Assembly (NCBI GenBank): GCA_030530875.1
Contig: JAUMUD010000011.1
Span: 1-60,991, forward strand
Length of the DNA stretch: 60,991 bases
Reading direction: 5' to 3'
Source: Corynebacterium sp.
Lineage (GTDB): Bacteria; Actinomycetota; Actinomycetes; Mycobacteriales; Mycobacteriaceae
In this document: one piece after another, positions 1-60,991 of the stretch
Position numbering within the stretch: position 1 is the stretch's first letter
Layout: each line of letters begins with the position of its first letter
Translations under genes and position numbers: made by a program
The notes under the pieces: generated by a model
Told to the model about the DNA's origin: nothing
The model's database searches: none
What the model saw: only the letters and a program-made list of their open reading frames with translations

Positions 1-1
1 G

Positions 2-1279
2 GTGGGTTCTTCTCCTGTTGTTGTTTCTTCGGAATTCTCTTCCGAAGAAGCCATTATTGCTAAGGCCAAGGGCCTGCTGCGCGGGTGGAAGGTAGCGGAG
101 TACAGCCCCGCTGAGGACCGCAAGGGTGCTTATTCCCTGACTGCTGAGCGTGGTTATCTGCGTGAGTTCTTTAACCTGATCTTCCACCTGGCCCTGGTGG
201 CTGTGCTGGTAACCATCGGTCTTGGCCGCCTGGTCTATTACGAGGGTCAGGTCATTGTGGTGACCAATAATGGCAACTCACAGTTCTGTAATACCGCGCT
301 GGCCAACTTTGATTCCGTGCGCGGTGGTGCCCTCTTTGATGGCACGAACTTGGCGCCATTTTGTGTGGATGTGAAGAACTTTACCGCCGACTATAACCCG
401 AATGGCTCGGCATCCATGTATACCTCCGATATCACCTATGCCGCCGGCAATGATATTTTCCAACCGGAGGATACCTGGAAGTCCTACACCCTGAAGGTGA
501 ACCACCCACTGCGCATTAGCGGTACCCGCGTGTACCTGCAGGGCCATGGCTTCGCACCACGCATTACGGTCACATGGCCAAATGGTGAAACACGTACGCA
601 GATGGTGCAGTTCGCCCCAATGGAAATGAACACCTTCCTCTCCCAGGGTGCCATGCGCTTTGACCCACCAGCCGGCATGTACCCCGATGAGTACGACCGC
701 CGCCAGCACCAGCTGGCCATCCAGGGTCTCTTTGCACCAACGGCGAGTTTTGATGGCACCATCAGCAGCAGCACTGGTACCAGTACTTCCTCCATGCGTT
801 CGGTAAGCCCACAGCTCTCCAATCCTGGCTTGGCCATTGATATTTATCGTGGCGATAATGGCTTGGATACTGGTCGTGGCCAGAATCTCTTCACCCTGGA
901 CAGTGCGCAGTTGCACAGCGGCGCACTGCAGAAGCTTGAGCGTGTGAACCTGCTTCTCGGCCAGAGCACCACACTCGATGATGGCACGAAGATTACCTTC
1001 GATGGTGCCAATGACTTTGTTAATCTCCAGGTCTCCCGCGACCCAACGCAGATCTGGGTGCTGGTGTCCACCGTGGTCATGCTGGCTGCCCTCATGGGTA
1101 GCCTCCTAATTAAGCGCCGCCGTATTTGGGTGCGCGTGAGCCCAGATGAGGCACATCCTGGTCAGTTCATCGTGTCCACCGCTGGTCTCGCCCGCACGGA
1201 CCGTGCCGGTTGGGGCGAGGAATATCAGCGCTTCCACCGCAAGCTTTTGAATCTTCCGGAGCCGGAAGAGGAAGATTAG
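2..1279 (+). CDS. resB: Cytochrome c biogenesis protein ResB (5'-truncated by window edge)
   Basis: This is the C-terminal 425 residues of ResB, the membrane partner of CcsB/ResC in system II cytochrome c maturation, which delivers heme to apocytochrome on the outer face of the membrane. The open frame runs into the window edge, and actinobacterial ResB is normally over 500 residues, so the N-terminal membrane segments are missing and the first GTG is probably internal. Visible are a membrane segment at about residues 55-80, a long extracytoplasmic beta-rich domain, and a final membrane helix at about 352-372 followed by a basic cytoplasmic tail. The ccsB gene follows 77 bp downstream. The family call is secure from the architecture and the neighbour. 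Confidence 0.88.
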   Translation: MGSSPVVVSSEFSSEEAIIAKAKGLLRGWKVAEYSPAEDRKGAYSLTAERGYLREFFNLIFHLALVAVLVTIGLGRLVYYEGQVIVVTNNGNSQFCNTALANFDSVRGGALFDGTNLAPFCVDVKNFTADYNPNGSASMYTSDITYAAGNDIFQPEDTWKSYTLKVNHPLRISGTRVYLQGHGFAPRITVTWPNGETRTQMVQFAPMEMNTFLSQGAMRFDPPAGMYPDEYDRRQHQLAIQGLFAPTASFDGTISSSTGTSTSSMRSVSPQLSNPGLAIDIYRGDNGLDTGRGQNLFTLDSAQLHSGALQKLERVNLLLGQSTTLDDGTKITFDGANDFVNLQVSRDPTQIWVLVSTVVMLAALMGSLLIKRRRIWVRVSPDEAHPGQFIVSTAGLARTDRAGWGEEYQRFHRKLLNLPEPEEED

Positions 1280-1289
1280 GTATAACTAA

Positions 1290-1320
1290 CCCTGGTTGAG
1301 TTCGCTCACCAGGGTTTTTA
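1290..1320 (+). terminator. Rho-independent terminator after resB
   Basis: CCCTGGT pairs with ACCAGGG, extended by GAG/CTC around a TTCG tetraloop with a one-base bulge, and is followed by a T run. It lies between resB and ccsB, so ccsB may rely partly on its own promoter or on read-through. Confidence 0.8.
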
Positions 1321-1356
1321 CTTTGATTTCTAGGTGAGAGTGCTATTCTATAGGTT

Positions 1357-2367
1357 ATGCTCGTTAACCAATCGCTCGCGAATCTTTCCGATACGTGCTA
1401 CAAGACCGCTGTTCTCGTCTATGTTTTAGGCCTTGTGCTTTCTTTGATTACCTATATCAAGGAAGCCAATGTGAAATCCAAGATGCTTGCAGCCGTCGAG
1501 GCCGAGGTTGAGACGCAGGGCGATTCCGCCGTTGCCACTAAGCGCGGCGGTGGGGAAGCAGAAGCTGGCACTGATGCTATTGACTCCGTCCTCGCTAAGA
1601 AGGACGCCTCTGCTAAGAAGTTCAGCGGCATGACCCAGTCCATCATCTGGCTGGGTGTCATTATTCAGGCCATCTCTGTGGTGACCCGCGGCATGTCTGT
1701 ACACCGCTTCCCATGGGGCAACCTCTATGAGTACATCAATGTGGTGAGCCTGGTGGCCATGATTGTGGCAGCCCTGGTTCTCTATAACCGCACCCGCCGT
1801 GTGCTGTGGCCATGGGTCCTAACCCCAATTCTTGCCCTCATGTTCTACGGTGGCATGAAGCTCTACCTGGCTGCTGGCGATGTGGTTCCAAGCCTTAAGT
1901 CCTTCTGGTTCCCAATCCACGTGTCCGCTGCTGCCATCGGTGGTGGTATCGGCATGATTTCCGGCATTGCTTCGGTACTCTTCCTCATCCGCTCCTACCA
2001 GCCAAAGGGCAAGGAACACGGCTTCTGGGGCAAGGTTGCCCTCCCACTGCCTGATATCAAGGCCCTTGATTCCCTGGCATACCGCTCTGCGGTGCTCACC
2101 CTGCCAATTTTCGGCCTGGGTATTATGTTCGGCGCCATCTGGGCGGAATCTGCCTGGGGTCGTTTCTGGAACTGGGACCCAAAGGAAGTTATGTCCTTCG
2201 TGACCTGGGTTCTCTACGCCGGCTACCTGCACGCCCGTGCAACCTCCGGTTGGAAGAATAACCGCGCCGCCATTATCAATATCCTCGCCCTGGCAGCCAT
2301 GGTCTTTAACCTCTTCTTCATCAACCTTCTCTTCCCAGGCATGCACTCCTATGCCGGTGTAAGCTAA
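1357..2367 (+). CDS. ccsB: Cytochrome c biogenesis protein CcsB/ResC
   Basis: This 336-residue polytopic membrane protein is the heme-handling core of the system II cytochrome c synthetase. The tryptophan-rich WWD-type signature is visible as WGRFWNWDPKE at about residues 264-274, with hydrophobic helices before and after it. An insert rich in Ala, Glu and Lys at about 45-85 separates the first helix from the rest and looks cytoplasmic. It ends with short helices and a tail typical of CcsA/CcsB proteins. Pairing with resB supports the role. The start ATG has only a weak upstream purine stretch, so the true start could be slightly different. Confidence 0.93.
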   Translation: MLVNQSLANLSDTCYKTAVLVYVLGLVLSLITYIKEANVKSKMLAAVEAEVETQGDSAVATKRGGGEAEAGTDAIDSVLAKKDASAKKFSGMTQSIIWLGVIIQAISVVTRGMSVHRFPWGNLYEYINVVSLVAMIVAALVLYNRTRRVLWPWVLTPILALMFYGGMKLYLAAGDVVPSLKSFWFPIHVSAAAIGGGIGMISGIASVLFLIRSYQPKGKEHGFWGKVALPLPDIKALDSLAYRSAVLTLPIFGLGIMFGAIWAESAWGRFWNWDPKEVMSFVTWVLYAGYLHARATSGWKNNRAAIINILALAAMVFNLFFINLLFPGMHSYAGVS

Positions 2368-2376
2368 TCTGAAAGC

Positions 2377-3399
2377 ATGACTAAGGAACCACAACTCCGG
2401 GAATTCTCACGGATTCTCATCACTGGTGGCGCGGGCTTTATCGGCTCCAATTTTGTACACGCACTGGTGGATGGGAAATTCGAGGGAAGCTCCGGAGTTT
2501 CTCTTTTGGTTTATGACTCCATGAGCTACGCCGCCAATAGGGATAATCTCCCAGCCGGTGTCGAGCTCGTTGTCGGCGATGTCGCCTCCCCTCTATTCGC
2601 GGAAACTCTTGATAGCTTCCGCCCGGATGTCGTCGTGCACTTCGCTGCTGAGTCCCATGTGGATGTCTCCATTAGCTCCCCTGAACTCTTTATGCGCAGC
2701 AATGTCGAAGGCACCATGCACGTGGCCAAGGCCTGCGCTGACCGCGGCATCTACCTTCACCATATTTCCACCGATGAGGTCTATGGTGATTTGGAAATTG
2801 GCTCCGGGGAGATGTTTGATCTTTCCTCCCCATATAACCCATCAAGCCCCTATGCGGCCTCCAAGGCATCCTCTGATTATTGCGTGCAGGCAGCCATCCG
2901 CACCTATGGCTTGAAGGCGACCATCTCCAATTGCACCAATAATTTTGGTCCCCGCCAGCACGTGGAAAAACTCATTCCACGCCAAATCCTGCGTGCCCTC
3001 CATGGTGAGCCAATCCTGCTTTATGGTGAGGGTCTTAATGAGCGCGACTGGATTCATGTGGATGACCATAATAGTGCCGTCTGGCAGATTTTACGTTGCG
3101 GGTCATTCGGGTCGAAATACCTCATCAGCGCCCGCAATGTGCGCCATAACAAGGACATCGTGGACTTCATTTGTGAGTCTATTCCTGGTACAGAAATTCA
3201 GTACATCACTGACCGTCCAGGCCACGACAAGCGCTATGCCCTCGACCCAAGCTCCGTAGAAGCACTCGGCTGGGCACCACAATATAACCTGGAATCAGGC
3301 CTGCGTGAGACTATCGCCTGGTACAAGGAACACCAGGAGCAACTTGAATCCGCCTATCAAGAATCCGAAGCCCGCTATGCCAACCGAGGAGGCAAATAA
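2377..3399 (+). CDS. rfbB: dTDP-glucose 4,6-dehydratase
   Basis: RfbB (RmlB) converts dTDP-glucose to dTDP-4-keto-6-deoxyglucose, the second step toward dTDP-rhamnose. In mycolate-containing bacteria this sugar supplies the linker between peptidoglycan and arabinogalactan. The 340-residue protein shows an extended SDR fold: the NAD-binding GGAGFIGSNF at residues 17-26, HISTDEVYG around 127-136 with the catalytic Thr-Asp-Glu, and the YAASK motif near 159-163. It starts 9 bp after ccsB and is followed immediately by rfbC, whose ribosome binding site lies inside the last codons of rfbB. Confidence 0.95.
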   Translation: MTKEPQLREFSRILITGGAGFIGSNFVHALVDGKFEGSSGVSLLVYDSMSYAANRDNLPAGVELVVGDVASPLFAETLDSFRPDVVVHFAAESHVDVSISSPELFMRSNVEGTMHVAKACADRGIYLHHISTDEVYGDLEIGSGEMFDLSSPYNPSSPYAASKASSDYCVQAAIRTYGLKATISNCTNNFGPRQHVEKLIPRQILRALHGEPILLYGEGLNERDWIHVDDHNSAVWQILRCGSFGSKYLISARNVRHNKDIVDFICESIPGTEIQYITDRPGHDKRYALDPSSVEALGWAPQYNLESGLRETIAWYKEHQEQLESAYQESEARYANRGGK

Positions 3400-3921
3400 A
3401 TGAGCATCACCCACGGCACCAAGGTTGATAGCCTGCCGGGCGTCCATATCCACGAACCAAAAATTTTCCCCGATAACCGTGGCCACTTCGCCGAGGCCTT
3501 CAAGCTTTCCTCCTTGCAGCAGGCCGGCGGCGACCTCACCCTGCGCCAGGCTAATGTGAGTTTCTCGCGCCGGGGTACCATTCGTGGACTGCACTATACG
3601 CTGACCCCTCCTGGTCAGGACAAATATGTTATGTGTGCGGCGGGTTCCATTATTGATGTCATTTTCGATGTCGAGTCCGAGCAGTACATGGCAGTGAAGC
3701 TCGACTCTGCTTCACGCAATGCCGTCTTTATCCCTTCAGGCTATGCCCACGGCTTTATTGCCCTTGAGGATTCCACTGTTTTCTACCTCACCAGTTGCGA
3801 GTATCAGCCGGATGTGGACCGTGGCCTTAGCCCGTATCGCGTGGACTGGCAGGCACTTGCGCCGGAGATTTTGCCGGATGAGTATATTCTTTCCGACAAG
3901 GATGAGGCTGCGGAGCGATGA
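3400..3921 (+). CDS. rfbC: dTDP-4-dehydrorhamnose 3,5-epimerase
   Basis: RfbC (RmlC) epimerises dTDP-4-keto-6-deoxyglucose at C3 and C5. The 173-residue cupin has the characteristic [10 protein letters not shown] start, RGLHYT with the catalytic-site His, and GYAHGF. It is a free-standing enzyme, slightly short for the family, whereas several corynebacteria carry it fused to the reductase RmlD. Its ATG abuts the rfbB stop codon and follows a strong GAGGAGG site. Its own stop overlaps the rfbA start in an ATGA arrangement, which implies translational coupling. Confidence 0.93.
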
Positions 3922-4778
3922 AGGGCATTATCCTCGCGGGTGGTACGGGCTCCCGCCTGTTCCCAATCACCCGCGCAGTAAGCAAACAGCTTGTCCCGGT
4001 CTATGACAAGCCCATGATTTATTACCCGCTTTCCACACTGATGCTGGCGGGTATTCGCGATATTCTCATCATCACAACCCCGGAGGATATTGACCAATTC
4101 CAGCGCCTTTTGGGCGATGGTAGTCAATTCGGTATTTCCCTTCGCTACGTTACTCAGTCATCCCCACGTGGTTTGGCCGAGGCCTTTATCCTTGGTGAGG
4201 AGCATATCGGGGATGACTCTGTGGCCCTTATCCTTGGAGATAATATCTTCTACGGTCCTGGTCTTGGTACGCAGTTGCGGCGCTTCCACGATATTTCCGG
4301 CGCCAGCATTTTTGCTTACCAAGTTTCGGCACCTCAAGCCTATGGTGTGGTGGAATTTGATGCGGAGGGGTGCGCTATTTCCCTTGAGGAAAAGCCCTCA
4401 GTGCCAAAGTCCCGTTATGCAGTGCCGGGTCTCTACTTCTATGACAATAGGGTAGTGGAATATGCGAAAGGCCTTGAGCCAAGTGCTCGCGGTGAATTGG
4501 AAATTACCGATATTAATCGCCGCTATCTTGAGGCCGGGGAGCTCCATGTGGAGGTTCTTCCACGTGGTACAGCCTGGTTGGATACAGGTACCACTGAGCT
4601 ATTAATGGCCGCTGGTGATTTTGTGCGTGCTATTGAGCAGCGTCAGGGGCTTAAGATTGGTTGCCCGGAAGAAGTGGCCTGGCGCATGGGATATATCAAT
4701 GACCAGCAACTTCAGGAAGCAGCCGAGCAATATCGTGCGTCCGGGTATGGCGAATATTTGAGAGATCTACTGCAATAA
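3918..4778 (+). CDS. rfbA: Glucose-1-phosphate thymidylyltransferase
   Basis: RfbA (RmlA) makes dTDP-glucose from dTTP and glucose-1-phosphate, the committed step of the rhamnose pathway. The 286-residue protein has the nucleotidyltransferase signature [11 protein letters not shown] at residues 8-18 and the substrate-binding LGDNIFYG motif near residue 108, and its length is standard. It overlaps rfbC by four bases. It is the last gene of the rfbBCA group. No rmlD reductase gene follows; the next gene encodes a secreted hydrolase with its own upstream AT-rich region. Confidence 0.95.
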
Positions 4779-4835
4779 ATTTTCACCGCGAAATTTTATT
4801 CGCTTAAAATTGCATGGATAATCTATCATAGAACC

Positions 4836-6563
4836 GTGAATAAGAGAGTGCAGTATATTGGCAGCATTCTTGCTGCTCTCTTCATGGTTTTTAGCGTAAC
4901 CCCGGCCCGCGCGGCTGATATTGCTGACCTGTTTAATGAAACCCAGGCCGATATTCTTCGTGCCTCGGGTTCCTCCGCAGCCCTACCGGAGTACCCAAAG
5001 CTCCACAGTGTTGATCAGGTTCTTAGCCCCGAACAGCGCTGTGGCACCAACCTTGCTCTGATCGTCCGCGGTTCCAATGAGAATCCTTCCGGTGATGAGC
5101 AGCCAAATCTGCTCACTTACCAGCAGATCGGTACTGACCTCTGGGGCGACTCTAACTACCAGATGGCTCGTAAGCGCCTTCATGGTGGCGGCTACCTTGG
5201 TCAGGGCTATGTGCGTGCAGTTAGCAGCGTGCCAGTAGCCACCTTGGTCTATCCTGCTTCCAAGATCACCATTGCTGGTGGTCCTGAAGTTGGTACGGAT
5301 ACCTACCGTAATTCGGTGGCCAAGGGTGCCGATCAGCTTACTGCTGCACTCCACACCATCTTCGATGCCTGTGGTGATAATCCGCCGCACCTCATTCTTG
5401 CTGGTTATTCCCAGGGTGCGGATGTCATTAATACCGTGACTTCCCGTCTGATGAATACCCCGGATGTGTACCTGCTTGAGCGCGTCCGCAAGATTCTGCT
5501 TCTTGGTGATCCATCCCGCCGTGCCAATGGTGCTGAGAACACCGATGCGTGGATTCGTGGTATTCCAACCAACTCCATTGGTGGTGTTTCCCGCGCTGTG
5601 ACCGCTGGTACGCCATATGTACTGAGCTATCCAACTCTTGACCAGTATCGCGATACTCACCAGGGGCAGATTGCTTCCTACTGTGTTGCCGGCGACCTGG
5701 TCTGCGATACTCATAGTGGTGAGTCCCTGCAGGGTGTGGAAGTCCACACCTCCTATGCCAATACGGTTTCCCACATCACTAACCCGGACATCCGTCAGCG
5801 CTACAATGTGCAGAATAATGCCCAGTATCTCGATGTACTCTGGTCCCAGGGCCTTGATGCCCTCGGAATCCAGAATCCAATTGCGGATAACTCTGTGGCC
5901 GTGGTTGGTCCTGGCCTTAATTACATGAGTATCTCGGAGAGTATTCGTGATACCACGAAGAGCCAGAAGGTTCGTGTCCGTGGTACCGCCTATAATGGCC
6001 AGGTCTTCGAGGGTGTGGGCACTATCGGTGCCGGTGCCTCCGGTGCGTTCTCTTACTTCCTCCCACTAGCATTCCCAATGGGTGTGGACTTGGAGGTTTA
6101 TCTGGACGATAATCTCATTGCCCGTATGCCAGCCATCTACTCCTATGCCAATAAGGCCAAGGACACTGAGGTCCGTGGCCGTTCCGTGATTGTCATTCAG
6201 GGTGACCACGACTACGACCGCCCGATGGGTGACCTGCTCATGAACCAGATTCAGAACTGGGGCATCCCACTGGAACAGCGCATTGAGGTCATCCGTTCCG
6301 TTTACGGCGATATTGGTGTTCACTGGTACTACGCTTGGCTGAACTTCGTCCACGCTGCTGGTGTACGTGTGGATTATGCCGATCAGCTCAACCAGCTCTT
6401 CGATCAGGGCCGTATCCCTGCCGCTGATGAGGACATGTCCAAGGACTTCAACACCATCACTAACGCGCTCCATGAGTGGGGCCTGATGGATGACCGTGGC
6501 AATATCAACATCGGTGGTATTGACCTGGTTCGATTCCTGGACATCTTCGTGCTCACCAATTAA
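4836..6563 (+). CDS. Secreted cutinase-family serine esterase with long C-terminal extension
   Basis: This 575-residue exported protein starts at GTG with a signal peptide ending near the Ala-rich ARAAD. The alpha/beta hydrolase core carries the cutinase elbow GYSQG with Ser192, a downstream GDLVCD with Asp287, and His304 in VEVHTSY, so a full catalytic triad and the paired cysteines are present. Mycobacterial and corynebacterial cutinase-like proteins act on lipids such as mycolate esters or on triacylglycerol; the substrate here is unknown. Ordinary cutinases have 200-340 residues, while here about 250 extra residues follow the catalytic domain, with no family I recognise. No membrane anchor is seen at the C terminus. 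Confidence 0.82.
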   Translation: MNKRVQYIGSILAALFMVFSVTPARAADIADLFNETQADILRASGSSAALPEYPKLHSVDQVLSPEQRCGTNLALIVRGSNENPSGDEQPNLLTYQQIGTDLWGDSNYQMARKRLHGGGYLGQGYVRAVSSVPVATLVYPASKITIAGGPEVGTDTYRNSVAKGADQLTAALHTIFDACGDNPPHLILAGYSQGADVINTVTSRLMNTPDVYLLERVRKILLLGDPSRRANGAENTDAWIRGIPTNSIGGVSRAVTAGTPYVLSYPTLDQYRDTHQGQIASYCVAGDLVCDTHSGESLQGVEVHTSYANTVSHITNPDIRQRYNVQNNAQYLDVLWSQGLDALGIQNPIADNSVAVVGPGLNYMSISESIRDTTKSQKVRVRGTAYNGQVFEGVGTIGAGASGAFSYFLPLAFPMGVDLEVYLDDNLIARMPAIYSYANKAKDTEVRGRSVIVIQGDHDYDRPMGDLLMNQIQNWGIPLEQRIEVIRSVYGDIGVHWYYAWLNFVHAAGVRVDYADQLNQLFDQGRIPAADEDMSKDFNTITNALHEWGLMDDRGNINIGGIDLVRFLDIFVLTN

Positions 6564-6587
6564 CTACTGAGCAAGGGCCCTGTGCAC

Positions 6588-7066
6588 CTAAACTGCTCCC
6601 CAAAAAGTTGACCGATATAAACGAAATCTGGTTGACTTGGAGGGGAGCAGTTTTTGTATCCAAGTAGTAAATTCTTCGCAGAAGTGCGTGATGCCAATTA
6701 CTAGGTCAAGAACGCTTTATGACCGCCGGCGTATTCATGGCAGAAGGTGTCTGATGGCAGAACGTACCAGGAAATATTATTCCCCCGAGCTGAAGATAAA
6801 GATTGTTAAGCTATACTTGCGCGGTAAGCCTGCGCGAGCACTTGCTAAAGAGTATGGGGTGAGCAGCGAAGGGCTGATTAAGACCTGGGTGCGAAAATAC
6901 ATTAATGAGGGCACGGAATCGCTTATGCCTAAGTCGAAAGGTGGCTGCTAAGGGGGCGAAGAGTTTGGCTGCTAAAACCGAACTTGAGCTGGCAGAAAAG
7001 CGTATTAAGATTCTGGAGTCCGAGGTGGCTTACCTAAGCAAATTGAAGGAATTGAGAGAGCAATAG
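6588..7066 (+). mobile_element. Degenerate IS3-type insertion sequence remnant
   Basis: The left end resembles an IS3-family terminus (CTGCTCCCCAAAAAGTTGAC) and is followed by an orfA-like reading frame, but no orfB integrase region is present before the next gene. A perfect 12-bp inverted repeat, AAACTGCTCCCC at 6590-6601 and GGGGAGCAGTTT at 6642-6653, closes on a T run and may double as a terminator for the cutinase gene. The element is therefore a fragment, not mobile on its own. Confidence 0.7.
6754..7066 (+). pseudogene. Frameshifted IS3-family OrfA transposase fragment
   Basis: The first 65 codons encode a helix-turn-helix protein typical of IS3/IS150 OrfA (SPELKIKIVKLYLRG, then KEYGVSSEGLIKTWV). 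The frame stops at 6949-6951. In the +1 frame the sequence continues as AAKTELELAEKRIKILESEV and then YLSKLKELREQ up to the TAG at 7064-7066, which is the leucine-zipper tail of OrfA. The shift is +1 rather than the -1 slippage used by intact IS3 elements, and no A-rich slippery site is there, so I read it as mutational decay. The DDE-type OrfB is absent. Confidence 0.75.
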
Positions 7067-7123
7067 TCTTAGAAGAGACACTGATCTCCGGTCGGAGTTT
7101 CTGCTTGTTGTAGCGGCCCCCTT

Positions 7124-7453
7124 TTATTCCTCGTCCTGGCGCTCCTGCAGCTCCTTCTTGACCCATTCCTTGCGTGCCTTGCGCTGGGAGTTCCACAGGC
7201 CGATGCCCTCAGTGGCGCGGACGCGCAGGCCCTTGAATACAAACATGGAGAGAGGGAAGGCGATGAGCAGAGCAAAGAGGGCTGACATGATTAGTGGTAG
7301 GGGAGCGTCGGCGACACCGGCGACAAAGGAGATGACGATAGTCAGCACAACAAAGAGAAAAAGTCGGGCGATTCCGTAGAGGATAACATCGCGAAAGGCG
7401 TTACGGCGGACGACCGGATCAATTTTCTTTTCTTCAGAGGTATACTCAGTCAC
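7124..7453 (-). CDS. DUF4229 domain small membrane protein
   Basis: A 109-residue protein with two hydrophobic segments at about residues 26-50 and 53-74 and a basic, charged C-terminal tail of about 35 residues. It matches the DUF4229 pattern found next to menaquinone genes in corynebacteria and mycobacteria. Function is unknown. It is divergent from menE with only 22 bp between the start codons, so the promoters must overlap or lie inside the opposing genes. Confidence 0.75.
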   Translation of the reverse strand: MTEYTSEEKKIDPVVRRNAFRDVILYGIARLFLFVVLTIVISFVAGVADAPLPLIMSALFALLIAFPLSMFVFKGLRVRATEGIGLWNSQRKARKEWVKKELQERQDEE

Positions 7454-7475
7454 GCTTTTAGTCTAGTCTATATAT

Positions 7476-8720
7476 ATGTTAGAGGCAGAGCGTCAGTTAT
7501 TTTTTCTTAAAATCGATCTGGCAGATCAGGTCCGCGCATACCCACGCGTGGCCTCAGCGCTTGCTGGTGAATATATCTATTACCCAGGTATTGTTCCACC
7601 ACATGGGGATGCCAATCAGCAGCGCACCGCATCCGAGGTACTGACTAAGTACATCCGTACCATTCGTGCGCTCAATGGTAAGCCAGAAATCGAGGGTGAA
7701 CATATTGCTCTGCTGATGGCTACCTCCGGTTCCACGGGCAAGCCAAAGGTCGCTCGTCTCACCTCCTCGGGCCTGACCGCAGCAGCAGAAGCCTCAGCCC
7801 GTGCCCTTGGCGGCCATGGCCAGTGGATGCTTGGTCTGCCCGCAAATCACATTGCCGGCATGCAGGTTGTGGTTCGCAGTGTCTTCACCGGTAGCTCCCC
7901 GGTGTGCATGAACCTGCTTCATGGCTTCAATGTCGATAACTTCTATGAATGCACCCTCGCAGCCCAAAAGCGAGTGGATCGTCGTGCCGAAAAAATGCCT
8001 CTTTTTACCTCGCTGACCCCAATGCTGGTTGAGCGCCTCTGTGCATACCCACAGGGCGTGGAGGGCCTGCAGCACTATGACAAGATTCTTGTCGGTGGTG
8101 GAGTAGTGAGCCCTGCCATTAAGGAATTGGCCAAGGAACATGGCCTGCACTTGGTGGAAACTTATGGCAGCACTGAAACCTGCGGTGGTGTGGTCTATGA
8201 TGGCAAGCCCTTTGATAATGTGCAGATCCACATTGCTGATGATGGTCGTGTCCAAATCCAGGGCCCAATGGTAAGCCCCGGTTATCTCAACGCGCCGAAT
8301 GACTGCTTCATTGGCAATAACACCTGGCAGAGCTCCGATCTGGGCTCCATTGATTCCGAGGGCATCCTCCACATCACCGGTCGCGCTGATTCCATCATTG
8401 AAACTGGCGGTCTGAAAATCCATCCGGAGGTTGTCGAAACCCTGCTCAATGGCCGCGATGGAATTGAGAGCTCCTGCCTCGTTGGTGTGCCCGATGATAC
8501 CTATGGTCATCGCCTGGCACTGCTGTGGACTGGTGGCGCCACTGAGGATACCGTCCGTGGGCTTCTCGACGGCCTAGAAAAATGGGCTCGCCCAAAGGCC
8601 TACCTCCACGTGGATGAAATTCCACGCACGCCATCCGGCAAGGTCGATCGCTATAAGTCCCTGGACATTGCCAAGGGGATGCTCAACCTTCCTGATGAGC
8701 CTGAGCCTTATGAGTATTAA
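7476..8720 (+). CDS. menE: o-Succinylbenzoate-CoA ligase
   Basis: MenE activates o-succinylbenzoate with ATP and CoA in menaquinone synthesis. The 414-residue protein belongs to the ANL adenylate-forming superfamily: P-loop TSGSTGKPK near residues 83-92, the ETYGSTETCGG motif in the middle, the hinge region DLGSIDSEGILHITGRADSI, and the C-terminal lysine in PSGKVDR. A shorter start is possible because the first 40 residues are less conserved. menA follows about 100 bp downstream on the same strand, and menB, menC, menD and menG lie within 10 kb. Confidence 0.92.
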   Translation: MLEAERQLFFLKIDLADQVRAYPRVASALAGEYIYYPGIVPPHGDANQQRTASEVLTKYIRTIRALNGKPEIEGEHIALLMATSGSTGKPKVARLTSSGLTAAAEASARALGGHGQWMLGLPANHIAGMQVVVRSVFTGSSPVCMNLLHGFNVDNFYECTLAAQKRVDRRAEKMPLFTSLTPMLVERLCAYPQGVEGLQHYDKILVGGGVVSPAIKELAKEHGLHLVETYGSTETCGGVVYDGKPFDNVQIHIADDGRVQIQGPMVSPGYLNAPNDCFIGNNTWQSSDLGSIDSEGILHITGRADSIIETGGLKIHPEVVETLLNGRDGIESSCLVGVPDDTYGHRLALLWTGGATEDTVRGLLDGLEKWARPKAYLHVDEIPRTPSGKVDRYKSLDIAKGMLNLPDEPEPYEY

Positions 8721-8819
8721 TTACTCGTAGTGATTGCGTGTAGTGATTGCTTGTAGGTATTCCTTTTGGTGGCTCCTTTTGCTGAAATTGGCCTGCGTGC
8801 AGTGCGGTAGACTTAACGG

Positions 8820-9677
8820 GTGAGTTTTCAAGATTGGTTAGCTGGTGCCCGCCCACATACCTGGGCTAATGCTGTTGCTCCTGTGATGGCGGGTACGGCG
8901 GTGGCCAGATATTATCAGGGATTTAGTATTCTCTACGCCTTCGGTGCGCTCTTTGTCGCGTGGTTCCTCATTATTGGTGTGAACTATGCCAATGACTATT
9001 CCGATGGTATTCGTGGCACCGATGATGTGCGCACCGGGCCAGGGCGTTTGACCGCCAGTGGCAAGGTCGCCCCAGCCAAGGTGAAGTATGCAGCTTTCAT
9101 TGCCTTCGGTCTTGCCGGCATTATTGGCCTGATTATTGCTATTACCACCGCACCATGGCTTATTGCTGTCGGTGTGGTCTGTATTCTTGCCGCATGGTTC
9201 TATACGGGCGGTAAGAACCCCTATGGCTATAAGGGCCTGGGTGAGGTGGCCGTCTTTATCTTCTTTGGCCTTGTGGCCGTGATGGGTACTGAGTTCATTC
9301 AGCGCGGTACTGCGAGCTGGTTGGGCCTGGCAGTGGCCATTGCCATTGGTTCCTTTTCCGCCAGCGTGAATCTGGTCAATAACTTGCGTGATATTCCGGA
9401 GGATAAGGAATCCGGCAAGATTACCCTGGCTGTTCGTTTGGGTGATTCTCTAACGCGAAAGCTTTATTTGGTGTTGAATATTGTGCCCTTTATTTGCACA
9501 ATTTTCGCGGGTATTATTTATCCCCTTTTCTTTATTTCCTTTATTGCCATCGGGCTTGTCTTTATTGCAAGTAAACCGGTACGAGAGGGGAAGCATGCTA
9601 AGGAACTAATTCCGGTTCTTGGGTTGACAGGTAGAGCAATGCTCTTGTATTCTGCCATCTTCTTTATTGTTGCTTAA
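8820..9677 (+). CDS. menA: 1,4-Dihydroxy-2-naphthoate polyprenyltransferase
   Basis: MenA attaches the polyprenyl tail to dihydroxynaphthoate in the membrane, giving demethylmenaquinone. The 285-residue protein is a UbiA-family prenyltransferase with about eight hydrophobic helices. The two Asp-rich Mg-diphosphate motifs are visible as NYANDYSDG (about residues 55-63) and NNLRDIPED (about 190-198). The start is GTG. The required tail donor is probably made by the polyprenyl synthase at 22.5 kb, and the product is methylated by MenG at 18.2 kb. Confidence 0.94.
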   Translation: MSFQDWLAGARPHTWANAVAPVMAGTAVARYYQGFSILYAFGALFVAWFLIIGVNYANDYSDGIRGTDDVRTGPGRLTASGKVAPAKVKYAAFIAFGLAGIIGLIIAITTAPWLIAVGVVCILAAWFYTGGKNPYGYKGLGEVAVFIFFGLVAVMGTEFIQRGTASWLGLAVAIAIGSFSASVNLVNNLRDIPEDKESGKITLAVRLGDSLTRKLYLVLNIVPFICTIFAGIIYPLFFISFIAIGLVFIASKPVREGKHAKELIPVLGLTGRAMLLYSAIFFIVA

Positions 9678-9715
9678 AGGTGCAAGTTTTAGATGCCACA
9701 TTTGGCATAAAAATG

Positions 9716-9755
9716 GAGGGTTAGTGAATGGGATAATACCCGTTTACTAACCCTC
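9716..9755. terminator. Inverted repeat between convergent menA and arsR-type gene
   Basis: GAGGGTTAGT pairs exactly with ACTAACCCTC, and GGG/CCC in the loop can extend the stem. It sits between two convergent genes and ends 18 bp before the regulator stop codon. The T run is poor on both strands, so it may be a bidirectional terminator of moderate strength. Confidence 0.6.
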
Positions 9756-9772
9756 TTGGTATTGGGTAGTGC

Positions 9773-10138
9773 TTAGTAACCGATGCTTGCAGCCAGAGTG
9801 CGAATCAGGCTATTGAAATGAGAGAACTGCGGAGTGCAGATCTCGTAGCGGGCGCGGCGACCTGTACGAATGCGGTTTACGAAACCGGCCTGTTCCAGGA
9901 TAGTAATATGATGGGTCACCGTTGGAGGGGAGATACCCAGTTCCTTACTGATACGGGCGCCCGTAACCAACTCAGGGTCATTTAGTGCAATGATATAAAG
10001 AATCTTGAGGCGCGTGGGATCGGCCAGTGCACGGAAGATTTCGGAGATTTCAACCGAGAACTCATCGGTGTTCAGGTTGAAAGAGTCACCAAAATGATTA
10101 AGTGATTGTTCTGCATAATCGTACTTGCTGTAGTACAT
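9773..10138 (-). CDS. ArsR-family winged-helix transcriptional regulator
   Basis: A 121-residue DNA-binding protein with the ArsR/SmtB winged helix-turn-helix: LADPTRLKILYII, the recognition helix region in KELGISPPTVTHHITIL, and the wing VNRIRTGRRARYEI. No clear metal-binding cysteine pair is present, so a non-metal or unusual signal is likely. A 34-codon reading frame with a good ribosome binding site lies 46 bp upstream on the same strand and may be co-transcribed. Upstream inverted repeats at 10393-10430 are candidate operators. Confidence 0.85.
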   Translation of the reverse strand: MYYSKYDYAEQSLNHFGDSFNLNTDEFSVEISEIFRALADPTRLKILYIIALNDPELVTGARISKELGISPPTVTHHITILEQAGFVNRIRTGRRARYEICTPQFSHFNSLIRTLAASIGY

Positions 10139-10184
10139 AAATTAAGAATACCCTAAACATTTAATATTTGGTAGCAAACTCTAA

Positions 10185-10289
10185 TTAGTGTGACATATTT
10201 CGCGTTTCCAGAACGGAAAGTGGGCTAGCGTCATTGCCAATAGCGAACCAGTGCATGAAGCGGCTCAGGGCGTTGCGGGTGTTCTGCAT
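10185..10289 (-). CDS. Candidate 34-residue small protein or leader peptide upstream of the ArsR-type gene
   Basis: Reading the minus strand, an ATG at 10289 is preceded by GGAGG with a 5-nt gap and opens a 34-codon frame ending in TAA (start MQNTRNALSRFMHWFAIG). It is followed 46 bp later by the ArsR-type regulator. The strong Shine-Dalgarno and position argue for translation; the composition is not membrane-like. No function is recognised, and it may be a leader peptide or a small protein. Confidence 0.5.
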   Translation of the reverse strand: MQNTRNALSRFMHWFAIGNDASPLSVLETRNMSH

Positions 10290-10392
10290 GATTTCCTCCA
10301 ATGGTTGGTCTTTAACAAGTAATTCGACTATACATTGAAAGAAACTGATATGCAAAACGGGCTATAACCAGCACTAATGGCGACTGATACTG

Positions 10393-10430
10393 GGTTAATT
10401 CAACTATTAACCTAAGCGGTTTTAGGTTAA
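10393..10430. promoter_or_regulatory. Array of GGTTAA/TTAACC half-sites
   Basis: Three alternating half-sites occur: GGTTAA (10393-10398), TTAACC (10407-10412) and GGTTAA (10425-10430). The second and third extend to TTAACCTAA and TTAGGTTAA with a 6-bp spacer. They lie about 100-140 bp upstream of the small reading frame and ArsR-type gene on the minus strand. A regulator operator is plausible; which protein binds is unknown. Confidence 0.45.
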
Positions 10431-10576
10431 CTTGCGTAGTTTTGCATGGTGAGAAGCGTGTGGAGCTCCGGGAACTTTCTTTATTCTAAAAATCAAAGTC
10501 TCGTATTTTGCGCTAACCCAAAAGTAATTTGTTCGCGTGTCATGGGCATGTCCTTCTTTGGGTGGTGTGGACATAC

Positions 10577-10608
10577 AAAAGCCGCGACCTACGTAGGTCG
10601 CGGCTTTT
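10577..10608 (-). terminator. Strong palindromic terminator of the pitA operon
   Basis: A perfect 32-bp palindrome, AAAAGCCGCGACCTAC and its exact complement, gives a long GC-rich stem followed by T residues on both strands. It lies 13 bp beyond the stop codon of the small membrane protein that follows pitA. Confidence 0.88.
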
Positions 10609-10620
10609 CGCTGAGTGATT

Positions 10621-10929
10621 CTAGTGGCCGGAGCTACCGCCGGTACCAAAGAGGTCGATGCCGAAGTAGTGGTAGATGGTGCCCTGGGTGACCCAGAGGA
10701 TACCCACGATGATGGCAAGGGCAATGATGATGAAGCAGATGGTGCCAGCAATCTTACCGGCCATGGAGGCGTCCTTGGTATGTGTGATGCTGCCATCAGG
10801 GTTCTTTACGCCGGTGCCGGAGATCCAGCGCACGCCAAGGGCGAAGAGGGCAGGGAGGCCAGCGCCCAGAATAATGGAGGCAATGAGGACTTCAATGAAG
10901 TCAGAGAAGAGGGTAGAAAGACTCATCAT
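10621..10929 (-). CDS. Small membrane protein downstream of pitA
   Basis: This 102-residue protein has two hydrophobic segments, about residues 12-34 and 60-83, a loop containing a Lys-Asn-Pro-Asp-Gly turn, and a Gly/Ser/His-rich end. It begins with two adjacent ATG codons after an AGGAAAGAAG purine stretch. It is 30 bp downstream of pitA on the same strand and shares its terminator, so a joint role in phosphate uptake is an inference from position only. I know no characterised homologue. Confidence 0.72.
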   Translation of the reverse strand: MMSLSTLFSDFIEVLIASIILGAGLPALFALGVRWISGTGVKNPDGSITHTKDASMAGKIAGTICFIIIALAIIVGILWVTQGTIYHYFGIDLFGTGGSSGH

Positions 10930-10959
10930 GATATTTTCTTCTTTCCTATGTTCTTCTGA

Positions 10960-12144
10960 TTAGTTCTGAGCAGGGACGACAGAATTGGAGTCGTCATCCC
11001 AGTCGGCATTGACATTGGAGTGGTCCACCTTCTGCTTGCGAGAGTGGAGAATCATATAACCACTGAAGCCAAGCAGAATCAGGAAGGCAACAATCACGCC
11101 GGTGAGTTCGCCAGCGGCATTGCCAATGAGGTGAGCAATCCACCAGGTGATGAAGCCAACCAGGGCAGCAGCAGGAAGGGTGATAACCCAAGCAGAAGCC
11201 ATGCGGCCAGCCACAGACCAGCGAACCTGAGCGCCCTTACGGCCAAGGCCGGTACCAAGGATGGAGCCGGTAGCCACGTGGGTGGTGGAGAGGGACATAC
11301 CGAAGTGGGAAGAGGTCAGAATGATGGCAGCGGAGGAAGTTTCAGCAGCCATGCCCTGAGGGGAGTCAATTTCCACGAGGCCCTTACCCAGGGTACGAAT
11401 CACACGCCAGCCACCAAAGTAAGTACCAACCGCAATAGCAACGGCGCAGGAAATCTTCACCCAGTCAGGGATATTGTCCTCAGAGGAGAGCTGATTAGTA
11501 GCAACCATGGCCAAGAAGATCACACCCATGGTCTTCTGAGCATCATTGGTGCCGTGAGCCAGGGACACCAGGGACGCAGAACCAACCTGACCCCAACGGA
11601 AGTAGCGGTTCTTACGGTCCTCGCCGACCATATCAGTGAACTTGTAGACCAGGTAGGTGCCGATAGCAGCGGCAATGCCAGCAATGACTGGGGCAGCCAG
11701 TGCAGGAATAACCACCTTATTCACCACGCCGGACCAGATAACACCATGGCCACCAATGGAGGCGATGGTGGAACCAATCAGGCCACCAAAGAGTGCGTGG
11801 GAGGAGGAAGATGGAATACCCAGCAGCCAGGTCAGCAGATTCCACAGAATGCCGCCAATCAAACCCGCAAATACCACGAGCAATAGTCGGTGGGCATCCG
11901 CCTCATTGTGGAGGTCAAAGAGGTTAAGATTAACCACACCCTTGGCCACAGTCTTTGCCACCTCAACGGAGAGGAAAGCGCCGACCAGGTTCAGCACTGC
12001 GGAGATAGTCACCGCGGTCTTTGGCTTCAGTGCGCCGGTGGCGATCGAGGTTGCCATTGCATTACCGGTGTCGTGGAAGCCGTTCGTGAAGTCGAAGGCC
12101 AATGCTGTTGCCACAACAATGAAGAGAATAATCAGCTCAGTCAC
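10960..12144 (-). CDS. pitA: Low-affinity inorganic phosphate transporter
   Basis: PitA moves metal-phosphate into the cell driven by the proton gradient. The 394-residue protein has about ten membrane helices and the two PiT signature repeats: FDFTNGFHDTGNAMAT near the N terminus and VSLAHGTNDAQKTMGV in the second half, with the conserved Asn and Asp residues intact. The start is GTG. A direct repeat resembling a PHO box lies about 180 bp upstream. A two-helix membrane protein follows and the pair ends at a strong terminator. Confidence 0.93.
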   Translation of the reverse strand: MTELIILFIVVATALAFDFTNGFHDTGNAMATSIATGALKPKTAVTISAVLNLVGAFLSVEVAKTVAKGVVNLNLFDLHNEADAHRLLLVVFAGLIGGILWNLLTWLLGIPSSSSHALFGGLIGSTIASIGGHGVIWSGVVNKVVIPALAAPVIAGIAAAIGTYLVYKFTDMVGEDRKNRYFRWGQVGSASLVSLAHGTNDAQKTMGVIFLAMVATNQLSSEDNIPDWVKISCAVAIAVGTYFGGWRVIRTLGKGLVEIDSPQGMAAETSSAAIILTSSHFGMSLSTTHVATGSILGTGLGRKGAQVRWSVAGRMASAWVITLPAAALVGFITWWIAHLIGNAAGELTGVIVAFLILLGFSGYMILHSRKQKVDHSNVNADWDDDSNSVVPAQN

Positions 12145-12322
12145 AATTCAAGTATGCATGACTGCTTCTTATTGCGCGCATCAATAAGCTGGGGCTTAAC
12201 CAACTATTCCACTTACCCCATCAACAAAGCCTGAGGTATTGGTGCAATAATCCGGCATTTGTGCAGGATGTGGGTTGGAATTGCGCCAAGGCTTCTGGAA
12301 AAAACCTGGACGAAAGCCGAAA

Positions 12323-12340
12323 GTGAATTATAGGTGAATT
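12323..12340 (-). promoter_or_regulatory. Candidate PHO-box direct repeat upstream of pitA
   Basis: GTGAATT occurs twice with an 11-bp period (12323-12329 and 12334-12340); read on the pitA strand this is ATTCACC-TATA-ATTCACT. The 7+4+7 spacing is like the direct-repeat boxes bound by PhoP-type phosphate response regulators in actinobacteria. It is about 180 bp upstream of the pitA start, and no other gene uses this interval as a promoter. Confidence 0.4.
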
Positions 12341-12422
12341 TTCGGGCATGAGCTCCATGATTGGCTGCGTCTGAGGGATGTAGTGAGTTCCGTGCTGTGG
12401 CACAGAGGCTGATTGTAGAAAA

Positions 12423-12450
12423 AAGGGCGGTATCCGAAGATACCGCCCTT
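12423..12450 (-). terminator. Terminator of the 81-residue membrane protein gene
   Basis: AAGGGCGGTATC and GATACCGCCCTT form a perfect 12-bp stem around CGAA. On the minus strand it is followed by a T run. A second weaker stem, CTCTCAC/GTGAGAG, lies at about 12454-12478. Confidence 0.85.
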
Positions 12451-12492
12451 AGCCTCTCACTTCTATGGAGTGTGAGAGTTAAAAATTACAGC

Positions 12493-12738
12493 TTATCGTG
12501 TAAAGAGTTCGGAGAAGCTCTTACCACTTGTGCTGCGCAGAATCAGAAGGTAGATTCCATAAATCACGGCTACCAAAATGGCATAAGGCACTATGTCCGC
12601 GAGGATAAGATGCCCGAGGCTTGGAGCGCCATGACCGGCCGCAAACTTGATGATTTGATATGCACTGAAAACTGCCCAAATCACAATGGCTGCAACCAGG
12701 CCACGGTACGGATTCTGAATCTTTTGTTGATACTTCAT
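12493..12738 (-). CDS. Small two-helix membrane protein
   Basis: An 81-residue protein with hydrophobic segments at about 12-33 and 45-68 and charged ends. It resembles in layout the 92-residue protein at 13712-13990 (Pro-Tyr-Ala after an Asp residue before the second helix), so the two may be distant paralogues flanking the frameshifted secreted protein gene. Function is unknown. It is followed by a strong terminator on its own strand. Confidence 0.65.
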   Translation of the reverse strand: MKYQQKIQNPYRGLVAAIVIWAVFSAYQIIKFAAGHGAPSLGHLILADIVPYAILVAVIYGIYLLILRSTSGKSFSELFTR

Positions 12739-12789
12739 GATGAGTCCTCTCTGTGAGAATCAGAGTGTTAAAGGAAATGATGTGTGCTG

Positions 12790-13330
12790 CTAGCAGGCTC
12801 GCGAATCAATACCCATCGCGTCCTCGCCGCCAGCCCAAGCTAGCCCGCAGGCTGCGCCTGCTAGGACATTAGCAACGCCTGCTGCGCCACAAATTAGGGT
12901 ACCGGCTCCGCGATAGCCCCATTTTGCGGCGGTTCCACGCCAGCATCCACGATCCATCTCAAACGACTGGCTTAGTTGATCCGGGAGCTTGGTTGTCAAC
13001 GTAGAAGTGGAAGCATCGAAAGTGAAGACGCCGGGGACCTCCATACCCGAATCGAAGATGATTGTGGGGTTATCAAAGGTGCCACCTACTGTGCCATCAT
13101 TCAGAATAAGCGTTGCTGTCTTGTTGTCGGGAGACAACTTGACAGTATCTCCAGGTTGGAGGTTGAGCTTATTGTCTAGACGGAAATTTCCGTTGTCGAC
13201 GGAATCGGCAGTGTTGACTGTTCGAACAATGTTATCCTTGCCGATCCCAATTACTTTCTGAGATGTTGCTGCAGGTGCTGAGACCAAGTGTTGCAACGGA
13301 AGCGGCGATTAGTGCAAATTTGCTAAACAT
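12790..13330 (-). pseudogene. Secreted four-cysteine protein, frameshifted near the signal peptide
   Basis: On the minus strand a good start (AAGGAG, then ATG at 13330) opens a signal peptide, MFSKFALIAASVATLGL, but that frame stops after about 31 codons. The shifted frame, open from about 13296 to 12790, continues with an Ala-Pro-Ala-Ala cleavage-like site and about 160 residues. Without the one-base shift the two parts would join into a typical exported protein. The mature part has an N-terminal beta-rich region and a Gly/Ala-rich C-terminal segment with four cysteines. I do not recognise the family. Either a real mutation, phase variation, or a sequence error could explain the shift. Confidence 0.62.
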
Positions 13331-13711
13331 AAGGGACTCCTTACGTAAAGCGCGGAGGCTGTAAGCGGAAAGCCAGGGCGCAAAAGTGGAAGTGAGAAAA
13401 CCTCAAGGGTGCATACTTGCCTGTGGTGTAGTATTGCACGGTTGCGGATGAACTGTATTTTCACTCCGAGGTGAAATTTAGGTTCCTGTAAGCCTTTTTT
13501 GAACTTACACTTGTAAATATAGTTTGATCGGTAGATATTGTCAAGTTTTGCAATTGTGCAGGTTGTGGGCGTAATTGGGTGGAAAGAATGCGGGGTTACC
13601 CCGCGGTTGCAATGGAAAAGCGACCCTAGGCTATTGCCTAGAGCCGCTTTATGTTCGGCCCGTTAACCACCATGCCGTGTGGCAAGTGTGGTGCGGGTGA
13701 TTGTGGCCGTC
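13331..13711. other. Gene-free interval with terminator and promoter region
   Basis: The left part should hold the promoter of the frameshifted secreted gene on the minus strand. The right part holds the terminator at 13616-13650 and a small CGGGGTTACCCCG stem at about 13591-13603. I see no convincing reading frame or RNA gene. Confidence 0.5.
13616..13650 (-). terminator. Hairpin downstream of the 92-residue membrane protein gene
   Basis: AAAAGCG...CGCTTT flanks CCTAGGC/GCCTAG around a TATT loop, giving a two-part stem with short internal loop and T residues on both strands. It lies 62 bp beyond the stop of the 13712-13990 gene. Confidence 0.65.
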
Positions 13712-13990
13712 CTAGTCTTTGTGCTGTGCTAGTCGACGCTCAAAATCAGCACGGTCCTTGGCATCCTGGCGGTGCAGGGCCTTGCGGGCGAGCTGTGCCA
13801 GGAAGAGGACTATGACGGTCAGAGCGGCATATGGGATTGCGTCGGTCCAGACTGCTGGCCAGAATTCGGCGCCGCGGACGGCCACGCGGATAAGGGCCAG
13901 AAGCACTGTCAAAACAGCAAAACCAGCGAAGTAGATGACAAGCTGAGCAAAAAGGCTAAGGTGCTGCCACTTGGTATTCAATGTGTTCAT
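13712..13990 (-). CDS. Small two-helix membrane protein
   Basis: A 92-residue protein with two hydrophobic helices (about 13-36 and 48-67) and a strongly charged C terminus rich in Arg, Asp and Lys. No characterised family is recognised. It lies just downstream of menB on the same strand with about 85 bp between, so it could be part of the menB transcript. Confidence 0.65.
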   Translation of the reverse strand: MNTLNTKWQHLSLFAQLVIYFAGFAVLTVLLALIRVAVRGAEFWPAVWTDAIPYAALTVIVLFLAQLARKALHRQDAKDRADFERRLAQHKD

Positions 13991-14075
13991 TTTTCGCCTC
14001 CTTTGAAGGTACTTTTAATTTTAGTCCCCGGAGGGCAGAAAAACAATAGCACCAGTGCCTTTTTGTGCTTTAGTT

Positions 14076-15017
14076 CTAGTAGTAGAAGGGGAAGCGGGAC
14101 CAGTCCGGTTCGCGCTTTTCCAGGAAGGAGTCGCGGCCCTCAACGGCCTCATCGGTCATATAGGCAAGACGGGTGGCTTCACCAGCAAAAACCTGCTGGC
14201 CCATCAGTCCATCATCGGTGAGGTTAAAGGCGAATTTGAGCATGCGCTGCGCGGTAGGGCTCTTGCCGTTGATTTCGCGGGCCATCTGAATGGCCTCTTC
14301 TTCCAGGTTGGCGTGGTCGGCCACAATATTCACAGCACCCATTTCCTGCATGCGCTCGGCATCATAGGTGCGGCCAAGGAAGAAGATTTCGCGGGCATAT
14401 TTCTGGCCCACCATTTTTGCCAAATAGGCAGAGCCATAGCCGGCATCAAAGGAGCCCACATCAGCATCGGTTTGCTTGAACTTGGCATATTCGCGCGAAG
14501 CAATAGTAAGGTCACAAACCACATGCAGGGAGTGGCCACCGCCAGCAGCCCAGCCGGAGACCACAGCAATTACCACCTTTGGCATGGTGCGAATCAGGCG
14601 CTGAACCTCAAGGATGTGCAGGCGGCCACCGTGGGCGGCCTCACGGGCGGTATCCACAGTATCGGCGGTTTCACCCTCAGCATAGCGGTAGCCGGAGCGG
14701 CCACGGATGCGCTGGTCGCCACCGGAGCAGAAGGCCCAGCCACCATCCTTCGGCGAGGGACCATTGCCGGTAAGTAGAACCACACCCACATCAGGGCTCA
14801 TGCGCGCATGGTCCAGGGCGCGGTAGAGTTCATCCACAGTATGGGGGCGGAAGGCATTACGCACTTCCGGGCGGTCAAAGGCGATACGCACAATGCCATT
14901 GGCGCGGCCCTCACCCACATGACGGTGGTAGGTAATATCCGTCAGATCCTCAAAGCCAGGGACAGTCTTCCACTGGCTGGGGTCAAAGGGCTGCGGAGTG
15001 GAAAAATTTTCAGTCAT
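14076..15017 (-). CDS. menB: 1,4-Dihydroxy-2-naphthoyl-CoA synthase
   Basis: MenB closes the second aromatic ring of menaquinone by converting o-succinylbenzoyl-CoA to dihydroxynaphthoyl-CoA. The 313-residue crotonase-fold protein has the oxyanion motif FCSGGDQRIRG, the VVSGWAAGGGHSLH motif, and the conserved SFDAGYGSAYLAK segment with catalytic Asp. I place the start at ATG 15017 (MTENFST), because an earlier in-frame start would overlap the divergent menC. Only 17 bp separate the two start codons, so menB and menC share a very compact divergent promoter. Confidence 0.94.
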   Translation of the reverse strand: MTENFSTPQPFDPSQWKTVPGFEDLTDITYHRHVGEGRANGIVRIAFDRPEVRNAFRPHTVDELYRALDHARMSPDVGVVLLTGNGPSPKDGGWAFCSGGDQRIRGRSGYRYAEGETADTVDTAREAAHGGRLHILEVQRLIRTMPKVVIAVVSGWAAGGGHSLHVVCDLTIASREYAKFKQTDADVGSFDAGYGSAYLAKMVGQKYAREIFFLGRTYDAERMQEMGAVNIVADHANLEEEAIQMAREINGKSPTAQRMLKFAFNLTDDGLMGQQVFAGEATRLAYMTDEAVEGRDSFLEKREPDWSRFPFYY

Positions 15018-15034
15018 ATACGTATAGTACAAGA

Positions 15035-16069
15035 GTGTCGGCACAAACAATTCTCCCCAAGATTCAGGTCCCCGAGACACTTACTGTCGAGGAGCTCATC
15101 TCGCGCGCGCATTTCTGTGCCCTCCCACTGCGCGTGCGCTTCCGTGGCATTACCACCCGCGAGCTTGTCCTCTTTGATGGCCCGGAGGGCTGGGGTGAAT
15201 GGGCGCCCTTCCTTGAATATCCCCCGGAGGAGGCAGCCCAGTGGTTGCGCGCCGCTATTGAATCCGCCTATTTGCCAGCCCTTCCGCGCATGCGCGAGAC
15301 CGTGGCCCTCAATGCCACTGTGCCCGCCATCAACGGTGAGGAGCTCGACTCCCTGCTTGCCCGCTATGAGGGTTTTTCCACTTTCAAAATCAAGGTAGCG
15401 GAGAAGGGGCAAAAGCTTAGCGACGATATTGCCCGCATCAAGCAGGTCCGCGCGGTGTACCCTTCCGCGGTTCTTCGCATTGATGCCAATACTGCCTGGA
15501 CCCCGGCCGAGGCCCTGGAGGCAGCCCGCGCCTTTGGCCCACTGCAGTATATGGAGCAGCCAGTGGCCACCACAGAGCAGTTCACCGAGTTAGCTGCGCT
15601 GATTGCAGCGGCCAACTTGCCTTATCCGGTGCGGCTGGCTGCCGATGAGAGCATTCGCCGCGCGGCTGATCCCCTTAAGGTTCTTGCCACCCCGGCCATC
15701 ACCAATGCCGTACTTAAGACGGCGCCTTTGGGTGGGGTCCGTCCGACCATTGCTTGGATGCAGAAGCTTAGTGCGGCCGGCAAGGAGCTCACCATTGCCA
15801 GCGCCCTTGACTCCAGTGTCGGCATGAACGCGCCCCTGGCCGCCATTGCCTGCGGCCCCATCGAGAGTCTTCCCGCAGGTCTTTCCACTGGCACCCTAAT
15901 GGCGGAGGACCTCACCGAACCGCGCGAAATTATTGATGGTCGCATGTCCACAAGGCCTCTGGCTCCAGAGCCAGAGCGCCTAGAGTCCTTGCGAATGCCT
16001 GCTATTCGCAAGGACTGGTGGATAGAGCGCTTGCGCCTGAGTTTTAGTAAAATGGGAACTTATGCCTGA
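15035..16069 (+). CDS. menC: o-Succinylbenzoate synthase
   Basis: MenC dehydrates SHCHC to o-succinylbenzoate. It is a 344-residue enolase-superfamily protein starting at GTG. The catalytic and Mg-binding elements are visible: FKIKVAEKG with the KxK lysines, RIDANTAWT, MEQPV, and the ADESIR motif. It overlaps menD by eight bases, so the two are translationally coupled. Confidence 0.93.
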   Translation: MSAQTILPKIQVPETLTVEELISRAHFCALPLRVRFRGITTRELVLFDGPEGWGEWAPFLEYPPEEAAQWLRAAIESAYLPALPRMRETVALNATVPAINGEELDSLLARYEGFSTFKIKVAEKGQKLSDDIARIKQVRAVYPSAVLRIDANTAWTPAEALEAARAFGPLQYMEQPVATTEQFTELAALIAAANLPYPVRLAADESIRRAADPLKVLATPAITNAVLKTAPLGGVRPTIAWMQKLSAAGKELTIASALDSSVGMNAPLAAIACGPIESLPAGLSTGTLMAEDLTEPREIIDGRMSTRPLAPEPERLESLRMPAIRKDWWIERLRLSFSKMGTYA

Positions 16070-17747
16070 GCTTCCATCTCTCACCCTCGCTGAGTCCATC
16101 CTCCGCACGGTCGTCCGCGCCGGCATCCGCGATATTATTTATTGCCCCGGCTCCCGCAACGCCCCATTCGCGCAGGCCATGGGGGCTGTGGCTGGTGTTC
16201 GCATCCATAAGCGTATCGACGAACGCTCAGCCACCTTCCTCGCTCTTGGACTAGGTCGCGCTGGCCGACCAGCAGCAGTCATCACTACCTCCGGTACCGC
16301 AGTAGCTAACTGCCTACCAGCCGTGGTGGAAGCCTCCTATGCTGGTGTGCCCATGGTCATTATTAGTGCTGATAGGCCACGCCGACTCATTGATTCCGGT
16401 GCCTCCCAAACCATCCGCCAAGAAGGCATCTTTAGCTCTTATGCTCTTTGCCTGGATGTGGATCGCGCCGATGAGATTCCAGGTGAATTCACCCGACTTC
16501 TTGCAGAAGCCTTGGGTAATCGTGCAGTAGTGCATATTAATGCCCACCTCGATGTGCCACTGGTAGCCGAAACCGCTCCGGTTTTTGAAAACCCAACGGC
16601 ACCAGAGGCCCATATTGCTATTCATGCGAATCGCCCAAAGTCCGAGCATGAAGGCACAGTAAGCGTAGACTTAAGCGAAAATACTCTGGTCATCGCCGGC
16701 GATGGCGCCTGGGAGGTTCCAGGACTTGAAGATGTTCCCACCATCGCCGAGCCAACAGCCCCAGCACCCTTTAACCCAGTGCACCCACTGGCCGCCAAGA
16801 TCTTCCATACCGTGCAGGTCAGTCGCGAAATCAATGATGTTCAATATGTAGTGGACACCAAGCCAAAGCAGGTCATTGTTATTGGTCACCCAACCCTGCA
16901 CCGTGAAGTCATGGCCCTGCTCCAGGACCCAGAGATTCGCCTCATCTGCCTCTCCCGCACGGCCCTCTATACCGACCCAGCCGGCCATGGTGAGCACGCC
17001 GAAACCCTCAAGATCACTGGTGAACCATCTAAGCAGTGGCTCAAAATCTGTGAGGGTGCCTCCAGCGTTGCGGCCGAGGCAGTACGTAACCTCCTCGAGG
17101 GTGAATTCAACCCTGAAAAGCAGGGCCTCCTTGGTCTGCACGTAGCCGCAGCTGTGGCCGATACCCTGGGTGATACCGACGTGCTCTTTGTCGGTGCCTC
17201 CAACCCAATCCGTGACTTTAGCCTCATTGGCCTTCCTTTTGCCGGAGTAGAAACCTATTCCCCTCGCGGAGCAGCCGGCATTGATGGCTCCATTAGCCAA
17301 GCCATCGGTGTGGCCCTGGCCACCCAAACCCGCAACCCCGGCGAACTGCGCAGCCCACGCACCATCGCAGTCATGGGCGATATCACCTTCCTCCACGAGG
17401 TCGGAGGGCTGGCCGGTGCCAGTGATCTGCCCATTGAGGACCTCACACTCATCGTGGTCAATGACCGCGGCGGCTCCATTTTTGACAACCTTGAACCAGG
17501 TCGCTACCTCGAAAAGAATCAATTCGAAGACTACTTCAGCATGCCCCAACATGTAAGCATCGAAAACCTGGCAGCGGCCTATGACCTCGGCTACGCCAAG
17601 GCCGAAAACCTCGAAGAACTCCTAAACCTCCTCGATGCCCGCATTGAAAAACCACAGGGATTCAATATTATTGAAGTCATCTGCGACCGTGCTGCCCGCC
17701 CAGCTCTCCACGATGCCCTGGATAAGGCAGTGACCCTCGGGTACTAA
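16062..17747 (+). CDS. menD: SEPHCHC synthase (2-succinyl-5-enolpyruvyl-6-hydroxy-3-cyclohexene-1-carboxylate synthase)
   Basis: MenD is the thiamine-diphosphate enzyme that joins isochorismate and 2-oxoglutarate, the first committed menaquinone step. The 561-residue protein has the N-terminal CPGSRNAPFA motif, the conserved IDERSATFLALGLGR with catalytic Glu, and the ThDP-binding region VMGDITFLHEVGG through NDRGGSIFDNL. It begins inside the end of menC and is followed by a small membrane protein gene and menG in the same direction. Confidence 0.95.
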   Translation: MPELPSLTLAESILRTVVRAGIRDIIYCPGSRNAPFAQAMGAVAGVRIHKRIDERSATFLALGLGRAGRPAAVITTSGTAVANCLPAVVEASYAGVPMVIISADRPRRLIDSGASQTIRQEGIFSSYALCLDVDRADEIPGEFTRLLAEALGNRAVVHINAHLDVPLVAETAPVFENPTAPEAHIAIHANRPKSEHEGTVSVDLSENTLVIAGDGAWEVPGLEDVPTIAEPTAPAPFNPVHPLAAKIFHTVQVSREINDVQYVVDTKPKQVIVIGHPTLHREVMALLQDPEIRLICLSRTALYTDPAGHGEHAETLKITGEPSKQWLKICEGASSVAAEAVRNLLEGEFNPEKQGLLGLHVAAAVADTLGDTDVLFVGASNPIRDFSLIGLPFAGVETYSPRGAAGIDGSISQAIGVALATQTRNPGELRSPRTIAVMGDITFLHEVGGLAGASDLPIEDLTLIVVNDRGGSIFDNLEPGRYLEKNQFEDYFSMPQHVSIENLAAAYDLGYAKAENLEELLNLLDARIEKPQGFNIIEVICDRAARPALHDALDKAVTLGY

Positions 17748-17755
17748 GGACAAAT

Positions 17756-18244
17756 ATGACGCACCGGCTCTATCGGCGAATACAACAGCTCATCCTCCTG
17801 CTATGGGGCTGCTGTATTATCATCACCTGCTCACTGGTGCTCGGCCCCTACAAGGATGACCGGGAAATCATGGCCCACGCCGTACGCGTGCCCGCCACAG
17901 TCCGCGTAGTCCAAGACACCTACGTGGGCGTGGAATTCCAGGACCTCCAGGGCAATTACCACAGCCCCTCCAATGGTGTGCTCTACCCAGCCAAAATGAA
18001 TAACCTCAAATCCGGGGATATGATTTGGGTCATCTACGACTGGCGCGACCCTGAACTCGCCAAAGTCGAAGGCCGCTCCTGGGTCCTCGTCCTCCCACTG
18101 GCCGCCGAATTCTTTATTATCAGCACCATCATCTGTTGGAGCCTCCGATTCGGCCTCCACCGCTTTGAATTCCGCGATAAAAAGACAGCCACAACCGAAG
18201 ACAACAACAACGAAGACAATAACGAAGAAAATAAGGTGAATTAA
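17756..18244 (+). CDS. DUF3592-like two-helix membrane protein
   Basis: This 162-residue protein has a membrane helix at about 9-30, a roughly 85-residue extracytoplasmic beta-rich domain, a second helix at about 111-132, and an Asn/Glu-rich low-complexity tail. The layout fits DUF3592-type proteins. It sits between menD (8 bp gap) and menG (one-base overlap of stop and start), so it is expressed with menaquinone genes, but no enzymatic role is evident. Confidence 0.72.
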
Positions 18245-18936
18245 TGTCCCGCGCATCCATGAGTAAAAAGGGCCGCGAAGTAGCCTCCATGTTCGACACA
18301 GTCGGCAAAAAATACGACCGCACCAACACGGTCCTCTCCTTCGGCATGGATGCCCTCTGGCGCCGCGCCACCCGCAAGCGCCTCAGCCTCGCGCCGGGCA
18401 TGAAGGTGCTCGATGTGGCTGCCGGCACTGCTGTCTCCACCGTGGAATTGGCTAAGAGTGGCGCATGGGTTGTGGCCCTCGACTTCTCCTTGGGCATGCT
18501 CAAGGCTGGGGCTAAGCGCGATGTGCCAAAGATCGCCGGCGACTGCCTCCACCTCCCATTCCCGGATAATACCTTCGACGCTGTCACCATCTCCTATGGC
18601 CTGCGCAATGTGGAGGACTTCAAGGCCGGCCTGCGTGAAATGGCCCGTGTAACCAAGCCTGGTGGTCAGATTACCGTGGCGGAATTCTCCACCCCTATCA
18701 TCCCTGGCTTCCGCGAAATCTACCGCTTCTATCTCACCAAGGTGCTGCCTGCCATCGCCCGCAAGGTCTCCTCGAACCCTGAGTCCTATGAGTACCTGGC
18801 CGAGTCCATTTCCAAGTGGCCAGCCCAGGAAGAGGTTGCCCAGGCTATGGAAGAATCCGGCTGGGAAGAGTGCGGTTGGCAGAACCTCAACTTCGGTATT
18901 GTGGCGCTTCACTCCGGCTACAAGCCACAGAACTAA
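18244..18936 (+). CDS. menG: Demethylmenaquinone methyltransferase
   Basis: MenG (UbiE) performs the last step, SAM-dependent methylation of demethylmenaquinone. The 230-residue class I methyltransferase has the UbiE signature [20 protein letters not shown], the SAM-binding [10 protein letters not shown] loop, [20 protein letters not shown] and the [10 protein letters not shown] strand. It overlaps the upstream small membrane protein gene by one base and is followed by two hairpin terminators. Confidence 0.95.
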
Positions 18937-18987
18937 GTGCCTGTTGGCAAGTTCTTGATTGATCAGGTAAACTAGTTGCTATACCAC

Positions 18988-19025
18988 GACCGGTACCGCC
19001 CTCTCTGGAGGGTACAGGGCCGGTC
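18988..19025 (+). terminator. Terminator after menG
   Basis: GACCGG and CCGGTC enclose a second stem, CCCTC/GAGGG, with a short apical loop; TCCTCGTCTTTCT follows. It lies about 50 bp beyond the menG stop. Confidence 0.65.
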
Positions 19026-19068
19026 CTCGTCTTTCTATGGGGTGTTCTAGGGGCACCGGTAGAAATAC

Positions 19069-19104
19069 GAAGAAGGGCTTCCAGGAAACTGGAAGCCCTT
19101 CTTC
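19069..19104. terminator. Perfect 16-bp hairpin, second terminator after menG
   Basis: GAAGAAGGGCTTCCAG and CTGGAAGCCCTTCTTC pair fully around a GAAA tetraloop. There is no long T run, but the stem itself ends in pyrimidine-rich sequence. It could act in both directions. Confidence 0.65.
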
Positions 19105-19407
19105 TAGCAAAGGTGTATTCTAACAAATCACGGTGTGAAGTTAGAAGGTTGAGAACTAGCGGGAACCTACTAAATACCGCTAGTTCTCAAGTCTATGAAA
19201 TTTTGACCCTATGGGCGTCCGGGTTGGTCGTAATGGGCGCCCGTAGGGGGTCTGACATTGGGGGAACTAGACCTCTGAAGGAGTAGTCCTCCGATGACCA
19301 GCCTACGGTGGTTAGTGATTAACGCTAACCGTTGGTTGATATTCTACACTGTTATTGTCGTCTTGTGAAATCGGGATGCAAAAAGGGCTTGACCAGCAGG
19401 TATTGCC
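19105..19407. other. Gene-free, hairpin-rich interval (possible small RNA)
   Basis: No reading frame stands out. Three or four further stems lie here: a perfect 14-bp inverted repeat TTGAGAACTAGCGG (19149-19162) with CCGCTAGTTCTCAA (19177-19190); a long stem pairing GACC/CTATGGGCG (19205-19217) with CGCCCGTAG/GGTC further right; a small GGAG/CTCC stem; and GGTTAG/CTAACC at 19310-19330. The density of structure exceeds what two terminators need, so a structured RNA is possible, but no known RNA family is recognised. Confidence 0.4.
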
Positions 19408-21075
19408 TTAAATCCATTCTGGTGGATGGATAGGACGTAGTAGAGATGAGTACTCAACTACGATATCGGCAAGCTGTGGGCAGCGGCGGGCGTAATCCCA
19501 AGCCACATGGAGGCGTAGCTTCTCTCGGTTAGCTGGATTGAGGGCCTCAAGGCATTCCTTGAGCTTATGCTTATCCTCCTGAAGGATGGCCAAAATCGCA
19601 GGGTGGAGGGGGTCGCAGGTTGGATCCTTGGAGAGATACTCTAGCCCAGACTCATCGAAAAGATCGAGTGGGAGGGCGAGGCGTCGCTTAGCAAGGATAT
19701 AAATGACCCAGCTGTAGGAATCGTGGAATGGCAGCTGCCACCACAGATTAATCAGCATCTGTGAAATGGTCGCGGAGAAGTGCGGGTAGCTCACCGAGGC
19801 CTTGGCTAGCTGTGCCAGGGTGCGCGGCAGGTCGATGACCAGGTCACCCTCCGGCGGGAACTGGCATGGGGAATTGGCAAAGGCATTGAGACTGAGGGTC
19901 TCAATGGCGTGAAGAATGGTGTGACGCACAGTTGGATTGGTCAGATAATTTGGCCATTCAACTGCGAGTTTCTCACGGATATTCTCATCACCCAGGTTCA
20001 TATTGAGACGCTGCGGGCGCTCCTCCTCCGTGGTCATAGCCAGGAATTGGATAGGGTGCTCCTCGCGGGAAACACTGTAGACATCCACGGTCTGCGGGGA
20101 GGCTGGAACCACCGTGGAGAGATAGGCATCAGGGTAGTAGCCCTCGAAGCCCATGTAGTCGAGGAGGCGCTGGGCTGAATCGCGGTACTGGACGAATTTG
20201 CTTAGATCGCGGATGCGGAAAAGAGCTGGGTTCAGACCCGCGCTGACCAGCGCATCATGGGCCTCCGTGAGCATAGCGAGGCAGCCAGTGAACGAACCCT
20301 GGCCCTGGGACTCATAGCCAAGGGTAATGAGCTTGCCATCAATGCGAAGTACATTGGTAATAACCGCTGGGAAAAGGAAGCGGTAAAGGCCCAGAATGTC
20401 ATGAAGATTCGTGGTGCCATAAAGACGAATGTCGATGGTGGCGCCAATGGTGATTTCAATGGTCGGACCCCAGTGGAAGGACCAGGTCTTCCCGCTCTGG
20501 GCATAGGAAGTGCCCCATTCAGGAATGGCGGAAAAATCACTGCCCGGAAGGGTATAAAGTTCCACTGTACGACCCGCAGCCATAATGCTATGGCGCTCGG
20601 TTTGTAACATATGATCTGCTACAGGGCGCAGCTGCTCAAGGAAATAATCCTCAATACGGTCGGCCGTCATGGCCATTTCAAACGGTGGATAAATCAGGGT
20701 ATGGCCTGATTCCTGGCACTGGTTGATATATTCCTTTTCAATGCAGGCCACATAGGCGCTAGTTGGGCCAATTGGCTTGCCACGATCGGCTGTGGACTGC
20801 ACAAAACCAAAAACCACAAAGCCGTTAAGCTCATCAAGATTGACGTGCGGATCGTTGTTTGGACTCAGGTCCAAGCGGCTTGCGGCCAATTCCTGGATGG
20901 TCTCTGCCATGCCATAAAAGAGCTGGTAGAGCTTAGAATCCACCTCAAGATAGTGGTATTCCGTGCCAGGAATATAAAAGAGTTTGGCCTTAGGGTACTG
21001 CTCGGCCAAAAAGTCCTCGAGGACAGTACGTGCAGCATCGCATGCTGAGAGCTGGGAGAGATGCAACTGCTCCAC
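19408..21075 (-). CDS. Uncharacterised 555-residue cytoplasmic protein
   Basis: I do not recognise this protein. It has 555 residues, no signal peptide, no membrane helix and no nucleotide-binding motif. The composition is that of a soluble globular protein, with a beta-rich first half and an alpha-helical, leucine-rich C-terminal third that could contain helical repeats. It lies between menG and the menJ-type reductase gene, on the minus strand, with about 125 bp to its upstream neighbour, so it may have its own promoter. A role tied to menaquinone is not supported by sequence. Confidence 0.72.
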   Translation of the reverse strand: MEQLHLSQLSACDAARTVLEDFLAEQYPKAKLFYIPGTEYHYLEVDSKLYQLFYGMAETIQELAASRLDLSPNNDPHVNLDELNGFVVFGFVQSTADRGKPIGPTSAYVACIEKEYINQCQESGHTLIYPPFEMAMTADRIEDYFLEQLRPVADHMLQTERHSIMAAGRTVELYTLPGSDFSAIPEWGTSYAQSGKTWSFHWGPTIEITIGATIDIRLYGTTNLHDILGLYRFLFPAVITNVLRIDGKLITLGYESQGQGSFTGCLAMLTEAHDALVSAGLNPALFRIRDLSKFVQYRDSAQRLLDYMGFEGYYPDAYLSTVVPASPQTVDVYSVSREEHPIQFLAMTTEEERPQRLNMNLGDENIREKLAVEWPNYLTNPTVRHTILHAIETLSLNAFANSPCQFPPEGDLVIDLPRTLAQLAKASVSYPHFSATISQMLINLWWQLPFHDSYSWVIYILAKRRLALPLDLFDESGLEYLSKDPTCDPLHPAILAILQEDKHKLKECLEALNPANREKLRLHVAWDYARRCPQLADIVVEYSSLLRPIHPPEWI

Positions 21076-21186
21076 CTACTTCCATCCACGGGTCCAACTG
21101 TACAACGGTGTTACAGGATTAAACATATGAGAATCCTGTTAATGCAATGATCACGATATTAATCGCTACAAAGCAGAAAAGAAAAA

Positions 21187-21210
21187 TGGGGGTAGCGAAA
21201 ATCACCCCCA
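21187..21210 (-). terminator. Terminator overlapping the menJ-like stop codon
   Basis: On the minus strand TGGGGGT and ACCCCCA form a stem and TTTTTCTTTTC follows. The left arm covers the last codons of the reductase gene, so the hairpin begins inside the coding sequence. Confidence 0.75.
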
Positions 21211-22455
21211 CAAGGGCTGCGAGTCAATGCGACACGCCGCTTTACCAGCGGTTCGCCAGAATTTCGCAATGAGGTCCTTATCCTCTTCGAAGACAAGATT
21301 GCCCATGAGTCGCGCGGCGATAGGCATCAAACCCGCGCGCATTACCAAGGGACCACCATAGCGGATCATCCGCGGATATGTGAGGAGAATGGCCGCCTGG
21401 CGTGCCAAACTGAAGGCCTCGCCATATTCCGCACGAAGAATTTGTGGCCACAACCAGCGCAAATGCGAAACTGAGGAACTGCCCCCATGCGCACCATAAA
21501 CAGAATCAATCAACCCAACGCCAAGACGTGCGGTCTCTAGCGCATAGTCAATGCCCTCGCCATTAAGCGGATTCACGCAGGCCGCTGCATCACCAATTAG
21601 AATCCAATTCGGTCCTGAGATATTGCTCACAGCGCCACCCATGGGTAGCAGCGCCGAGGCGATATTCTCCGGTGCGCCGAACTGCCAGGACATGCCATTA
21701 TCCTCGCTATTCTTCATATCCACGTAATGGCGCAGCAACTTTTTGGTATTAATCTGCGCTGTGCGCGCCGCAGTGCTCAATGCGCCACAGCCCACATTGG
21801 CATAGCCATCTTCAGCGCCAAGGGGGAAAATCCAGCCATAGCCTGGTTGCAGGGTGCCATCGGGCTCACGCAATTCCAGGTCTGAATGAATCCATGGGTA
21901 ATCCGCCATTGGTGTGGAGCAATAAGCGCGGGCCGCAATGCCGTAGATTGTGCCGCGGTGCCAGGTTCGGCCAAGCATCTTGCCTACCTGGGAGCGCACG
22001 CCATCAGCAATGATGAAATATGTGCCCGAAATCACGGTGCCATTTGCAAGGGTGACAGTGCTAAGAGATCCGCTGGAGTGGAAACTCACATCTGATACTG
22101 GGGAGCCGGTATAAGCCTCAACATTGGGTTTATTGGTGGCGCGATGAAAGAGCATATTGTCCAGGGTCATGCGCCGGCTGGCGGAACCTTCCATACCTTC
22201 TGGCCAGGGGCACTTCACGGAAACCCCAAAGCCTGCAAGGCTAAGACCCTGATTGCGATAAGGCAGTGAATCCGTGAGCCCAAGGGTGGCCAGCTCCTTC
22301 ATTGCGCGCGGGGTGAGGCCATCGCCACAGGTCTTATCGCGCGGGAAGTCCGCCGCATCAATCAGTGCCACCGTATATCCCAGCTGAGCAGCATGAATGG
22401 CGGCTGAACTGCCGGCGGGACCGGCACCGATAATCACGAGCTCATAGGAATTCAT
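21202..22455 (-). CDS. menJ: Geranylgeranyl reductase-family FAD enzyme, probable menaquinone reductase
   Basis: A 417-residue flavoprotein with an N-terminal Rossmann dinucleotide motif IIGAGPAGSSAAIHAA, the DKTCGDGLTPRAM motif of geranylgeranyl reductases, and the FAD-contacting GDAAACVNPLNGEGIDYAL in the second half. In Mycobacterium the related MenJ saturates one isoprene unit of menaquinone. Location among men genes and divergence from the polyprenyl synthase by 47 bp support that role here. The reductase family is sure; the exact substrate is inferred from context. Confidence 0.86.
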   Translation of the reverse strand: MNSYELVIIGAGPAGSSAAIHAAQLGYTVALIDAADFPRDKTCGDGLTPRAMKELATLGLTDSLPYRNQGLSLAGFGVSVKCPWPEGMEGSASRRMTLDNMLFHRATNKPNVEAYTGSPVSDVSFHSSGSLSTVTLANGTVISGTYFIIADGVRSQVGKMLGRTWHRGTIYGIAARAYCSTPMADYPWIHSDLELREPDGTLQPGYGWIFPLGAEDGYANVGCGALSTAARTAQINTKKLLRHYVDMKNSEDNGMSWQFGAPENIASALLPMGGAVSNISGPNWILIGDAAACVNPLNGEGIDYALETARLGVGLIDSVYGAHGGSSSVSHLRWLWPQILRAEYGEAFSLARQAAILLTYPRMIRYGGPLVMRAGLMPIAARLMGNLVFEEDKDLIAKFWRTAGKAACRIDSQPLWG

Positions 22456-22502
22456 AAGGGCTAATCCTTAAATCAGTGGGCGAACATGTAAACTACGGAT
22501 AG

Positions 22503-23525
22503 ATGATATTGCATAATACGACGGGATTGGAAAGTATGACTGCCTATTTGGGCTCCAGTGTGGACTCTGAATTGGAAGCATCTATTGCGCAAGGAATGAA
22601 GGATGTTGAGGCACTCCTGCGCGCGGAAATTGCTACTGGACCAGGGTTTCTCACCGACAAGGTCCAACATTTGGCCATTGCTGGCGGGAAGCGCTTCCGC
22701 CCGATGTTTGCCCTTTTGGCCTCCCAATATGGCCCCAATCCCGGTTGTGAAGATGTGATCAAGGCTGGCGTGGTTGTGGAAATGACCCACCTGGCCACCC
22801 TGTATCACGATGATGTGATGGATGAGGCGCCCACCCGCCGTGGCGTTCCTTCCGCAAACTCTCGTTGGGGTAATTCCGTGGCCATCCTCGCCGGTGACTA
22901 TCTGCTGGCCCTGGCCTCCAATATCATGGCTGACCTTGGTGTGGAGACAGTCAAGCACTTTGCCGCCACCTTTGGTGAACTCGTCACTGGTCAGATGCGT
23001 GAAACCATCGGCGCTGAGGACCGCGACCCCGTCGACCACTATATGGACGTTATCCGTGAAAAGACCGGTGTGCTCATTGCTGCCGCCGGCTTCCTTGGTG
23101 CCCTGCATTCTGGCGCCTCCAAGGAGCATATCGCCGCCCTTGAGGGCTACGGTCATGCCATTGGCATGGTCTTCCAAATTGTCGATGACTTCATCGACAT
23201 CTTCTCCACCAGCGGTGAATCCGGCAAAACCCCTGGCACTGACCTGCGTGAGGGTGTCTTCACTCTCCCTGTGCTCTACGCACTGAAGGAAGAAACCCCT
23301 GTTGGTGATGAATTGCGCGCACTGCTCACCGGCCCTCTGACCAATGACGCTGATGTGACCCGCGCCCTTGACCTGCTTTCGCAGTCCACTGGTCGTGCAC
23401 GCGCCCTGGAAGACGTCAATCACTACCTCTCCAAGGCCCTGGGCTACCTCGACCAACTGCCTGACAGCTCAGCCACCGACGCCCTGCGTACCCTGGCGCA
23501 GTTCACGGCTGACCGCGTCGGTTAG
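22503..23525 (+). CDS. Polyprenyl diphosphate synthase, probably for the menaquinone side chain
   Basis: This 340-residue trans-isoprenyl diphosphate synthase elongates an allylic diphosphate with isopentenyl diphosphate. Both Asp-rich motifs are present: HDDVMDEAPTRRG near residue 103 and the second DDFIDIF near residue 229, plus GGKRFRPM. It likely makes the octa- or nonaprenyl donor for MenA. An internal ATG at 22536 has a better GGAAAG ribosome site and a CATAAT-like -10 just upstream, so the true protein may be 11 residues shorter. It is divergent from the menJ-like gene. Confidence 0.9.
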   Translation: MILHNTTGLESMTAYLGSSVDSELEASIAQGMKDVEALLRAEIATGPGFLTDKVQHLAIAGGKRFRPMFALLASQYGPNPGCEDVIKAGVVVEMTHLATLYHDDVMDEAPTRRGVPSANSRWGNSVAILAGDYLLALASNIMADLGVETVKHFAATFGELVTGQMRETIGAEDRDPVDHYMDVIREKTGVLIAAAGFLGALHSGASKEHIAALEGYGHAIGMVFQIVDDFIDIFSTSGESGKTPGTDLREGVFTLPVLYALKEETPVGDELRALLTGPLTNDADVTRALDLLSQSTGRARALEDVNHYLSKALGYLDQLPDSSATDALRTLAQFTADRVG

Positions 23526-23703
23526 TTAGCAAGGCCCGACGTGCCCGAAACGGCTCATCCCTCCGCAGTAAACTAAGCTCTGTGCACAACCCGTCTTCAT
23601 GCAACAAACTGCATATAACAGCTCCCTGAAAGATGCGCATCAACCAGGGAGTTTGCATAAACTTGGTTGCCTATTGTAGATTAATCAAGTGCGTTAATCG
23701 CAT

Positions 23704-23785
23704 GCCAGGTTGCCCGAGCGGCCAAAGGGAGCGGACTGTAAATCCGCCGGCTTGTCCTTCGGAGGTTCGAATCCTCCACCTGGCA
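23704..23785 (+). tRNA. tRNA-Tyr (anticodon GTA)
   Basis: A class II tRNA of 82 nt with acceptor stem GCCAGGT/ACCTGGC, D-arm GCCCGAGCGGCCAAAGGG, anticodon loop CTGTAAA, a long variable arm and a T-loop GTTCGAATCC. The 3' CCA is not encoded. A strong terminator follows within 10 bp. Confidence 0.95.
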
Positions 23786-23794
23786 CTGGGTCCG

Positions 23795-23870
23795 CCCCCG
23801 TTAGGAATCTTCTAACGGGGGTTAAACTTTGCCCGCGAGCCCCCATCTTCGGTGGGGTGCCGCGGGCATT
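23795..23870 (+). terminator. Two successive terminators after tRNA-Tyr
   Basis: The first stem pairs CCCCCGTTAG (23795-23804) with CTAACGGGGG (23812-23821). The second pairs GCCCGCG (23831-23837) with CGCGGGC (23861-23867), with inner CCCC/GGGG, and is followed by ATTTTCTTTTT. Confidence 0.85.
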
Positions 23871-24257
23871 TTCTTTTTCCCACCCTGATTCAGTCCCATG
23901 CCTCTCTAGCCTCGAATGCCGTCCCGCAGACTGTGTGGCAGGGGAGTGCGCCCAAGCGGGGGAGTATGCGAAACAAGGGAGTGTAGTGCCCAGCCATGCA
24001 CTGAGCTACTCGCTCAAAAGCCGTATCTACCTGCGTGTTTCCTCGTTGTAAATCAACTAGTGGTGCAGGTTGAATTTTCTAAATGTGCAGGTAAAGCTAT
24101 GTTTTCAGTGGCTAAAAGGTGGTAAACTCTTGACTGATACCCATTAGAAATGGGGTACTACCTGCAGATTTGTGTAGGGTCGAAGTCTATTGCTAATCTA
24201 ATCAAGGCTTCAGCGAACGGGCCAAGACAGAAAGTCAAGGTTCAGAAGCGAAGTTAA
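23871..24257. other. Gene-free interval before the tRNA-Thr/Met/Trp cluster
   Basis: I see no credible gene. The right part should carry the tRNA promoter: a TTGACT hexamer at about 24130 is followed by a small ACCCATT/AATGGGGT stem and AT-rich sequence. A short direct repeat, TGCAGGT, occurs twice about 25 bp apart near 24065-24095. Confidence 0.4.
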
Positions 24258-24330
24258 GCCCCCTTAGCTCAGTCGGCAGAGCGTTTCCATGGTAAGGAAA
24301 AGGTCGACAGTTCGATTCTGTCAGGGGGCT
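24258..24330 (+). tRNA. tRNA-Thr (anticodon GGT)
   Basis: A 73-nt cloverleaf with acceptor GCCCCCT/AGGGGGC, D-stem GCTC/GAGC, anticodon loop containing GGT within CATGGTAAG, and T-arm GACAGTTCGATTCTGTC. The discriminator is T and CCA is not encoded. Confidence 0.95.
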
Positions 24331-24382
24331 CTGTTTTTTATTGAGAGGGTATTTACTCGGCTCCCTCAATAAGGAACGGTTC

Positions 24383-24454
24383 GGCGGTGTAGCTCAGTGG
24401 TAGAGCAAACGACTCATAATCGTTGTGTCGCGAGTTCAATTCTCGCCATCGCTA
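24383..24454 (+). tRNA. tRNA-Met (anticodon CAT)
   Basis: A 72-nt cloverleaf with acceptor GGCGGTG/CATCGCT including two G-T pairs, D-stem GCTC/GAGC, anticodon stem AACGA/TCGTT with loop CTCATAA, and T-arm GCGAG/CTCGC. The first base pair is not the C-A mismatch of an initiator, so this is an elongator Met tRNA or a CAT tRNA modified for Ile; the elongator is more likely here. Confidence 0.9.
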
Positions 24455-24568
24455 CAGATGAAAGAGTGCCGTCCACAGTGATGGACGGCACATTTTTGTC
24501 TAATCACCCCTTTCGGCAGAATTTCTGCTAGAGTAGGTGAAGTTGGAAACACTAAGTGTTTTCGCCCT

Positions 24569-24641
24569 AGGGGCGTGGCTCAATTGGTAGAGCAGCGGTC
24601 TCCAAAACCGCAGGTTGCAGGTTCGAGTCCTGTCGCCCCTG
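24569..24641 (+). tRNA. tRNA-Trp (anticodon CCA)
   Basis: A 73-nt cloverleaf with acceptor AGGGGCG/CGCCCCT, D-stem GCTC/GAGC, anticodon stem GCGGT/ACCGC with loop CTCCAAA, and T-arm GCAGGTTCGAGTCCTGT. It lies 27 bp upstream of secE, the usual tRNA-Trp-secE-nusG order in actinobacteria. Confidence 0.96.
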
Positions 24642-24668
24642 CAAATTCTTTTAAGTCGAAGGAGTGTT

Positions 24669-24971
24669 GTGAGCGAAGAACGCGCACCAGAGCAGGCTGG
24701 TATTCGTCCAGCCGGTAAGCGTCAGGTTGTTGGCTCTGCGACAGCTACTGAGGCTGCCCAGGCTCAGCTTAATGATGAAGAAAAGCTGGGTGGCGGTGTA
24801 TCCAAGTTCCTCCCTGAGGTTAACGCCGAAATGCGTAAGGTCATCTGGCCTACCGCACGCCAGATGGTGACCTCCGTGGTTGTTGTGGTTATCTTCCTGG
24901 TTGCCATGACTGCTCTGGTTTCGGTCGTTGATTACCTCGCTGGTATGGGTGTCAGCCACCTCTTCGGTTAA
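24669..24971 (+). CDS. secE: Preprotein translocase subunit SecE
   Basis: SecE is the small essential clamp of the SecYEG channel. I start it at GTG 24669 after GGAG, giving 100 residues, because upstream in-frame codons lie in tRNA-Trp. It has an acidic and polar N-terminal region, the conserved FLPEVNAEMRKVIWPTARQM amphipathic segment, and a single C-terminal membrane helix (about 72-95). nusG follows after a terminator-like hairpin. Confidence 0.94.
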   Translation: MSEERAPEQAGIRPAGKRQVVGSATATEAAQAQLNDEEKLGGGVSKFLPEVNAEMRKVIWPTARQMVTSVVVVVIFLVAMTALVSVVDYLAGMGVSHLFG

Positions 24972-25020
24972 GTTGCACTAGTTTTTAAAAACTGTTATAG
25001 TTTTTTTATCACCTTTGTTA

Positions 25021-25047
25021 CCCGCCTCCGCAAGGAGGCGGGTTTAA
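25021..25047 (+). terminator. Terminator between secE and nusG
   Basis: CCCGCCTCC and GGAGGCGGG form a 9-bp stem around GCAA, followed by TTTAAATTTTA. It probably attenuates read-through so that nusG is also expressed from its own promoter. Confidence 0.8.
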
Positions 25048-25111
25048 ATTTTATCCACAGTAGTCTTTTTCCGGGGGTTTCGGGAAAGACTCATGACATA
25101 GGTACGAGGGA

Positions 25112-26020
25112 ATGAGCGAAGAGAATCTGAATGAAGAGGCCATCCGCAACGAAGCTGCGGAAGCCACCGAGACTGAGACTGTCGAAGCTGCTGAGACTGA
25201 CAACGTCGATACGCCAGCTGAAGAAGCTACCGCCGCAGAATCCACCGAGGCTGCAGAAGCTGAAGCTTCCCCAGCTACTGAGGACGAGGCTGCTGAGGCC
25301 GAGGCTCCAGCTAACCCAGCTGAGGCTCACGGTGCTGGTGAGCCAGTGGATGGCGATGCTGCTGAGCTGGCTGAGTACAAGGCTCGTCTGCGTAAGTTCA
25401 TCCGTGAACTCAAGAAGCTTCCTGGCCAGTGGTACATCATTCAGTGCTACTCCGGTTATGAGAACCGCGTGAAGGCTAACCTGGATATGCGTATGCAGAC
25501 CCTCGAGGTTGAGGACCGCATTTATGATGTTGTGGTTCCAATCGAAGAGGTTCTGGAAATTCGCGATGGCAAGAAGAAGCTTGTGAAGCGCAAGCTGCTC
25601 CCAGGTTATGTGCTGGTGCGTATGGACATCGATGACCGTTCCTGGTCTGTTGTGCGCGATACCCCAGGTGTGACCTCCTTCGTGGGTAATGATGGTGCCG
25701 CTACTGCTGTGAAGCACCGCGATGTGGCTAAGTTCCTGCTTCCACAGGAAGAGACCCCAGTGGACTCCGATGGTTCCGTGCCAGCAGAAGCCACCAAGGG
25801 CGAGAAGGTCGTGGCAAGCCCAGCTGGCCGCAAGAAGGTTCAGGAAGCTTCCTTCGAGGTTGGCGAGGCTGTTACCATTCTCTCCGGCGCTCTGGCCAGT
25901 GTTTCTGCCACCATTTCCGATGTGGATAATGAGAATGGCAAGCTCCAGGCTCTGGTTTCCATCTTTGGTCGTGAGACCCCAGTGGAACTCACCTTTGACC
26001 AGGTGGAGAAGATCAGCTAG
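25112..26020 (+). CDS. nusG: Transcription termination/antitermination factor NusG
   Basis: NusG binds RNA polymerase and links transcription to Rho and the ribosome. The 302-residue protein has a long Ala/Glu-rich acidic N-terminal extension of about 95 residues, typical of actinobacteria, then the NGN domain starting at [20 protein letters not shown] (about residues 102-121), and a KOW domain near the C terminus ([19 protein letters not shown]). It precedes the L11 operon. Confidence 0.95.
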
Positions 26021-26096
26021 AATGGAACATCGCGTGCTATTGCGCGTTCCATAGTCTTTTCCGGTGGCTGGCTCAGTGCTGGCATCCGGTCGGAAC

Positions 26097-26128
26097 AGCG
26101 GCGTTCATGCATCGAGCGCCGCTTTTCT
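26097..26128 (+). terminator. Terminator or attenuator upstream of rplK
   Basis: AGCGGCG (26097-26103) pairs with CGCCGCT (26117-26123) and TTTTCTG follows. It lies in the 133-bp gap between nusG and rplK. Confidence 0.65.
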
Positions 26129-26153
26129 GTTATCACGAAAGTAGGTTTATTCG

Positions 26154-26585
26154 ATGCCTCCAAAGAAGAAGGTCACTGGCCTCATTAAGCTTCAGATTGA
26201 AGCCGGCTCTGCAAACCCAGCTCCTCCAGTGGGTCCAGCTCTTGGTGCTCACGGCGTGAACATCATGGAGTTCTGCAAGGCTTATAATGCTGCAACTGAG
26301 AGCCAGCGCGGCAATGTGATCCCTGTTGAGATCACCGTCTACGAAGACCGCTCCTTCGACTTCAAGCTGAAGACCCCACCTGCTGCTAAGCTCCTGCTCA
26401 AGGCTGCTGGCCTGCAGAAGGGTTCTGGCGTTCCTCACACCCAGAAGGTCGGTAAGGTCACCTGGGATCAGTGCAAGGAAATCGCACAGACCAAGTTTGA
26501 AGACCTCAATGCTAATGACATCGAGAATGCCGCCAAGATTATTGCCGGTACCGCTCGTTCCATGGGCATTGTTGTTGAGGGTTAA
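26154..26585 (+). CDS. rplK: 50S ribosomal protein L11
   Basis: L11 forms part of the GTPase-associated centre of the large subunit. The 143-residue length and the sequence are standard: the N-terminal domain with [20 protein letters not shown] and the RNA-binding C-terminal domain ending in [12 protein letters not shown]. rplA follows after a 75-bp gap with a small hairpin. Confidence 0.97.
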
Positions 26586-26660
26586 TTAACTCTTTCCAAA
26601 TATTCATCGTGGTAGGGCCCGCTCCGGCCCGCTACACCACACAATCTTTAAGGATTTTTA

Positions 26661-27347
26661 ATGAGCAAGAAGTCTAAGGCTTACCGCGCCGCCGCCGAGA
26701 AGATCGACGCCGGCCGCCTCTACACTCCTGCCGAGGCAGCTGCCCTGGTTAAGGAGACCTCCTCCAAGAACTTTGACGCCACCGTTGACGTAGCTATGCG
26801 TCTCGGCGTTGACCCACGTAAGGCTGATCAGCTGGTTCGTGGTACCGTGTCCCTGCCTAATGGCACCGGTAAGACCGTCCGCGTTGTTGTTTTCGCAGCA
26901 GGCGAGAAGGCTACCGAGGCTGAGGCTGCTGGCGCTGATGTTGTTGGCTCCGACGATCTGATTGCACGCATTCAGGAAGGCTGGACCGACTTCGACGCAG
27001 CTATCGCTACCCCTGACCAGATGGCCAAGGTTGGTCGCGTTGCTCGTGTTCTTGGTCCTCGTGGCCTCATGCCAAACCCAAAGACCGGTACTGTTACCAC
27101 CGATGTTGCTAAGGCTGTTGCTGACATCAAGGGCGGTAAGATTTCCTTCCGCGTTGACAAGGCTTCCAACCTGCACGCCATCATCGGCAAGGCTTCCTTC
27201 ACCCCAGAGCAGCTTGAGCAGAACTTCCGTGCTCTGCTCGACGAGGTTGTTCGCTTGAAGCCATCCTCTGCTAAGGGCATCTACGTGAAGAAGGTTGTTA
27301 TCGCCTCCACTTCCGGTCCTGGCATCCCAGTTCAGGTTCAGGCATAA
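26661..27347 (+). CDS. rplA: 50S ribosomal protein L1
   Basis: L1 binds 23S rRNA at the E-site stalk and in many bacteria represses its own mRNA. The 228-residue protein has the two-domain L1 fold and the signature [20 protein letters not shown]. The start ATG follows an AAGGA site. A strong terminator closes the operon. Confidence 0.97.
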
Positions 27348-27373
27348 TCGCCAGATTCTAGGCTTTAACTCAT

Positions 27374-27404
27374 AGGCTCGTAGCTTCGGCTACGGGCCTT
27401 TTTC
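27374..27404 (+). terminator. Terminator of the rplK-rplA operon
   Basis: AGGCTCGTAGC and GCTACGGGCCT pair around a TTCG tetraloop with one G-T pair, followed by a T run. Confidence 0.9.
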
Positions 27405-27523
27405 TATGTCCAGTCTTTAAAGAACTTAAGACAAAAATGAGCAAAGTAAAATGTAGCTGTTAAGTTCCTAATAATCCAATAAAAAAGTGCATAACCTGCT
27501 ACTTTGGGTTCTATTATGGCTTT

Positions 27524-30500
27524 ATGCGACTCCTGCGAACCCGTAGGGCTATACCTATCCTGGTTACCCTTATTACCCTAGCCGGACTGATTACCGCTGC
27601 TCCGCGCGCCCTAGCCGATGATGCCACCACTAATCCCTTGGTGGCCTCCTTGGTAAACACCTATGACAAGGGCTATAAGCGCGATGATTCCAATCGCCTC
27701 TCCCTGGATGTGAGCTTGGTGGATGGGGATACGAGCGCCATTAGTGCTGCAAGTTCCTTGGGTGAGATTACCTACCAGGACCCGAATCTCTACTTCTTTG
27801 TTATTAGCATCAGCGAGGAAAATCTTCCTGCGCTGTTTAGTCTTGATGGCATTAGCTCCATTACCCCGCACTATATTCCAAGCCCAGTGGAACCTGCTGA
27901 GGTTGAGACCAGTGACGCGCTAAGCCTAAGGACCAATGCCACCCCAAGCACGAGCGCGGCCTGCACCAATCCAAATGACACCAAGGCTCTGAATGCCTGG
28001 GGCCGCACCATTGCCAATACTCTGGGTGTGGCGGATTCCGCCACGAGCTTTGATGGCACCGGCATCAAGGTCGGTATTATTTCAGATTCCTTCAATGCCA
28101 ATGGTGGGGCAGCGAGCGATGTAGCGAAAAATGCGCTGCCGGGTTCGGCCTGTGGGCATAATGAAGTGACCGTTCTTAGCGATAATCAGAACTCGACTAA
28201 TGCGACCTACACCGATGAGGGTCGTGCCATGGCGCAGGTACTCTATCAGGTTGCGCCTGGTGCGGATATTTATTTCGCCGGTGTGAAGGGCGGCACTACC
28301 AGTGCCATTAAGAGTGCCGCGCAGACCCTCGCCAATGCCGGTGTGGATATTATCGTCGATGATGTGGCCGCTGGCGATGAGCTGGTCTATCAGAAGAGTG
28401 ACCTCTCTTCCTATATTGATTCCCTGACTGCCAAGGGCGTGATTTATCTTTCGGCCGCCGGCAATAGCTCCGCCCAAAGCCGCACCACTGGCACCTCCAG
28501 CTCCATCGGTGGCTGGCAAACTACCCAATACCGTGGCACCACCTGCCCCGGTTTTGCCAGCGACCTTAGCGGCGTGGACTGCATGAGTTTCACCACTGAT
28601 AATGGCGCCCAAAACTACGACGCCATTGACTTCGCGGCATATAACTCCGCCTCCACCTTTTCCTTTAGCGCCGTCAACTCCATTGCCATTCCGCGCGCAT
28701 ATACCACGCTGAATCAGGCCTACCGCTACCTTGGCGGTTACGCCAGCCGCTGGAGCACCCCGACCTATCCGACCTTCAGCGTCGGCTATTATGCCGAACT
28801 GGCCGATGGCACCATCGATCAGATCTGCGAAGTGGATCTTAATGCCTACACCCCTGCGCTGACCACGAATTGTGCGGCGAATCTGCAAGACCTGCAGGCC
28901 GCTAGCTCTGGCGGCTATTACAGCACATACACCATCTATATGGTCATTGCTCGTACTAATAGCAGCCGCTCCTATACGGCCCCGGCTATCTTCAGCACCC
29001 TGTCCTCAGGCAGTGCGTACCCGACCGATCGTGATGCCATTGCCTCCTCCACGGATAGCCTCGGCGCTACCGCCTATGGTCATACCAATGATGGCAGCTC
29101 GATCTCCGTTGGTGCTGTGACCCCATCCAACCCAAGCACCATTGAGTATTTCTCCTCCTATGGCAATCCGACCCTCTATTTCGGTGCGGTCCCTGCCAGT
29201 GGCAGTCAAGGTAATACCACCCGCCAAACCACCAATGTTGGCAATAAGCCGGATATCTTTGGCGTGGATGGCGGCTATACCAGCTTCTTTGGCAGCAATA
29301 ACCAGTTCTTCGGCACCTCTTCTGCTGCACCTAGTGTTGCGGGCATTGTCGCCCGCCTCAAGCAGGCCGATAGCTCCCTTAATCAGGACTCTGTGCGGGA
29401 ACTGCTCCAAAATACCAGCAACAAGTCCATCCGCTATGGCTATGATGCCACCGGATTCACCATGACCGGCGGCCGTGTGGACTATGCCGCCACCGGCCTC
29501 ACCAATGCTGCCTGGTCTCCAAAGACCACCATGACCAGCACCGCCGATGCCACTAGCATGACCGTCACCCTGGCCAATAAGGGCACCAGCGATACCTACC
29601 AGCTGGCATTCCCGAATGGCCCCACGGTCACCATTAAGGGCACGACGCCAGCAAACACAACAACCAACACAACTAACGACATTTCCTACGCTGTCACCAC
29701 CAATAGTGATGGCAACTCCGTTGTGACCTTCACTGGCCTCAACGCCAATACCCAATACACGGTGAACCTCACCGTGACCAATGCCGATAACAGTAGCCTC
29801 ACTGTGACCGGCACGACCACGGCCACTACCAGCCTCGAATCTGCTCCGGCCGCAACTGATGCCTACTCCATCAACTATGCCGATGAAACCATCAGCATCC
29901 ACGATGGCTACCAGGTCTCTACCAGCCAGGACTTCAGCACCACCCTCACCAATGGTGCCAGCATCACCCCTGGCACGACCCTGTACTACCGCAAGGTCCG
30001 CACCCAAAACGGCACCACCACCGCCACCTCCCAAACCGCGCAGCAGCAACTCCCGCAGCGTCCCACCGTCTCCGTGCCTAGCGCCACGGCAGACACCGAT
30101 GACACTGACGCCGACGGCACAAATGCCGACTCCGTGACCTACACATTCACCGTTAGTGACGACAACACAAGCAGTGGCACAAACAATAGTGCCACTATCG
30201 AGTACCGTGTTGATGGCGTTACCATCGCTGGCGATACCTACACTGCTCCGCGCGGTGCCTCCTTTACTGTTCAGGCCCGCATCGCTGCCACTGACGACAG
30301 CTTCGCCTCCGAATGGTCCCGCACCCGCACAGTCAGTGTCCCAACCAACCAGGAACGCGCCACCACCCCAACCACCGGCGCCCAGCAGGTTGCCGGCACA
30401 ACGACCACACCTGAGAGCCCAAGTACCGCGGCAGATAACCCAAGTACGACCGCACAAAATCCAAGTACGACAACCTCAAAGGAGACCAGCCAAGTAGAAA

Positions 30501-30838
30501 CAGCTTCTCCAGAATCGTCCGCCACCTCGCAGGAGCCAAGCACTTCTGCGCAGCAGAATGCCAGCGCTGAAAGCAGTGAGGCCACCGATGAATCGGAGCC
30601 AAGCTCCAGTACCGATGAGGGCACAAGTACGGAGCCATCCTCCAACACCACTGACTCGGAGGAACCCACTACAACAAATAATGCCTTCAATGGTCAGGGC
30701 AATGATGATACTGCGACTAGCCCGGTTAAGAACCTCCTTGCCGGCAGTTCAATTGGCAGGATACTGCTCATCATCCTGATTCTGCTCGGTGGCACCGGGG
30801 CCGCGATCTTCGGTGCCTGGCAGCAGCACCTGATTTAA
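27524..30838 (+). CDS. Membrane-anchored surface subtilase-like protein with atypical catalytic histidine position
   Basis: A 1104-residue exported protein with signal peptide ending near ALADD. The subtilase (S8-like) domain spans about residues 160-650: Asp motif VGIISDSF, Asn of the oxyanion hole in YLSAAGNS, and the nucleophile in GTSSAAPSVAGIVA. At the place of the usual HGTxVA motif the sequence reads DEGRAMAQ, so Glu seems to replace the catalytic His. Fibronectin-like beta repeats (about 660-950) and a Ser/Thr/Glu-rich stalk follow. The C terminus has one membrane helix and no LPxTG motif, so it is probably anchored in the membrane. It is monocistronic. Substrates are unknown. Confidence 0.8.
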   Translation: MRLLRTRRAIPILVTLITLAGLITAAPRALADDATTNPLVASLVNTYDKGYKRDDSNRLSLDVSLVDGDTSAISAASSLGEITYQDPNLYFFVISISEENLPALFSLDGISSITPHYIPSPVEPAEVETSDALSLRTNATPSTSAACTNPNDTKALNAWGRTIANTLGVADSATSFDGTGIKVGIISDSFNANGGAASDVAKNALPGSACGHNEVTVLSDNQNSTNATYTDEGRAMAQVLYQVAPGADIYFAGVKGGTTSAIKSAAQTLANAGVDIIVDDVAAGDELVYQKSDLSSYIDSLTAKGVIYLSAAGNSSAQSRTTGTSSSIGGWQTTQYRGTTCPGFASDLSGVDCMSFTTDNGAQNYDAIDFAAYNSASTFSFSAVNSIAIPRAYTTLNQAYRYLGGYASRWSTPTYPTFSVGYYAELADGTIDQICEVDLNAYTPALTTNCAANLQDLQAASSGGYYSTYTIYMVIARTNSSRSYTAPAIFSTLSSGSAYPTDRDAIASSTDSLGATAYGHTNDGSSISVGAVTPSNPSTIEYFSSYGNPTLYFGAVPASGSQGNTTRQTTNVGNKPDIFGVDGGYTSFFGSNNQFFGTSSAAPSVAGIVARLKQADSSLNQDSVRELLQNTSNKSIRYGYDATGFTMTGGRVDYAATGLTNAAWSPKTTMTSTADATSMTVTLANKGTSDTYQLAFPNGPTVTIKGTTPANTTTNTTNDISYAVTTNSDGNSVVTFTGLNANTQYTVNLTVTNADNSSLTVTGTTTATTSLESAPAATDAYSINYADETISIHDGYQVSTSQDFSTTLTNGASITPGTTLYYRKVRTQNGTTTATSQTAQQQLPQRPTVSVPSATADTDDTDADGTNADSVTYTFTVSDDNTSSGTNNSATIEYRVDGVTIAGDTYTAPRGASFTVQARIAATDDSFASEWSRTRTVSVPTNQERATTPTTGAQQVAGTTTTPESPSTAADNPSTTAQNPSTTTSKETSQVETASPESSATSQEPSTSAQQNASAESSEATDESEPSSSTDEGTSTEPSSNTTDSEEPTTTNNAFNGQGNDDTATSPVKNLLAGSSIGRILLIILILLGGTGAAIFGAWQQHLI

Positions 30839-30840
30839 TC

Positions 30841-30882
30841 AAAAGCCAAGGGAGTCGGCATAAGTCGGCTCCCGCTTTTTGT
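30841..30882 (+). terminator. Terminator of the subtilase-like gene
   Basis: GGGAGTCG and CGGCTCCC form the stem, flanked by AAAAGC and GCTTTTT. It begins at the stop codon of the gene. Confidence 0.8.
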
Positions 30883-30939
30883 GCAGCACATATGCTATAG
30901 TTAGCGTAGATTTTGCTTCCCATAACCTGAGGAGAAACA

Positions 30940-31602
30940 ATGAAGCGCATGGCATATGTGTCGGCTGCCATGGCCAGTCTTACACTGCTTGGTTCCATGA
31001 TTAGCCCTGTAGCCCATGCTGATCAGTTTTCTGATCTGAATAAGAGCATCAATGATGCCAATAAGTCCATGAACGAACTCAACAAGGGTATGAACCAGGC
31101 CAAGGGTCTTGCGGGCGCACTCCAGGGCCTTCTCGCACAGGTGGGCAGTAGTGGTTCCAGTGTCCCAGGTTCCAGCAGTAATGACACCATCATGACCGCT
31201 GTCAATGCCGGTGACTTCTCCTCCGGGCAGGTAGCTAAGTTGAGTAATACTAACTATGCACTCACTACTCAAGAGATTCGGTTCTATCGGAAGTTGAATG
31301 AAGAACGGAAGCGTAGTGACCTTCCACAATTTGCACTAAGTGCGGAATTGCAGCAAAGGGCCGTGGCTTTGGTGCCCCAGGAAAATGGGAAAGCAGCCAA
31401 GAGCCCAGATGCTCTCAGGAACGAGTGGATCTCTGATCGGTACAACGACATTGATTCGCTTATTGCCGTTCATTTGTCCTACTGGTCGGGCCTACCAGGT
31501 GTTGCTAAGAGTAAGGATGTGACGAAGGTGGGATTCAAAATTTACCGTGAAGTAATCGACTCAGACAATGTGTATTACCGTGTAGCTATGGTCTTTGAAT
31601 AA
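30940..31602 (+). CDS. Secreted protein with degenerate CAP-like domain
   Basis: A 220-residue exported protein with a signal peptide ending SPVAHAD, a helical Asn/Lys/Ser-rich segment of about residues 30-65, and a C-terminal domain that looks like a worn CAP/SCP fold: a helix EIRFYRKLNEERKRSDLPQF resembles the first CAP helix of the paralogues at 33-35 kb and 51-53 kb. The conserved CAP histidines and the GEN motif are not evident, so a catalytic or metal-binding role is unlikely. Start follows GAGGAG. Function is unknown. Confidence 0.68.
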   Translation: MKRMAYVSAAMASLTLLGSMISPVAHADQFSDLNKSINDANKSMNELNKGMNQAKGLAGALQGLLAQVGSSGSSVPGSSSNDTIMTAVNAGDFSSGQVAKLSNTNYALTTQEIRFYRKLNEERKRSDLPQFALSAELQQRAVALVPQENGKAAKSPDALRNEWISDRYNDIDSLIAVHLSYWSGLPGVAKSKDVTKVGFKIYREVIDSDNVYYRVAMVFE

Positions 31603-31616
31603 GAACTGTGCGCCTA

Positions 31617-31649
31617 TAATGCCTCCACTGCGGTGGGGGCATTTTTTAG
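31617..31649 (+). terminator. Terminator after the CAP-like gene
   Basis: AATGCCTCCAC pairs with GTGGGGGCATT and a T6 run follows. Confidence 0.88.
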
Positions 31650-31689
31650 TTCTGGGCTGCGGATTTGATCTTGTGTGGGGTGGGTGTTA

Positions 31690-31905
31690 TTCTTGATAAG
31701 AATTTTGACGCAAGACTTCTGTGTCTCGTCATGGTTCACCGAAGACCGTCGGTCAGGGAGTAATCCCTCGAAGGACCCGCAAGGGCGGCCCACGCAGGAG
31801 AACTGGTAGCTATTCCTCATGTAGGAATGTTCCCTGTGCTCTTGCACGGGGTTTTTCTTTTGTAAAGACCCCGGCGGAAAGACATTTGTACATTGAGGAA
31901 GGAGG
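31690..31905 (+). promoter_or_regulatory. L10 (rplJL) mRNA leader
   Basis: The interval between the upstream terminator and rplJ is long and rich in paired segments (for example GACCGTCGGTC and CAGGGAGTAATCCCTCG), as expected for the L10 leader that binds the L10-L12 complex for autoregulation. I infer the family from its position; I did not align it to a model. Confidence 0.6.
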
Positions 31906-31912
31906 CGAAGTA

Positions 31913-32425
31913 ATGGCTAACGCAAAGAACACTGCAGCTGTGGCAGAACTCAAGGCTCGCTTTGAAGAGTCCAGCTCCGTAGTCTTGACCGAGTACCGTG
32001 GCCTGAGCGTTGCTCAGATCACCGAACTGCGTCGCGCACTTGGCGCTGATGTCCAGTACTCCGTCGCCAAGAACACCATGATCAAGCTGGCTGCTAAGGA
32101 AGCTGGCATCGAAGGTCTGGACGAGCACCTCACCGGCCCAACCGCTGTTGCTTTCATTAAGGGCGAAGCTGTTGACGCTGCTAAGGCTCTGAAGAACTTC
32201 AACAAGGACAACAAAGTCTTTGTGATCAAGGGTGGCTACATGGACGGCAACGCTCTGAGCGCAGCTCAGGTTGATGCCATCGCCGAGCTTGATAACCGCG
32301 AGACCACTCTCGCAAAGCTGGCTGGCGCCATGAAGGGCAACTTGGCAAAGGCCGCAGGCCTGTTCAACGCTCCTGCTTCCCAGGTTGCACGCCTCGGCGC
32401 TGCACTCCAGGAAAAGAAGCAGTAA
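31913..32425 (+). CDS. rplJ: 50S ribosomal protein L10
   Basis: L10 anchors L7/L12 dimers to the ribosome and represses its operon by binding the leader. I start it at ATG 31913 after GAGG, giving 170 residues; longer versions run into the structured leader. The N-terminal RNA-binding domain contains [19 protein letters not shown] and [13 protein letters not shown]; the C-terminal helix binds L12. Confidence 0.96.
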
Positions 32426-32465
32426 GCTTACACTTCACCATTTTTAACCGAAAGGAACTACTAAC

Positions 32466-32852
32466 ATGGCTAAGCTCACCAAGGACGAGCTCATTGAAGC
32501 TTTCAAGGAAATGACCCTCATCGAGCTCTCCGAGTTCGTTAAGGAATTCGAAGAGGTCTTCGAAGTTACCGCTGCTGCTCCAGTTGCTGTTGCAGCTGCT
32601 GGCGCTCCTGCTGCAGGCGGCGCTGCTGATGAAGAGAAGACCGAGTTCGACGTTGTTCTCGAGGACGCTGGCGCCAAGAAGATCGGTGTCATCAAGGCTG
32701 TTCGCGAGATCGTCTCCGGCCTGGGCCTGAAGGAAGCTAAGGAGCTCGTTGAGGGTGCTCCTAAGGCTATCCTCGAGGGTGCTAACAAGGACGACGCTGA
32801 GGCTGCTAAGGCTAAGCTCGAAGAGGCTGGCGCTAAGGTCTCCCTCAAGTAA
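32466..32852 (+). CDS. rplL: 50S ribosomal protein L7/L12
   Basis: L7/L12 recruits translation factors. The 128-residue protein has the N-terminal dimerisation domain ([20 protein letters not shown]), an Ala-rich hinge and the C-terminal factor-binding domain with [20 protein letters not shown]. It follows rplJ by 40 bp and has a strong AAAGGAA site. Confidence 0.97.
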
Positions 32853-32875
32853 TAATTACTTGATATACCCTTTAA

Positions 32876-32909
32876 GGGCGTTCCCACTACGGTGGGGGCG
32901 CCTTTTTTC
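32876..32909 (+). terminator. Terminator of the rplJL operon
   Basis: AGGGCG-TT-CCCAC pairs with GTGGGGGCGCCT around a short loop, followed by TTTTTT. Confidence 0.88.
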
Positions 32910-33032
32910 ATGTCTTCACCACACGAATGGAAATAGGGCTTCTCTGTTGTAATCTCTGTGCTACGCTATCCTTAGTATCCGTTCAATAATCCCTGTGATT
33001 TTCCTCAACAGGGCTGATAGCTAAGGTCCACC

Positions 33033-34040
33033 ATGAAGAAGTATTTCACGCGTGTAGCCTGCGTACTTGCAAGTATCAGTGCAGCTTTTAGTTTCTCTAT
33101 TGCACCCGCACATGCGGAAGGTTCCTCCCTCTTTGAGTTGAGCTCCGGTAGTTCCGCCGCAACGGGCGATGGCACGCAGTATATTAATACCCCTTTTGAG
33201 AAATTGAGCACCGAGCAGGCCGTGGCAGCTCTTCATGCTGCATATGCCAAGTGGCGTTCGGCCCGTGGCTTGTACGTGCCACAGTCCAATGATTATTTGG
33301 ATAAGGCGGAGCAGAAGTGGACCGACCACCTTGCTTCCACCAAGTCCTTCTACCACAGCAAGCCGGGTGACACAGCCCCGCAGGATACCGGTGAGAATCT
33401 GTGGATGGGCTCTGGTAACTTCACTCCGCAGGACGCTATTAATGGCTGGGAGAAGAGTAAGCTCCACTATCGCCACATGGTCCAGCGCCAGATTACCCAG
33501 GCCGGCTTTGGTGTCTCCAAGTCCTCTGATGGTAACTACTATGTTGGCCTGATGAGTAACTGGTACCAGAACCGCATCTTCCCATCTTCTTTGGATGTGA
33601 CTGAGGGCCAGGGCTATTACCGCGCCTGCGCCAAGATCAATGAGTACCGCAAGGCCAATGGCAAGGGTGATGTGAATTGCTACAGCAGTGAAACTGCCGA
33701 TATTGGCCACTATGCCTTCTTTGTCTTGCCAACAAACTTCACTGCCCAGGGCTATGAGGAAGGTATTGAGCGCGCCCTGAAGAATAGTGAGGTCCAATGG
33801 CTCGTTAATGATGCTCCGGATGGTGGCACCCTTCACTTCACCAAGGTCTATCCAAAGAACCGCGACGGCCTGCCATTCATGTGGGTCTCCTTCATGGATC
33901 GCGAGCGCGGCAAGGGTGACCAGATTGATGCCGATAATAAGTGCAATGGGCAGCTGATGTTTGATGATACTGAGGCCGCTTATGCTAAGAACCAGCAGAT
34001 TTCCTTCTGCGAGTTCAAGCTCGACGAGTATAAGGACTAA
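33033..34040 (+). CDS. Secreted CAP (SCP/PR1)-family protein
   Basis: A 335-residue exported protein with signal peptide ending AHAE. The CAP domain (about residues 55-185) shows FYHSKPGD with the first His, TGENLWMG with the Glu, and a helix KLHYRHMVQRQITQAGFGV with the second His. A C-terminal domain of about 140 residues follows with two cysteines and is shared with the next gene. CAP proteins bind sterols, lipids or metals in other organisms, and the ligand here is unknown. It forms a tandem pair with the next gene and probably arose by duplication. Confidence 0.82.
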   Translation: MKKYFTRVACVLASISAAFSFSIAPAHAEGSSLFELSSGSSAATGDGTQYINTPFEKLSTEQAVAALHAAYAKWRSARGLYVPQSNDYLDKAEQKWTDHLASTKSFYHSKPGDTAPQDTGENLWMGSGNFTPQDAINGWEKSKLHYRHMVQRQITQAGFGVSKSSDGNYYVGLMSNWYQNRIFPSSLDVTEGQGYYRACAKINEYRKANGKGDVNCYSSETADIGHYAFFVLPTNFTAQGYEEGIERALKNSEVQWLVNDAPDGGTLHFTKVYPKNRDGLPFMWVSFMDRERGKGDQIDADNKCNGQLMFDDTEAAYAKNQQISFCEFKLDEYKD

Positions 34041-34130
34041 AAGAACTACGTAGTCCCAATTTCTAATTCACGTCCCCTTTAGCTGTTATGCTAGAGGGGA
34101 CGTGAAGTTTAGAAAACAATAAGGATTCAA

Positions 34131-35156
34131 ATGAAAAAGCATATGCGCCGCGTTTCGCGGGGTATTTTTTCTGTCATGGTGGCCGCTGGTTTGGTCGCCG
34201 GTAGTTCCGTCGCCGCTCATGCGGATGGCGATATTTTCGTACTGAGCTCCCAGCTCTCTTCGGCTGCTACCGCTGGCGGTGGAGCCGCAACTGATGGCTA
34301 TTATGCCAATACCCGCCTGGACCAGCTGAGCCACGACCAGGTCATTCAGGGCCTCTACCAGGCCTATTCTAAGTGGCGTACAGATCGCGGTCTCTATGTC
34401 CCACAGCTCAATGATGAGCTCAACCGCCGCGAACAGACCTGGATGGATGAAATTGCAGCAACCGGCGTTATGAAGCACTCCGATCCTAATGAGGGTCGCA
34501 TCCGCACCTGGGATGTGGGTGAGAACATTGCTGGTGCAAATAGCACTCAGACCCCAACTGACATCATCAATATGTGGGATGATGGCGATGGTGGCCACTA
34601 TGCCCTCATGGTGCAGAAGGATGTTACCCAGGTTGGCTTCGGTTTTGCCAAGGGCAGCCAGTTCCTCTTTGCCGGCATGCTTGCCAACTGGAATCACCGT
34701 GAGACCGCCAAGTCCAGCATGGATGTGAGCGTGGATGATGGCTATAAGGCCATTTGCCAGGAGATTAACTCCTTCCGCAAGGACAATGGCAAGGGCGCGG
34801 TTTCCTGCCAGGGCACCAAGGCCATCAATGGCAATGAGAGCGCCCTCTTCATGATTCCAACCGACTTCAGCGCTAAGGGCTATACCGAGGGTGCTAAGCG
34901 CGCTCTGACCACTGATGCGTCCAAGCAGTTCTTCCTTGGTCTTGCTGATGGTGCTGTGCTGAATATGACCCAGTTCAACCCAAAGCCATATGACAAGGCC
35001 CCAATGGTCTGGGTGAGCGTGAATGGTTCTACTCGTGGCAGCGCCAACCCAGTTGATGGCTACGGCTGGTGCAATGCCCAGCTGATGTTCAGCATGGACA
35101 AGGCCTCCCAGAACCAGCCAATTAGTTTCTGTACCCATGATGCCAAGGGTAAATAA
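34131..35156 (+). CDS. Secreted CAP (SCP/PR1)-family protein, tandem paralogue
   Basis: A 341-residue paralogue of the preceding gene. It has an Arg-rich signal peptide ending AAHAD, the CAP domain with MKHSDPNEG, VGENIAGA and GGHYALMVQKDVTQVGFGF, and the same C-terminal region ending in a Cys-Asn and Phe-Cys pair. The two proteins share the start of the mature chain (Phe-x-Leu-Ser-Ser) and the QxxQGLYQAYSKWR-type helix. A strong terminator follows. Confidence 0.82.
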   Translation: MKKHMRRVSRGIFSVMVAAGLVAGSSVAAHADGDIFVLSSQLSSAATAGGGAATDGYYANTRLDQLSHDQVIQGLYQAYSKWRTDRGLYVPQLNDELNRREQTWMDEIAATGVMKHSDPNEGRIRTWDVGENIAGANSTQTPTDIINMWDDGDGGHYALMVQKDVTQVGFGFAKGSQFLFAGMLANWNHRETAKSSMDVSVDDGYKAICQEINSFRKDNGKGAVSCQGTKAINGNESALFMIPTDFSAKGYTEGAKRALTTDASKQFFLGLADGAVLNMTQFNPKPYDKAPMVWVSVNGSTRGSANPVDGYGWCNAQLMFSMDKASQNQPISFCTHDAKGK

Positions 35157-35183
35157 GCCCATCGCTTATATTGGGTTATAGCC

Positions 35184-35224
35184 AAGGAGCGGGACACAGT
35201 TTAGTGTGTCCCGCTCCTTCTTTG
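35184..35224. terminator. Bidirectional terminator between CAP gene and AGE-family gene
   Basis: AAGGAGCGGGACACA and TGTGTCCCGCTCCTT form a perfect 15-bp stem around GTTTAG, with T-rich sequence to the right. It serves the CAP gene and probably the convergent isomerase gene. Confidence 0.9.
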
Positions 35225-35233
35225 TGTTTGTGC

Positions 35234-36469
35234 CTAGGCGATCTGTTCTTTGGCCTGTGCAGCAAAGCTCAGTGCGTAGTCCTTGGCCATTGGGTAGGCC
35301 AGGGTTTGGTAGATGTGATACGGCTCCGGCATGCCAGACCAGGTGACATGGGCGGGGTCATTCATCACATCGAGCTCATGATGCCAGCGGCCAGGGGAGG
35401 AGATGAGGAAGTCCTGGGTCCACTTCCACCAATCCATGAGGAGCCATGGAAGGTCCTCCTTGAGGCCGGTGGGGAATGGGTGATTCGGGAATTCTTTCAT
35501 CAACTCGAGGATGGCATGGCCATGGCAGAGAGCCTCACACATGACCCACCAGTGGCGGGCCTCAATGAGTGGTTGGCCCTGGAAGTCAGTGGTGAAGGCG
35601 AAGCCATTATTCCAGGCCTCTTCCTGCGCGGTGAGGAAGACCTTGAGTGGGTAGTCTAGCCACTCCAGCTTTTCTTCAAGGTTGAGTAGTCCCTTGCGTG
35701 AAGCCACTACAGCGGTCTGATGAATGAGGCGTGCCCATTCAAAACTATGGCCGACCTGCGCGCCCCAAGGCTTATCGGGGTTCTTCGTGTCCTCAGCGAA
35801 GTACTCCGGGGCGTATTCCCAATTGCCATCGAGATATTCCGGAATGTGGAAATTGTGCTTAGGTAGCTTTGCGAGCATGAATTCTGAAACACGAATAGCA
35901 CGAAGCAGATACTTCTCATCACCGGTGGCATCATAGGCCGCAAGGCTAGATTCCAAGAGATGAAGGTTAGGGCCAGTGGCGTGGAATTCGCTAACCGGAT
36001 TCCAATTGCGGTCAAAGGCAGGAAGCATCAGGCCGGTGGCGGGGTCAATGAAGTGCTCCTCAATGGTGGCCTGAACGGCATCAAAGAGTTCACGGGCGAG
36101 TGGATGCCCACTATGCAGGGCACTGGCAGCAGCCAGGGCCACATAGGCATGGGCAAAGCCTTCCTTGCGGGAATTATCGCCAGTCGCAGGAAGCCCAAGG
36201 AACCAGCCACCGTATTCCGTATCGCGGAAGTTAGTGAGCAAAGCACGCAGGCCATGGTCCAAATAAGCCCAGGCCGAAGGATTACCACGCAGGTGTTCAC
36301 AGGCCCACACATGGACGAAACGAGCATTGATCCACAGATTCAGACCCATGCGGTCATTCACATGACCGCGCTCATCGAGGTAGCCGAAGCCCGAAGGCAC
36401 GGCAGCGCGCGAAATAAAATCGACCAGGGCATCGCGCTCCTGCCCAAGCCAATGGATTGTGGGGTACAT
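35234..36469 (-). CDS. AGE-family sugar isomerase/epimerase, probable mannose isomerase
   Basis: A 411-residue soluble (alpha/alpha)6-barrel enzyme of the N-acylglucosamine 2-epimerase superfamily. Recognisable elements are NLWINARFVHVWA near residue 45-57, YGGWFLGLP, EGFAHAYVALAAASAL, GHSFEWARLI and EARHWWVMCEAL, the last near the active-site His. This pattern is nearest the free-aldose isomerases such as D-mannose isomerase and sulfoquinovose isomerase rather than GlcNAc epimerase. Substrate is an inference. It is divergent from the DUF3068 gene. Confidence 0.8.
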   Translation of the reverse strand: MYPTIHWLGQERDALVDFISRAAVPSGFGYLDERGHVNDRMGLNLWINARFVHVWACEHLRGNPSAWAYLDHGLRALLTNFRDTEYGGWFLGLPATGDNSRKEGFAHAYVALAAASALHSGHPLARELFDAVQATIEEHFIDPATGLMLPAFDRNWNPVSEFHATGPNLHLLESSLAAYDATGDEKYLLRAIRVSEFMLAKLPKHNFHIPEYLDGNWEYAPEYFAEDTKNPDKPWGAQVGHSFEWARLIHQTAVVASRKGLLNLEEKLEWLDYPLKVFLTAQEEAWNNGFAFTTDFQGQPLIEARHWWVMCEALCHGHAILELMKEFPNHPFPTGLKEDLPWLLMDWWKWTQDFLISSPGRWHHELDVMNDPAHVTWSGMPEPYHIYQTLAYPMAKDYALSFAAQAKEQIA

Positions 36470-36524
36470 AACCTTATCTTAATACTTCTTTTGATAGTTA
36501 ATATTGTGATGTAAGATAGACCAC

Positions 36525-37556
36525 ATGCTTCCAAAGACCCGCATTGTCTCCGCAATTTGCCTCGGTTTTGGCTTACTCTTTTTGGTCCTTGGCATACTAA
36601 TCCCACGTTATGTGACCAATGACGGCCGCCTACCACTCAATATTGCCAACACCACAATGCGCATCGTGGACAGTGAGCACGCAGTCACCCGTCAGGTTCA
36701 TGTTGAATTCCTTGAGCCAGCCGATCGTAATAGCGTCACCGTCCGCGCTGGTCTTGCCACCTACAAGGACAATGGCGAGAGTCTTGATGACCTCTATACT
36801 GCTGAGGTTTGGTCCTACCGCCTCGACCGCTTCAGCGGTCTCTCCTTGGGGCCGGCCACTATTTCCAGTGAGCTTGCTAGTCCGACCGCCCAGGACTCCA
36901 TTACTGGTCTGTGGCTGAAGTTCCCTACCAATGCCCAGCAGACCATGTATCAGTATTTTGATTACACTCTGCGCCAGCCACGACAGGCCATCTTTGACCG
37001 CGAAGAAGTACGTGATGGCCGCACCATTTACTTCTATCACCAGCATATTGAGCCCACCAATGTCGCCCTGCTCTATGATGGCACGCTCAATACTTCCATC
37101 ATTGATGATGAGGACACCTACCTCTTCCACACCGCTGAACGTGAGATTGCCGTGGACCAGAAGACCGGCCTCATTATCGGTGTGCGAGAACAGGTCCATG
37201 ATTACTATGGTGATTCCAATGGGCAGGAAAAGCAGGATGTTCTCACCTTTGATGGTGAAACCCCAACGGATCTTCAGGAGACCTTCCTCGCTCAGGCCAA
37301 GGCCATTCCAACCAATGACATTCTTCACCGCATTTGCTGGGGCTTGGATGCTCTCGGTATCATTCTTGTAATTCTCGGTGGCTCCGGAACCTTCGGCGCC
37401 GTGGATGGTCGCGTGCGCCGCACCATCAAGTTCATCCTCCGCATCCTGCACCTTAACTGGCTTGCCCGCATTCTCTACCGCGATGAAGTCGTGCTTGCCC
37501 AGCGTGCTGCAGAAGAGGATCGCCGCCGCCATGCCGAGGCGGGCGGGTACGAGTAG
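36525..37556 (+). CDS. DUF3068 (PorA-family) envelope protein
   Basis: A 343-residue protein with an N-terminal membrane helix (about 7-27), a large extracytoplasmic beta-rich domain (about 30-265), a second membrane helix (about 272-293) and a basic cytoplasmic tail. The architecture and motifs match DUF3068, annotated as porin PorA family in corynebacteria and mycobacteria. It is not the short PorA peptide that forms the C. glutamicum channel. Its role in the mycolate envelope is not established. Confidence 0.82.
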   Translation: MLPKTRIVSAICLGFGLLFLVLGILIPRYVTNDGRLPLNIANTTMRIVDSEHAVTRQVHVEFLEPADRNSVTVRAGLATYKDNGESLDDLYTAEVWSYRLDRFSGLSLGPATISSELASPTAQDSITGLWLKFPTNAQQTMYQYFDYTLRQPRQAIFDREEVRDGRTIYFYHQHIEPTNVALLYDGTLNTSIIDDEDTYLFHTAEREIAVDQKTGLIIGVREQVHDYYGDSNGQEKQDVLTFDGETPTDLQETFLAQAKAIPTNDILHRICWGLDALGIILVILGGSGTFGAVDGRVRRTIKFILRILHLNWLARILYRDEVVLAQRAAEEDRRRHAEAGGYE

Positions 37557-37579
37557 GGTGTAGTTTTTGTATTTTTAAC

Positions 37580-37618
37580 GAAGGGACGAATCACTTAGCG
37601 TGGTTCGTCCCTTCTTTT
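37580..37618. terminator. Terminator between DUF3068 gene and exonuclease gene
   Basis: GAAGGGACGAA and TTCGTCCCTTC form a perfect 11-bp stem followed by TTTTG; the complement is also T-rich, so it can act for both convergent genes. Confidence 0.88.
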
Positions 37619-37641
37619 GTTCCTTATCTTTTCTTTGTGTG

Positions 37642-38559
37642 CTAGTCGCTGGCCAGTCGGTGCAGGGTGCCTGCTTCGATGAAGTCGGGGACCTCGGTCT
37701 CGGTGATACAGAGGGTCTCATCGGGGAGCTTGGCGGGGATGGCTTCATCGGCGCCGAGGATGAGGACATCGGTGCTTGAGTTGATATTGTGGGTGACTTC
37801 GCCATTGCCCATGCGGACCATGAAGGCCAAGGAGTTGGCATCAAGTTGCCGTAGGCCGGGGCTGATGCTGACCTTCTTATCGCGGAAGGCGGTGCTCTTA
37901 GTCACGAGATCAAGCAGGCGCGTGAGTTCAGCCGGATCACCATCGCCGAAGAGCTTCTGCTGAGTGGTGGCACTGCCAAAGATGCGGGCGCCACGGCGGG
38001 AAGCGGGGCCAAGAAGGCAGGCTTTATCCAGGTCGGGTTTTTCGAAGTTTTCGCCGAGGGTGGCGAAAATCTTCCCGCAGGCCCAGGCATCAGCGGCCGC
38101 ATGGTGCGCTTTGAAGGACTCATCGGGGAAGAGGGAATCAAAGACAGTGCTAAGCCCATGGCGGGGTAGTTCAGGCAGTGCCTTGCGGCTAAGGCGCAGG
38201 GTGCAATACCAAGGGTTCTTCGGCATGGTAATGCGGGCGCGACGGCAGGCATAGAAGAACATGGAGCGGTCAGAGCGCGCATCATGAGCAACCAAAGGGG
38301 AATCCCCAATGAAGCTAATGACTTCGCCGGCGATGCTGTGCCAGTAGGGGGCATCGAGGACATCACCGGGGTGAATGCCGTGAATTTTGATGGCGTTATG
38401 GTTAAAAAGCCCGCGCAGGTGACCGAGGGGACGAATGAGGGAATAATACTCATCGAGGACATTTCCCGCAGCATCGAACCTGGTCATGCCAATGGCACAG
38501 ACGTCATAGGCTGAGCCATTGGGCGATTCAAAATCAATGGCTACAAACTCGGGAAACAT
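37642..38559 (-). CDS. DnaQ-like 3'-5' exonuclease with BRCT-like tail (copy 2)
   Basis: A 305-residue protein with a DEDDh exonuclease domain: AIDFES with the first Asp and Glu, VAHDARSDRS with the second Asp, and HHAAADAWACG with the His and last Asp. A linker and a weak BRCT-like domain follow (about 215-290). It lies 3 bp downstream of a paralogue of the same order and size, so the two come from a tandem duplication. DnaQ-like nucleases of this type act in DNA repair or RNA turnover; the substrate is unknown. Confidence 0.8.
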   Translation of the reverse strand: MFPEFVAIDFESPNGSAYDVCAIGMTRFDAAGNVLDEYYSLIRPLGHLRGLFNHNAIKIHGIHPGDVLDAPYWHSIAGEVISFIGDSPLVAHDARSDRSMFFYACRRARITMPKNPWYCTLRLSRKALPELPRHGLSTVFDSLFPDESFKAHHAAADAWACGKIFATLGENFEKPDLDKACLLGPASRRGARIFGSATTQQKLFGDGDPAELTRLLDLVTKSTAFRDKKVSISPGLRQLDANSLAFMVRMGNGEVTHNINSSTDVLILGADEAIPAKLPDETLCITETEVPDFIEAGTLHRLASD

Positions 38560-38562
38560 AAG

Positions 38563-39555
38563 TCATCCTTCTAGCAATAAGGACCAAAAATCCTCTTCCT
38601 GCATAATGATGATCGTAAAACCCAACTGCTTATATTTTTCCGCCTTTAACCGTGCAGCCTCAACATCGGAGGTGCCGGTACCACATACAAGTATATCAGT
38701 GGCTTGGGTCGGTCTTGGCTGCAAGTGGGCACCATTAGCATCCAGGAGTTGCTCCAGCTGATGGCGTGGCATATTGGTGAAATTGCCAGCCAGAGCAATC
38801 CGCTTGGCATGGACCGCAGCGGTCTGGACTTTGCCGATAGGGGTTTCTTTGCCAGGGGTGCTGCCCATGAAGGGGAGGCCTTCACCGCGGGAGATGCTTT
38901 TGATTTGAACCTTCGGGTTCTTTTTTGCGGAGAACTTCTTTCCACGGGCACGGGCATCCCGCGCGCGCTGCTCCTCGCCAGGCGCGTAGTTGTAGCTGCC
39001 CTGGGCGGTGTAGGCGGTGCCGTAGGTGCGCAGTTTTTCGTCGCCGAGTTCTTTGTCGAATGCGGCGAGGATGCGGCCGCAGGCCACAGCATCATCATGG
39101 GCATCGTGGTGGTGGAAGGTCTCACCGGGGTAGAAGTGGGCAAAGACCTTATCCAGATTGCGGCGCGGCAGGAAGCCCAGGAATTGGCGGGAGAGCTTTA
39201 AGGTGCACAGCCAGGGGGTGGCCAGGGGCGGGATGCCGTAGAACTGGTTGAGGGTGACAAAGACGCGGTGGTCAAAGCCGGCATTATGGGCCACAAGGTC
39301 GCTATCGCCAATGAAAGCAGTGATGGTGGGATAGGCTGTGGCCCAGGTCGGGGCATCGACCACATCGGCCGGGCGGATGTGGTGAATGCTGATATTTATA
39401 TCGTGGAATTCACCCACAGCCGGGTCCGGGCGAAGAAGGGTGGAGTAGGTATCCACCAATTGCCCATTGCCATCAAAGCGCGCCAAAGCCACCGCACAGG
39501 CCGAGGCAGGATGGTGGTTGGCGGTCTCAAAGTCAATGGCCACATAGGACTTCAT
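38563..39555 (-). CDS. DnaQ-like 3'-5' exonuclease with BRCT domain (copy 1)
   Basis: A 330-residue DEDDh exonuclease: VAIDFETANHH with the first Asp and Glu, VAHNAGFDHRV with the second Asp, and HDAHDDAVACG with the His and last Asp. The C-terminal 85 residues, from KRIALAGNFTNMPRHQLEQL, form a BRCT domain, as in the exonuclease-BRCT proteins common in Gram-positives. A basic linker with KKFSAKKNPK separates the domains. The start ATG is 3 bp after the ribokinase stop, so it is in the same transcript. Confidence 0.83.
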   Translation of the reverse strand: MKSYVAIDFETANHHPASACAVALARFDGNGQLVDTYSTLLRPDPAVGEFHDINISIHHIRPADVVDAPTWATAYPTITAFIGDSDLVAHNAGFDHRVFVTLNQFYGIPPLATPWLCTLKLSRQFLGFLPRRNLDKVFAHFYPGETFHHHDAHDDAVACGRILAAFDKELGDEKLRTYGTAYTAQGSYNYAPGEEQRARDARARGKKFSAKKNPKVQIKSISRGEGLPFMGSTPGKETPIGKVQTAAVHAKRIALAGNFTNMPRHQLEQLLDANGAHLQPRPTQATDILVCGTGTSDVEAARLKAEKYKQLGFTIIIMQEEDFWSLLLEG

Positions 39556-39558
39556 GGA

Positions 39559-40449
39559 TTAGAAGTCCTCAGCATATGGGTAAGAGGACTGGGTGCCCTT
39601 GCGGGTAACAGCGGTGGCCGCATAGCGGTTGGCGGTATTGAGTGCTTCCTCAATGGTCTTGCCCTGATCCAGCTGAGAGGCAAAGCAGCCAATAAAGGAG
39701 TCACCAGCACCGGTGGTATCCACGGCATCCACAGGGATTTGGTCAATAATGGTGGTCTTTTCCTTAGTCACCCACATCAGGCCACGGCTACCCATGGTCA
39801 CAATAATATTTGGGCAACCAAGGTCGAGCAGCAGCTTCGCAGCAGTTTCCACCTGAGTGGCCTCATCCACTGGCATGCCGGTCAGGGTAGCAAGTTCAGT
39901 TTCATTAGGCATTACATAGGTGCAGGCAGCAATGCACTTGAGGTCCAAATCAGGGTCGGCCGGGGCAGGATTGAGAATCACTGGGATATTATGCTTCGCA
40001 CCAAATTCAATGGCAGCATAGACAGTATCCAGTGGCACCTCAAGTTGTAGAACAATATGGCTGCACTTGGCAATATCATCGGCAGCAGCATGCACATCAC
40101 TTGGGCTGAGCTTACCATTGGCACCAGCAACCACAAGGATGCAGTTATTGGAATTTCGGTCCACCATAATTGGGGCCACACCAGTCGTGCCAGGGGTGGT
40201 CTTAATATAGCGGGTATCAATCTTATTTTCTTTGAAATTAGCCAGGGCATCAGCGCCGAAGGTGTCCTCACCCACGCGGCTAATCATAAGAACTTCCGAG
40301 CCCATGCGGGCAGCAGCAACAGCCTGGTTAGCACCCTTACCGCCACAGGCCACCTGGAAGTCGCGGGCGGCGATGGTCTCACCGATCTGTGGCATCTGAT
40401 CGGTATAGGTAATGAGGTCCATATTCGTTGAGCCAATGACAGCAATCAT
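39559..40449 (-). CDS. rbsK: Ribokinase
   Basis: RbsK phosphorylates ribose to ribose-5-phosphate. The 296-residue PfkB-family kinase starts MIAVIGSTNMDL with an AGGTG site. It shows the GGKGANQAVAAARMG motif near residue 38, and the second PfkB signature DTTGAGDSFIGCFA near residue 247 with the catalytic Asp. No ribose transporter is nearby. It heads a transcript with the two exonuclease genes. Confidence 0.92.
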   Translation of the reverse strand: MIAVIGSTNMDLITYTDQMPQIGETIAARDFQVACGGKGANQAVAAARMGSEVLMISRVGEDTFGADALANFKENKIDTRYIKTTPGTTGVAPIMVDRNSNNCILVVAGANGKLSPSDVHAAADDIAKCSHIVLQLEVPLDTVYAAIEFGAKHNIPVILNPAPADPDLDLKCIAACTYVMPNETELATLTGMPVDEATQVETAAKLLLDLGCPNIIVTMGSRGLMWVTKEKTTIIDQIPVDAVDTTGAGDSFIGCFASQLDQGKTIEEALNTANRYAATAVTRKGTQSSYPYAEDF

Positions 40450-40534
40450 GGCACCTATTGTACAGACCAAAGGGGAGACTAATCGCCTAAAGGACTAGCC
40501 TCCCCACTGTTATTCCACAGAATTCTATAAAGGC

Positions 40535-40921
40535 CTAGAACCAACCCCACTGAGTCCGGGTTGGGCTTGGGGTCACAACCGCCACGGAGGCATCCGGATC
40601 CGTTGGCTGCTCGCCCGGAGTTACCAGCTCAGGCATCAGAGGATTAATGATGATGACCTCGTCATCTGGGTCCTCAGTCTCATTTGGCACGGTGGTTGGA
40701 ACAATGGCATTGACCTGCGGGCCAGGCGCATTATTCAGAGCAGGGGCAGCTTCAGAGGTGCGCACCACAGAGCTTTCCGACGAAGGGCTCTCAGATGGGA
40801 AAGTTGGACCTGGAGGGGTATCGGTGGAAGCAGAGCTCGTGGAGCAGGCTGCAAGGCTGGCTGAGAATGCCAGGAGGGCCAGACCGCCAGCAAGACGAGT
40901 GGTAGTTTTCTTCGCGCGCAT
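40535..40921 (-). CDS. Small Ser/Pro/Thr-rich lipoprotein
   Basis: A 128-residue protein with an Arg/Lys-rich start, a hydrophobic signal and a lipobox LAAC at about residues 22-25, so it should be a diacylglyceryl-anchored lipoprotein. The mature chain is low-complexity, rich in Ser, Pro, Thr and acidic residues, and ends WGWF. No domain is recognised. Confidence 0.75.
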   Translation of the reverse strand: MRAKKTTTRLAGGLALLAFSASLAACSTSSASTDTPPGPTFPSESPSSESSVVRTSEAAPALNNAPGPQVNAIVPTTVPNETEDPDDEVIIINPLMPELVTPGEQPTDPDASVAVVTPSPTRTQWGWF

Positions 40922-40962
40922 GCCTTTATTTTATCCCATGAAGCACAGAAGATAAAAACTAG

Positions 40963-41053
40963 TTTTAGGACAAAAAGGCCTAGTTGTCCTTCTAAAAAGA
41001 GCAGGTAGTAGCTTTATAGGGGAAATTGCCGTGTTCGATTGCAGATCGCAATC
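40963..41053. promoter_or_regulatory. Two inverted repeats upstream of the GH32-like gene
   Basis: The first pairs TTTTAGGACAA (40963-40973) with TTGTCCTTCTAAAA (40984-40997), with a short bulge. The second is a clean operator-like palindrome, GATTGC-AGATC-GCAATC (41037-41053), about 104 bp before the GH32 start. The second fits a LacI- or GntR-type binding site by shape only. Confidence 0.5.
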
Positions 41054-41156
41054 ATATGCGCTAAGATAAAAAGCACACAATTCGCTACCGTATTGATGAT
41101 GGCAGACGTGAGTGCGGTATCGGTGCCAGGGTTCAAAAGAGCTTTAGGAGTTGGCA

Positions 41157-42602
41157 ATGGACGACCTGCACGCACGTAATAAGTCGAAGGCGATGGTTAG
41201 CCGGCACGAATTGGAATTACGCCTGGATAAAACCTGGTATCCAGAATTCCATCTCGCCGCCCCGGCAGGAATTTTGCGCCAGATCACGGGATTGGTTCTC
41301 TTTGATACCAATGTCCAAATCTACTATGAGCATGTACCGGGCAATGCCGAGGAAGGCATCTCAGTCTGGGGTCATGCCACAACCCACAACTTTATTGATT
41401 TCGAGCAACAGCCTATCGTTCTGGTTCCGCATGAGCGCGCGGACTCCCAGGGCGTCTGCGGTGGCTGCGTGGTCGGCGCCAATGACGGTAGTCTCTGGGC
41501 ATTTTATACGGCCCAAGACTTCAAAGACCCGGCCAATCCTGAGGCTGGCTATTCCGAAAGTCAGCATGTAGCAAGCAGTACTGATGGCCAGAATTTCAGC
41601 AAGCTGATGCAAGTCATTGCCCCAAGCCAGGCAAGTTCCATGAACTCTCCAAAGGTCTGGAAGCAGGACCATGAATGGTTCATGATTCTTGGTGGCGCCA
41701 AGCTTGACCCGATTCACCCTGAGCAGCCAGGCAGCGGTGTGATTTGGCTCTACCGCGCCCAGGAGGCCACCGGCCCATGGTTCGCCCAGGGCATTCTCTT
41801 CGAGGATCAGGATGAATCCGTGGTCAGTATTGAAAGCCCTGACCTCTTCTATCTCGATGACCACTGGGTGCTCAGCTACACCCCGGTGCGCAAGGAACCA
41901 TCCGGCCTGATTAATCGCAATCTGCACCAGTCCGGTTATGTGGTGGGGCAGTGGGATCCCGCCACAGGCTTCACCCCGGAGACGGAGTACCGCGTCACCG
42001 ATCACGGCCATAACTTTGCCCGCATGCAGAGTGTGCGCTTTGAGGGCCGCCGGGTCGCACTCGGCTGGATGGGTACCGATCACTCCCAGCCAAGTGTCAA
42101 GCAGGCCTGGGCCGGGCAGCTCTCCATTGCTCGCGAATTGCGTCTCGACGATTCCCTTCGCCTGCGCCAAAGCCCGGTTCTTAAGAAGCGTGCGATGCGC
42201 TATATGGAATTCAGTATGGTGGACGAGCAGCGCTTTGAGCTGGTTAATAGCCCTGTCTATCAGATTTCCATCAAGAAAGAGACTTTCCGTGGCGATAGAT
42301 TCGTCATGGAAGTGCATGCCTCGGGGGAGGCCTGCACCCGCATCATTTGGGATGCGGCTACTAATCTCGTGTCCTTGGACCGAGGCGCGACACCACATGG
42401 TGAGCGTTCGGTGCGGCATGTGGCACTCGATCCTTCACGGCCAAAGGTCGATCTTCAAATCATTGTAGATCGCTGTTCCGTTGAGGTCTTCGTGGATGAT
42501 GGCGAATTTGTCCTGTCCTCGCTGTCCTTCCCATATGAAGATGTGTCACCAAACCGCATTACTGTGGAAGGGGGTGAGGGCCGCGTCACGGTCACTACAT
42601 AG
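41157..42602 (+). CDS. GH32-family protein lacking catalytic residues (probable pseudoenzyme)
   Basis: A 481-residue cytoplasmic protein with the GH32 (invertase/sucrose-6-phosphate hydrolase) five-bladed propeller and C-terminal beta-sandwich. The framework is clear: WGHATTHNF, DGQNFSKLMQVI, LGWMG near 300 and WAGQLSIARELRL. The catalytic motifs are not: the nucleophile motif WMNDPNG reads GILRQITG (about 38-45), the FRDPK motif reads MNSPK, and the acid/base ECPDLF reads ESPDLF, which keeps only the Glu. A hydrolase role is therefore doubtful. Start ATG 41157 follows AGGAG. The AGE isomerase and ribokinase nearby suggest a sugar context. Confidence 0.85.
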   Translation: MDDLHARNKSKAMVSRHELELRLDKTWYPEFHLAAPAGILRQITGLVLFDTNVQIYYEHVPGNAEEGISVWGHATTHNFIDFEQQPIVLVPHERADSQGVCGGCVVGANDGSLWAFYTAQDFKDPANPEAGYSESQHVASSTDGQNFSKLMQVIAPSQASSMNSPKVWKQDHEWFMILGGAKLDPIHPEQPGSGVIWLYRAQEATGPWFAQGILFEDQDESVVSIESPDLFYLDDHWVLSYTPVRKEPSGLINRNLHQSGYVVGQWDPATGFTPETEYRVTDHGHNFARMQSVRFEGRRVALGWMGTDHSQPSVKQAWAGQLSIARELRLDDSLRLRQSPVLKKRAMRYMEFSMVDEQRFELVNSPVYQISIKKETFRGDRFVMEVHASGEACTRIIWDAATNLVSLDRGATPHGERSVRHVALDPSRPKVDLQIIVDRCSVEVFVDDGEFVLSSLSFPYEDVSPNRITVEGGEGRVTVTT

Positions 42603-42656
42603 ATGAGTAACCCCGAAATAAAGGAATATCGAAACTTGCTTGAAATAAAACTACTG

Positions 42657-42690
42657 TGAGGGCCCGCCTAGCGGGTCCTCATTTTTTTGC
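42657..42690 (+). terminator. Terminator of the GH32-like gene
   Basis: TGAGG-G-CCCGC and GCGGG-T-CCTCA pair around a short loop, then ATTTTTTT. Confidence 0.85.
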
Positions 42691-42709
42691 GCCGAACGTG
42701 TACACTACT

Positions 42710-42728
42710 AAAGGTTAGGATAACCTTA
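42710..42728 (+). promoter_or_regulatory. DtxR-type iron box upstream of the HtaA pair
   Basis: AAAGGTTAGGATAACCTTA matches 15 of 19 positions of the DtxR consensus, including both inner half-sites (AGGTTAG and TAACCT). It lies 17 bp before the start codon of the first HtaA protein, a usual place for iron-dependent repression. Confidence 0.8.
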
Positions 42729-42744
42729 AGGAAAGTAGTGTTGT

Positions 42745-45738
42745 ATGTTGTCGTGGTCTAAGACCGCGCCCCTAAGCGTTTTGGTATTAGCTGGCATTGT
42801 GACCAGCAGCTTTGGTCCAATTCCATTCGTCCCGGCCTATGCGGCCACCAGTACTGCTGCAGCAAGCAGTGTTGATTTGCCTGATGGTGCACACCCATCG
42901 GCCCTTGTTACGGATTCTGTCCGCAGTCGCGTCTATCTTCCAGTAGAGACTGATTCCGCCATTAGCATTGGTTGGTTTGATGCCAATGGCACCATGGCAG
43001 AGACCTCCATCGCCCTCCCATTTGATGATCTATCAAGTGCCTCCGTGAGTGCCATGGCACTTAGCCCGGATGGCTCTACCCTCTATGTTCTTGGCTATCG
43101 CGAGCCCAAGCTCTTTGTGGTGGACCTGAACACCAATACGGTCACAAAGACCATCGCAATCTCGCAGAAATTCCCCGCTGGTATGGTCGTAGACTCCGAT
43201 AGTGGTGATCTCTACTACTGGGCTTCCAATGCCTTCTTCAGCGTTGATATTACTCAGGGCACGGAGACTGCCCTCAAGCTCTCGGAAGAAAAATACCCAC
43301 GCTATAAGGACGCAGTCTATGACCCAGTAAATAAGGTCCTGTGGGTTTCTATCTATGCCAATGGTGTTATCACCGCCTACTCCACCATTACCCATAGCTG
43401 GGTAAGCTCCGTTGCCATTCCAACCACGAGTGTGCAATACGAATCTGAGGCCGATGGTGAGCAGGTAACCATCGGGGGCAAGCCAAATGACTTGGCCATT
43501 GACCCAGAGCTTGGTCTACTTCATGTCCGTATGAGTCCGACCTCCATGGAGAACTGGACCAATGACAAGCTCATTTCCATCAATGTCAAGGGCATGGGCA
43601 AGGATGCAGGCATGGTTGGTACCCCAATTGCCATTGGTACTGGCAATGCTGGACTTGAGGTTCTGGACAACCACGATGTGCTGGTACTTAGCAGCCAGAG
43701 CAATACCCTCGAGAACATTGACTCCAATACCTGGACTGCCTCCACCGTTGCTGACTTTGTGGCTGATGGTTCTGCCAATGGCACCAGCCTTGCGGATAAA
43801 AATTCCTTCGCCAGCGCACGTCTCGGCGATACTCTCTTCGTCGGCCATCCACATGCTTCAGGCACTCATACCGGGGCGCATCTGTCCAGGCTTACTCTTT
43901 CTGAGGGGGCCACCACTCCTACCACCCGTCCTGCCGTGGTCAATACCACCCCAGAGCAGAAGCCTAATGATCCATGGACTGGTCCTGCCGCCCAGAGTGC
44001 CTCCACCCAGCCAGCAAGCGCCGTTGCCATTTCCAATGCTGCCTTTGCTTGGTCACTCAATGACTATATGGGTGCATGGTCCCCGGCTGCCCTTGGTGAT
44101 GTCACCGCCACCCTCAAGGATGGTCGTACCACCTTCGGCTTCCCTGATGGTAGTGGCTGGTATGACCCCACCACCGGTGCTGCTGATATTGCGTGGTCCG
44201 GCGGTGTTCACATTAACCACTACCCAACCTTGGCTCCGGATGTCACCACCACCTTTGGCAACCCACGCCTCACTATCAACCCAGATGGCACCGGCGCTAT
44301 CACCGTGGATCTCACCTGGACGCTGCCAGATAATAAGCATGCCGAGGGTTACAGCCGTGTCACCATTGCCACCTTCAGCAATGCCAAGCTCGAGGCAGTC
44401 AAGAGTGATGGCAACCAGACCACCCTTCGTCTTTCCGCCACCCCGGATTACAAAGGCCGCGCCTACACTGATTCCAATGGTGTGACCCACGCGGATTCCT
44501 ATCCAGCTGACTTTATCAACGCCTTCGATGAATCCATGCAGGCCTGGTGGATGAAGACCAATGCCTCCATGAGCAACCAGAAGGTACCAAACCCCTTCAG
44601 CCTGGACTTCAGCATGGCAGCCGATGCTGCCACCACCGCGTTGTCTACTAATGCCAAGCAACAAGAAAATAGTGGTGGCGCCTCCAACACTGACACTCCA
44701 GATACGAGTGCCCCCGGTACCAGCACCCCTGGCACCAACGCTCCAAGTCAGGAAAATAACCAGAACTCCGGCGAGGCCGTTAATGCAAGCAGCACTATTA
44801 GCAATGCAGCAATGAGCTGGTCGCTGAACCAGAATATTGCCAATGGTCGCATCCCATTTGGTGGCTCCAACTTCCTCAGCGCCGGGCACAGCGATGGTAG
44901 TGAAAAGACCTATGCCACCACTGATGGTTCTGTGAGCATCTTTGCCGGTGATACTGCTCCTACCTGGGCCACCCGTGCCGCCTATGTTGGCACTGCTGCT
45001 GGTCAGCACTTTACTCTTTCCGGTGGTGCCGGCACAGTAAACCCTGATGGTTCCGGTGAAATTACCTGGCCAGCAGGAACGGTCTCCGTAAACTACTACG
45101 GTGGCCTGGTCCCATTTTGGATGGAGAACTTTAGCCTTAGCGTCAATGCGGATGGCACCGGTACCCTTTATGCGGACCTCGGTGGCTATGCCTCCTCCAA
45201 GGACGACCCAACAACCCGTAGCCCACTGTCCACCCGCACCCACCAGGTCGTGGCCACCTTCCACAACCTGAAGCTCACCAAGAATGGCATTATCAGTGCC
45301 ACTCCTGACTGGGACCATGTGGCAATCCCGGACACCACTGGTACTACTGCCACTCCGCAGGACACCACTGCTAGCGACTGGGGCGCATGGCCAACCGACT
45401 TTGTGAATTTCCAGTACGCTACCGGCCTCACCTCCTATTTCTATTCCGCTGGTGACGGCGACGCCCCAGCCAAGCGTCCCGGCACTATCAGCCTGAAGTA
45501 CGACACTGATGGTCAAAGCCCACAAACCAGCACCCAAACTGAACCGGGCACTGCCGATTCCAATGCTTCTAACCCAAGCACAACTCCGGCCACCGATGTA
45601 CCGTCTACTGCCACTGAGCAGCCTGTTTCGAAGCCAGGCCTGCTTAAGCAGATCGGTGGCGCCATTTGGACGGTACTGACTTTCCCATTCTTCTTGCTGA
45701 AGATTATCTTCGGCCCACTGTTTGCTCTATTTACGTAA
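42745..45738 (+). CDS. Surface heme-uptake protein: beta-propeller plus two HtaA domains
   Basis: A 997-residue exported protein. After a signal peptide comes a YVTN/NHL-like beta-propeller region (about residues 45-390), then two HtaA (PF04213-type) domains, at about 430-630 and 690-905. Both HtaA domains have the SNAAxxWSLN start, and a conserved NADGTGTL or NPDGTGAI strand. The C terminus has a Thr-rich linker and a hydrophobic segment with a short tail, so it is membrane-anchored. In C. diphtheriae, HtaA-domain proteins bind heme and hemoglobin. The combination with a propeller is notable. It is under a DtxR-type box and precedes another HtaA gene by 16 bp. Confidence 0.85.
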   Translation: MLSWSKTAPLSVLVLAGIVTSSFGPIPFVPAYAATSTAAASSVDLPDGAHPSALVTDSVRSRVYLPVETDSAISIGWFDANGTMAETSIALPFDDLSSASVSAMALSPDGSTLYVLGYREPKLFVVDLNTNTVTKTIAISQKFPAGMVVDSDSGDLYYWASNAFFSVDITQGTETALKLSEEKYPRYKDAVYDPVNKVLWVSIYANGVITAYSTITHSWVSSVAIPTTSVQYESEADGEQVTIGGKPNDLAIDPELGLLHVRMSPTSMENWTNDKLISINVKGMGKDAGMVGTPIAIGTGNAGLEVLDNHDVLVLSSQSNTLENIDSNTWTASTVADFVADGSANGTSLADKNSFASARLGDTLFVGHPHASGTHTGAHLSRLTLSEGATTPTTRPAVVNTTPEQKPNDPWTGPAAQSASTQPASAVAISNAAFAWSLNDYMGAWSPAALGDVTATLKDGRTTFGFPDGSGWYDPTTGAADIAWSGGVHINHYPTLAPDVTTTFGNPRLTINPDGTGAITVDLTWTLPDNKHAEGYSRVTIATFSNAKLEAVKSDGNQTTLRLSATPDYKGRAYTDSNGVTHADSYPADFINAFDESMQAWWMKTNASMSNQKVPNPFSLDFSMAADAATTALSTNAKQQENSGGASNTDTPDTSAPGTSTPGTNAPSQENNQNSGEAVNASSTISNAAMSWSLNQNIANGRIPFGGSNFLSAGHSDGSEKTYATTDGSVSIFAGDTAPTWATRAAYVGTAAGQHFTLSGGAGTVNPDGSGEITWPAGTVSVNYYGGLVPFWMENFSLSVNADGTGTLYADLGGYASSKDDPTTRSPLSTRTHQVVATFHNLKLTKNGIISATPDWDHVAIPDTTGTTATPQDTTASDWGAWPTDFVNFQYATGLTSYFYSAGDGDAPAKRPGTISLKYDTDGQSPQTSTQTEPGTADSNASNPSTTPATDVPSTATEQPVSKPGLLKQIGGAIWTVLTFPFFLLKIIFGPLFALFT

Positions 45739-45754
45739 TTCAAGGGGAATTTTC

Positions 45755-46900
45755 ATGAAAAAGAAGACTCTGGCCCTTGCGGCCGCATGCGCAATTGCAT
45801 TCCCAAGCATTGCTGGTTATGCCTTTGCTGATTCCAATAACACCACTGCGGTTGCTACTGACACGGCCGTGAGCAATGTGGCCCTGAAGTGGGATATGAG
45901 TAATTTCGCATCCAACTTTGTGAATCATGGCATGATGAATCTCTTTGTGGCCGGCAAGTTTGATGGCACCCAGGCCAATTACAAGGCCACTGATGGTGAT
46001 GTCAATGTGTATCTTGGTGATGGCACGCAGCCGACGTGGGAAACACGAACCAGCTTCGCCACTGTTAATCCAGCCGGCCAGTATTTCACCATTGGCAATG
46101 GTAGTGGTGCGCTGAAGAGCGATGGTTCGGCAGTGATTTCCTGGCCAAGTGCTGATACAGTCACTCTTTCCGCATATAGCGGCATGGTGCTTGTGTGGAT
46201 GAATGACTTCAAGCTCACGGTGAATGCGGATCATACGGCTAGTTTGACCGCGGATCTTTCGGGCCAGAGCACCGGTCGTGATGGTGGCGCCCCAAGTGCC
46301 ACCCCAGCCATGGATGATGCTGTTATTGCTAATTTCAGTGACTTCACCGTTGGCCAGAATGGCACCATTGAGGCAACACCTTTGTGGTCCCAGGTTAAGG
46401 TACCAGCAGCACCGCAGGGTGCCAGGGCTGCGGCGCAGTACACGACTGATGGTGACTGGGGTTCCTGGCCAGCGGATATGGTGAACTTTGCCTATGCCAA
46501 TGGGCTTAGTTCCTATTTCTATTCCTCCAAGGCGGGGGATAGCGAAGAGAAGCGCCCACATGCGGTTTCCTTCACCATTCCGCAGGGCAAGGATGCGGTT
46601 ATTCTGACCGAGACTGCGACCGCAACCCAGACTGAGACTAGTGTTGAAACCGCTACGTCGACGGCTACCACCACGACCACTGCGGCCGCAGAACCAGTGA
46701 CTACTACTGCTACGGCAACTGCCACCGAAACCGCAACGACCACGGAAACTGTGGCACCAACGAGGGCCTACGGCACTGGTTTTGGTGATTCCGCTAAGCG
46801 CTTCTGGGATGAGCTTCTGGGCTTCCTGCGTGGCGGTGGCAGCACCCTGCTGTCCTTCTTCGGCATGATCTTCTACCCGCTGGTGCAGCTTTTTAAGTAA
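45755..46900 (+). CDS. Surface HtaA-domain heme-binding protein
   Basis: A 381-residue exported protein, starting MKKKTLALAAACAIAF after an AAGGGG site. It has one HtaA domain (about 35-270) that begins AVSNVALKWDMSNF and includes VWMNDFKLTVNADHTASL, then a Thr/Ala/Glu-rich stalk (about 275-340) and a C-terminal hydrophobic segment. It resembles the last HtaA domain and tail of the upstream protein. The two genes are one DtxR-type transcript and the protein is probably a heme acceptor or relay on the surface. Confidence 0.86.
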   Translation: MKKKTLALAAACAIAFPSIAGYAFADSNNTTAVATDTAVSNVALKWDMSNFASNFVNHGMMNLFVAGKFDGTQANYKATDGDVNVYLGDGTQPTWETRTSFATVNPAGQYFTIGNGSGALKSDGSAVISWPSADTVTLSAYSGMVLVWMNDFKLTVNADHTASLTADLSGQSTGRDGGAPSATPAMDDAVIANFSDFTVGQNGTIEATPLWSQVKVPAAPQGARAAAQYTTDGDWGSWPADMVNFAYANGLSSYFYSSKAGDSEEKRPHAVSFTIPQGKDAVILTETATATQTETSVETATSTATTTTTAAAEPVTTTATATATETATTTETVAPTRAYGTGFGDSAKRFWDELLGFLRGGGSTLLSFFGMIFYPLVQLFK

Positions 46901-46924
46901 ATAGCTGTTCTATCAGGGCTTTTG

Positions 46925-46958
46925 AGGCGGCCACCTTCTTTGGTGGCCGCCTTTTTTG
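46925..46958 (+). terminator. Terminator of the HtaA operon
   Basis: AGGCGGCCACC pairs exactly with GGTGGCCGCCT around TTCTTT, followed by a T run. Confidence 0.92.
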
Positions 46959-46999
46959 GGCCTAGGTTATGCAACAATCGGGGAAATCTTGCATAAACT

Positions 47000-47019
47000 T
47001 TACCCCCACATGGGGGTAA
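47000..47019. promoter_or_regulatory. 20-bp palindrome upstream of the acid-sugar operon
   Basis: TTACCCCCA-CA-TGGGGGTAA is a perfect palindrome about 70 bp before the kinase-dehydrogenase start and 42 bp after the previous terminator. It is best read as an operator for a dimeric regulator. Confidence 0.55.
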
Positions 47020-47089
47020 TTACGCAGGCCTTATTCCTTTTGCGCGGGTTTTCGATTAACATTTGCGTAAAACGAGAAAGGACCAAGAA

Positions 47090-49372
47090 ATGGTGTATAT
47101 CATTATTGATGATGACCCCACCGGATGCCAGGGGTTGGAAAATATTCCGATGCTGATGGATGCCCGCCTGAAGGACCTTGAATGGGCCTTCCGTGATGGT
47201 GCCCCAGGCGCATTTGTCCTGACTAATAGCAGGGCAGTGGATGAGCAGACAGCAGCGGGGCGTGTGCGTGAGGTTGTGCGCGTGGCCCTGGATTGGGCAG
47301 GTCATAATGGCCAGCATGTGGAATTCATCTCCCGGAGCGATTCGACCCTGCGTGGGCATTTTGTTGCTGAGGTTGAGGCCATCATTGAGGAAACAGAGAT
47401 GCTTCCTGATGCGATCCTCTTTGTGCCCGCCTTCCCGGAGGGTGGCCGTATTACCCGCGATGGGGTGCACTATGCAGGGGAGCGCCCAGTAGGGGAGAGC
47501 ATCTATGCTGCTGACCCACTCTTTAAGTACCGCTCCTCGAACCTAGGCGAGTGGTTGGAAGAGAAATTTGGCCGGGCGGTGAACCATATCCACATTCCGG
47601 GCAATGTCCTGCGCGCCGGCGGGGCAGTGGATATTCTCAATGCCGCTTCCGATGGGGTGATTATCACCAGCGACTGTGAGAATGAGAGCGACCTGGAGCT
47701 GCTTGCGAGGGGCGTCGAAAAGGCAAAGAGCAATGGCAAGCGGTTTGTATACCGCACCGGGCCGTCTTTTGCGCGGCACTTGCTGGGCCTGCCGGCAGTG
47801 AAGCAGATTGACCCGGAGATTTTGAAGGACTGTGAGGGCACGGGCACGCTGGTTGTGGTTGGTTCCCATGTGGATACAACAACCGCGCAGGTTGAGTATG
47901 CCAAGGAGAAGAATCCCTACCTGGATATGTACACCATTCCGGTGGAGGAAGTGATCAATGGCAGCTTTGATGCGGATAAGCTGGCGGACCTCATTGCTTT
48001 TAATCTGCGGACCTTTAATGGCATTTTGGCGACCAGCCGCGAGTTCATTGAGGGCCGTGAGGCGCGCGAAACTGCGCAGCTTGTCTCCGATGCGCTGGTG
48101 GATGTGGTGCGCGGGGTGTTGGCCCGCTGCCGCCCAAAGACCATTATTACCAAGGGTGGAATTACCTCGGATCAGATTCTGCGCAAGGCCCTTGGCGTAC
48201 ACCGCGCCAATGTGCTTGGCCCAATGAGTGAGGGAATGATCAGTGCAGTGCGCTATAACAAGGATGGCCACGAGGGCCAAGTGGTGATTTTCCCTGGCAA
48301 TGTTGGTGGGGAAAGCCGCCTGCATGAGGTGCTGACCACCGTGGACCCAACCCCGGTTGCGGTCATCGGCTGCGGGGCTATGGGTCTGCCAATCGCCCTT
48401 CGTGCGCAGGAAGAATACCCAACCATTGGTGTGGAAACTGACCCAGCACGTATTGAGGCGCTACGTGAGGCTGGCCTCAAGGATATTCGTCCCCTTGAAG
48501 ATGCCCTGGCTGATGCCCGCATGGTGCTCATCGCCGTGCGCACCACGGAACAATTCCTCGACCTCGTTGAGGACCTCCGCCCGCTGCTGAGCAAACAGCA
48601 CACTGTGATTATCTGCTCCACCGTCGGCCATGAGGCTGCCTGGGAGGCCTTCGTTCAACTTCTGGATACTGGCTGCTATATGGTCGATGCCCCGGTTTCC
48701 GGCGGCGCCGAGCGCGCCCGGAACGGTGAGCTGCTCATTATGCTCTCCGGGCACAGCCTCTCCGTGGCCTACTGCCATATGCTGCTGCGCCACCTCAGCA
48801 ATGGCGGCAAGGGTGGCATTCTGCGCCTCAATGAGGGAATCGGCACCGCCCAGAAACTCAAGACCGTCAACCAGCTGCTCTGCGGCATTCACATTGCCGC
48901 CGCCACTGAGGCCCTGGCACTGGCTAAGTCCATGGGTATCAGCACTGAAAAGGCCCTCATCGGTTTTGTCAGCGGCGCCGCCGACTCCTTCATGCTGCGT
49001 GACCGTGGTCCGCGCATTCATAGGATTCTCACGGAAGAGCTGGACCGGGATTTCCTGGAAGAGGATGCCACCAATGACGACTCCACCTCAGTAACACCAC
49101 GCTATGAAGGTGAAATCTTCAGCCGCCTCGACATTTTTGAAAAAGACATGGGGCTGGTGGAGCGTGCCGCGGCACAAAGCGGCCTTGACTTGCCGCTGGC
49201 CAAGGCCGCCATGGCCCGGTACAAGGAGGGCGTTGAAGCCGGTCTTGGCGCCTACGATGATAGTGCGCTTGTGGAATTGCTGATGCCCACCTTGATTGCC
49301 CAGGAGCGTGCCCGCCAGGAGGAACAGGCCAAGGCTTGGAACTGGGGTAGTAGCACGGAGGAGTCCTCATGA
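47090..49372 (+). CDS. Four-carbon acid sugar kinase fused to 3-hydroxyisobutyrate-type dehydrogenase
   Basis: A 760-residue two-domain enzyme. The first about 410 residues are a DUF1537-type acid sugar kinase (OtnK/DtnK family): IIIDDDPTGCQGLE at the start, SRSDSTLRGHF near residues 81-91, and TKGGITSDQ near 360. The rest is a beta-hydroxyacid dehydrogenase with the NAD-binding VAVIGCGAMGLPIA near 423 and the substrate motif DAPVSGGAERARNG. In the threonate/erythronate pathway these activities (OtnK and LtnD) are successive but usually separate. Start ATG 47090 follows AAAGGA. The stop overlaps the permease start by four bases. The other pathway enzymes, isomerase OtnI and decarboxylase OtnC, are not in this window. 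Confidence 0.88.
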   Translation: MVYIIIDDDPTGCQGLENIPMLMDARLKDLEWAFRDGAPGAFVLTNSRAVDEQTAAGRVREVVRVALDWAGHNGQHVEFISRSDSTLRGHFVAEVEAIIEETEMLPDAILFVPAFPEGGRITRDGVHYAGERPVGESIYAADPLFKYRSSNLGEWLEEKFGRAVNHIHIPGNVLRAGGAVDILNAASDGVIITSDCENESDLELLARGVEKAKSNGKRFVYRTGPSFARHLLGLPAVKQIDPEILKDCEGTGTLVVVGSHVDTTTAQVEYAKEKNPYLDMYTIPVEEVINGSFDADKLADLIAFNLRTFNGILATSREFIEGREARETAQLVSDALVDVVRGVLARCRPKTIITKGGITSDQILRKALGVHRANVLGPMSEGMISAVRYNKDGHEGQVVIFPGNVGGESRLHEVLTTVDPTPVAVIGCGAMGLPIALRAQEEYPTIGVETDPARIEALREAGLKDIRPLEDALADARMVLIAVRTTEQFLDLVEDLRPLLSKQHTVIICSTVGHEAAWEAFVQLLDTGCYMVDAPVSGGAERARNGELLIMLSGHSLSVAYCHMLLRHLSNGGKGGILRLNEGIGTAQKLKTVNQLLCGIHIAAATEALALAKSMGISTEKALIGFVSGAADSFMLRDRGPRIHRILTEELDRDFLEEDATNDDSTSVTPRYEGEIFSRLDIFEKDMGLVERAAAQSGLDLPLAKAAMARYKEGVEAGLGAYDDSALVELLMPTLIAQERARQEEQAKAWNWGSSTEESS

Positions 49373-50730
49373 GTGTGACCACATTGCTGATCATCGCCGC
49401 CCTTGCGGTGGCGGTGCTCCTCTTCCTAGTTATTCGGGTCAAACTATCCGCATTTGTGGCCCTGCTATTGGTATCCCTGGGCACCGCCCTTGCCACCGGC
49501 ATTCCCATTGGGGACCTCATGCCGACCCTTACTGAGGGCATGGCCAAAACCCTTGGGTCCGTGGCCATTGTGGTTGGTCTTGGCGCCATGCTGGGCCGCC
49601 TCATTGAGGACGCCGGCGGTGCCACTAGCCTTGCCACCTACTTCACCGAAAAACTCGGGCGCAAAAGGATTATTGGCGCAGTCTCGGCTGCGGCCTTTGT
49701 CCTTGGTATCCCCGTCTTTTTCGACGTCGCCTATATTATCCTCGCCCCCATTGTCCTGGGCTTTGCCCGCGTGGCCAACATCAACCCCGTCAAACTCGGC
49801 CTCCCCGTGGCAGCCATGCTCATGACCACCCATGTGGCCCTCCCACCACACCCCGGCCCCGTCGCCGCCGCGGAAATTCTCGGCATCGACCCCGGCTTCC
49901 TCATCCTTGTGGGCACGCCCATTAGCATTATTACCGCGCTTATTGGCTACGCAATCTGCAAGAAAATGCCCGTGGACAAAGTCGAACTTGGCCCAACGCC
50001 TTTCGATGCACACAACAGCGAAGACACACAAACAGAAAAAGAAAAAGCCAAAAAGCCAATCCACCCCTTGGTTTTCCTCATCCTGGTGCTGCTGCCCATT
50101 GCCCAAATCATGGTCGGCACCGTGGGTATGATGAACCTGGGCAAGGAGCACCCGAACTACGGCATTTTCTCCTTCATCGGTTCCTCGGCCCTGGCACTGC
50201 TGGTTGCTGTGATGATTGCCTACCTGGTCCTTGGCTCCAAGGCCGGCTGGGACCTACAAAAGCGCGGGGCCATTATGGATAGTGCGCTTCCCACCGTGGC
50301 CGTGATTGTCTTCGTCACTGGCGCGGGCGGCGTCTTTGCCAATGTGTTGGTCAAATCCGGCATCGGCGTGGCCCTGGCTGATACGCTCGCCGCCACCAGC
50401 ATTCCACTAATCCTCATGGCCTTCCTCATCGCCGTGGCACTTCGCGTCTCCCAAGGGTCGGCCACCGTGGCCATTCTTACCAGCGCCGGGCTCATGGCCG
50501 CGCCCCTTGCGGCCGCTGAGTACACCACTACCCAAATCGCGCTGGTCACCCTGGCTATTTGTTTCGGCTCTTTCACCTTTAGCCATATCAATGATTCAGG
50601 GTTCTGGATTGTCACCAAATATCTTGGCTTAAGCGTCAAAGATGGCCTGAAAACCTGGACCGTCTACTCCACCATTTTCGGTCTAATTGGCTTCCTGGCT
50701 AGCGCTGGTGCTTTTGCTATTCTCTCCTGA
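49369..50730 (+). CDS. GntP-family organic acid permease
   Basis: A 453-residue proton symporter with about 12 membrane helices and the GntP family motifs GLGAMLGRLIEDAGGA near residue 65-80 and GSFTFSHINDSGFWIVTKY near the end. It is translationally coupled to the kinase-dehydrogenase, so the likely substrate is a four-carbon sugar acid such as threonate or erythronate rather than gluconate. Confidence 0.9.
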   Translation: MSVTTLLIIAALAVAVLLFLVIRVKLSAFVALLLVSLGTALATGIPIGDLMPTLTEGMAKTLGSVAIVVGLGAMLGRLIEDAGGATSLATYFTEKLGRKRIIGAVSAAAFVLGIPVFFDVAYIILAPIVLGFARVANINPVKLGLPVAAMLMTTHVALPPHPGPVAAAEILGIDPGFLILVGTPISIITALIGYAICKKMPVDKVELGPTPFDAHNSEDTQTEKEKAKKPIHPLVFLILVLLPIAQIMVGTVGMMNLGKEHPNYGIFSFIGSSALALLVAVMIAYLVLGSKAGWDLQKRGAIMDSALPTVAVIVFVTGAGGVFANVLVKSGIGVALADTLAATSIPLILMAFLIAVALRVSQGSATVAILTSAGLMAAPLAAAEYTTTQIALVTLAICFGSFTFSHINDSGFWIVTKYLGLSVKDGLKTWTVYSTIFGLIGFLASAGAFAILS

Positions 50731-50766
50731 GGAATCTCCAAGCATCATAAAATCGGATTAGGCAGT

Positions 50767-51192
50767 GTGTTCTTGGCCGCCCCCTTAGCCGTCCTGGGCA
50801 CACTGCCTGCTATTGCCGCACCCCTCGACCCCCTCGCCCAGGGCAGCAGCGAACTCCCGGCCCTCGTGGTCCCCACCACTCTCGCCCCGGCTGTACGCGC
50901 CCTGGACCTTGCCCGCTGCCCGGCCGGTAGCATCAACCACGTGGTCCGGCCGGGCGTTATCCGCAACGCCCCGGTCCGTGGGGATAGTCTTCTTGACACT
51001 TCCTTCTGCCTGATGAGCATCGCGGAAGCCCGCCAAGTGCTTTTCGACGCCGTCAATGAGTACCGCATCGCCCAAGGTATCGTCCCACTCATTCGCACGG
51101 AAGAAGCCGATGAACAATCGCAGGCCTGGGCCTCGTCCCGCAAAGTAATGGCTGGTGGAAGGGCGTTCAGCAGTTCCGCTTCTAACTCCTAA
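50767..51192 (+). pseudogene. CAP-family gene with internal deletion
   Basis: The first 120 codons match the CAP paralogues downstream, including the Cys-Pro start of the mature motif, NAPVRGDSLLDTSFCLMS, and the CAP helix FDAVNEYRIAQGIVPLIRTEEA. After QSQAWASS the sequence departs. In another frame a few codons later the paralogues' C-terminal VQQFRF reappears with a stop at 51183-51185. About 80 codons of the CAP core (His and GEN motifs, HYxNLM) are lost. The start is also poor: GTG without a clear ribosome site. This is a dead copy. Confidence 0.78.
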
Positions 51193-51195
51193 CCG

Positions 51196-51271
51196 ATCAC
51201 GGAATTGATGTCAGAAACGTAGGATATAATCAACGTATTCTTCAAATCTGACGTGAATTCCGTGATTTTTT
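51196..51271 (+). promoter_or_regulatory. Promoter inside the loop of a large hairpin
   Basis: ATCACGGAATT (51196-51206) pairs with AATTCCGTGAT (51256-51266), with GTCAGA/TCTGAC inside, and a T6 run follows at 51266. A TATAAT hexamer (51225-51230) lies in the loop. The hairpin can stop read-through from the left while the inner promoter starts a fresh transcript for the CAP genes; the ribosome site AAGGAG lies just after. Confidence 0.5.
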
Positions 51272-51283
51272 CAAGGAGTCAAA

Positions 51284-52030
51284 GTGTTCAAAAGAAAAAC
51301 TGCGGCCATTTTAGGCGCCGCCACTCTTGCCTGCGCCGCCGCGACCAGTCCCGCCCATGCCGATGATGCCACCAATATCGGCCTTGGCCTTCTCGCCCTT
51401 GCCCTGAGTAGTTCCTCCAGCACCCCAAGCACGGGCGATAACAACACCACCACGACGACTACGGGCAACCAGGACTCTGGTAATAACCAGGGCACAACTA
51501 GTGATCCCTATGCGTATTTGAGTGCTGCTGATCGCGCCAAGTGCCCGCCGACCCCGTATTACTTCCAGAAAACTCCTGATGGTGACAAACTCACCGCTCC
51601 TGTTCGTGGCAAGGATGATAAGCATACTTCCCTTTGTCTCCTTAGCTCGGACCAAGCTCGTCAAGCAGTTTTCGATGCAGTCAATGACCTGCGCAAGGAA
51701 AAGAATGTTACACCACTGAAGCGCAGTGCTGAGGCTGATCAGAAATCGCAGTCCTGGGCTGAGCGTAAGGCACGCCTCAAGGACATTGTCCATTCCAAAT
51801 TTGATGGCAAAGAAAATGCCACGAATGGTGGCGAAAATATTGTCGTGTGCCTGAGCTTCTTCACTCCGTATCAGTGCGTGCAGTGGTGGCGCCATTCCCC
51901 AGGCCACTATTCCAACCTGATGGATCCTAGTTTCGGCTCGGCCGGTATGGGCCTTGGCATTGACTACAGTGCCGATGTCCAAAAAGAACCAAATAAATAT
52001 TATTTCGTGCAGCAGTTCCGCGTGAAGTAA
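51284..52030 (+). CDS. Secreted CAP-family protein (cluster 2, first)
   Basis: A 248-residue exported protein starting at GTG after AAGGAG, with signal peptide ending SPAHAD. A Thr/Ser/Asn-rich linker (about 45-75) and a Cys-Pro motif precede the CAP domain (about 125-248): VFDAVNDLRKEKNVTPLK, VHSKFDG with His, GGENIV with Glu, and HSPGHYSNLMD with the second His. It keeps all conserved CAP residues. The Cys-Pro...PVRG...SLCLLSSDQAR module before the domain is shared by all four members of the cluster. Confidence 0.84.
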   Translation: MFKRKTAAILGAATLACAAATSPAHADDATNIGLGLLALALSSSSSTPSTGDNNTTTTTTGNQDSGNNQGTTSDPYAYLSAADRAKCPPTPYYFQKTPDGDKLTAPVRGKDDKHTSLCLLSSDQARQAVFDAVNDLRKEKNVTPLKRSAEADQKSQSWAERKARLKDIVHSKFDGKENATNGGENIVVCLSFFTPYQCVQWWRHSPGHYSNLMDPSFGSAGMGLGIDYSADVQKEPNKYYFVQQFRVK

Positions 52031-52048
52031 GAATAGGGAGCAAAGACA

Positions 52049-52726
52049 ATGCGAATTTTTAAGTCACTAACCTGCACAATCGCCGCTGCACTCACAATTG
52101 CGACGGCAATTCCTGCCCCTGCCCATGCTGATGAAGGCTCCAGCAGCCTGATGATGGAACTCCTCGCATACGGGTCGAGTGTCCAGCAGGCCTTCACAGC
52201 TGTGCCTGATCCAAATGCCGGCCATGTTTCTGAAGCCGACCTTGCTGTCTGCCCGCCAATCAGCGGCATTAATTTCCTCGTTCGTCCTGGTGTCAGCCGC
52301 AACGCCCCTGTTCGTGGCGCTAGTCTTCTTGATACCTCCATGTGTCTCATGAGCATCGATCAAGCCCGCCAGGCCCTTTTCGATGCTGTCAATGAGTTCC
52401 GCACGGAGCAGAACGTGACCCCTCTCTTGCGCATCTCTGAGGCTGATCAGAAGGCTCAGGCCTGGGCTGAAAAGCTCGCGCGGGAAAATGTGTTTTACCA
52501 TGCTCCGGCCGATGGTGTTAATAACACGAGGAACAGCGGCGAAAATATCATCCAGTGCTTTATGTTTGCCACCCCACGCGACTGCGCCCTCGGCTGGAAG
52601 AATTCCCCTGGTCACTACGCAAATATCATGCGAACGGATTTTGACCGCTCCGGCATGGGTGTTGCCCGCGGCAGCGATGGCCACTTCAAGGCTGTCCAGC
52701 AGTTCCGCTTCAAAGGTCGCGATTAA
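52049..52726 (+). CDS. Secreted CAP-family protein (cluster 2, second)
   Basis: A 225-residue paralogue with signal peptide ending PAHAD and the same module VCPPISG...NAPVRGASLLDTSMCLMS. The CAP domain has YHAPADG, SGENIIQC, and NSPGHYANIM. It lies 18 bp after the previous gene, so it is in the same operon. Four cysteines outside and inside the domain could form two disulfides. Confidence 0.84.
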   Translation: MRIFKSLTCTIAAALTIATAIPAPAHADEGSSSLMMELLAYGSSVQQAFTAVPDPNAGHVSEADLAVCPPISGINFLVRPGVSRNAPVRGASLLDTSMCLMSIDQARQALFDAVNEFRTEQNVTPLLRISEADQKAQAWAEKLARENVFYHAPADGVNNTRNSGENIIQCFMFATPRDCALGWKNSPGHYANIMRTDFDRSGMGVARGSDGHFKAVQQFRFKGRD

Positions 52727-52759
52727 ATCCGGCTAAGGACGAGGAAAGGGAAGAGATAG

Positions 52760-53479
52760 TTGCGCAATCTTAAAAGTCTGATTCTCATTGCCACCGCCAC
52801 CCTCAGCATTGGCACCGCCGCCCCGGCAGTCGTCCATGCCGATGCTGCTGCCGATGCAACCAACCTGGCTAATGCACTACAGTGGGCCAACTTCTTTAGT
52901 AGTGTCGGCACGACCCTCAGTGCTGCTGGCGGCAGCAGCGGTAGTTCCGCTGGTAGCTCCGGCCTGTCGGGTAAGGACACTGGTAAGTGCCCAACTCAGC
53001 AAGGGATGAATTATTTGGCTGTCGATGGAGTCTATCGCAGCGAACCGGTGCGTGGTGATAGTCCGTTGGATACATCCATTTGCCTTCTTTCTAGTGATCA
53101 ACGCCGCCAGGCATTGTTCGATGCCGTCAACGAATACCGTATCGAGAAGGGGGTTACTCCTCTCGTTCGTACCGAGGAAGCCGACCTCAAGTCGCAGGCC
53201 TGGGCTGAGAAGATTGCAAAGGAAGACCGCCTCTACCATTCACAGTTCGACGGTATTCACAATGCCAAGGTCGGTGGCGAAAATGCAAAAACCTGTTTCC
53301 AAATTTCGACCCCACGTGAATGCGCGGTTGGTTGGAAGAACTCCCCCGGGCACTATGCCAATCTGATGAATCCGGATAATGACCGCTCTGGTATTGGTTT
53401 GGCTGCTACTGCCGATGGCATCAAATATTATGCTGTGCAGCAGTTCCGCCCGAAGGGCTGGAAAGAATCAGACGGTTAG
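52760..53479 (+). CDS. Secreted CAP-family protein (cluster 2, third)
   Basis: A 239-residue paralogue starting at TTG, with signal peptide ending VVHAD. A Gly/Ser-rich linker precedes KCPTQQG...SEPVRGDSPLDTSICLLS. The CAP domain has LYHSQFDG, VGGENAKT, and NSPGHYANLMN, and ends with the VQQFRPKG tail common to the set. It is the last of the group and is followed by an inverted-repeat element. Confidence 0.83.
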   Translation: MRNLKSLILIATATLSIGTAAPAVVHADAAADATNLANALQWANFFSSVGTTLSAAGGSSGSSAGSSGLSGKDTGKCPTQQGMNYLAVDGVYRSEPVRGDSPLDTSICLLSSDQRRQALFDAVNEYRIEKGVTPLVRTEEADLKSQAWAEKIAKEDRLYHSQFDGIHNAKVGGENAKTCFQISTPRECAVGWKNSPGHYANLMNPDNDRSGIGLAATADGIKYYAVQQFRPKGWKESDG

Positions 53480-53515
53480 TAAAATGTGATTCCAAGCGAC
53501 CCATAACCAAAACTC

Positions 53516-53643
53516 CTAGATTTGGCGCTCTGCGGTAGCTTGTGGATTTAAAAGAATCTGGCCCCTGCCATTTATGCGTAACAGCGAGGCATTTTGCCTC
53601 GCCGCCATAGGCGCGGCAGGGGCACTGTTGTCAACAAATCTAG
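53516..53643. repeat. Nested inverted-repeat element (possible MITE or structured RNA)
   Basis: Three nested inverted repeats share one centre: CTAGATTTG (53516-53524) with CAAATCTAG (53635-53643), GCCCCTGCC (53561-53569) with GGCAGGGGC (53615-53623), and GCGAGGC (53584-53590) with GCCTCGC (53596-53602). The unit is 128 bp. A target duplication is not obvious. It lies between the CAP cluster and a membrane protein gene and could also serve as a terminator. Confidence 0.6.
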
Positions 53644-53689
53644 CAGGTTTTTCCCAATGGCTCAAGAGTGGTGGCTGTAAAATCAAGAT

Positions 53690-54073
53690 ATGAGTGAACA
53701 AAACAACAAGAAAGCCCTGCGCCGTACCGTTGCCCTGCTGTCTGGCGTGGGCATTTTGCATTTTCTTCCAAAAAGCGCGCCTCAATTTGATGAATTAATC
53801 CCGAAGGCTCTGCCGGGTAAGCCCCGTACCTGGGTTTATGGTTCTGGCGTTGCGGAACTTCTCACCGCGCTATTCCTAGCCATCCCGAAGACTCGCAAGA
53901 AAGCTGCCTATGCTGCTGCAGCTCTTTTCGTGGCCGTCTTCCCTGGCAATATCACCATGGCTTACCGCTGGCGCCACAAGTCCTGGTGGGAGCAGGCTAT
54001 TGCGTACGGTCGTCTGCCACTGCAGATTCCGATGATTACCCGCGCACTCAAAATTGCCAAAGCAGCAAAGTAA
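53690..54073 (+). CDS. DoxX-family small membrane protein
   Basis: A 127-residue protein with the DoxX-type pattern: GVGILHFLPKSAPQFDELIP, then KPRTWVYGSGVAELL, and FPGNITMAYRW near the end. About three hydrophobic helices are visible. DoxX-like proteins are linked to thiol redox homeostasis in other actinobacteria, but the role here is uncertain. Confidence 0.78.
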   Translation: MSEQNNKKALRRTVALLSGVGILHFLPKSAPQFDELIPKALPGKPRTWVYGSGVAELLTALFLAIPKTRKKAAYAAAALFVAVFPGNITMAYRWRHKSWWEQAIAYGRLPLQIPMITRALKIAKAAK

Positions 54074-54088
54074 GGCGAATTACAAAAA

Positions 54089-54382
54089 CTAGATATCTAG
54101 TTGGCGGATTTCCTGTCGCACATGGTCCAGGAGATCCGCATGCCTGCGGCGGTTGGCGAGACGAAGGCGCCGCTTCAGTTCTGTTTTCTGCTCCTCGCGG
54201 GCAACCTTCATTTCAAGTTTCGCGAGCTTAGCCCGAGACTTCTTGAAGCGCTTCCTGTCTTTGCGCAGGTCATTGGCTTCAGAAAAGAATTTGACAGCGC
54301 CGATTTGGAAACCAACGGCAGCATCGCCAATGGCTGCCAGTGTGTCGTGCGTGCGTGAGCGATCAGGACGGTTGCTTTTCAT
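54089..54382 (-). CDS. Basic helical hypothetical protein
   Basis: A 97-residue protein, very rich in Arg and Lys, with a long predicted helix (about 30-90) of heptad-like composition. It has no signal peptide or membrane helix and may bind nucleic acid. It starts 11 bp after the stop of the 421-residue gene on the same strand, so the two are probably co-transcribed. Not recognised. Confidence 0.62.
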   Translation of the reverse strand: MKSNRPDRSRTHDTLAAIGDAAVGFQIGAVKFFSEANDLRKDRKRFKKSRAKLAKLEMKVAREEQKTELKRRLRLANRRRHADLLDHVRQEIRQLDI

Positions 54383-54393
54383 AGCTCCCGATC

Positions 54394-55659
54394 TTACGCC
54401 TGCTTGGGCGGTGCAGGGGCAGTGGCAAACTCGACGGCCTTGGAATGCAAGTGGATGAGAACTGCTGCAAGGCCCTGGGCATAGTCAATTGCCTCATCGA
54501 ATTTGGATTCCGAATCCGGAAGCAGGGCAGTGGTAGCCTCCTCAAGTCCAAGAGGTGTGCCTTCTTCGGACTGAAGCACCCTTTCACTGAACTCAGTAAA
54601 CGAGCGAACCTGATCCTCAAAGAGTGCCTCAAGCAATGTGGCGGTTTTTTCATCCGCAGCCCAAACTGCTTCATCGCCGACAAAGGCGCGAATCAACGGT
54701 ACAATTTGTGGCCACTCAGGAATGATGTTGGGTACTGTGTCCGCGACCGACCTGAAAAGACTATCAAAGCGACTCAGGACCTCGCCTTGTGCGACTTTCA
54801 ACAGAGCAATCTGGTTTGCTGTTTTCCCGGAGTCAGCAGCATTTTTCACGGAGGCGACAAGAAATACACCCCGCTGGAATTCTGTGAGTGATGGCACAGT
54901 GCTCGGCGCTGCGAATTGCTTGGCGGCCAGCACTTTTCGCCATTCTTCACGACCATTGGTGATCCAGGTGCCACCGCCTTCCCGCTTCAGTTTTGCCTCT
55001 TCGCGGTTGAATTCGCTCCACAGTGCCTGTGCCAGTTCTACCGCGTGGTCATCGCCTGCTCTCTTAGCGACAGCTTCCTGGGCGCGGGCCAGCCTCTTAT
55101 CCAGGCTCACCTCAATAAGTGGGTTAGTGTTTGGCAAGCTCAGACGACGCCAGCGCTCAATCAGCTCAATTTCATCCTCGAAGCGTGAAAAGCGTGACAG
55201 CAAGACCGCCACCTGCGCGACGTAGTGAGGCATCGCGCACGCCGGATTCTTGCTGGCTGCCTCCTTCATCGCATCGGCTGCTTGAATCGCCAGCGCCAGA
55301 GCATCCGCAAATTTCCTTGCCCGCTTGAGACGGTTGACCTTGCTGTCGAGTTCGCAGATCGGAAGACCATTGACCATCGGCATTTCCCAACTTTCAGGCA
55401 CACCTTCGACCTGGTCTGGCTGTGGTGGCGCCACAAGCCCGTTGAAGTCGACAGTGACCTTGACCTTCGGCGGTGGCGGTGGGGCAACACTCTCAGTGGT
55501 TTCCGCCATCGGCGGTGCAGGACGCACGGGATTATAGTCGCGGAGAGCCCTGGCGACGGCCGCGAAGTCATTATTGCGCTCAGTACGCGGTTTCGTCGGC
55601 TGCGAACCTGAATATTTGGGCCACTGCATGTTACGGTATGGATTCTGCGGATCAGCCAT
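54394..55659 (-). CDS. Uncharacterised 421-residue helical protein
   Basis: A 421-residue soluble protein. The first about 90 residues are Pro-rich and probably unstructured (run of PPPPP at about 60). The rest is strongly alpha-helical with a TPR-like region around 105-200 (LKRARKFADALALAIQAADAM and LSRFSRFEDEIELIERW). No known domain is recognised. It lies next to the CRISPR locus but transcribes away from cas9, and nothing in the sequence ties it to immunity. Confidence 0.66.
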   Translation of the reverse strand: MADPQNPYRNMQWPKYSGSQPTKPRTERNNDFAAVARALRDYNPVRPAPPMAETTESVAPPPPPKVKVTVDFNGLVAPPQPDQVEGVPESWEMPMVNGLPICELDSKVNRLKRARKFADALALAIQAADAMKEAASKNPACAMPHYVAQVAVLLSRFSRFEDEIELIERWRRLSLPNTNPLIEVSLDKRLARAQEAVAKRAGDDHAVELAQALWSEFNREEAKLKREGGGTWITNGREEWRKVLAAKQFAAPSTVPSLTEFQRGVFLVASVKNAADSGKTANQIALLKVAQGEVLSRFDSLFRSVADTVPNIIPEWPQIVPLIRAFVGDEAVWAADEKTATLLEALFEDQVRSFTEFSERVLQSEEGTPLGLEEATTALLPDSESKFDEAIDYAQGLAAVLIHLHSKAVEFATAPAPPKQA

Positions 55660-55785
55660 GGGCAGGCTCCAAGCTCTAAAAGAACGGACTTCTACCTAGT
55701 GTATCGGAGCTGCTTGAGCTTATGCAAGCCATTGAAGGTCGTTGGGGGCGTGGGATCGCTACGAGGTATTCGCCTGGGTAAAAAT

Positions 55786-55878
55786 AAAAAAAACCCGGGC
55801 CGTAGCCCGGGGGAGCGTTCAGCACAGCTAACGAGGCTGTCCTTACTGAGTTTTGGTAGTCACTAGGCTAATACAGTT
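55786..55878 (-). ncRNA. Candidate tracrRNA of the type II-C CRISPR system
   Basis: On the minus strand, 55856-55846 reads CCAAAACTCAG, exactly complementary to CTGAGTTTTGG of the CRISPR repeat. After this anti-repeat come a nexus-like stem ACAGC/GCTGT and the hairpin CCCGGGC-TACG-GCCCGGG (55794-55811), followed by eight T. A -10-like TG-C-TAAAAA lies at 55884-55892, placing the start near 55878 and the length near 93 nt. A second block, plus-strand CTAATAC at 55868, resembles GATATAC in the repeat and could pair with its 3' half. Ends are approximate. Confidence 0.78.
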
Positions 55879-56018
55879 TAGAATTTTTAGCAAATTGCCT
55901 GGAGGAACGAAAAGAATTTGATGTTCTGGGCGAGGTTCAAAATTGTTGTCACAACCCCTGGGTAAACTTGTAGGCAATAGCAGTTGTTCGCTCTATTATC
56001 CAGCTAAGGATGGTTTCT

Positions 56019-59000
56019 ATGAATATGCTTTATCGTATCGGTATCGACGTTGGTATTTCTGGTGTGGGCATGGCTGCCATTGAGGTCGATGAATCAGGTA
56101 AGCCACTAAAGATTCTTTCGGCAGTTACGCATCTCCACGACAGTGGCGTTGATCCTGATAATAACAAATCTGCGAAGACCCGACTAGCCGTTTCTGGTGT
56201 TGCGCGACGTACTCGACGACTGTATGCGCAGCGCAAGAAGCGTCTCGAGAAGTTGGACAGGTTCATCACTGAGCAAGGGTGGCCAATCATCGACCTCCAG
56301 AAGGAGTCTGATCCCTATTTGCCGTGGAAGATTCGAGCGGAACTTGCGACTGTCAAAATTGAAGACGATGCGGTTCGTAATGCCAAGCTGTCCATCGCCC
56401 TTCGCCATATAGCTCGGCATCGCGGTTGGCGCAATCCGTATCAAAAAGCTAGCTCACTGGTAGTAAAGCAAGCTCCAAGTGATGCCTTCGAAAAGTTCCG
56501 CGCTGAAGTCTCAGAAAAGCTCGGTGTCGAGGTGTCTCCTGATACTACAGTTCCCCAGCTTCTGAGTAATTTTGAACTGCAAGGGGAGAAGTTGCGTGGC
56601 GACGGCGGCTTATTCGCCGATGGCTTCCGTCAGTCTGATTTTGCTCGAGAGATTCAGATGATCGGTGAAGTACAGCAACTCGATCGCAGCCTTATCAAGG
56701 ATATTATTCTCGTAGTATTTGCTGCGAAATCTCCTAAGGGATCTGCGGCCTCACTTGCAGGCAAAGACCCGCTTCGGCCGGAGCTCAATCTTGCCCGTGC
56801 CCTTAAGGCATCTGATGCCTTCCAGCGCTATCGCATAGTCTCGCTTTTGGCCAATCTCCGAATTGTTGAGGACGGCGGTCAGCGTCCCCTGACTGTTGAA
56901 GAGCGCCACAAGGTCGTGAACTTCATTTTGGGTTACCCTCCCCAGAAGAATCCGACGTGGACTGAGATTGCTGACCAGCTTGGCATTGACTTGGGGCTAC
57001 TACGCGGTCGCACATCGACAACTGATGACGGTGAGCGCTCGGGTAGTCGACCTCCACTCCATGACACGAATCGGGCAGTCCTTGGATTTACCAAAGTCAA
57101 GCAGCTTCAGATTTGGTGGCAAGACGCTGATGACCAGGCTCGTGCGGCGCTGATTAATGCGCTCTCAAATTCGGGCGTTGATGATTTTGAGAGTGAAGGT
57201 GGTAAGAAGGCTTGGGACTTTATGAGCTCTCTGTCGGATGCTGAGCAGGAAGCTTTGGAAGGACTCCGACTTCCAGTCGGCCGTGCCGCCTATTCCGAGG
57301 ATACGCTAGTTAAATTGACTGATGCCATGCTGAATAAGGGGCTCGATCTGCATCAGGCGCGTATTGAGTGCTTCGATGCTCCTGCGGACTGGACGCCACC
57401 AGCAGCACCGATCACTGAACGGACTGGTAATCCGTCAGTCGACCGTGTTTTGAAGATTGTGAACCGCTGGCTTCTTGCTGCACAGCGTGAATTTGGCACC
57501 CCGGCCTCGATTAATATTGAGCACGTTCGAGCTGGCTTTCAGTCAAAGAAGAAGGCGAATGACTACACTGAACTTATCAAGGATAGAAATCGGGCTAATG
57601 ACAAAACCCGTGAAGAGATGAAGAATGAACTGGGCCTATCACATGAGGAGCAAGTTCGTTCTTCTGAGATCCGTCGATGGCTTGCGATTCAGCGTCAAAA
57701 TGGCCAATGTGCATACTGTGGTGGTCCGGTAACTTTCAAAAATTCTGAAATGGATCATATTGTGCCACGGGCTGGAGCAGGTTCTACCAATACCCGCGAT
57801 AATCTTGTTGCCGTATGTGGTCGCTGTAACCGTGAAAAGGGTAAAATTCCGTTCGCGGTTTGGGCTGCAAATACCAGCATTAAGGGTGTTAGCGTACAGG
57901 AAGCAGTGGATCGCATTAAGTCGTGGAACCGTGATCCACAACTAACGGCTGCCGAGTTTGGCCAGCTGAAACGAGCTGTTGAAGCAAGGATGAAACGTAA
58001 GACGATCGACGAAGAAATTGATGCTCGCTCACTTGAGTCGGTCGCATGGATGGCCAACGAATTGCGTGCACGAATCTACGGTTGGGTCAAGGAACAGGAA
58101 CCAAGTCCAACCGGTAGCACCAAGGTCCGGGCTTTCCGTGGTTCTATCACCAGCAGCGCTCGTCGTGCGGCGAAGTTTAACGCAATTAAGATGATTGGCG
58201 GCACGGGCAAGACTCGTCTCGATCGCCGTCATCATGCTGTGGATGCATGCGTCATCGCGCTGGTGACTGCAATTCCAGCGCAGGTGCTTGCTGAGCGTGA
58301 TTCTCTTCGTGAGGAAGCATATAACCGCCGAAATAATGATCGCTCATGGGAAGAATGGACTGGCGGGCCGCAGAATTCTCATGTTTTCAAGACATGGCTG
58401 AAAAACATGGATGACCTCCGTCTCCTGGTTCAGCAAGCACTTGATAATGATGAAATTGCCTTGACTAAGAATCTCCGTCTCCGTCTTGGAAATGGTGCGG
58501 CGCATGATGCGACTGTGCGTCCGCTTGTGAAGGCGCCCCTCTCGGCTGCATTCTCTAGAGATGATATACATAAGGCTTCGAATGGTGCGCTTTTTACTGC
58601 ACTCACGCATCTCGAAGACTTTGATCCAAAAAAGGGATTGCCGGAGAACCCGAATCGAGAGATAGTAGTAAACGGCACGCATTACAAGGGCGATGACGAG
58701 ATCACATTTTCACCTCTTAAAAGTAAAAATCCAAAGCGTGATGAAAATGGCCGTATTCCTCTATCCAACTGTACGCCTAACCCTATCACTGAGGTTCGTG
58801 GCGGTGCGGCTGCCGTAACCCGTTGGCATCACCTACGCATTTACAAAATTGGCAATTCGTTCGGAATGGTGCGAGTTTACGTACAGGATTTGGTAAAGCA
58901 AAAGGGTGATGTGTTCAGTGTTGAGTTGCCGGCCCACTCGATGTCTATTCGCTATGCTTTGCCATCTACTCGAACCGCAATTCTGAATGGCAAGGCTGAA

Positions 59001-59342
59001 TATCTCGGATGGCTTGTACAAGGTGATGAGGTAGTTTTGAAGCCTGAATTCGTAGCTGAGCGGGTCTCTTTCCTTGAAGAATTGGCGCCGGGAACTGTCC
59101 GCTGGCAGCTGACAGGTGCAGACCGAAATAGGTTGATGACGCTGAAACCACTCATGCTTGCGAAAGAAGGTCTAAAAAGCGGTGCGTCTGAAGAGTTGAC
59201 GAAGTTGCTTGGTGATGACGGTTTGGACCTGGCGCCGAGTACCTTGTTTGGAAAAGCATTTGTTGCCTGTATCAGGCGCAACGCACTGGGACAAGAGCGC
59301 TGGCACTCGAATGCTCATTTGCCGGTGAGCTGGAAGGTCTAA
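56019..59342 (+). CDS. cas9: Type II-C CRISPR RNA-guided endonuclease Cas9
   Basis: A compact Cas9 of 1107 residues, near the size of Actinomyces naeslundii Cas9. All nuclease residues are seen: RuvC-I GIDVG with Asp10, RuvC-II NIEHVRA with Glu501, RuvC-III RRHHAVDA with His738, His739 and Asp742, and HNH with MDHIVPR (His580). CAYC and CGRC flank the HNH core, a zinc-binding pattern. An Arg-rich bridge helix follows RuvC-I (ARRTRRLYAQRKKRLEKLDR). I start it at ATG 56019, 8 nt after AAGGA; an ATG at 56010 is too close to that site. cas1 begins one base after its stop. No csn2 or cas4 follows, so the subtype is II-C. Confidence 0.95.
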   Translation: MNMLYRIGIDVGISGVGMAAIEVDESGKPLKILSAVTHLHDSGVDPDNNKSAKTRLAVSGVARRTRRLYAQRKKRLEKLDRFITEQGWPIIDLQKESDPYLPWKIRAELATVKIEDDAVRNAKLSIALRHIARHRGWRNPYQKASSLVVKQAPSDAFEKFRAEVSEKLGVEVSPDTTVPQLLSNFELQGEKLRGDGGLFADGFRQSDFAREIQMIGEVQQLDRSLIKDIILVVFAAKSPKGSAASLAGKDPLRPELNLARALKASDAFQRYRIVSLLANLRIVEDGGQRPLTVEERHKVVNFILGYPPQKNPTWTEIADQLGIDLGLLRGRTSTTDDGERSGSRPPLHDTNRAVLGFTKVKQLQIWWQDADDQARAALINALSNSGVDDFESEGGKKAWDFMSSLSDAEQEALEGLRLPVGRAAYSEDTLVKLTDAMLNKGLDLHQARIECFDAPADWTPPAAPITERTGNPSVDRVLKIVNRWLLAAQREFGTPASINIEHVRAGFQSKKKANDYTELIKDRNRANDKTREEMKNELGLSHEEQVRSSEIRRWLAIQRQNGQCAYCGGPVTFKNSEMDHIVPRAGAGSTNTRDNLVAVCGRCNREKGKIPFAVWAANTSIKGVSVQEAVDRIKSWNRDPQLTAAEFGQLKRAVEARMKRKTIDEEIDARSLESVAWMANELRARIYGWVKEQEPSPTGSTKVRAFRGSITSSARRAAKFNAIKMIGGTGKTRLDRRHHAVDACVIALVTAIPAQVLAERDSLREEAYNRRNNDRSWEEWTGGPQNSHVFKTWLKNMDDLRLLVQQALDNDEIALTKNLRLRLGNGAAHDATVRPLVKAPLSAAFSRDDIHKASNGALFTALTHLEDFDPKKGLPENPNREIVVNGTHYKGDDEITFSPLKSKNPKRDENGRIPLSNCTPNPITEVRGGAAAVTRWHHLRIYKIGNSFGMVRVYVQDLVKQKGDVFSVELPAHSMSIRYALPSTRTAILNGKAEYLGWLVQGDEVVLKPEFVAERVSFLEELAPGTVRWQLTGADRNRLMTLKPLMLAKEGLKSGASEELTKLLGDDGLDLAPSTLFGKAFVACIRRNALGQERWHSNAHLPVSWKV

Positions 59343-59343
59343 A

Positions 59344-60240
59344 ATGAGCAACAGCTGGCGGGTACTCGATTTTTCGAACTTTGATGGTGTAATCCGCTAT
59401 CAAAGGGGTGCTCTGCTGGTTGATAGACGAAATGACGAACAGCCACCTCTGAGGGTTCCACTCGCAGAGGTGGCTGTTGTGCTACTCGGAATTCGTTCCT
59501 TAGTCTCAGGTGCGGTCCTTGCCAAGCTTGCCGAATATGACATTGCTGTAATGACTGTGGATTGGCGAGGACTGCCGACGAGTGCGCATGTCCCATGGCG
59601 AGAACATAGCCGGATTGCTGCCCGCCAGCGGGCCCAGGCTAGTCTAAAGCTTCCTCGACAAAAACGTGCATGGCAAGAACTTATCATTGCCAAAATAAAA
59701 GGGCAGTCGCATACTTTGAAGGTTCTAGATGTGAGTGGCCATGAGGAACTCTACGAAATTGCTAGATCTGTTAAATCAGGGGATTCGACAAACTGTGAAG
59801 CCATCGCTGCACGAAGATATTGGCATGCTTTAGGAATCAGAAGAGATTATCCTAGCGATGAAAATACTTTACCGATAAATGCAAAATTGAATTATGCATA
59901 TGTCGTGCTCAGAGGCTATGGCATCCGTGCTGTGGCAGCTGCCGGTTTGGCGCCTGCGCTAGGCATTTTCCATCGTCAGCGCGATAATCAGTTTGCTCTC
60001 GTCGACGATCTTATCGAGCCATTTCGTCCGGCAGTCGATACACATGTTTTCCGATTTTTACCCCTTGACGATGACTTGGATGCTGATCAAAAGAAGAAAA
60101 TTGTGGGAATTTTCGATACTCCATTTGATAAAAGTGGCGCGACCATCCCGAATTTACTAGTGGACTTAGCTCAAGCCTATGGCATCTTCGCGGAGGGTGG
60201 CGACCCCAACTTATTTGTTCCACCAGTCTGGAGGCTGTGA
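59344..60240 (+). CDS. cas1: CRISPR integrase Cas1 (type II)
   Basis: Cas1 with Cas2 integrates new spacers. The 298-residue protein has the type II Cas1 features: N-terminal beta domain with PLAEVAVVLLG, the EAIAARRYWHALG helix with the metal Glu, NAKLNYAYVVLRG, and GIFHRQRDNQFALVDDLIEPFRP with the catalytic His and Asp. It lies one base downstream of cas9 and one base before cas2 in a tight operon. Confidence 0.95.
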   Translation: MSNSWRVLDFSNFDGVIRYQRGALLVDRRNDEQPPLRVPLAEVAVVLLGIRSLVSGAVLAKLAEYDIAVMTVDWRGLPTSAHVPWREHSRIAARQRAQASLKLPRQKRAWQELIIAKIKGQSHTLKVLDVSGHEELYEIARSVKSGDSTNCEAIAARRYWHALGIRRDYPSDENTLPINAKLNYAYVVLRGYGIRAVAAAGLAPALGIFHRQRDNQFALVDDLIEPFRPAVDTHVFRFLPLDDDLDADQKKKIVGIFDTPFDKSGATIPNLLVDLAQAYGIFAEGGDPNLFVPPVWRL

Positions 60241-60241
60241 T

Positions 60242-60568
60242 ATGAAAGATAAGGATGCGAACGTGTGGCTCTTAACATTATTTGATTTGCCTGTTGGTAC
60301 GCTGCCTGAGCGGCGCGCAGCAACAAAATTCCGTCAGCACTTGCTTGATATTGGGTTTTCAATGCTGCAGTTCAGTTGCTATATTGTGTATGTGCCAAAA
60401 CGGCACAGAGTGCCGGCAATTATCCGTGAGGTTAAAGAGGCTTTACCAGGTGGCGGTGATGTACGGATTGTTGTTTTCACTGATCACCAATGGCAGACTT
60501 CATTCTGGCACCACAACAGCACAACTAAACAAGTTCCTGCTCCGCCAGACCAGCTAACAATTTTTTAA
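60242..60568 (+). CDS. cas2: CRISPR-associated protein Cas2
   Basis: A 108-residue ferredoxin-fold Cas2 starting at ATG 60242 (MKDKDANVWLLTLFDLP), where the conserved first strand and Asp are seen. The middle helix ERRAATKFRQHLLDIGFSML and VRIVVFTDHQW complete the fold. It follows cas1 by one base. Confidence 0.93.
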   Translation: MKDKDANVWLLTLFDLPVGTLPERRAATKFRQHLLDIGFSMLQFSCYIVYVPKRHRVPAIIREVKEALPGGGDVRIVVFTDHQWQTSFWHHNSTTKQVPAPPDQLTIF

Positions 60569-60826
60569 GTAGTCCACATGGTGCTTTCTATTTAGCCGGA
60601 ATCGACTCGAGATTTAGTCCGAAACTAATTAGCCGCCGGGTCGGGTACGCATTGGATGTCAGTCTTGCGCTTTGGTTTCCGGTCATCTTGTTGGGTTCAC
60701 TAGGAAGGTAAGCCTAATATTGGATCGCTTGTTATCTCGATGAGGATGCCGCTCAAATGGCTGTTTGAGCAGTGGATATTTCACAGTGGGGCGATGCTTC
60801 TTATCATTCCGAACACTGGCTAGGGG
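60569..60826 (+). other. Interval between cas2 and the CRISPR array
   Basis: No gene is seen in about 260 bp. A stem GCTCAAA/TTTGAGC lies at about 60751-60769. At 60762-60798 a very weak repeat-like stretch keeps ATATTTC and GTG one period (within 1 nt) before the next fossil repeat, which suggests further array decay. Confidence 0.45.
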
Positions 60827-60991
60827 CGACTATGGTTGGGTAATTTTTTTGTGGTATACTTTCGACCTGCCTCAGTGAATGTCCAGCAGAGTTGAGTTTT
60901 GGTTATATTTCCTCGTGATGTTCTTCCCAGCATTGCGAGCCTTGCACTAGAGCAGCTGAGTTTTGGACGCATTTCCTCGTGATATACTCCC
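60827..60991 (+). CRISPR. Start of CRISPR array with degenerate cas2-proximal repeats
   Basis: Three repeat-like units lie at a 64-nt period: 60827 (poor), 60891 (28 of 36 identical to the next) and 60955 (best). Each has 36 nt and the two gaps are 28 nt. The best unit starts GCTGAGTTTTGG and contains ATTTCCTCGTGATATACT. It carries an extended -10 (TG-A-TATACT) at repeat positions 26-34, and the oldest unit has TG-G-TATACT at 60852. The array continues beyond the window, so repeat consensus, spacer number and orientation of growth are inferred from two and a half units. Confidence 0.8.

Follow-up and report, generated by a model that had tools for sequence, protein, structure and literature searches.

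Among the nearest known counterparts of the locus reported here are the II-C loci of Corynebacterium. For the guide RNA of C. diphtheriae Cas9 (CdCas9; PDB 6JOO), the available portion of PMC6488586 describes a 12-bp repeat:anti-repeat duplex in the sgRNA and base-specific contacts of the protein with G77, C78, U79 and C80/C81 of the linker. According to excerpts of PMC3936727, transcription of type II-B and II-C arrays runs against that of the cas operon, and tracrRNA position and direction differ within groups. Excerpts of PMC12638026 state that cas and array directions are not always aligned and that orienting an array is most difficult in II-C. In II-C systems each repeat has its own promoter and new spacers enter downstream; the oldest (first) repeat gathers mutations that weaken tracrRNA pairing and must still act as a promoter (PMC12080349, in the passages available).

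We analyzed a stretch of 60,991 nucleotides (the window) that makes up all of contig C39 of a draft Corynebacterium genome of 2.19 Mb (2,187,412 bases in 67 contigs, 93.9% complete). The contig ends at 60991, inside a CRISPR array. The minus strand at 55786-55862, upstream of three adjacent cas genes, holds what is, judged from its sequence, a type II-C tracrRNA of the CdCas9 kind. The cas genes and the parts of the candidate RNA are as follows.

56010-59342, plus: cas9, type II-C, 1110 aa, with presumed RuvC and HNH catalytic residues present
59344-60240, plus: cas1, Pfam and NCBIfam match (TIGR03639, E 3.8e-64)
60242-60568, plus: cas2, Pfam and NCBIfam match
55786-55862, minus: candidate tracrRNA, extent of the match to covariance model R1; the transcript start may shift a few bases either way
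55846-55856, minus: anti-repeat CCAAAACUCAG, exact complement of the repeat's CUGAGUUUUGG, plus a G:U below it
55824-55840, minus: nexus or stem loop 1 (ACAGC...GCUGU), from folding, alignment and covariation
55812-55816, minus: GCUCC linker, corresponding to the bases that CdCas9 contacts there in the crystal structure
55786-55811, minus: stem loop 2 and intrinsic terminator, seven GC pairs (55811-55794) and eight U (55793-55786)
55870-55865, 55873-55868 and 55880-55875, minus: candidate -10 words TAGCCT, TATTAG and TAAACT, respectively, chosen by eye against congener upstream sequences

No stop codon interrupts cas9, and the reading frames of cas1 and cas2 are open as well. Six residues of the window Cas9 that we take to be catalytic (D13, E504, H583, N607, H742 and D745) occupy invariant columns in an alignment of nine Cas9s. 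The best solved match of this protein is 6joo, and 4OGC also matches. In an alignment counted by hand, the CdCas9 linker contacts Asp939, Arg1070 and His1076 correspond to D967, R1097 and H1103, whereas Asp977 corresponds to Gly1005, so that one of the four linker-contact residues differs. Csn2, the mark of II-A, had no match in the genome in a search that also found Csn2 in none of 14 control genomes. For cas4, the mark of II-B, there was one borderline match to a Cas4/RecB-like nuclease (24 bits, E 4.1e-5; C65:51858-52202, minus), far from the cas9 locus.

Elsewhere in the window, four consecutive tRNA genes lie at 23704-24641 (plus), and four tandem, mutually similar open reading frames, which presumably encode secreted CAP-domain proteins, lie at 50767-53479 (plus). 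A 421-aa reading frame at 54394-55659 (minus), which neither Pfam nor NCBIfam matched at E 0.001, adjoins the candidate RNA.

Homology, covariation and pairing of the candidate tracrRNA

The 11-mer CTGAGTTTTGG occurs exactly twice in the window, both times on the plus strand: at 55846-55856 and, inside the repeat that starts at 60955, at 60956-60966. Dinucleotide shuffles of the window gave an expectation of 0.01, and none of 100 shuffles reached two. On the minus strand, UAAGG, the ACAGC/GCUGU stem, GAACGCUCC, a GC hairpin and eight U come after the anti-repeat, in this order. A preliminary description of the interval had claimed an exact 11-nt anti-repeat shared with the repeat, as well as a nexus-type stem and a GC-rich hairpin with eight T on the minus strand, and all of these were found. 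It had named a better anti-repeat at another locus as a ground for doubt. No further copy of the 11-mer exists in the 2,187,412 bases of the genome, and the longest rival anti-repeats elsewhere in the window were two 10-mers without tracrRNA features after them.

Folded as a single sequence, the tracrRNA has an ordinary energy (z -1.38; equalled or bettered by 21 of 200 shuffles), and the weight of its identification therefore rests on homology. The terminator scan expected 0.5 such hairpins in a region of the same size, and Rfam gave no match near the tracrRNA.

A search of the window's own genome and 100 relatives yielded seven congeners with a near full-length Cas9, 46-50% identical to that of the window, each with an anti-repeat of 11 to 13 exact bases upstream of cas9. 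Some Cas9 match was present in 47 of the 101 genomes; beyond the seven congeners and the own genome these were short HNH-domain matches and were rejected. A 42-residue cas9 fragment in genome G044 (L041) was left out. From the aligned tracrRNAs of the seven congeners, with the window excluded, we built the covariance model R1. It matched the window at 55862-55786 on the minus strand with 54.1 bits and an E value of 1.4e-10, the outcome of a covariation-model search that the preliminary description had put forward as a check; the next-best match in the window had E 0.95. This was also the single match at E <= 0.001 in the own genome, where 150 of 365 first-look candidates were scored. A genus-wide search found this Cas9 at E 1e-50 in 33 of 242 genomes (own included), and all 32 others were compared. 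R1 matched every one of these 32 Cas9 loci, 25 of which are outside the model, L081 only weakly (E 5.8e-4), and it did not match the two outgroup loci L092 and L093.

Covariation in the nexus helix was assessed in 24 sequences picked by hand from the R1 matches. The helix was paired in 96.4% of cells, and its covariation score was 0.909 compared to 0.324 in shuffles, with none of 500 reaching it; relatedness among the sequences inflates such shuffle tests, and the slide control agrees, the covariation collapsing when the helix is slid. All seven pairs changed on both sides, a count also reached by 43 of 500 shuffles.

Pairing was compared by setting each anti-repeat against the first 22 nt of 31 repeats (L070 and L091 left out). 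The own repeat was unbeaten by a different repeat in 21 of the 31 loci. The window anti-repeat forms 11 exact pairs and a G:U with the 5' part of its own crRNA repeat, and this repeat was the best of the 31 at -14.7 kcal/mol, with the repeat common to L039 and L040 close behind at -14.4 (0.3 apart). Duplex folding with the repeat had likewise been proposed as a check. The window duplex was the weakest of the 31 tested; its energy was -19.2 with the full repeat and -15.7 with the degenerate copy. The window repeat starts GCTGAGTTTTGG, whereas most congener repeats start GCTGGGG. Homology, covariation, pairing, locus order and strands are supported by the sequence, and the divergent minus-strand II-C tracrRNA of the preliminary description is borne out by a model built without the window, by nexus covariation, by pairing with the own repeat and by open cas9, cas1 and cas2 genes.

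The promoter is the weakest point of the mechanism proposed below. A sigma-70 consensus scan upstream of the tracrRNA found no promoter at the expected distance; its only minus-strand site there, TTCATA-17-GATAAT at 56023-55995, falls within the beginning of cas9 and precedes the anti-repeat by about 130 bases. A -10-like element at the right distance had been claimed, and candidate words can be picked by eye at 55865-55880, but none of the three (TAGCCT, TATTAG and TAAACT) passed the scan.

The array and its oldest repeat

The array lies beside cas2, and its repeat units stand in a 64-nt register.

60827-60862, plus: remnant of the oldest ("extra") repeat, which retains the extended -10 TGGTATACT but not the half that pairs with the tracrRNA
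60863-60890, plus: spacer 1, 28 nt, from the register of the repeats
60891-60926, plus: degenerate repeat, 28 of 36 identical to the last copy, TTGAGTTTTGG kept
60927-60954, plus: spacer 2, 28 nt, between the repeats at 60891 and 60955
60955-60990, plus: CRISPR repeat, crRNA sense plus, with -10-like TATACT at 60983-60988; the contig ends one base later

The remnant lies exactly 128 (2 x 64) bases before the clear repeat and carries a second TATACT at 60855-60860. As a whole it is identical at 17 of 36 positions, a value reached by 0.35% of window places; its promoter part scores 10 of 14, a level attained at 0.035% of places in the window, and its pairing part 5 of 18. The degenerate repeat at 60891 has decayed in both parts (promoter 11 of 14, pairing 13 of 18) and fits an old-end pattern less neatly. 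We also examined the distal unit of 29 congener arrays (L067 and L070 left out), counting it as recognized when at least 20 of 36 positions were identical. It was recognized in 18 of the 29; among these the promoter part (14 nt) was perfect in 14 and the pairing part (18 nt), which is somewhat more exposed to change, in 2. The kept promoter and lost pairing half of the remnant follow the pattern described in the available passages of PMC12080349 and agree with a plus-strand array whose old end is beside cas2. Judging by these motifs, the window array appears to have repeats with their own -10 and a decayed oldest repeat that keeps its promoter.

The break of the contig at a repeat suggests that more exact copies would lie beyond it. 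In the other contigs no further array was found, the two known copies being the only ones with up to 3 mismatches allowed. The preliminary description had spoken of tracrRNA, cas9-cas1-cas2 and array as a complete II-C system; the order holds, but "complete" says more than the sequence shows, as the contig ends after two repeats and one remnant.

Neither spacer, searched as a 30-mer against 50,697 phage records, had a protospacer match covering 80% of the query at E <= 10, and exact 20-mers from the 3' ends of both had 0 matches in viral contigs. Autoregulation of cas9 by a spacer was considered and rejected: with the 3' end anchored, spacer 1 matches at most 8 nt and spacer 2 at most 7 nt elsewhere in the window, and none of the best-ranking places listed coincides with the cas9 promoter. 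A hairpin scan of 60540-60991 gave only a weak 5-bp hairpin. By eye, among L035-L040, a hairpin with a T-run is present between cas2 and the first repeat in several congeners, and an inverted partial copy of the repeat's promoter half is present beside cas2 in some.

Orientation of tracrRNA and array among relatives

The window Cas9 is 46-52% identical to the 32 congener Cas9s. With the C. diphtheriae guide RNA (6JOO; PMC6488586, in the portion available) and the Corynebacterium II-C tracrRNAs (L034-L040 and L067-L091), the window RNA shares a duplex of about 12 bp, stem loop 1, a GCUCC-type linker, a terminal hairpin and a place upstream of cas9; it differs from the Corynebacterium tracrRNAs in its strand, which is opposite to that of cas9, and in having the weakest duplex tested. 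In 31 of the 32 congener loci the tracrRNA is upstream of cas9 and on its strand, about 700 bases away in L087; in the exception, L081 (genome G123), it lies beyond the downstream array on the other strand. Judged by the ends of their repeats, all 31 congener arrays have a crRNA sense that opposes cas9 (L091 has no CRISPR array). In the window, by contrast, the tracrRNA is divergent from cas9 and the array has the sense of the cas9 strand. Because both are flipped, tracrRNA and array still pair. A single inversion behind both flips was rejected by reasoning, as each module must flip in place from the common order. In L081 (G123), arrays occur on both sides of the cas operon (1-1300 and 6140-6600).

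The window array, whose sense is that of cas9, departs from the rule that arrays are transcribed opposite to the cas operon. Two other actinobacterial II-C arrays break this rule, and we therefore do not treat it as defining.

These two came from a wider census. Class-wide, two other genomes reached E 1e-50 among 394 searched (own included). Plasmids gave no match at E 1e-50, and the window Cas9's own peptides, used as queries in named genomes, found no relatives. A Cas9-alignment scan gave 109 relatives, of which the best 80, named actinobacterial loci, were kept. At E 0.5 or better R1 matched 60 of these 80 loci, and in 55 the match was upstream of cas9 on its strand; the 20 loci with no match at E 0.5 stand outside this strand count. 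The tracrRNA was upstream on the opposite strand in L149, L137, L130 and L160, and beyond the array in L126. The bifidobacterial and Gardnerella matches, except L137, were weak (E 1.6e-4 to 0.054), and their strands are therefore less sure. Arrays were called in 65 of the 80 loci (none in 15): 60 ran opposite to cas9, two with it (L156 and L173), and three were ambiguous, opposite by eye. Array sense was the usual one in L149, L137 and L160; in L130, with its divergent tracrRNA, the array lies outside the available sequence. After removal of the 17 loci common to the genus-wide set and these 80, the comparison covers 75 other loci with a model match and 80 other arrays. Both flips together occur in none of those with both modules in view, and single flips exist.

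Among the single flips, Propionimicrobium lymphophilum DSM 4903 (L149) resembles the window in its divergent tracrRNA just upstream of cas9 (minus 5801-5880, E 8.9e-14) and differs in its array, whose sense is opposite to cas9 as usual. The Propionibacteriaceae MAG Hs463_bin120 (L156) and Curtanaerobium respiraculi (L173) have an array in the sense of the cas9 strand, like the window, but a tracrRNA on the cas9 strand, placed there by a model match in L156 and, with no model match, by a hand-read anti-repeat in L173. In the II-C system of Bifidobacterium bombi (PMC4521832, in the passages available), the tracrRNA is upstream of the cas9 5' end, as in the window, but on the positive strand. Among the abstract openings and paper excerpts covered, no II-C locus appeared in which the two modules are both inverted.

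A quick Cas9 tree of 86 rows (five short Cas9 fragments left out), in which 18 of 82 inner branches are poorly supported, requires at least four changes of tracrRNA strand (L081 and L126 left out) and at least three of array sense. The window Cas9 falls within the Corynebacterium group, at the end of a long branch (1.51 and 1.01 in two trees), so its layout is probably derived.

Proposed mechanism, alternatives and meaning

We consider it very probable that the interval is the minus-strand tracrRNA of a type II-C CRISPR-Cas9 system that works as outlined here, with both RNA modules inverted relative to nearly all relatives examined. From the features above we infer transcription, maturation (with or without RNase III), Cas9 binding and DNA cleavage. 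The tracrRNA would be transcribed from the minus strand, away from cas9, and stop at its own terminator. The array would be transcribed from the plus strand, starting at the -10 elements within its repeats; the remnant beside cas2 would be the oldest repeat, whose promoter half starts spacer 1 and whose pairing half is gone, so that no useless guide is made. The 5' end of the tracrRNA would pair over 11-12 bp with the first 12 nt of the crRNA repeat part, and stem loop 1, the GCUCC linker and the terminal hairpin would dock on Cas9 as in the CdCas9-sgRNA structure. Duplex formation would lead to Cas9 loading and target cleavage.

A chance 11-nt match beside an unrelated terminator, such as that of a small RNA associated with the 54394-55659 gene on the minus strand, is vanishingly improbable. 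That gene is on the same strand and the terminator scan expects 0.5 such hairpins, but chance is contradicted by a full-length R1 match (E 1.4e-10) in which anti-repeat, nexus, linker and terminator come in the expected order. It is the sole match reported in the genome, and 31 of 32 congener loci likewise have their tracrRNA upstream of cas9. A reading of the RNA as the cas9 leader was dropped, since it lies on the other strand. The gene might also be the relic of a decaying system, in keeping with a duplex that is the weakest of 31 tested, two degenerate units among three repeats (the one at 60891 decayed in its promoter part too, 11 of 14), the lack of a scan promoter at the right distance and a long Cas9 branch (1.51 and 1.01). 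We regard this as very unlikely, given a cas9 without internal stop, open cas1 and cas2, presumed catalytic residues in invariant columns and a retained nexus, linker and terminator. Moreover, a mutated oldest repeat is usual in II-C systems (PMC12080349, in the passages available), and the contig break at a repeat suggests further exact copies.

The flipped layout itself could have arisen in assembly, through a pair of small inversions or a chimeric contig end, as the genome is a draft of 67 contigs and the array sits at the end of one. This, too, we hold to be highly improbable: it would take two flips at separate places 5 kb apart, the array is in register with its old-end pattern on the cas2 side, and single flips of each kind are present in other genomes.

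Read as the tracrRNA of this II-C system, the RNA fills a gap in the parts list of a Cas9 with an unusual repeat, and a guide RNA could therefore be built and tested. The double inversion, together with a tree minimum of four strand and three sense changes, suggests that tracrRNA and array act as independent modules around the cas operon. It is possible, though short of probable, that an unchanged cas operon now lies between two inverted RNA modules: tracrRNA transcription would start in the region of the cas9 promoter and run away from cas9, transcripts of the cas operon could extend into the array, and the oldest repeat would be a bare promoter. If both modules are indeed inverted, spacer acquisition would take place far from cas2 rather than beside it as in relatives. 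The locus also cautions that the direction of a II-C array is not to be deduced from that of its cas operon.
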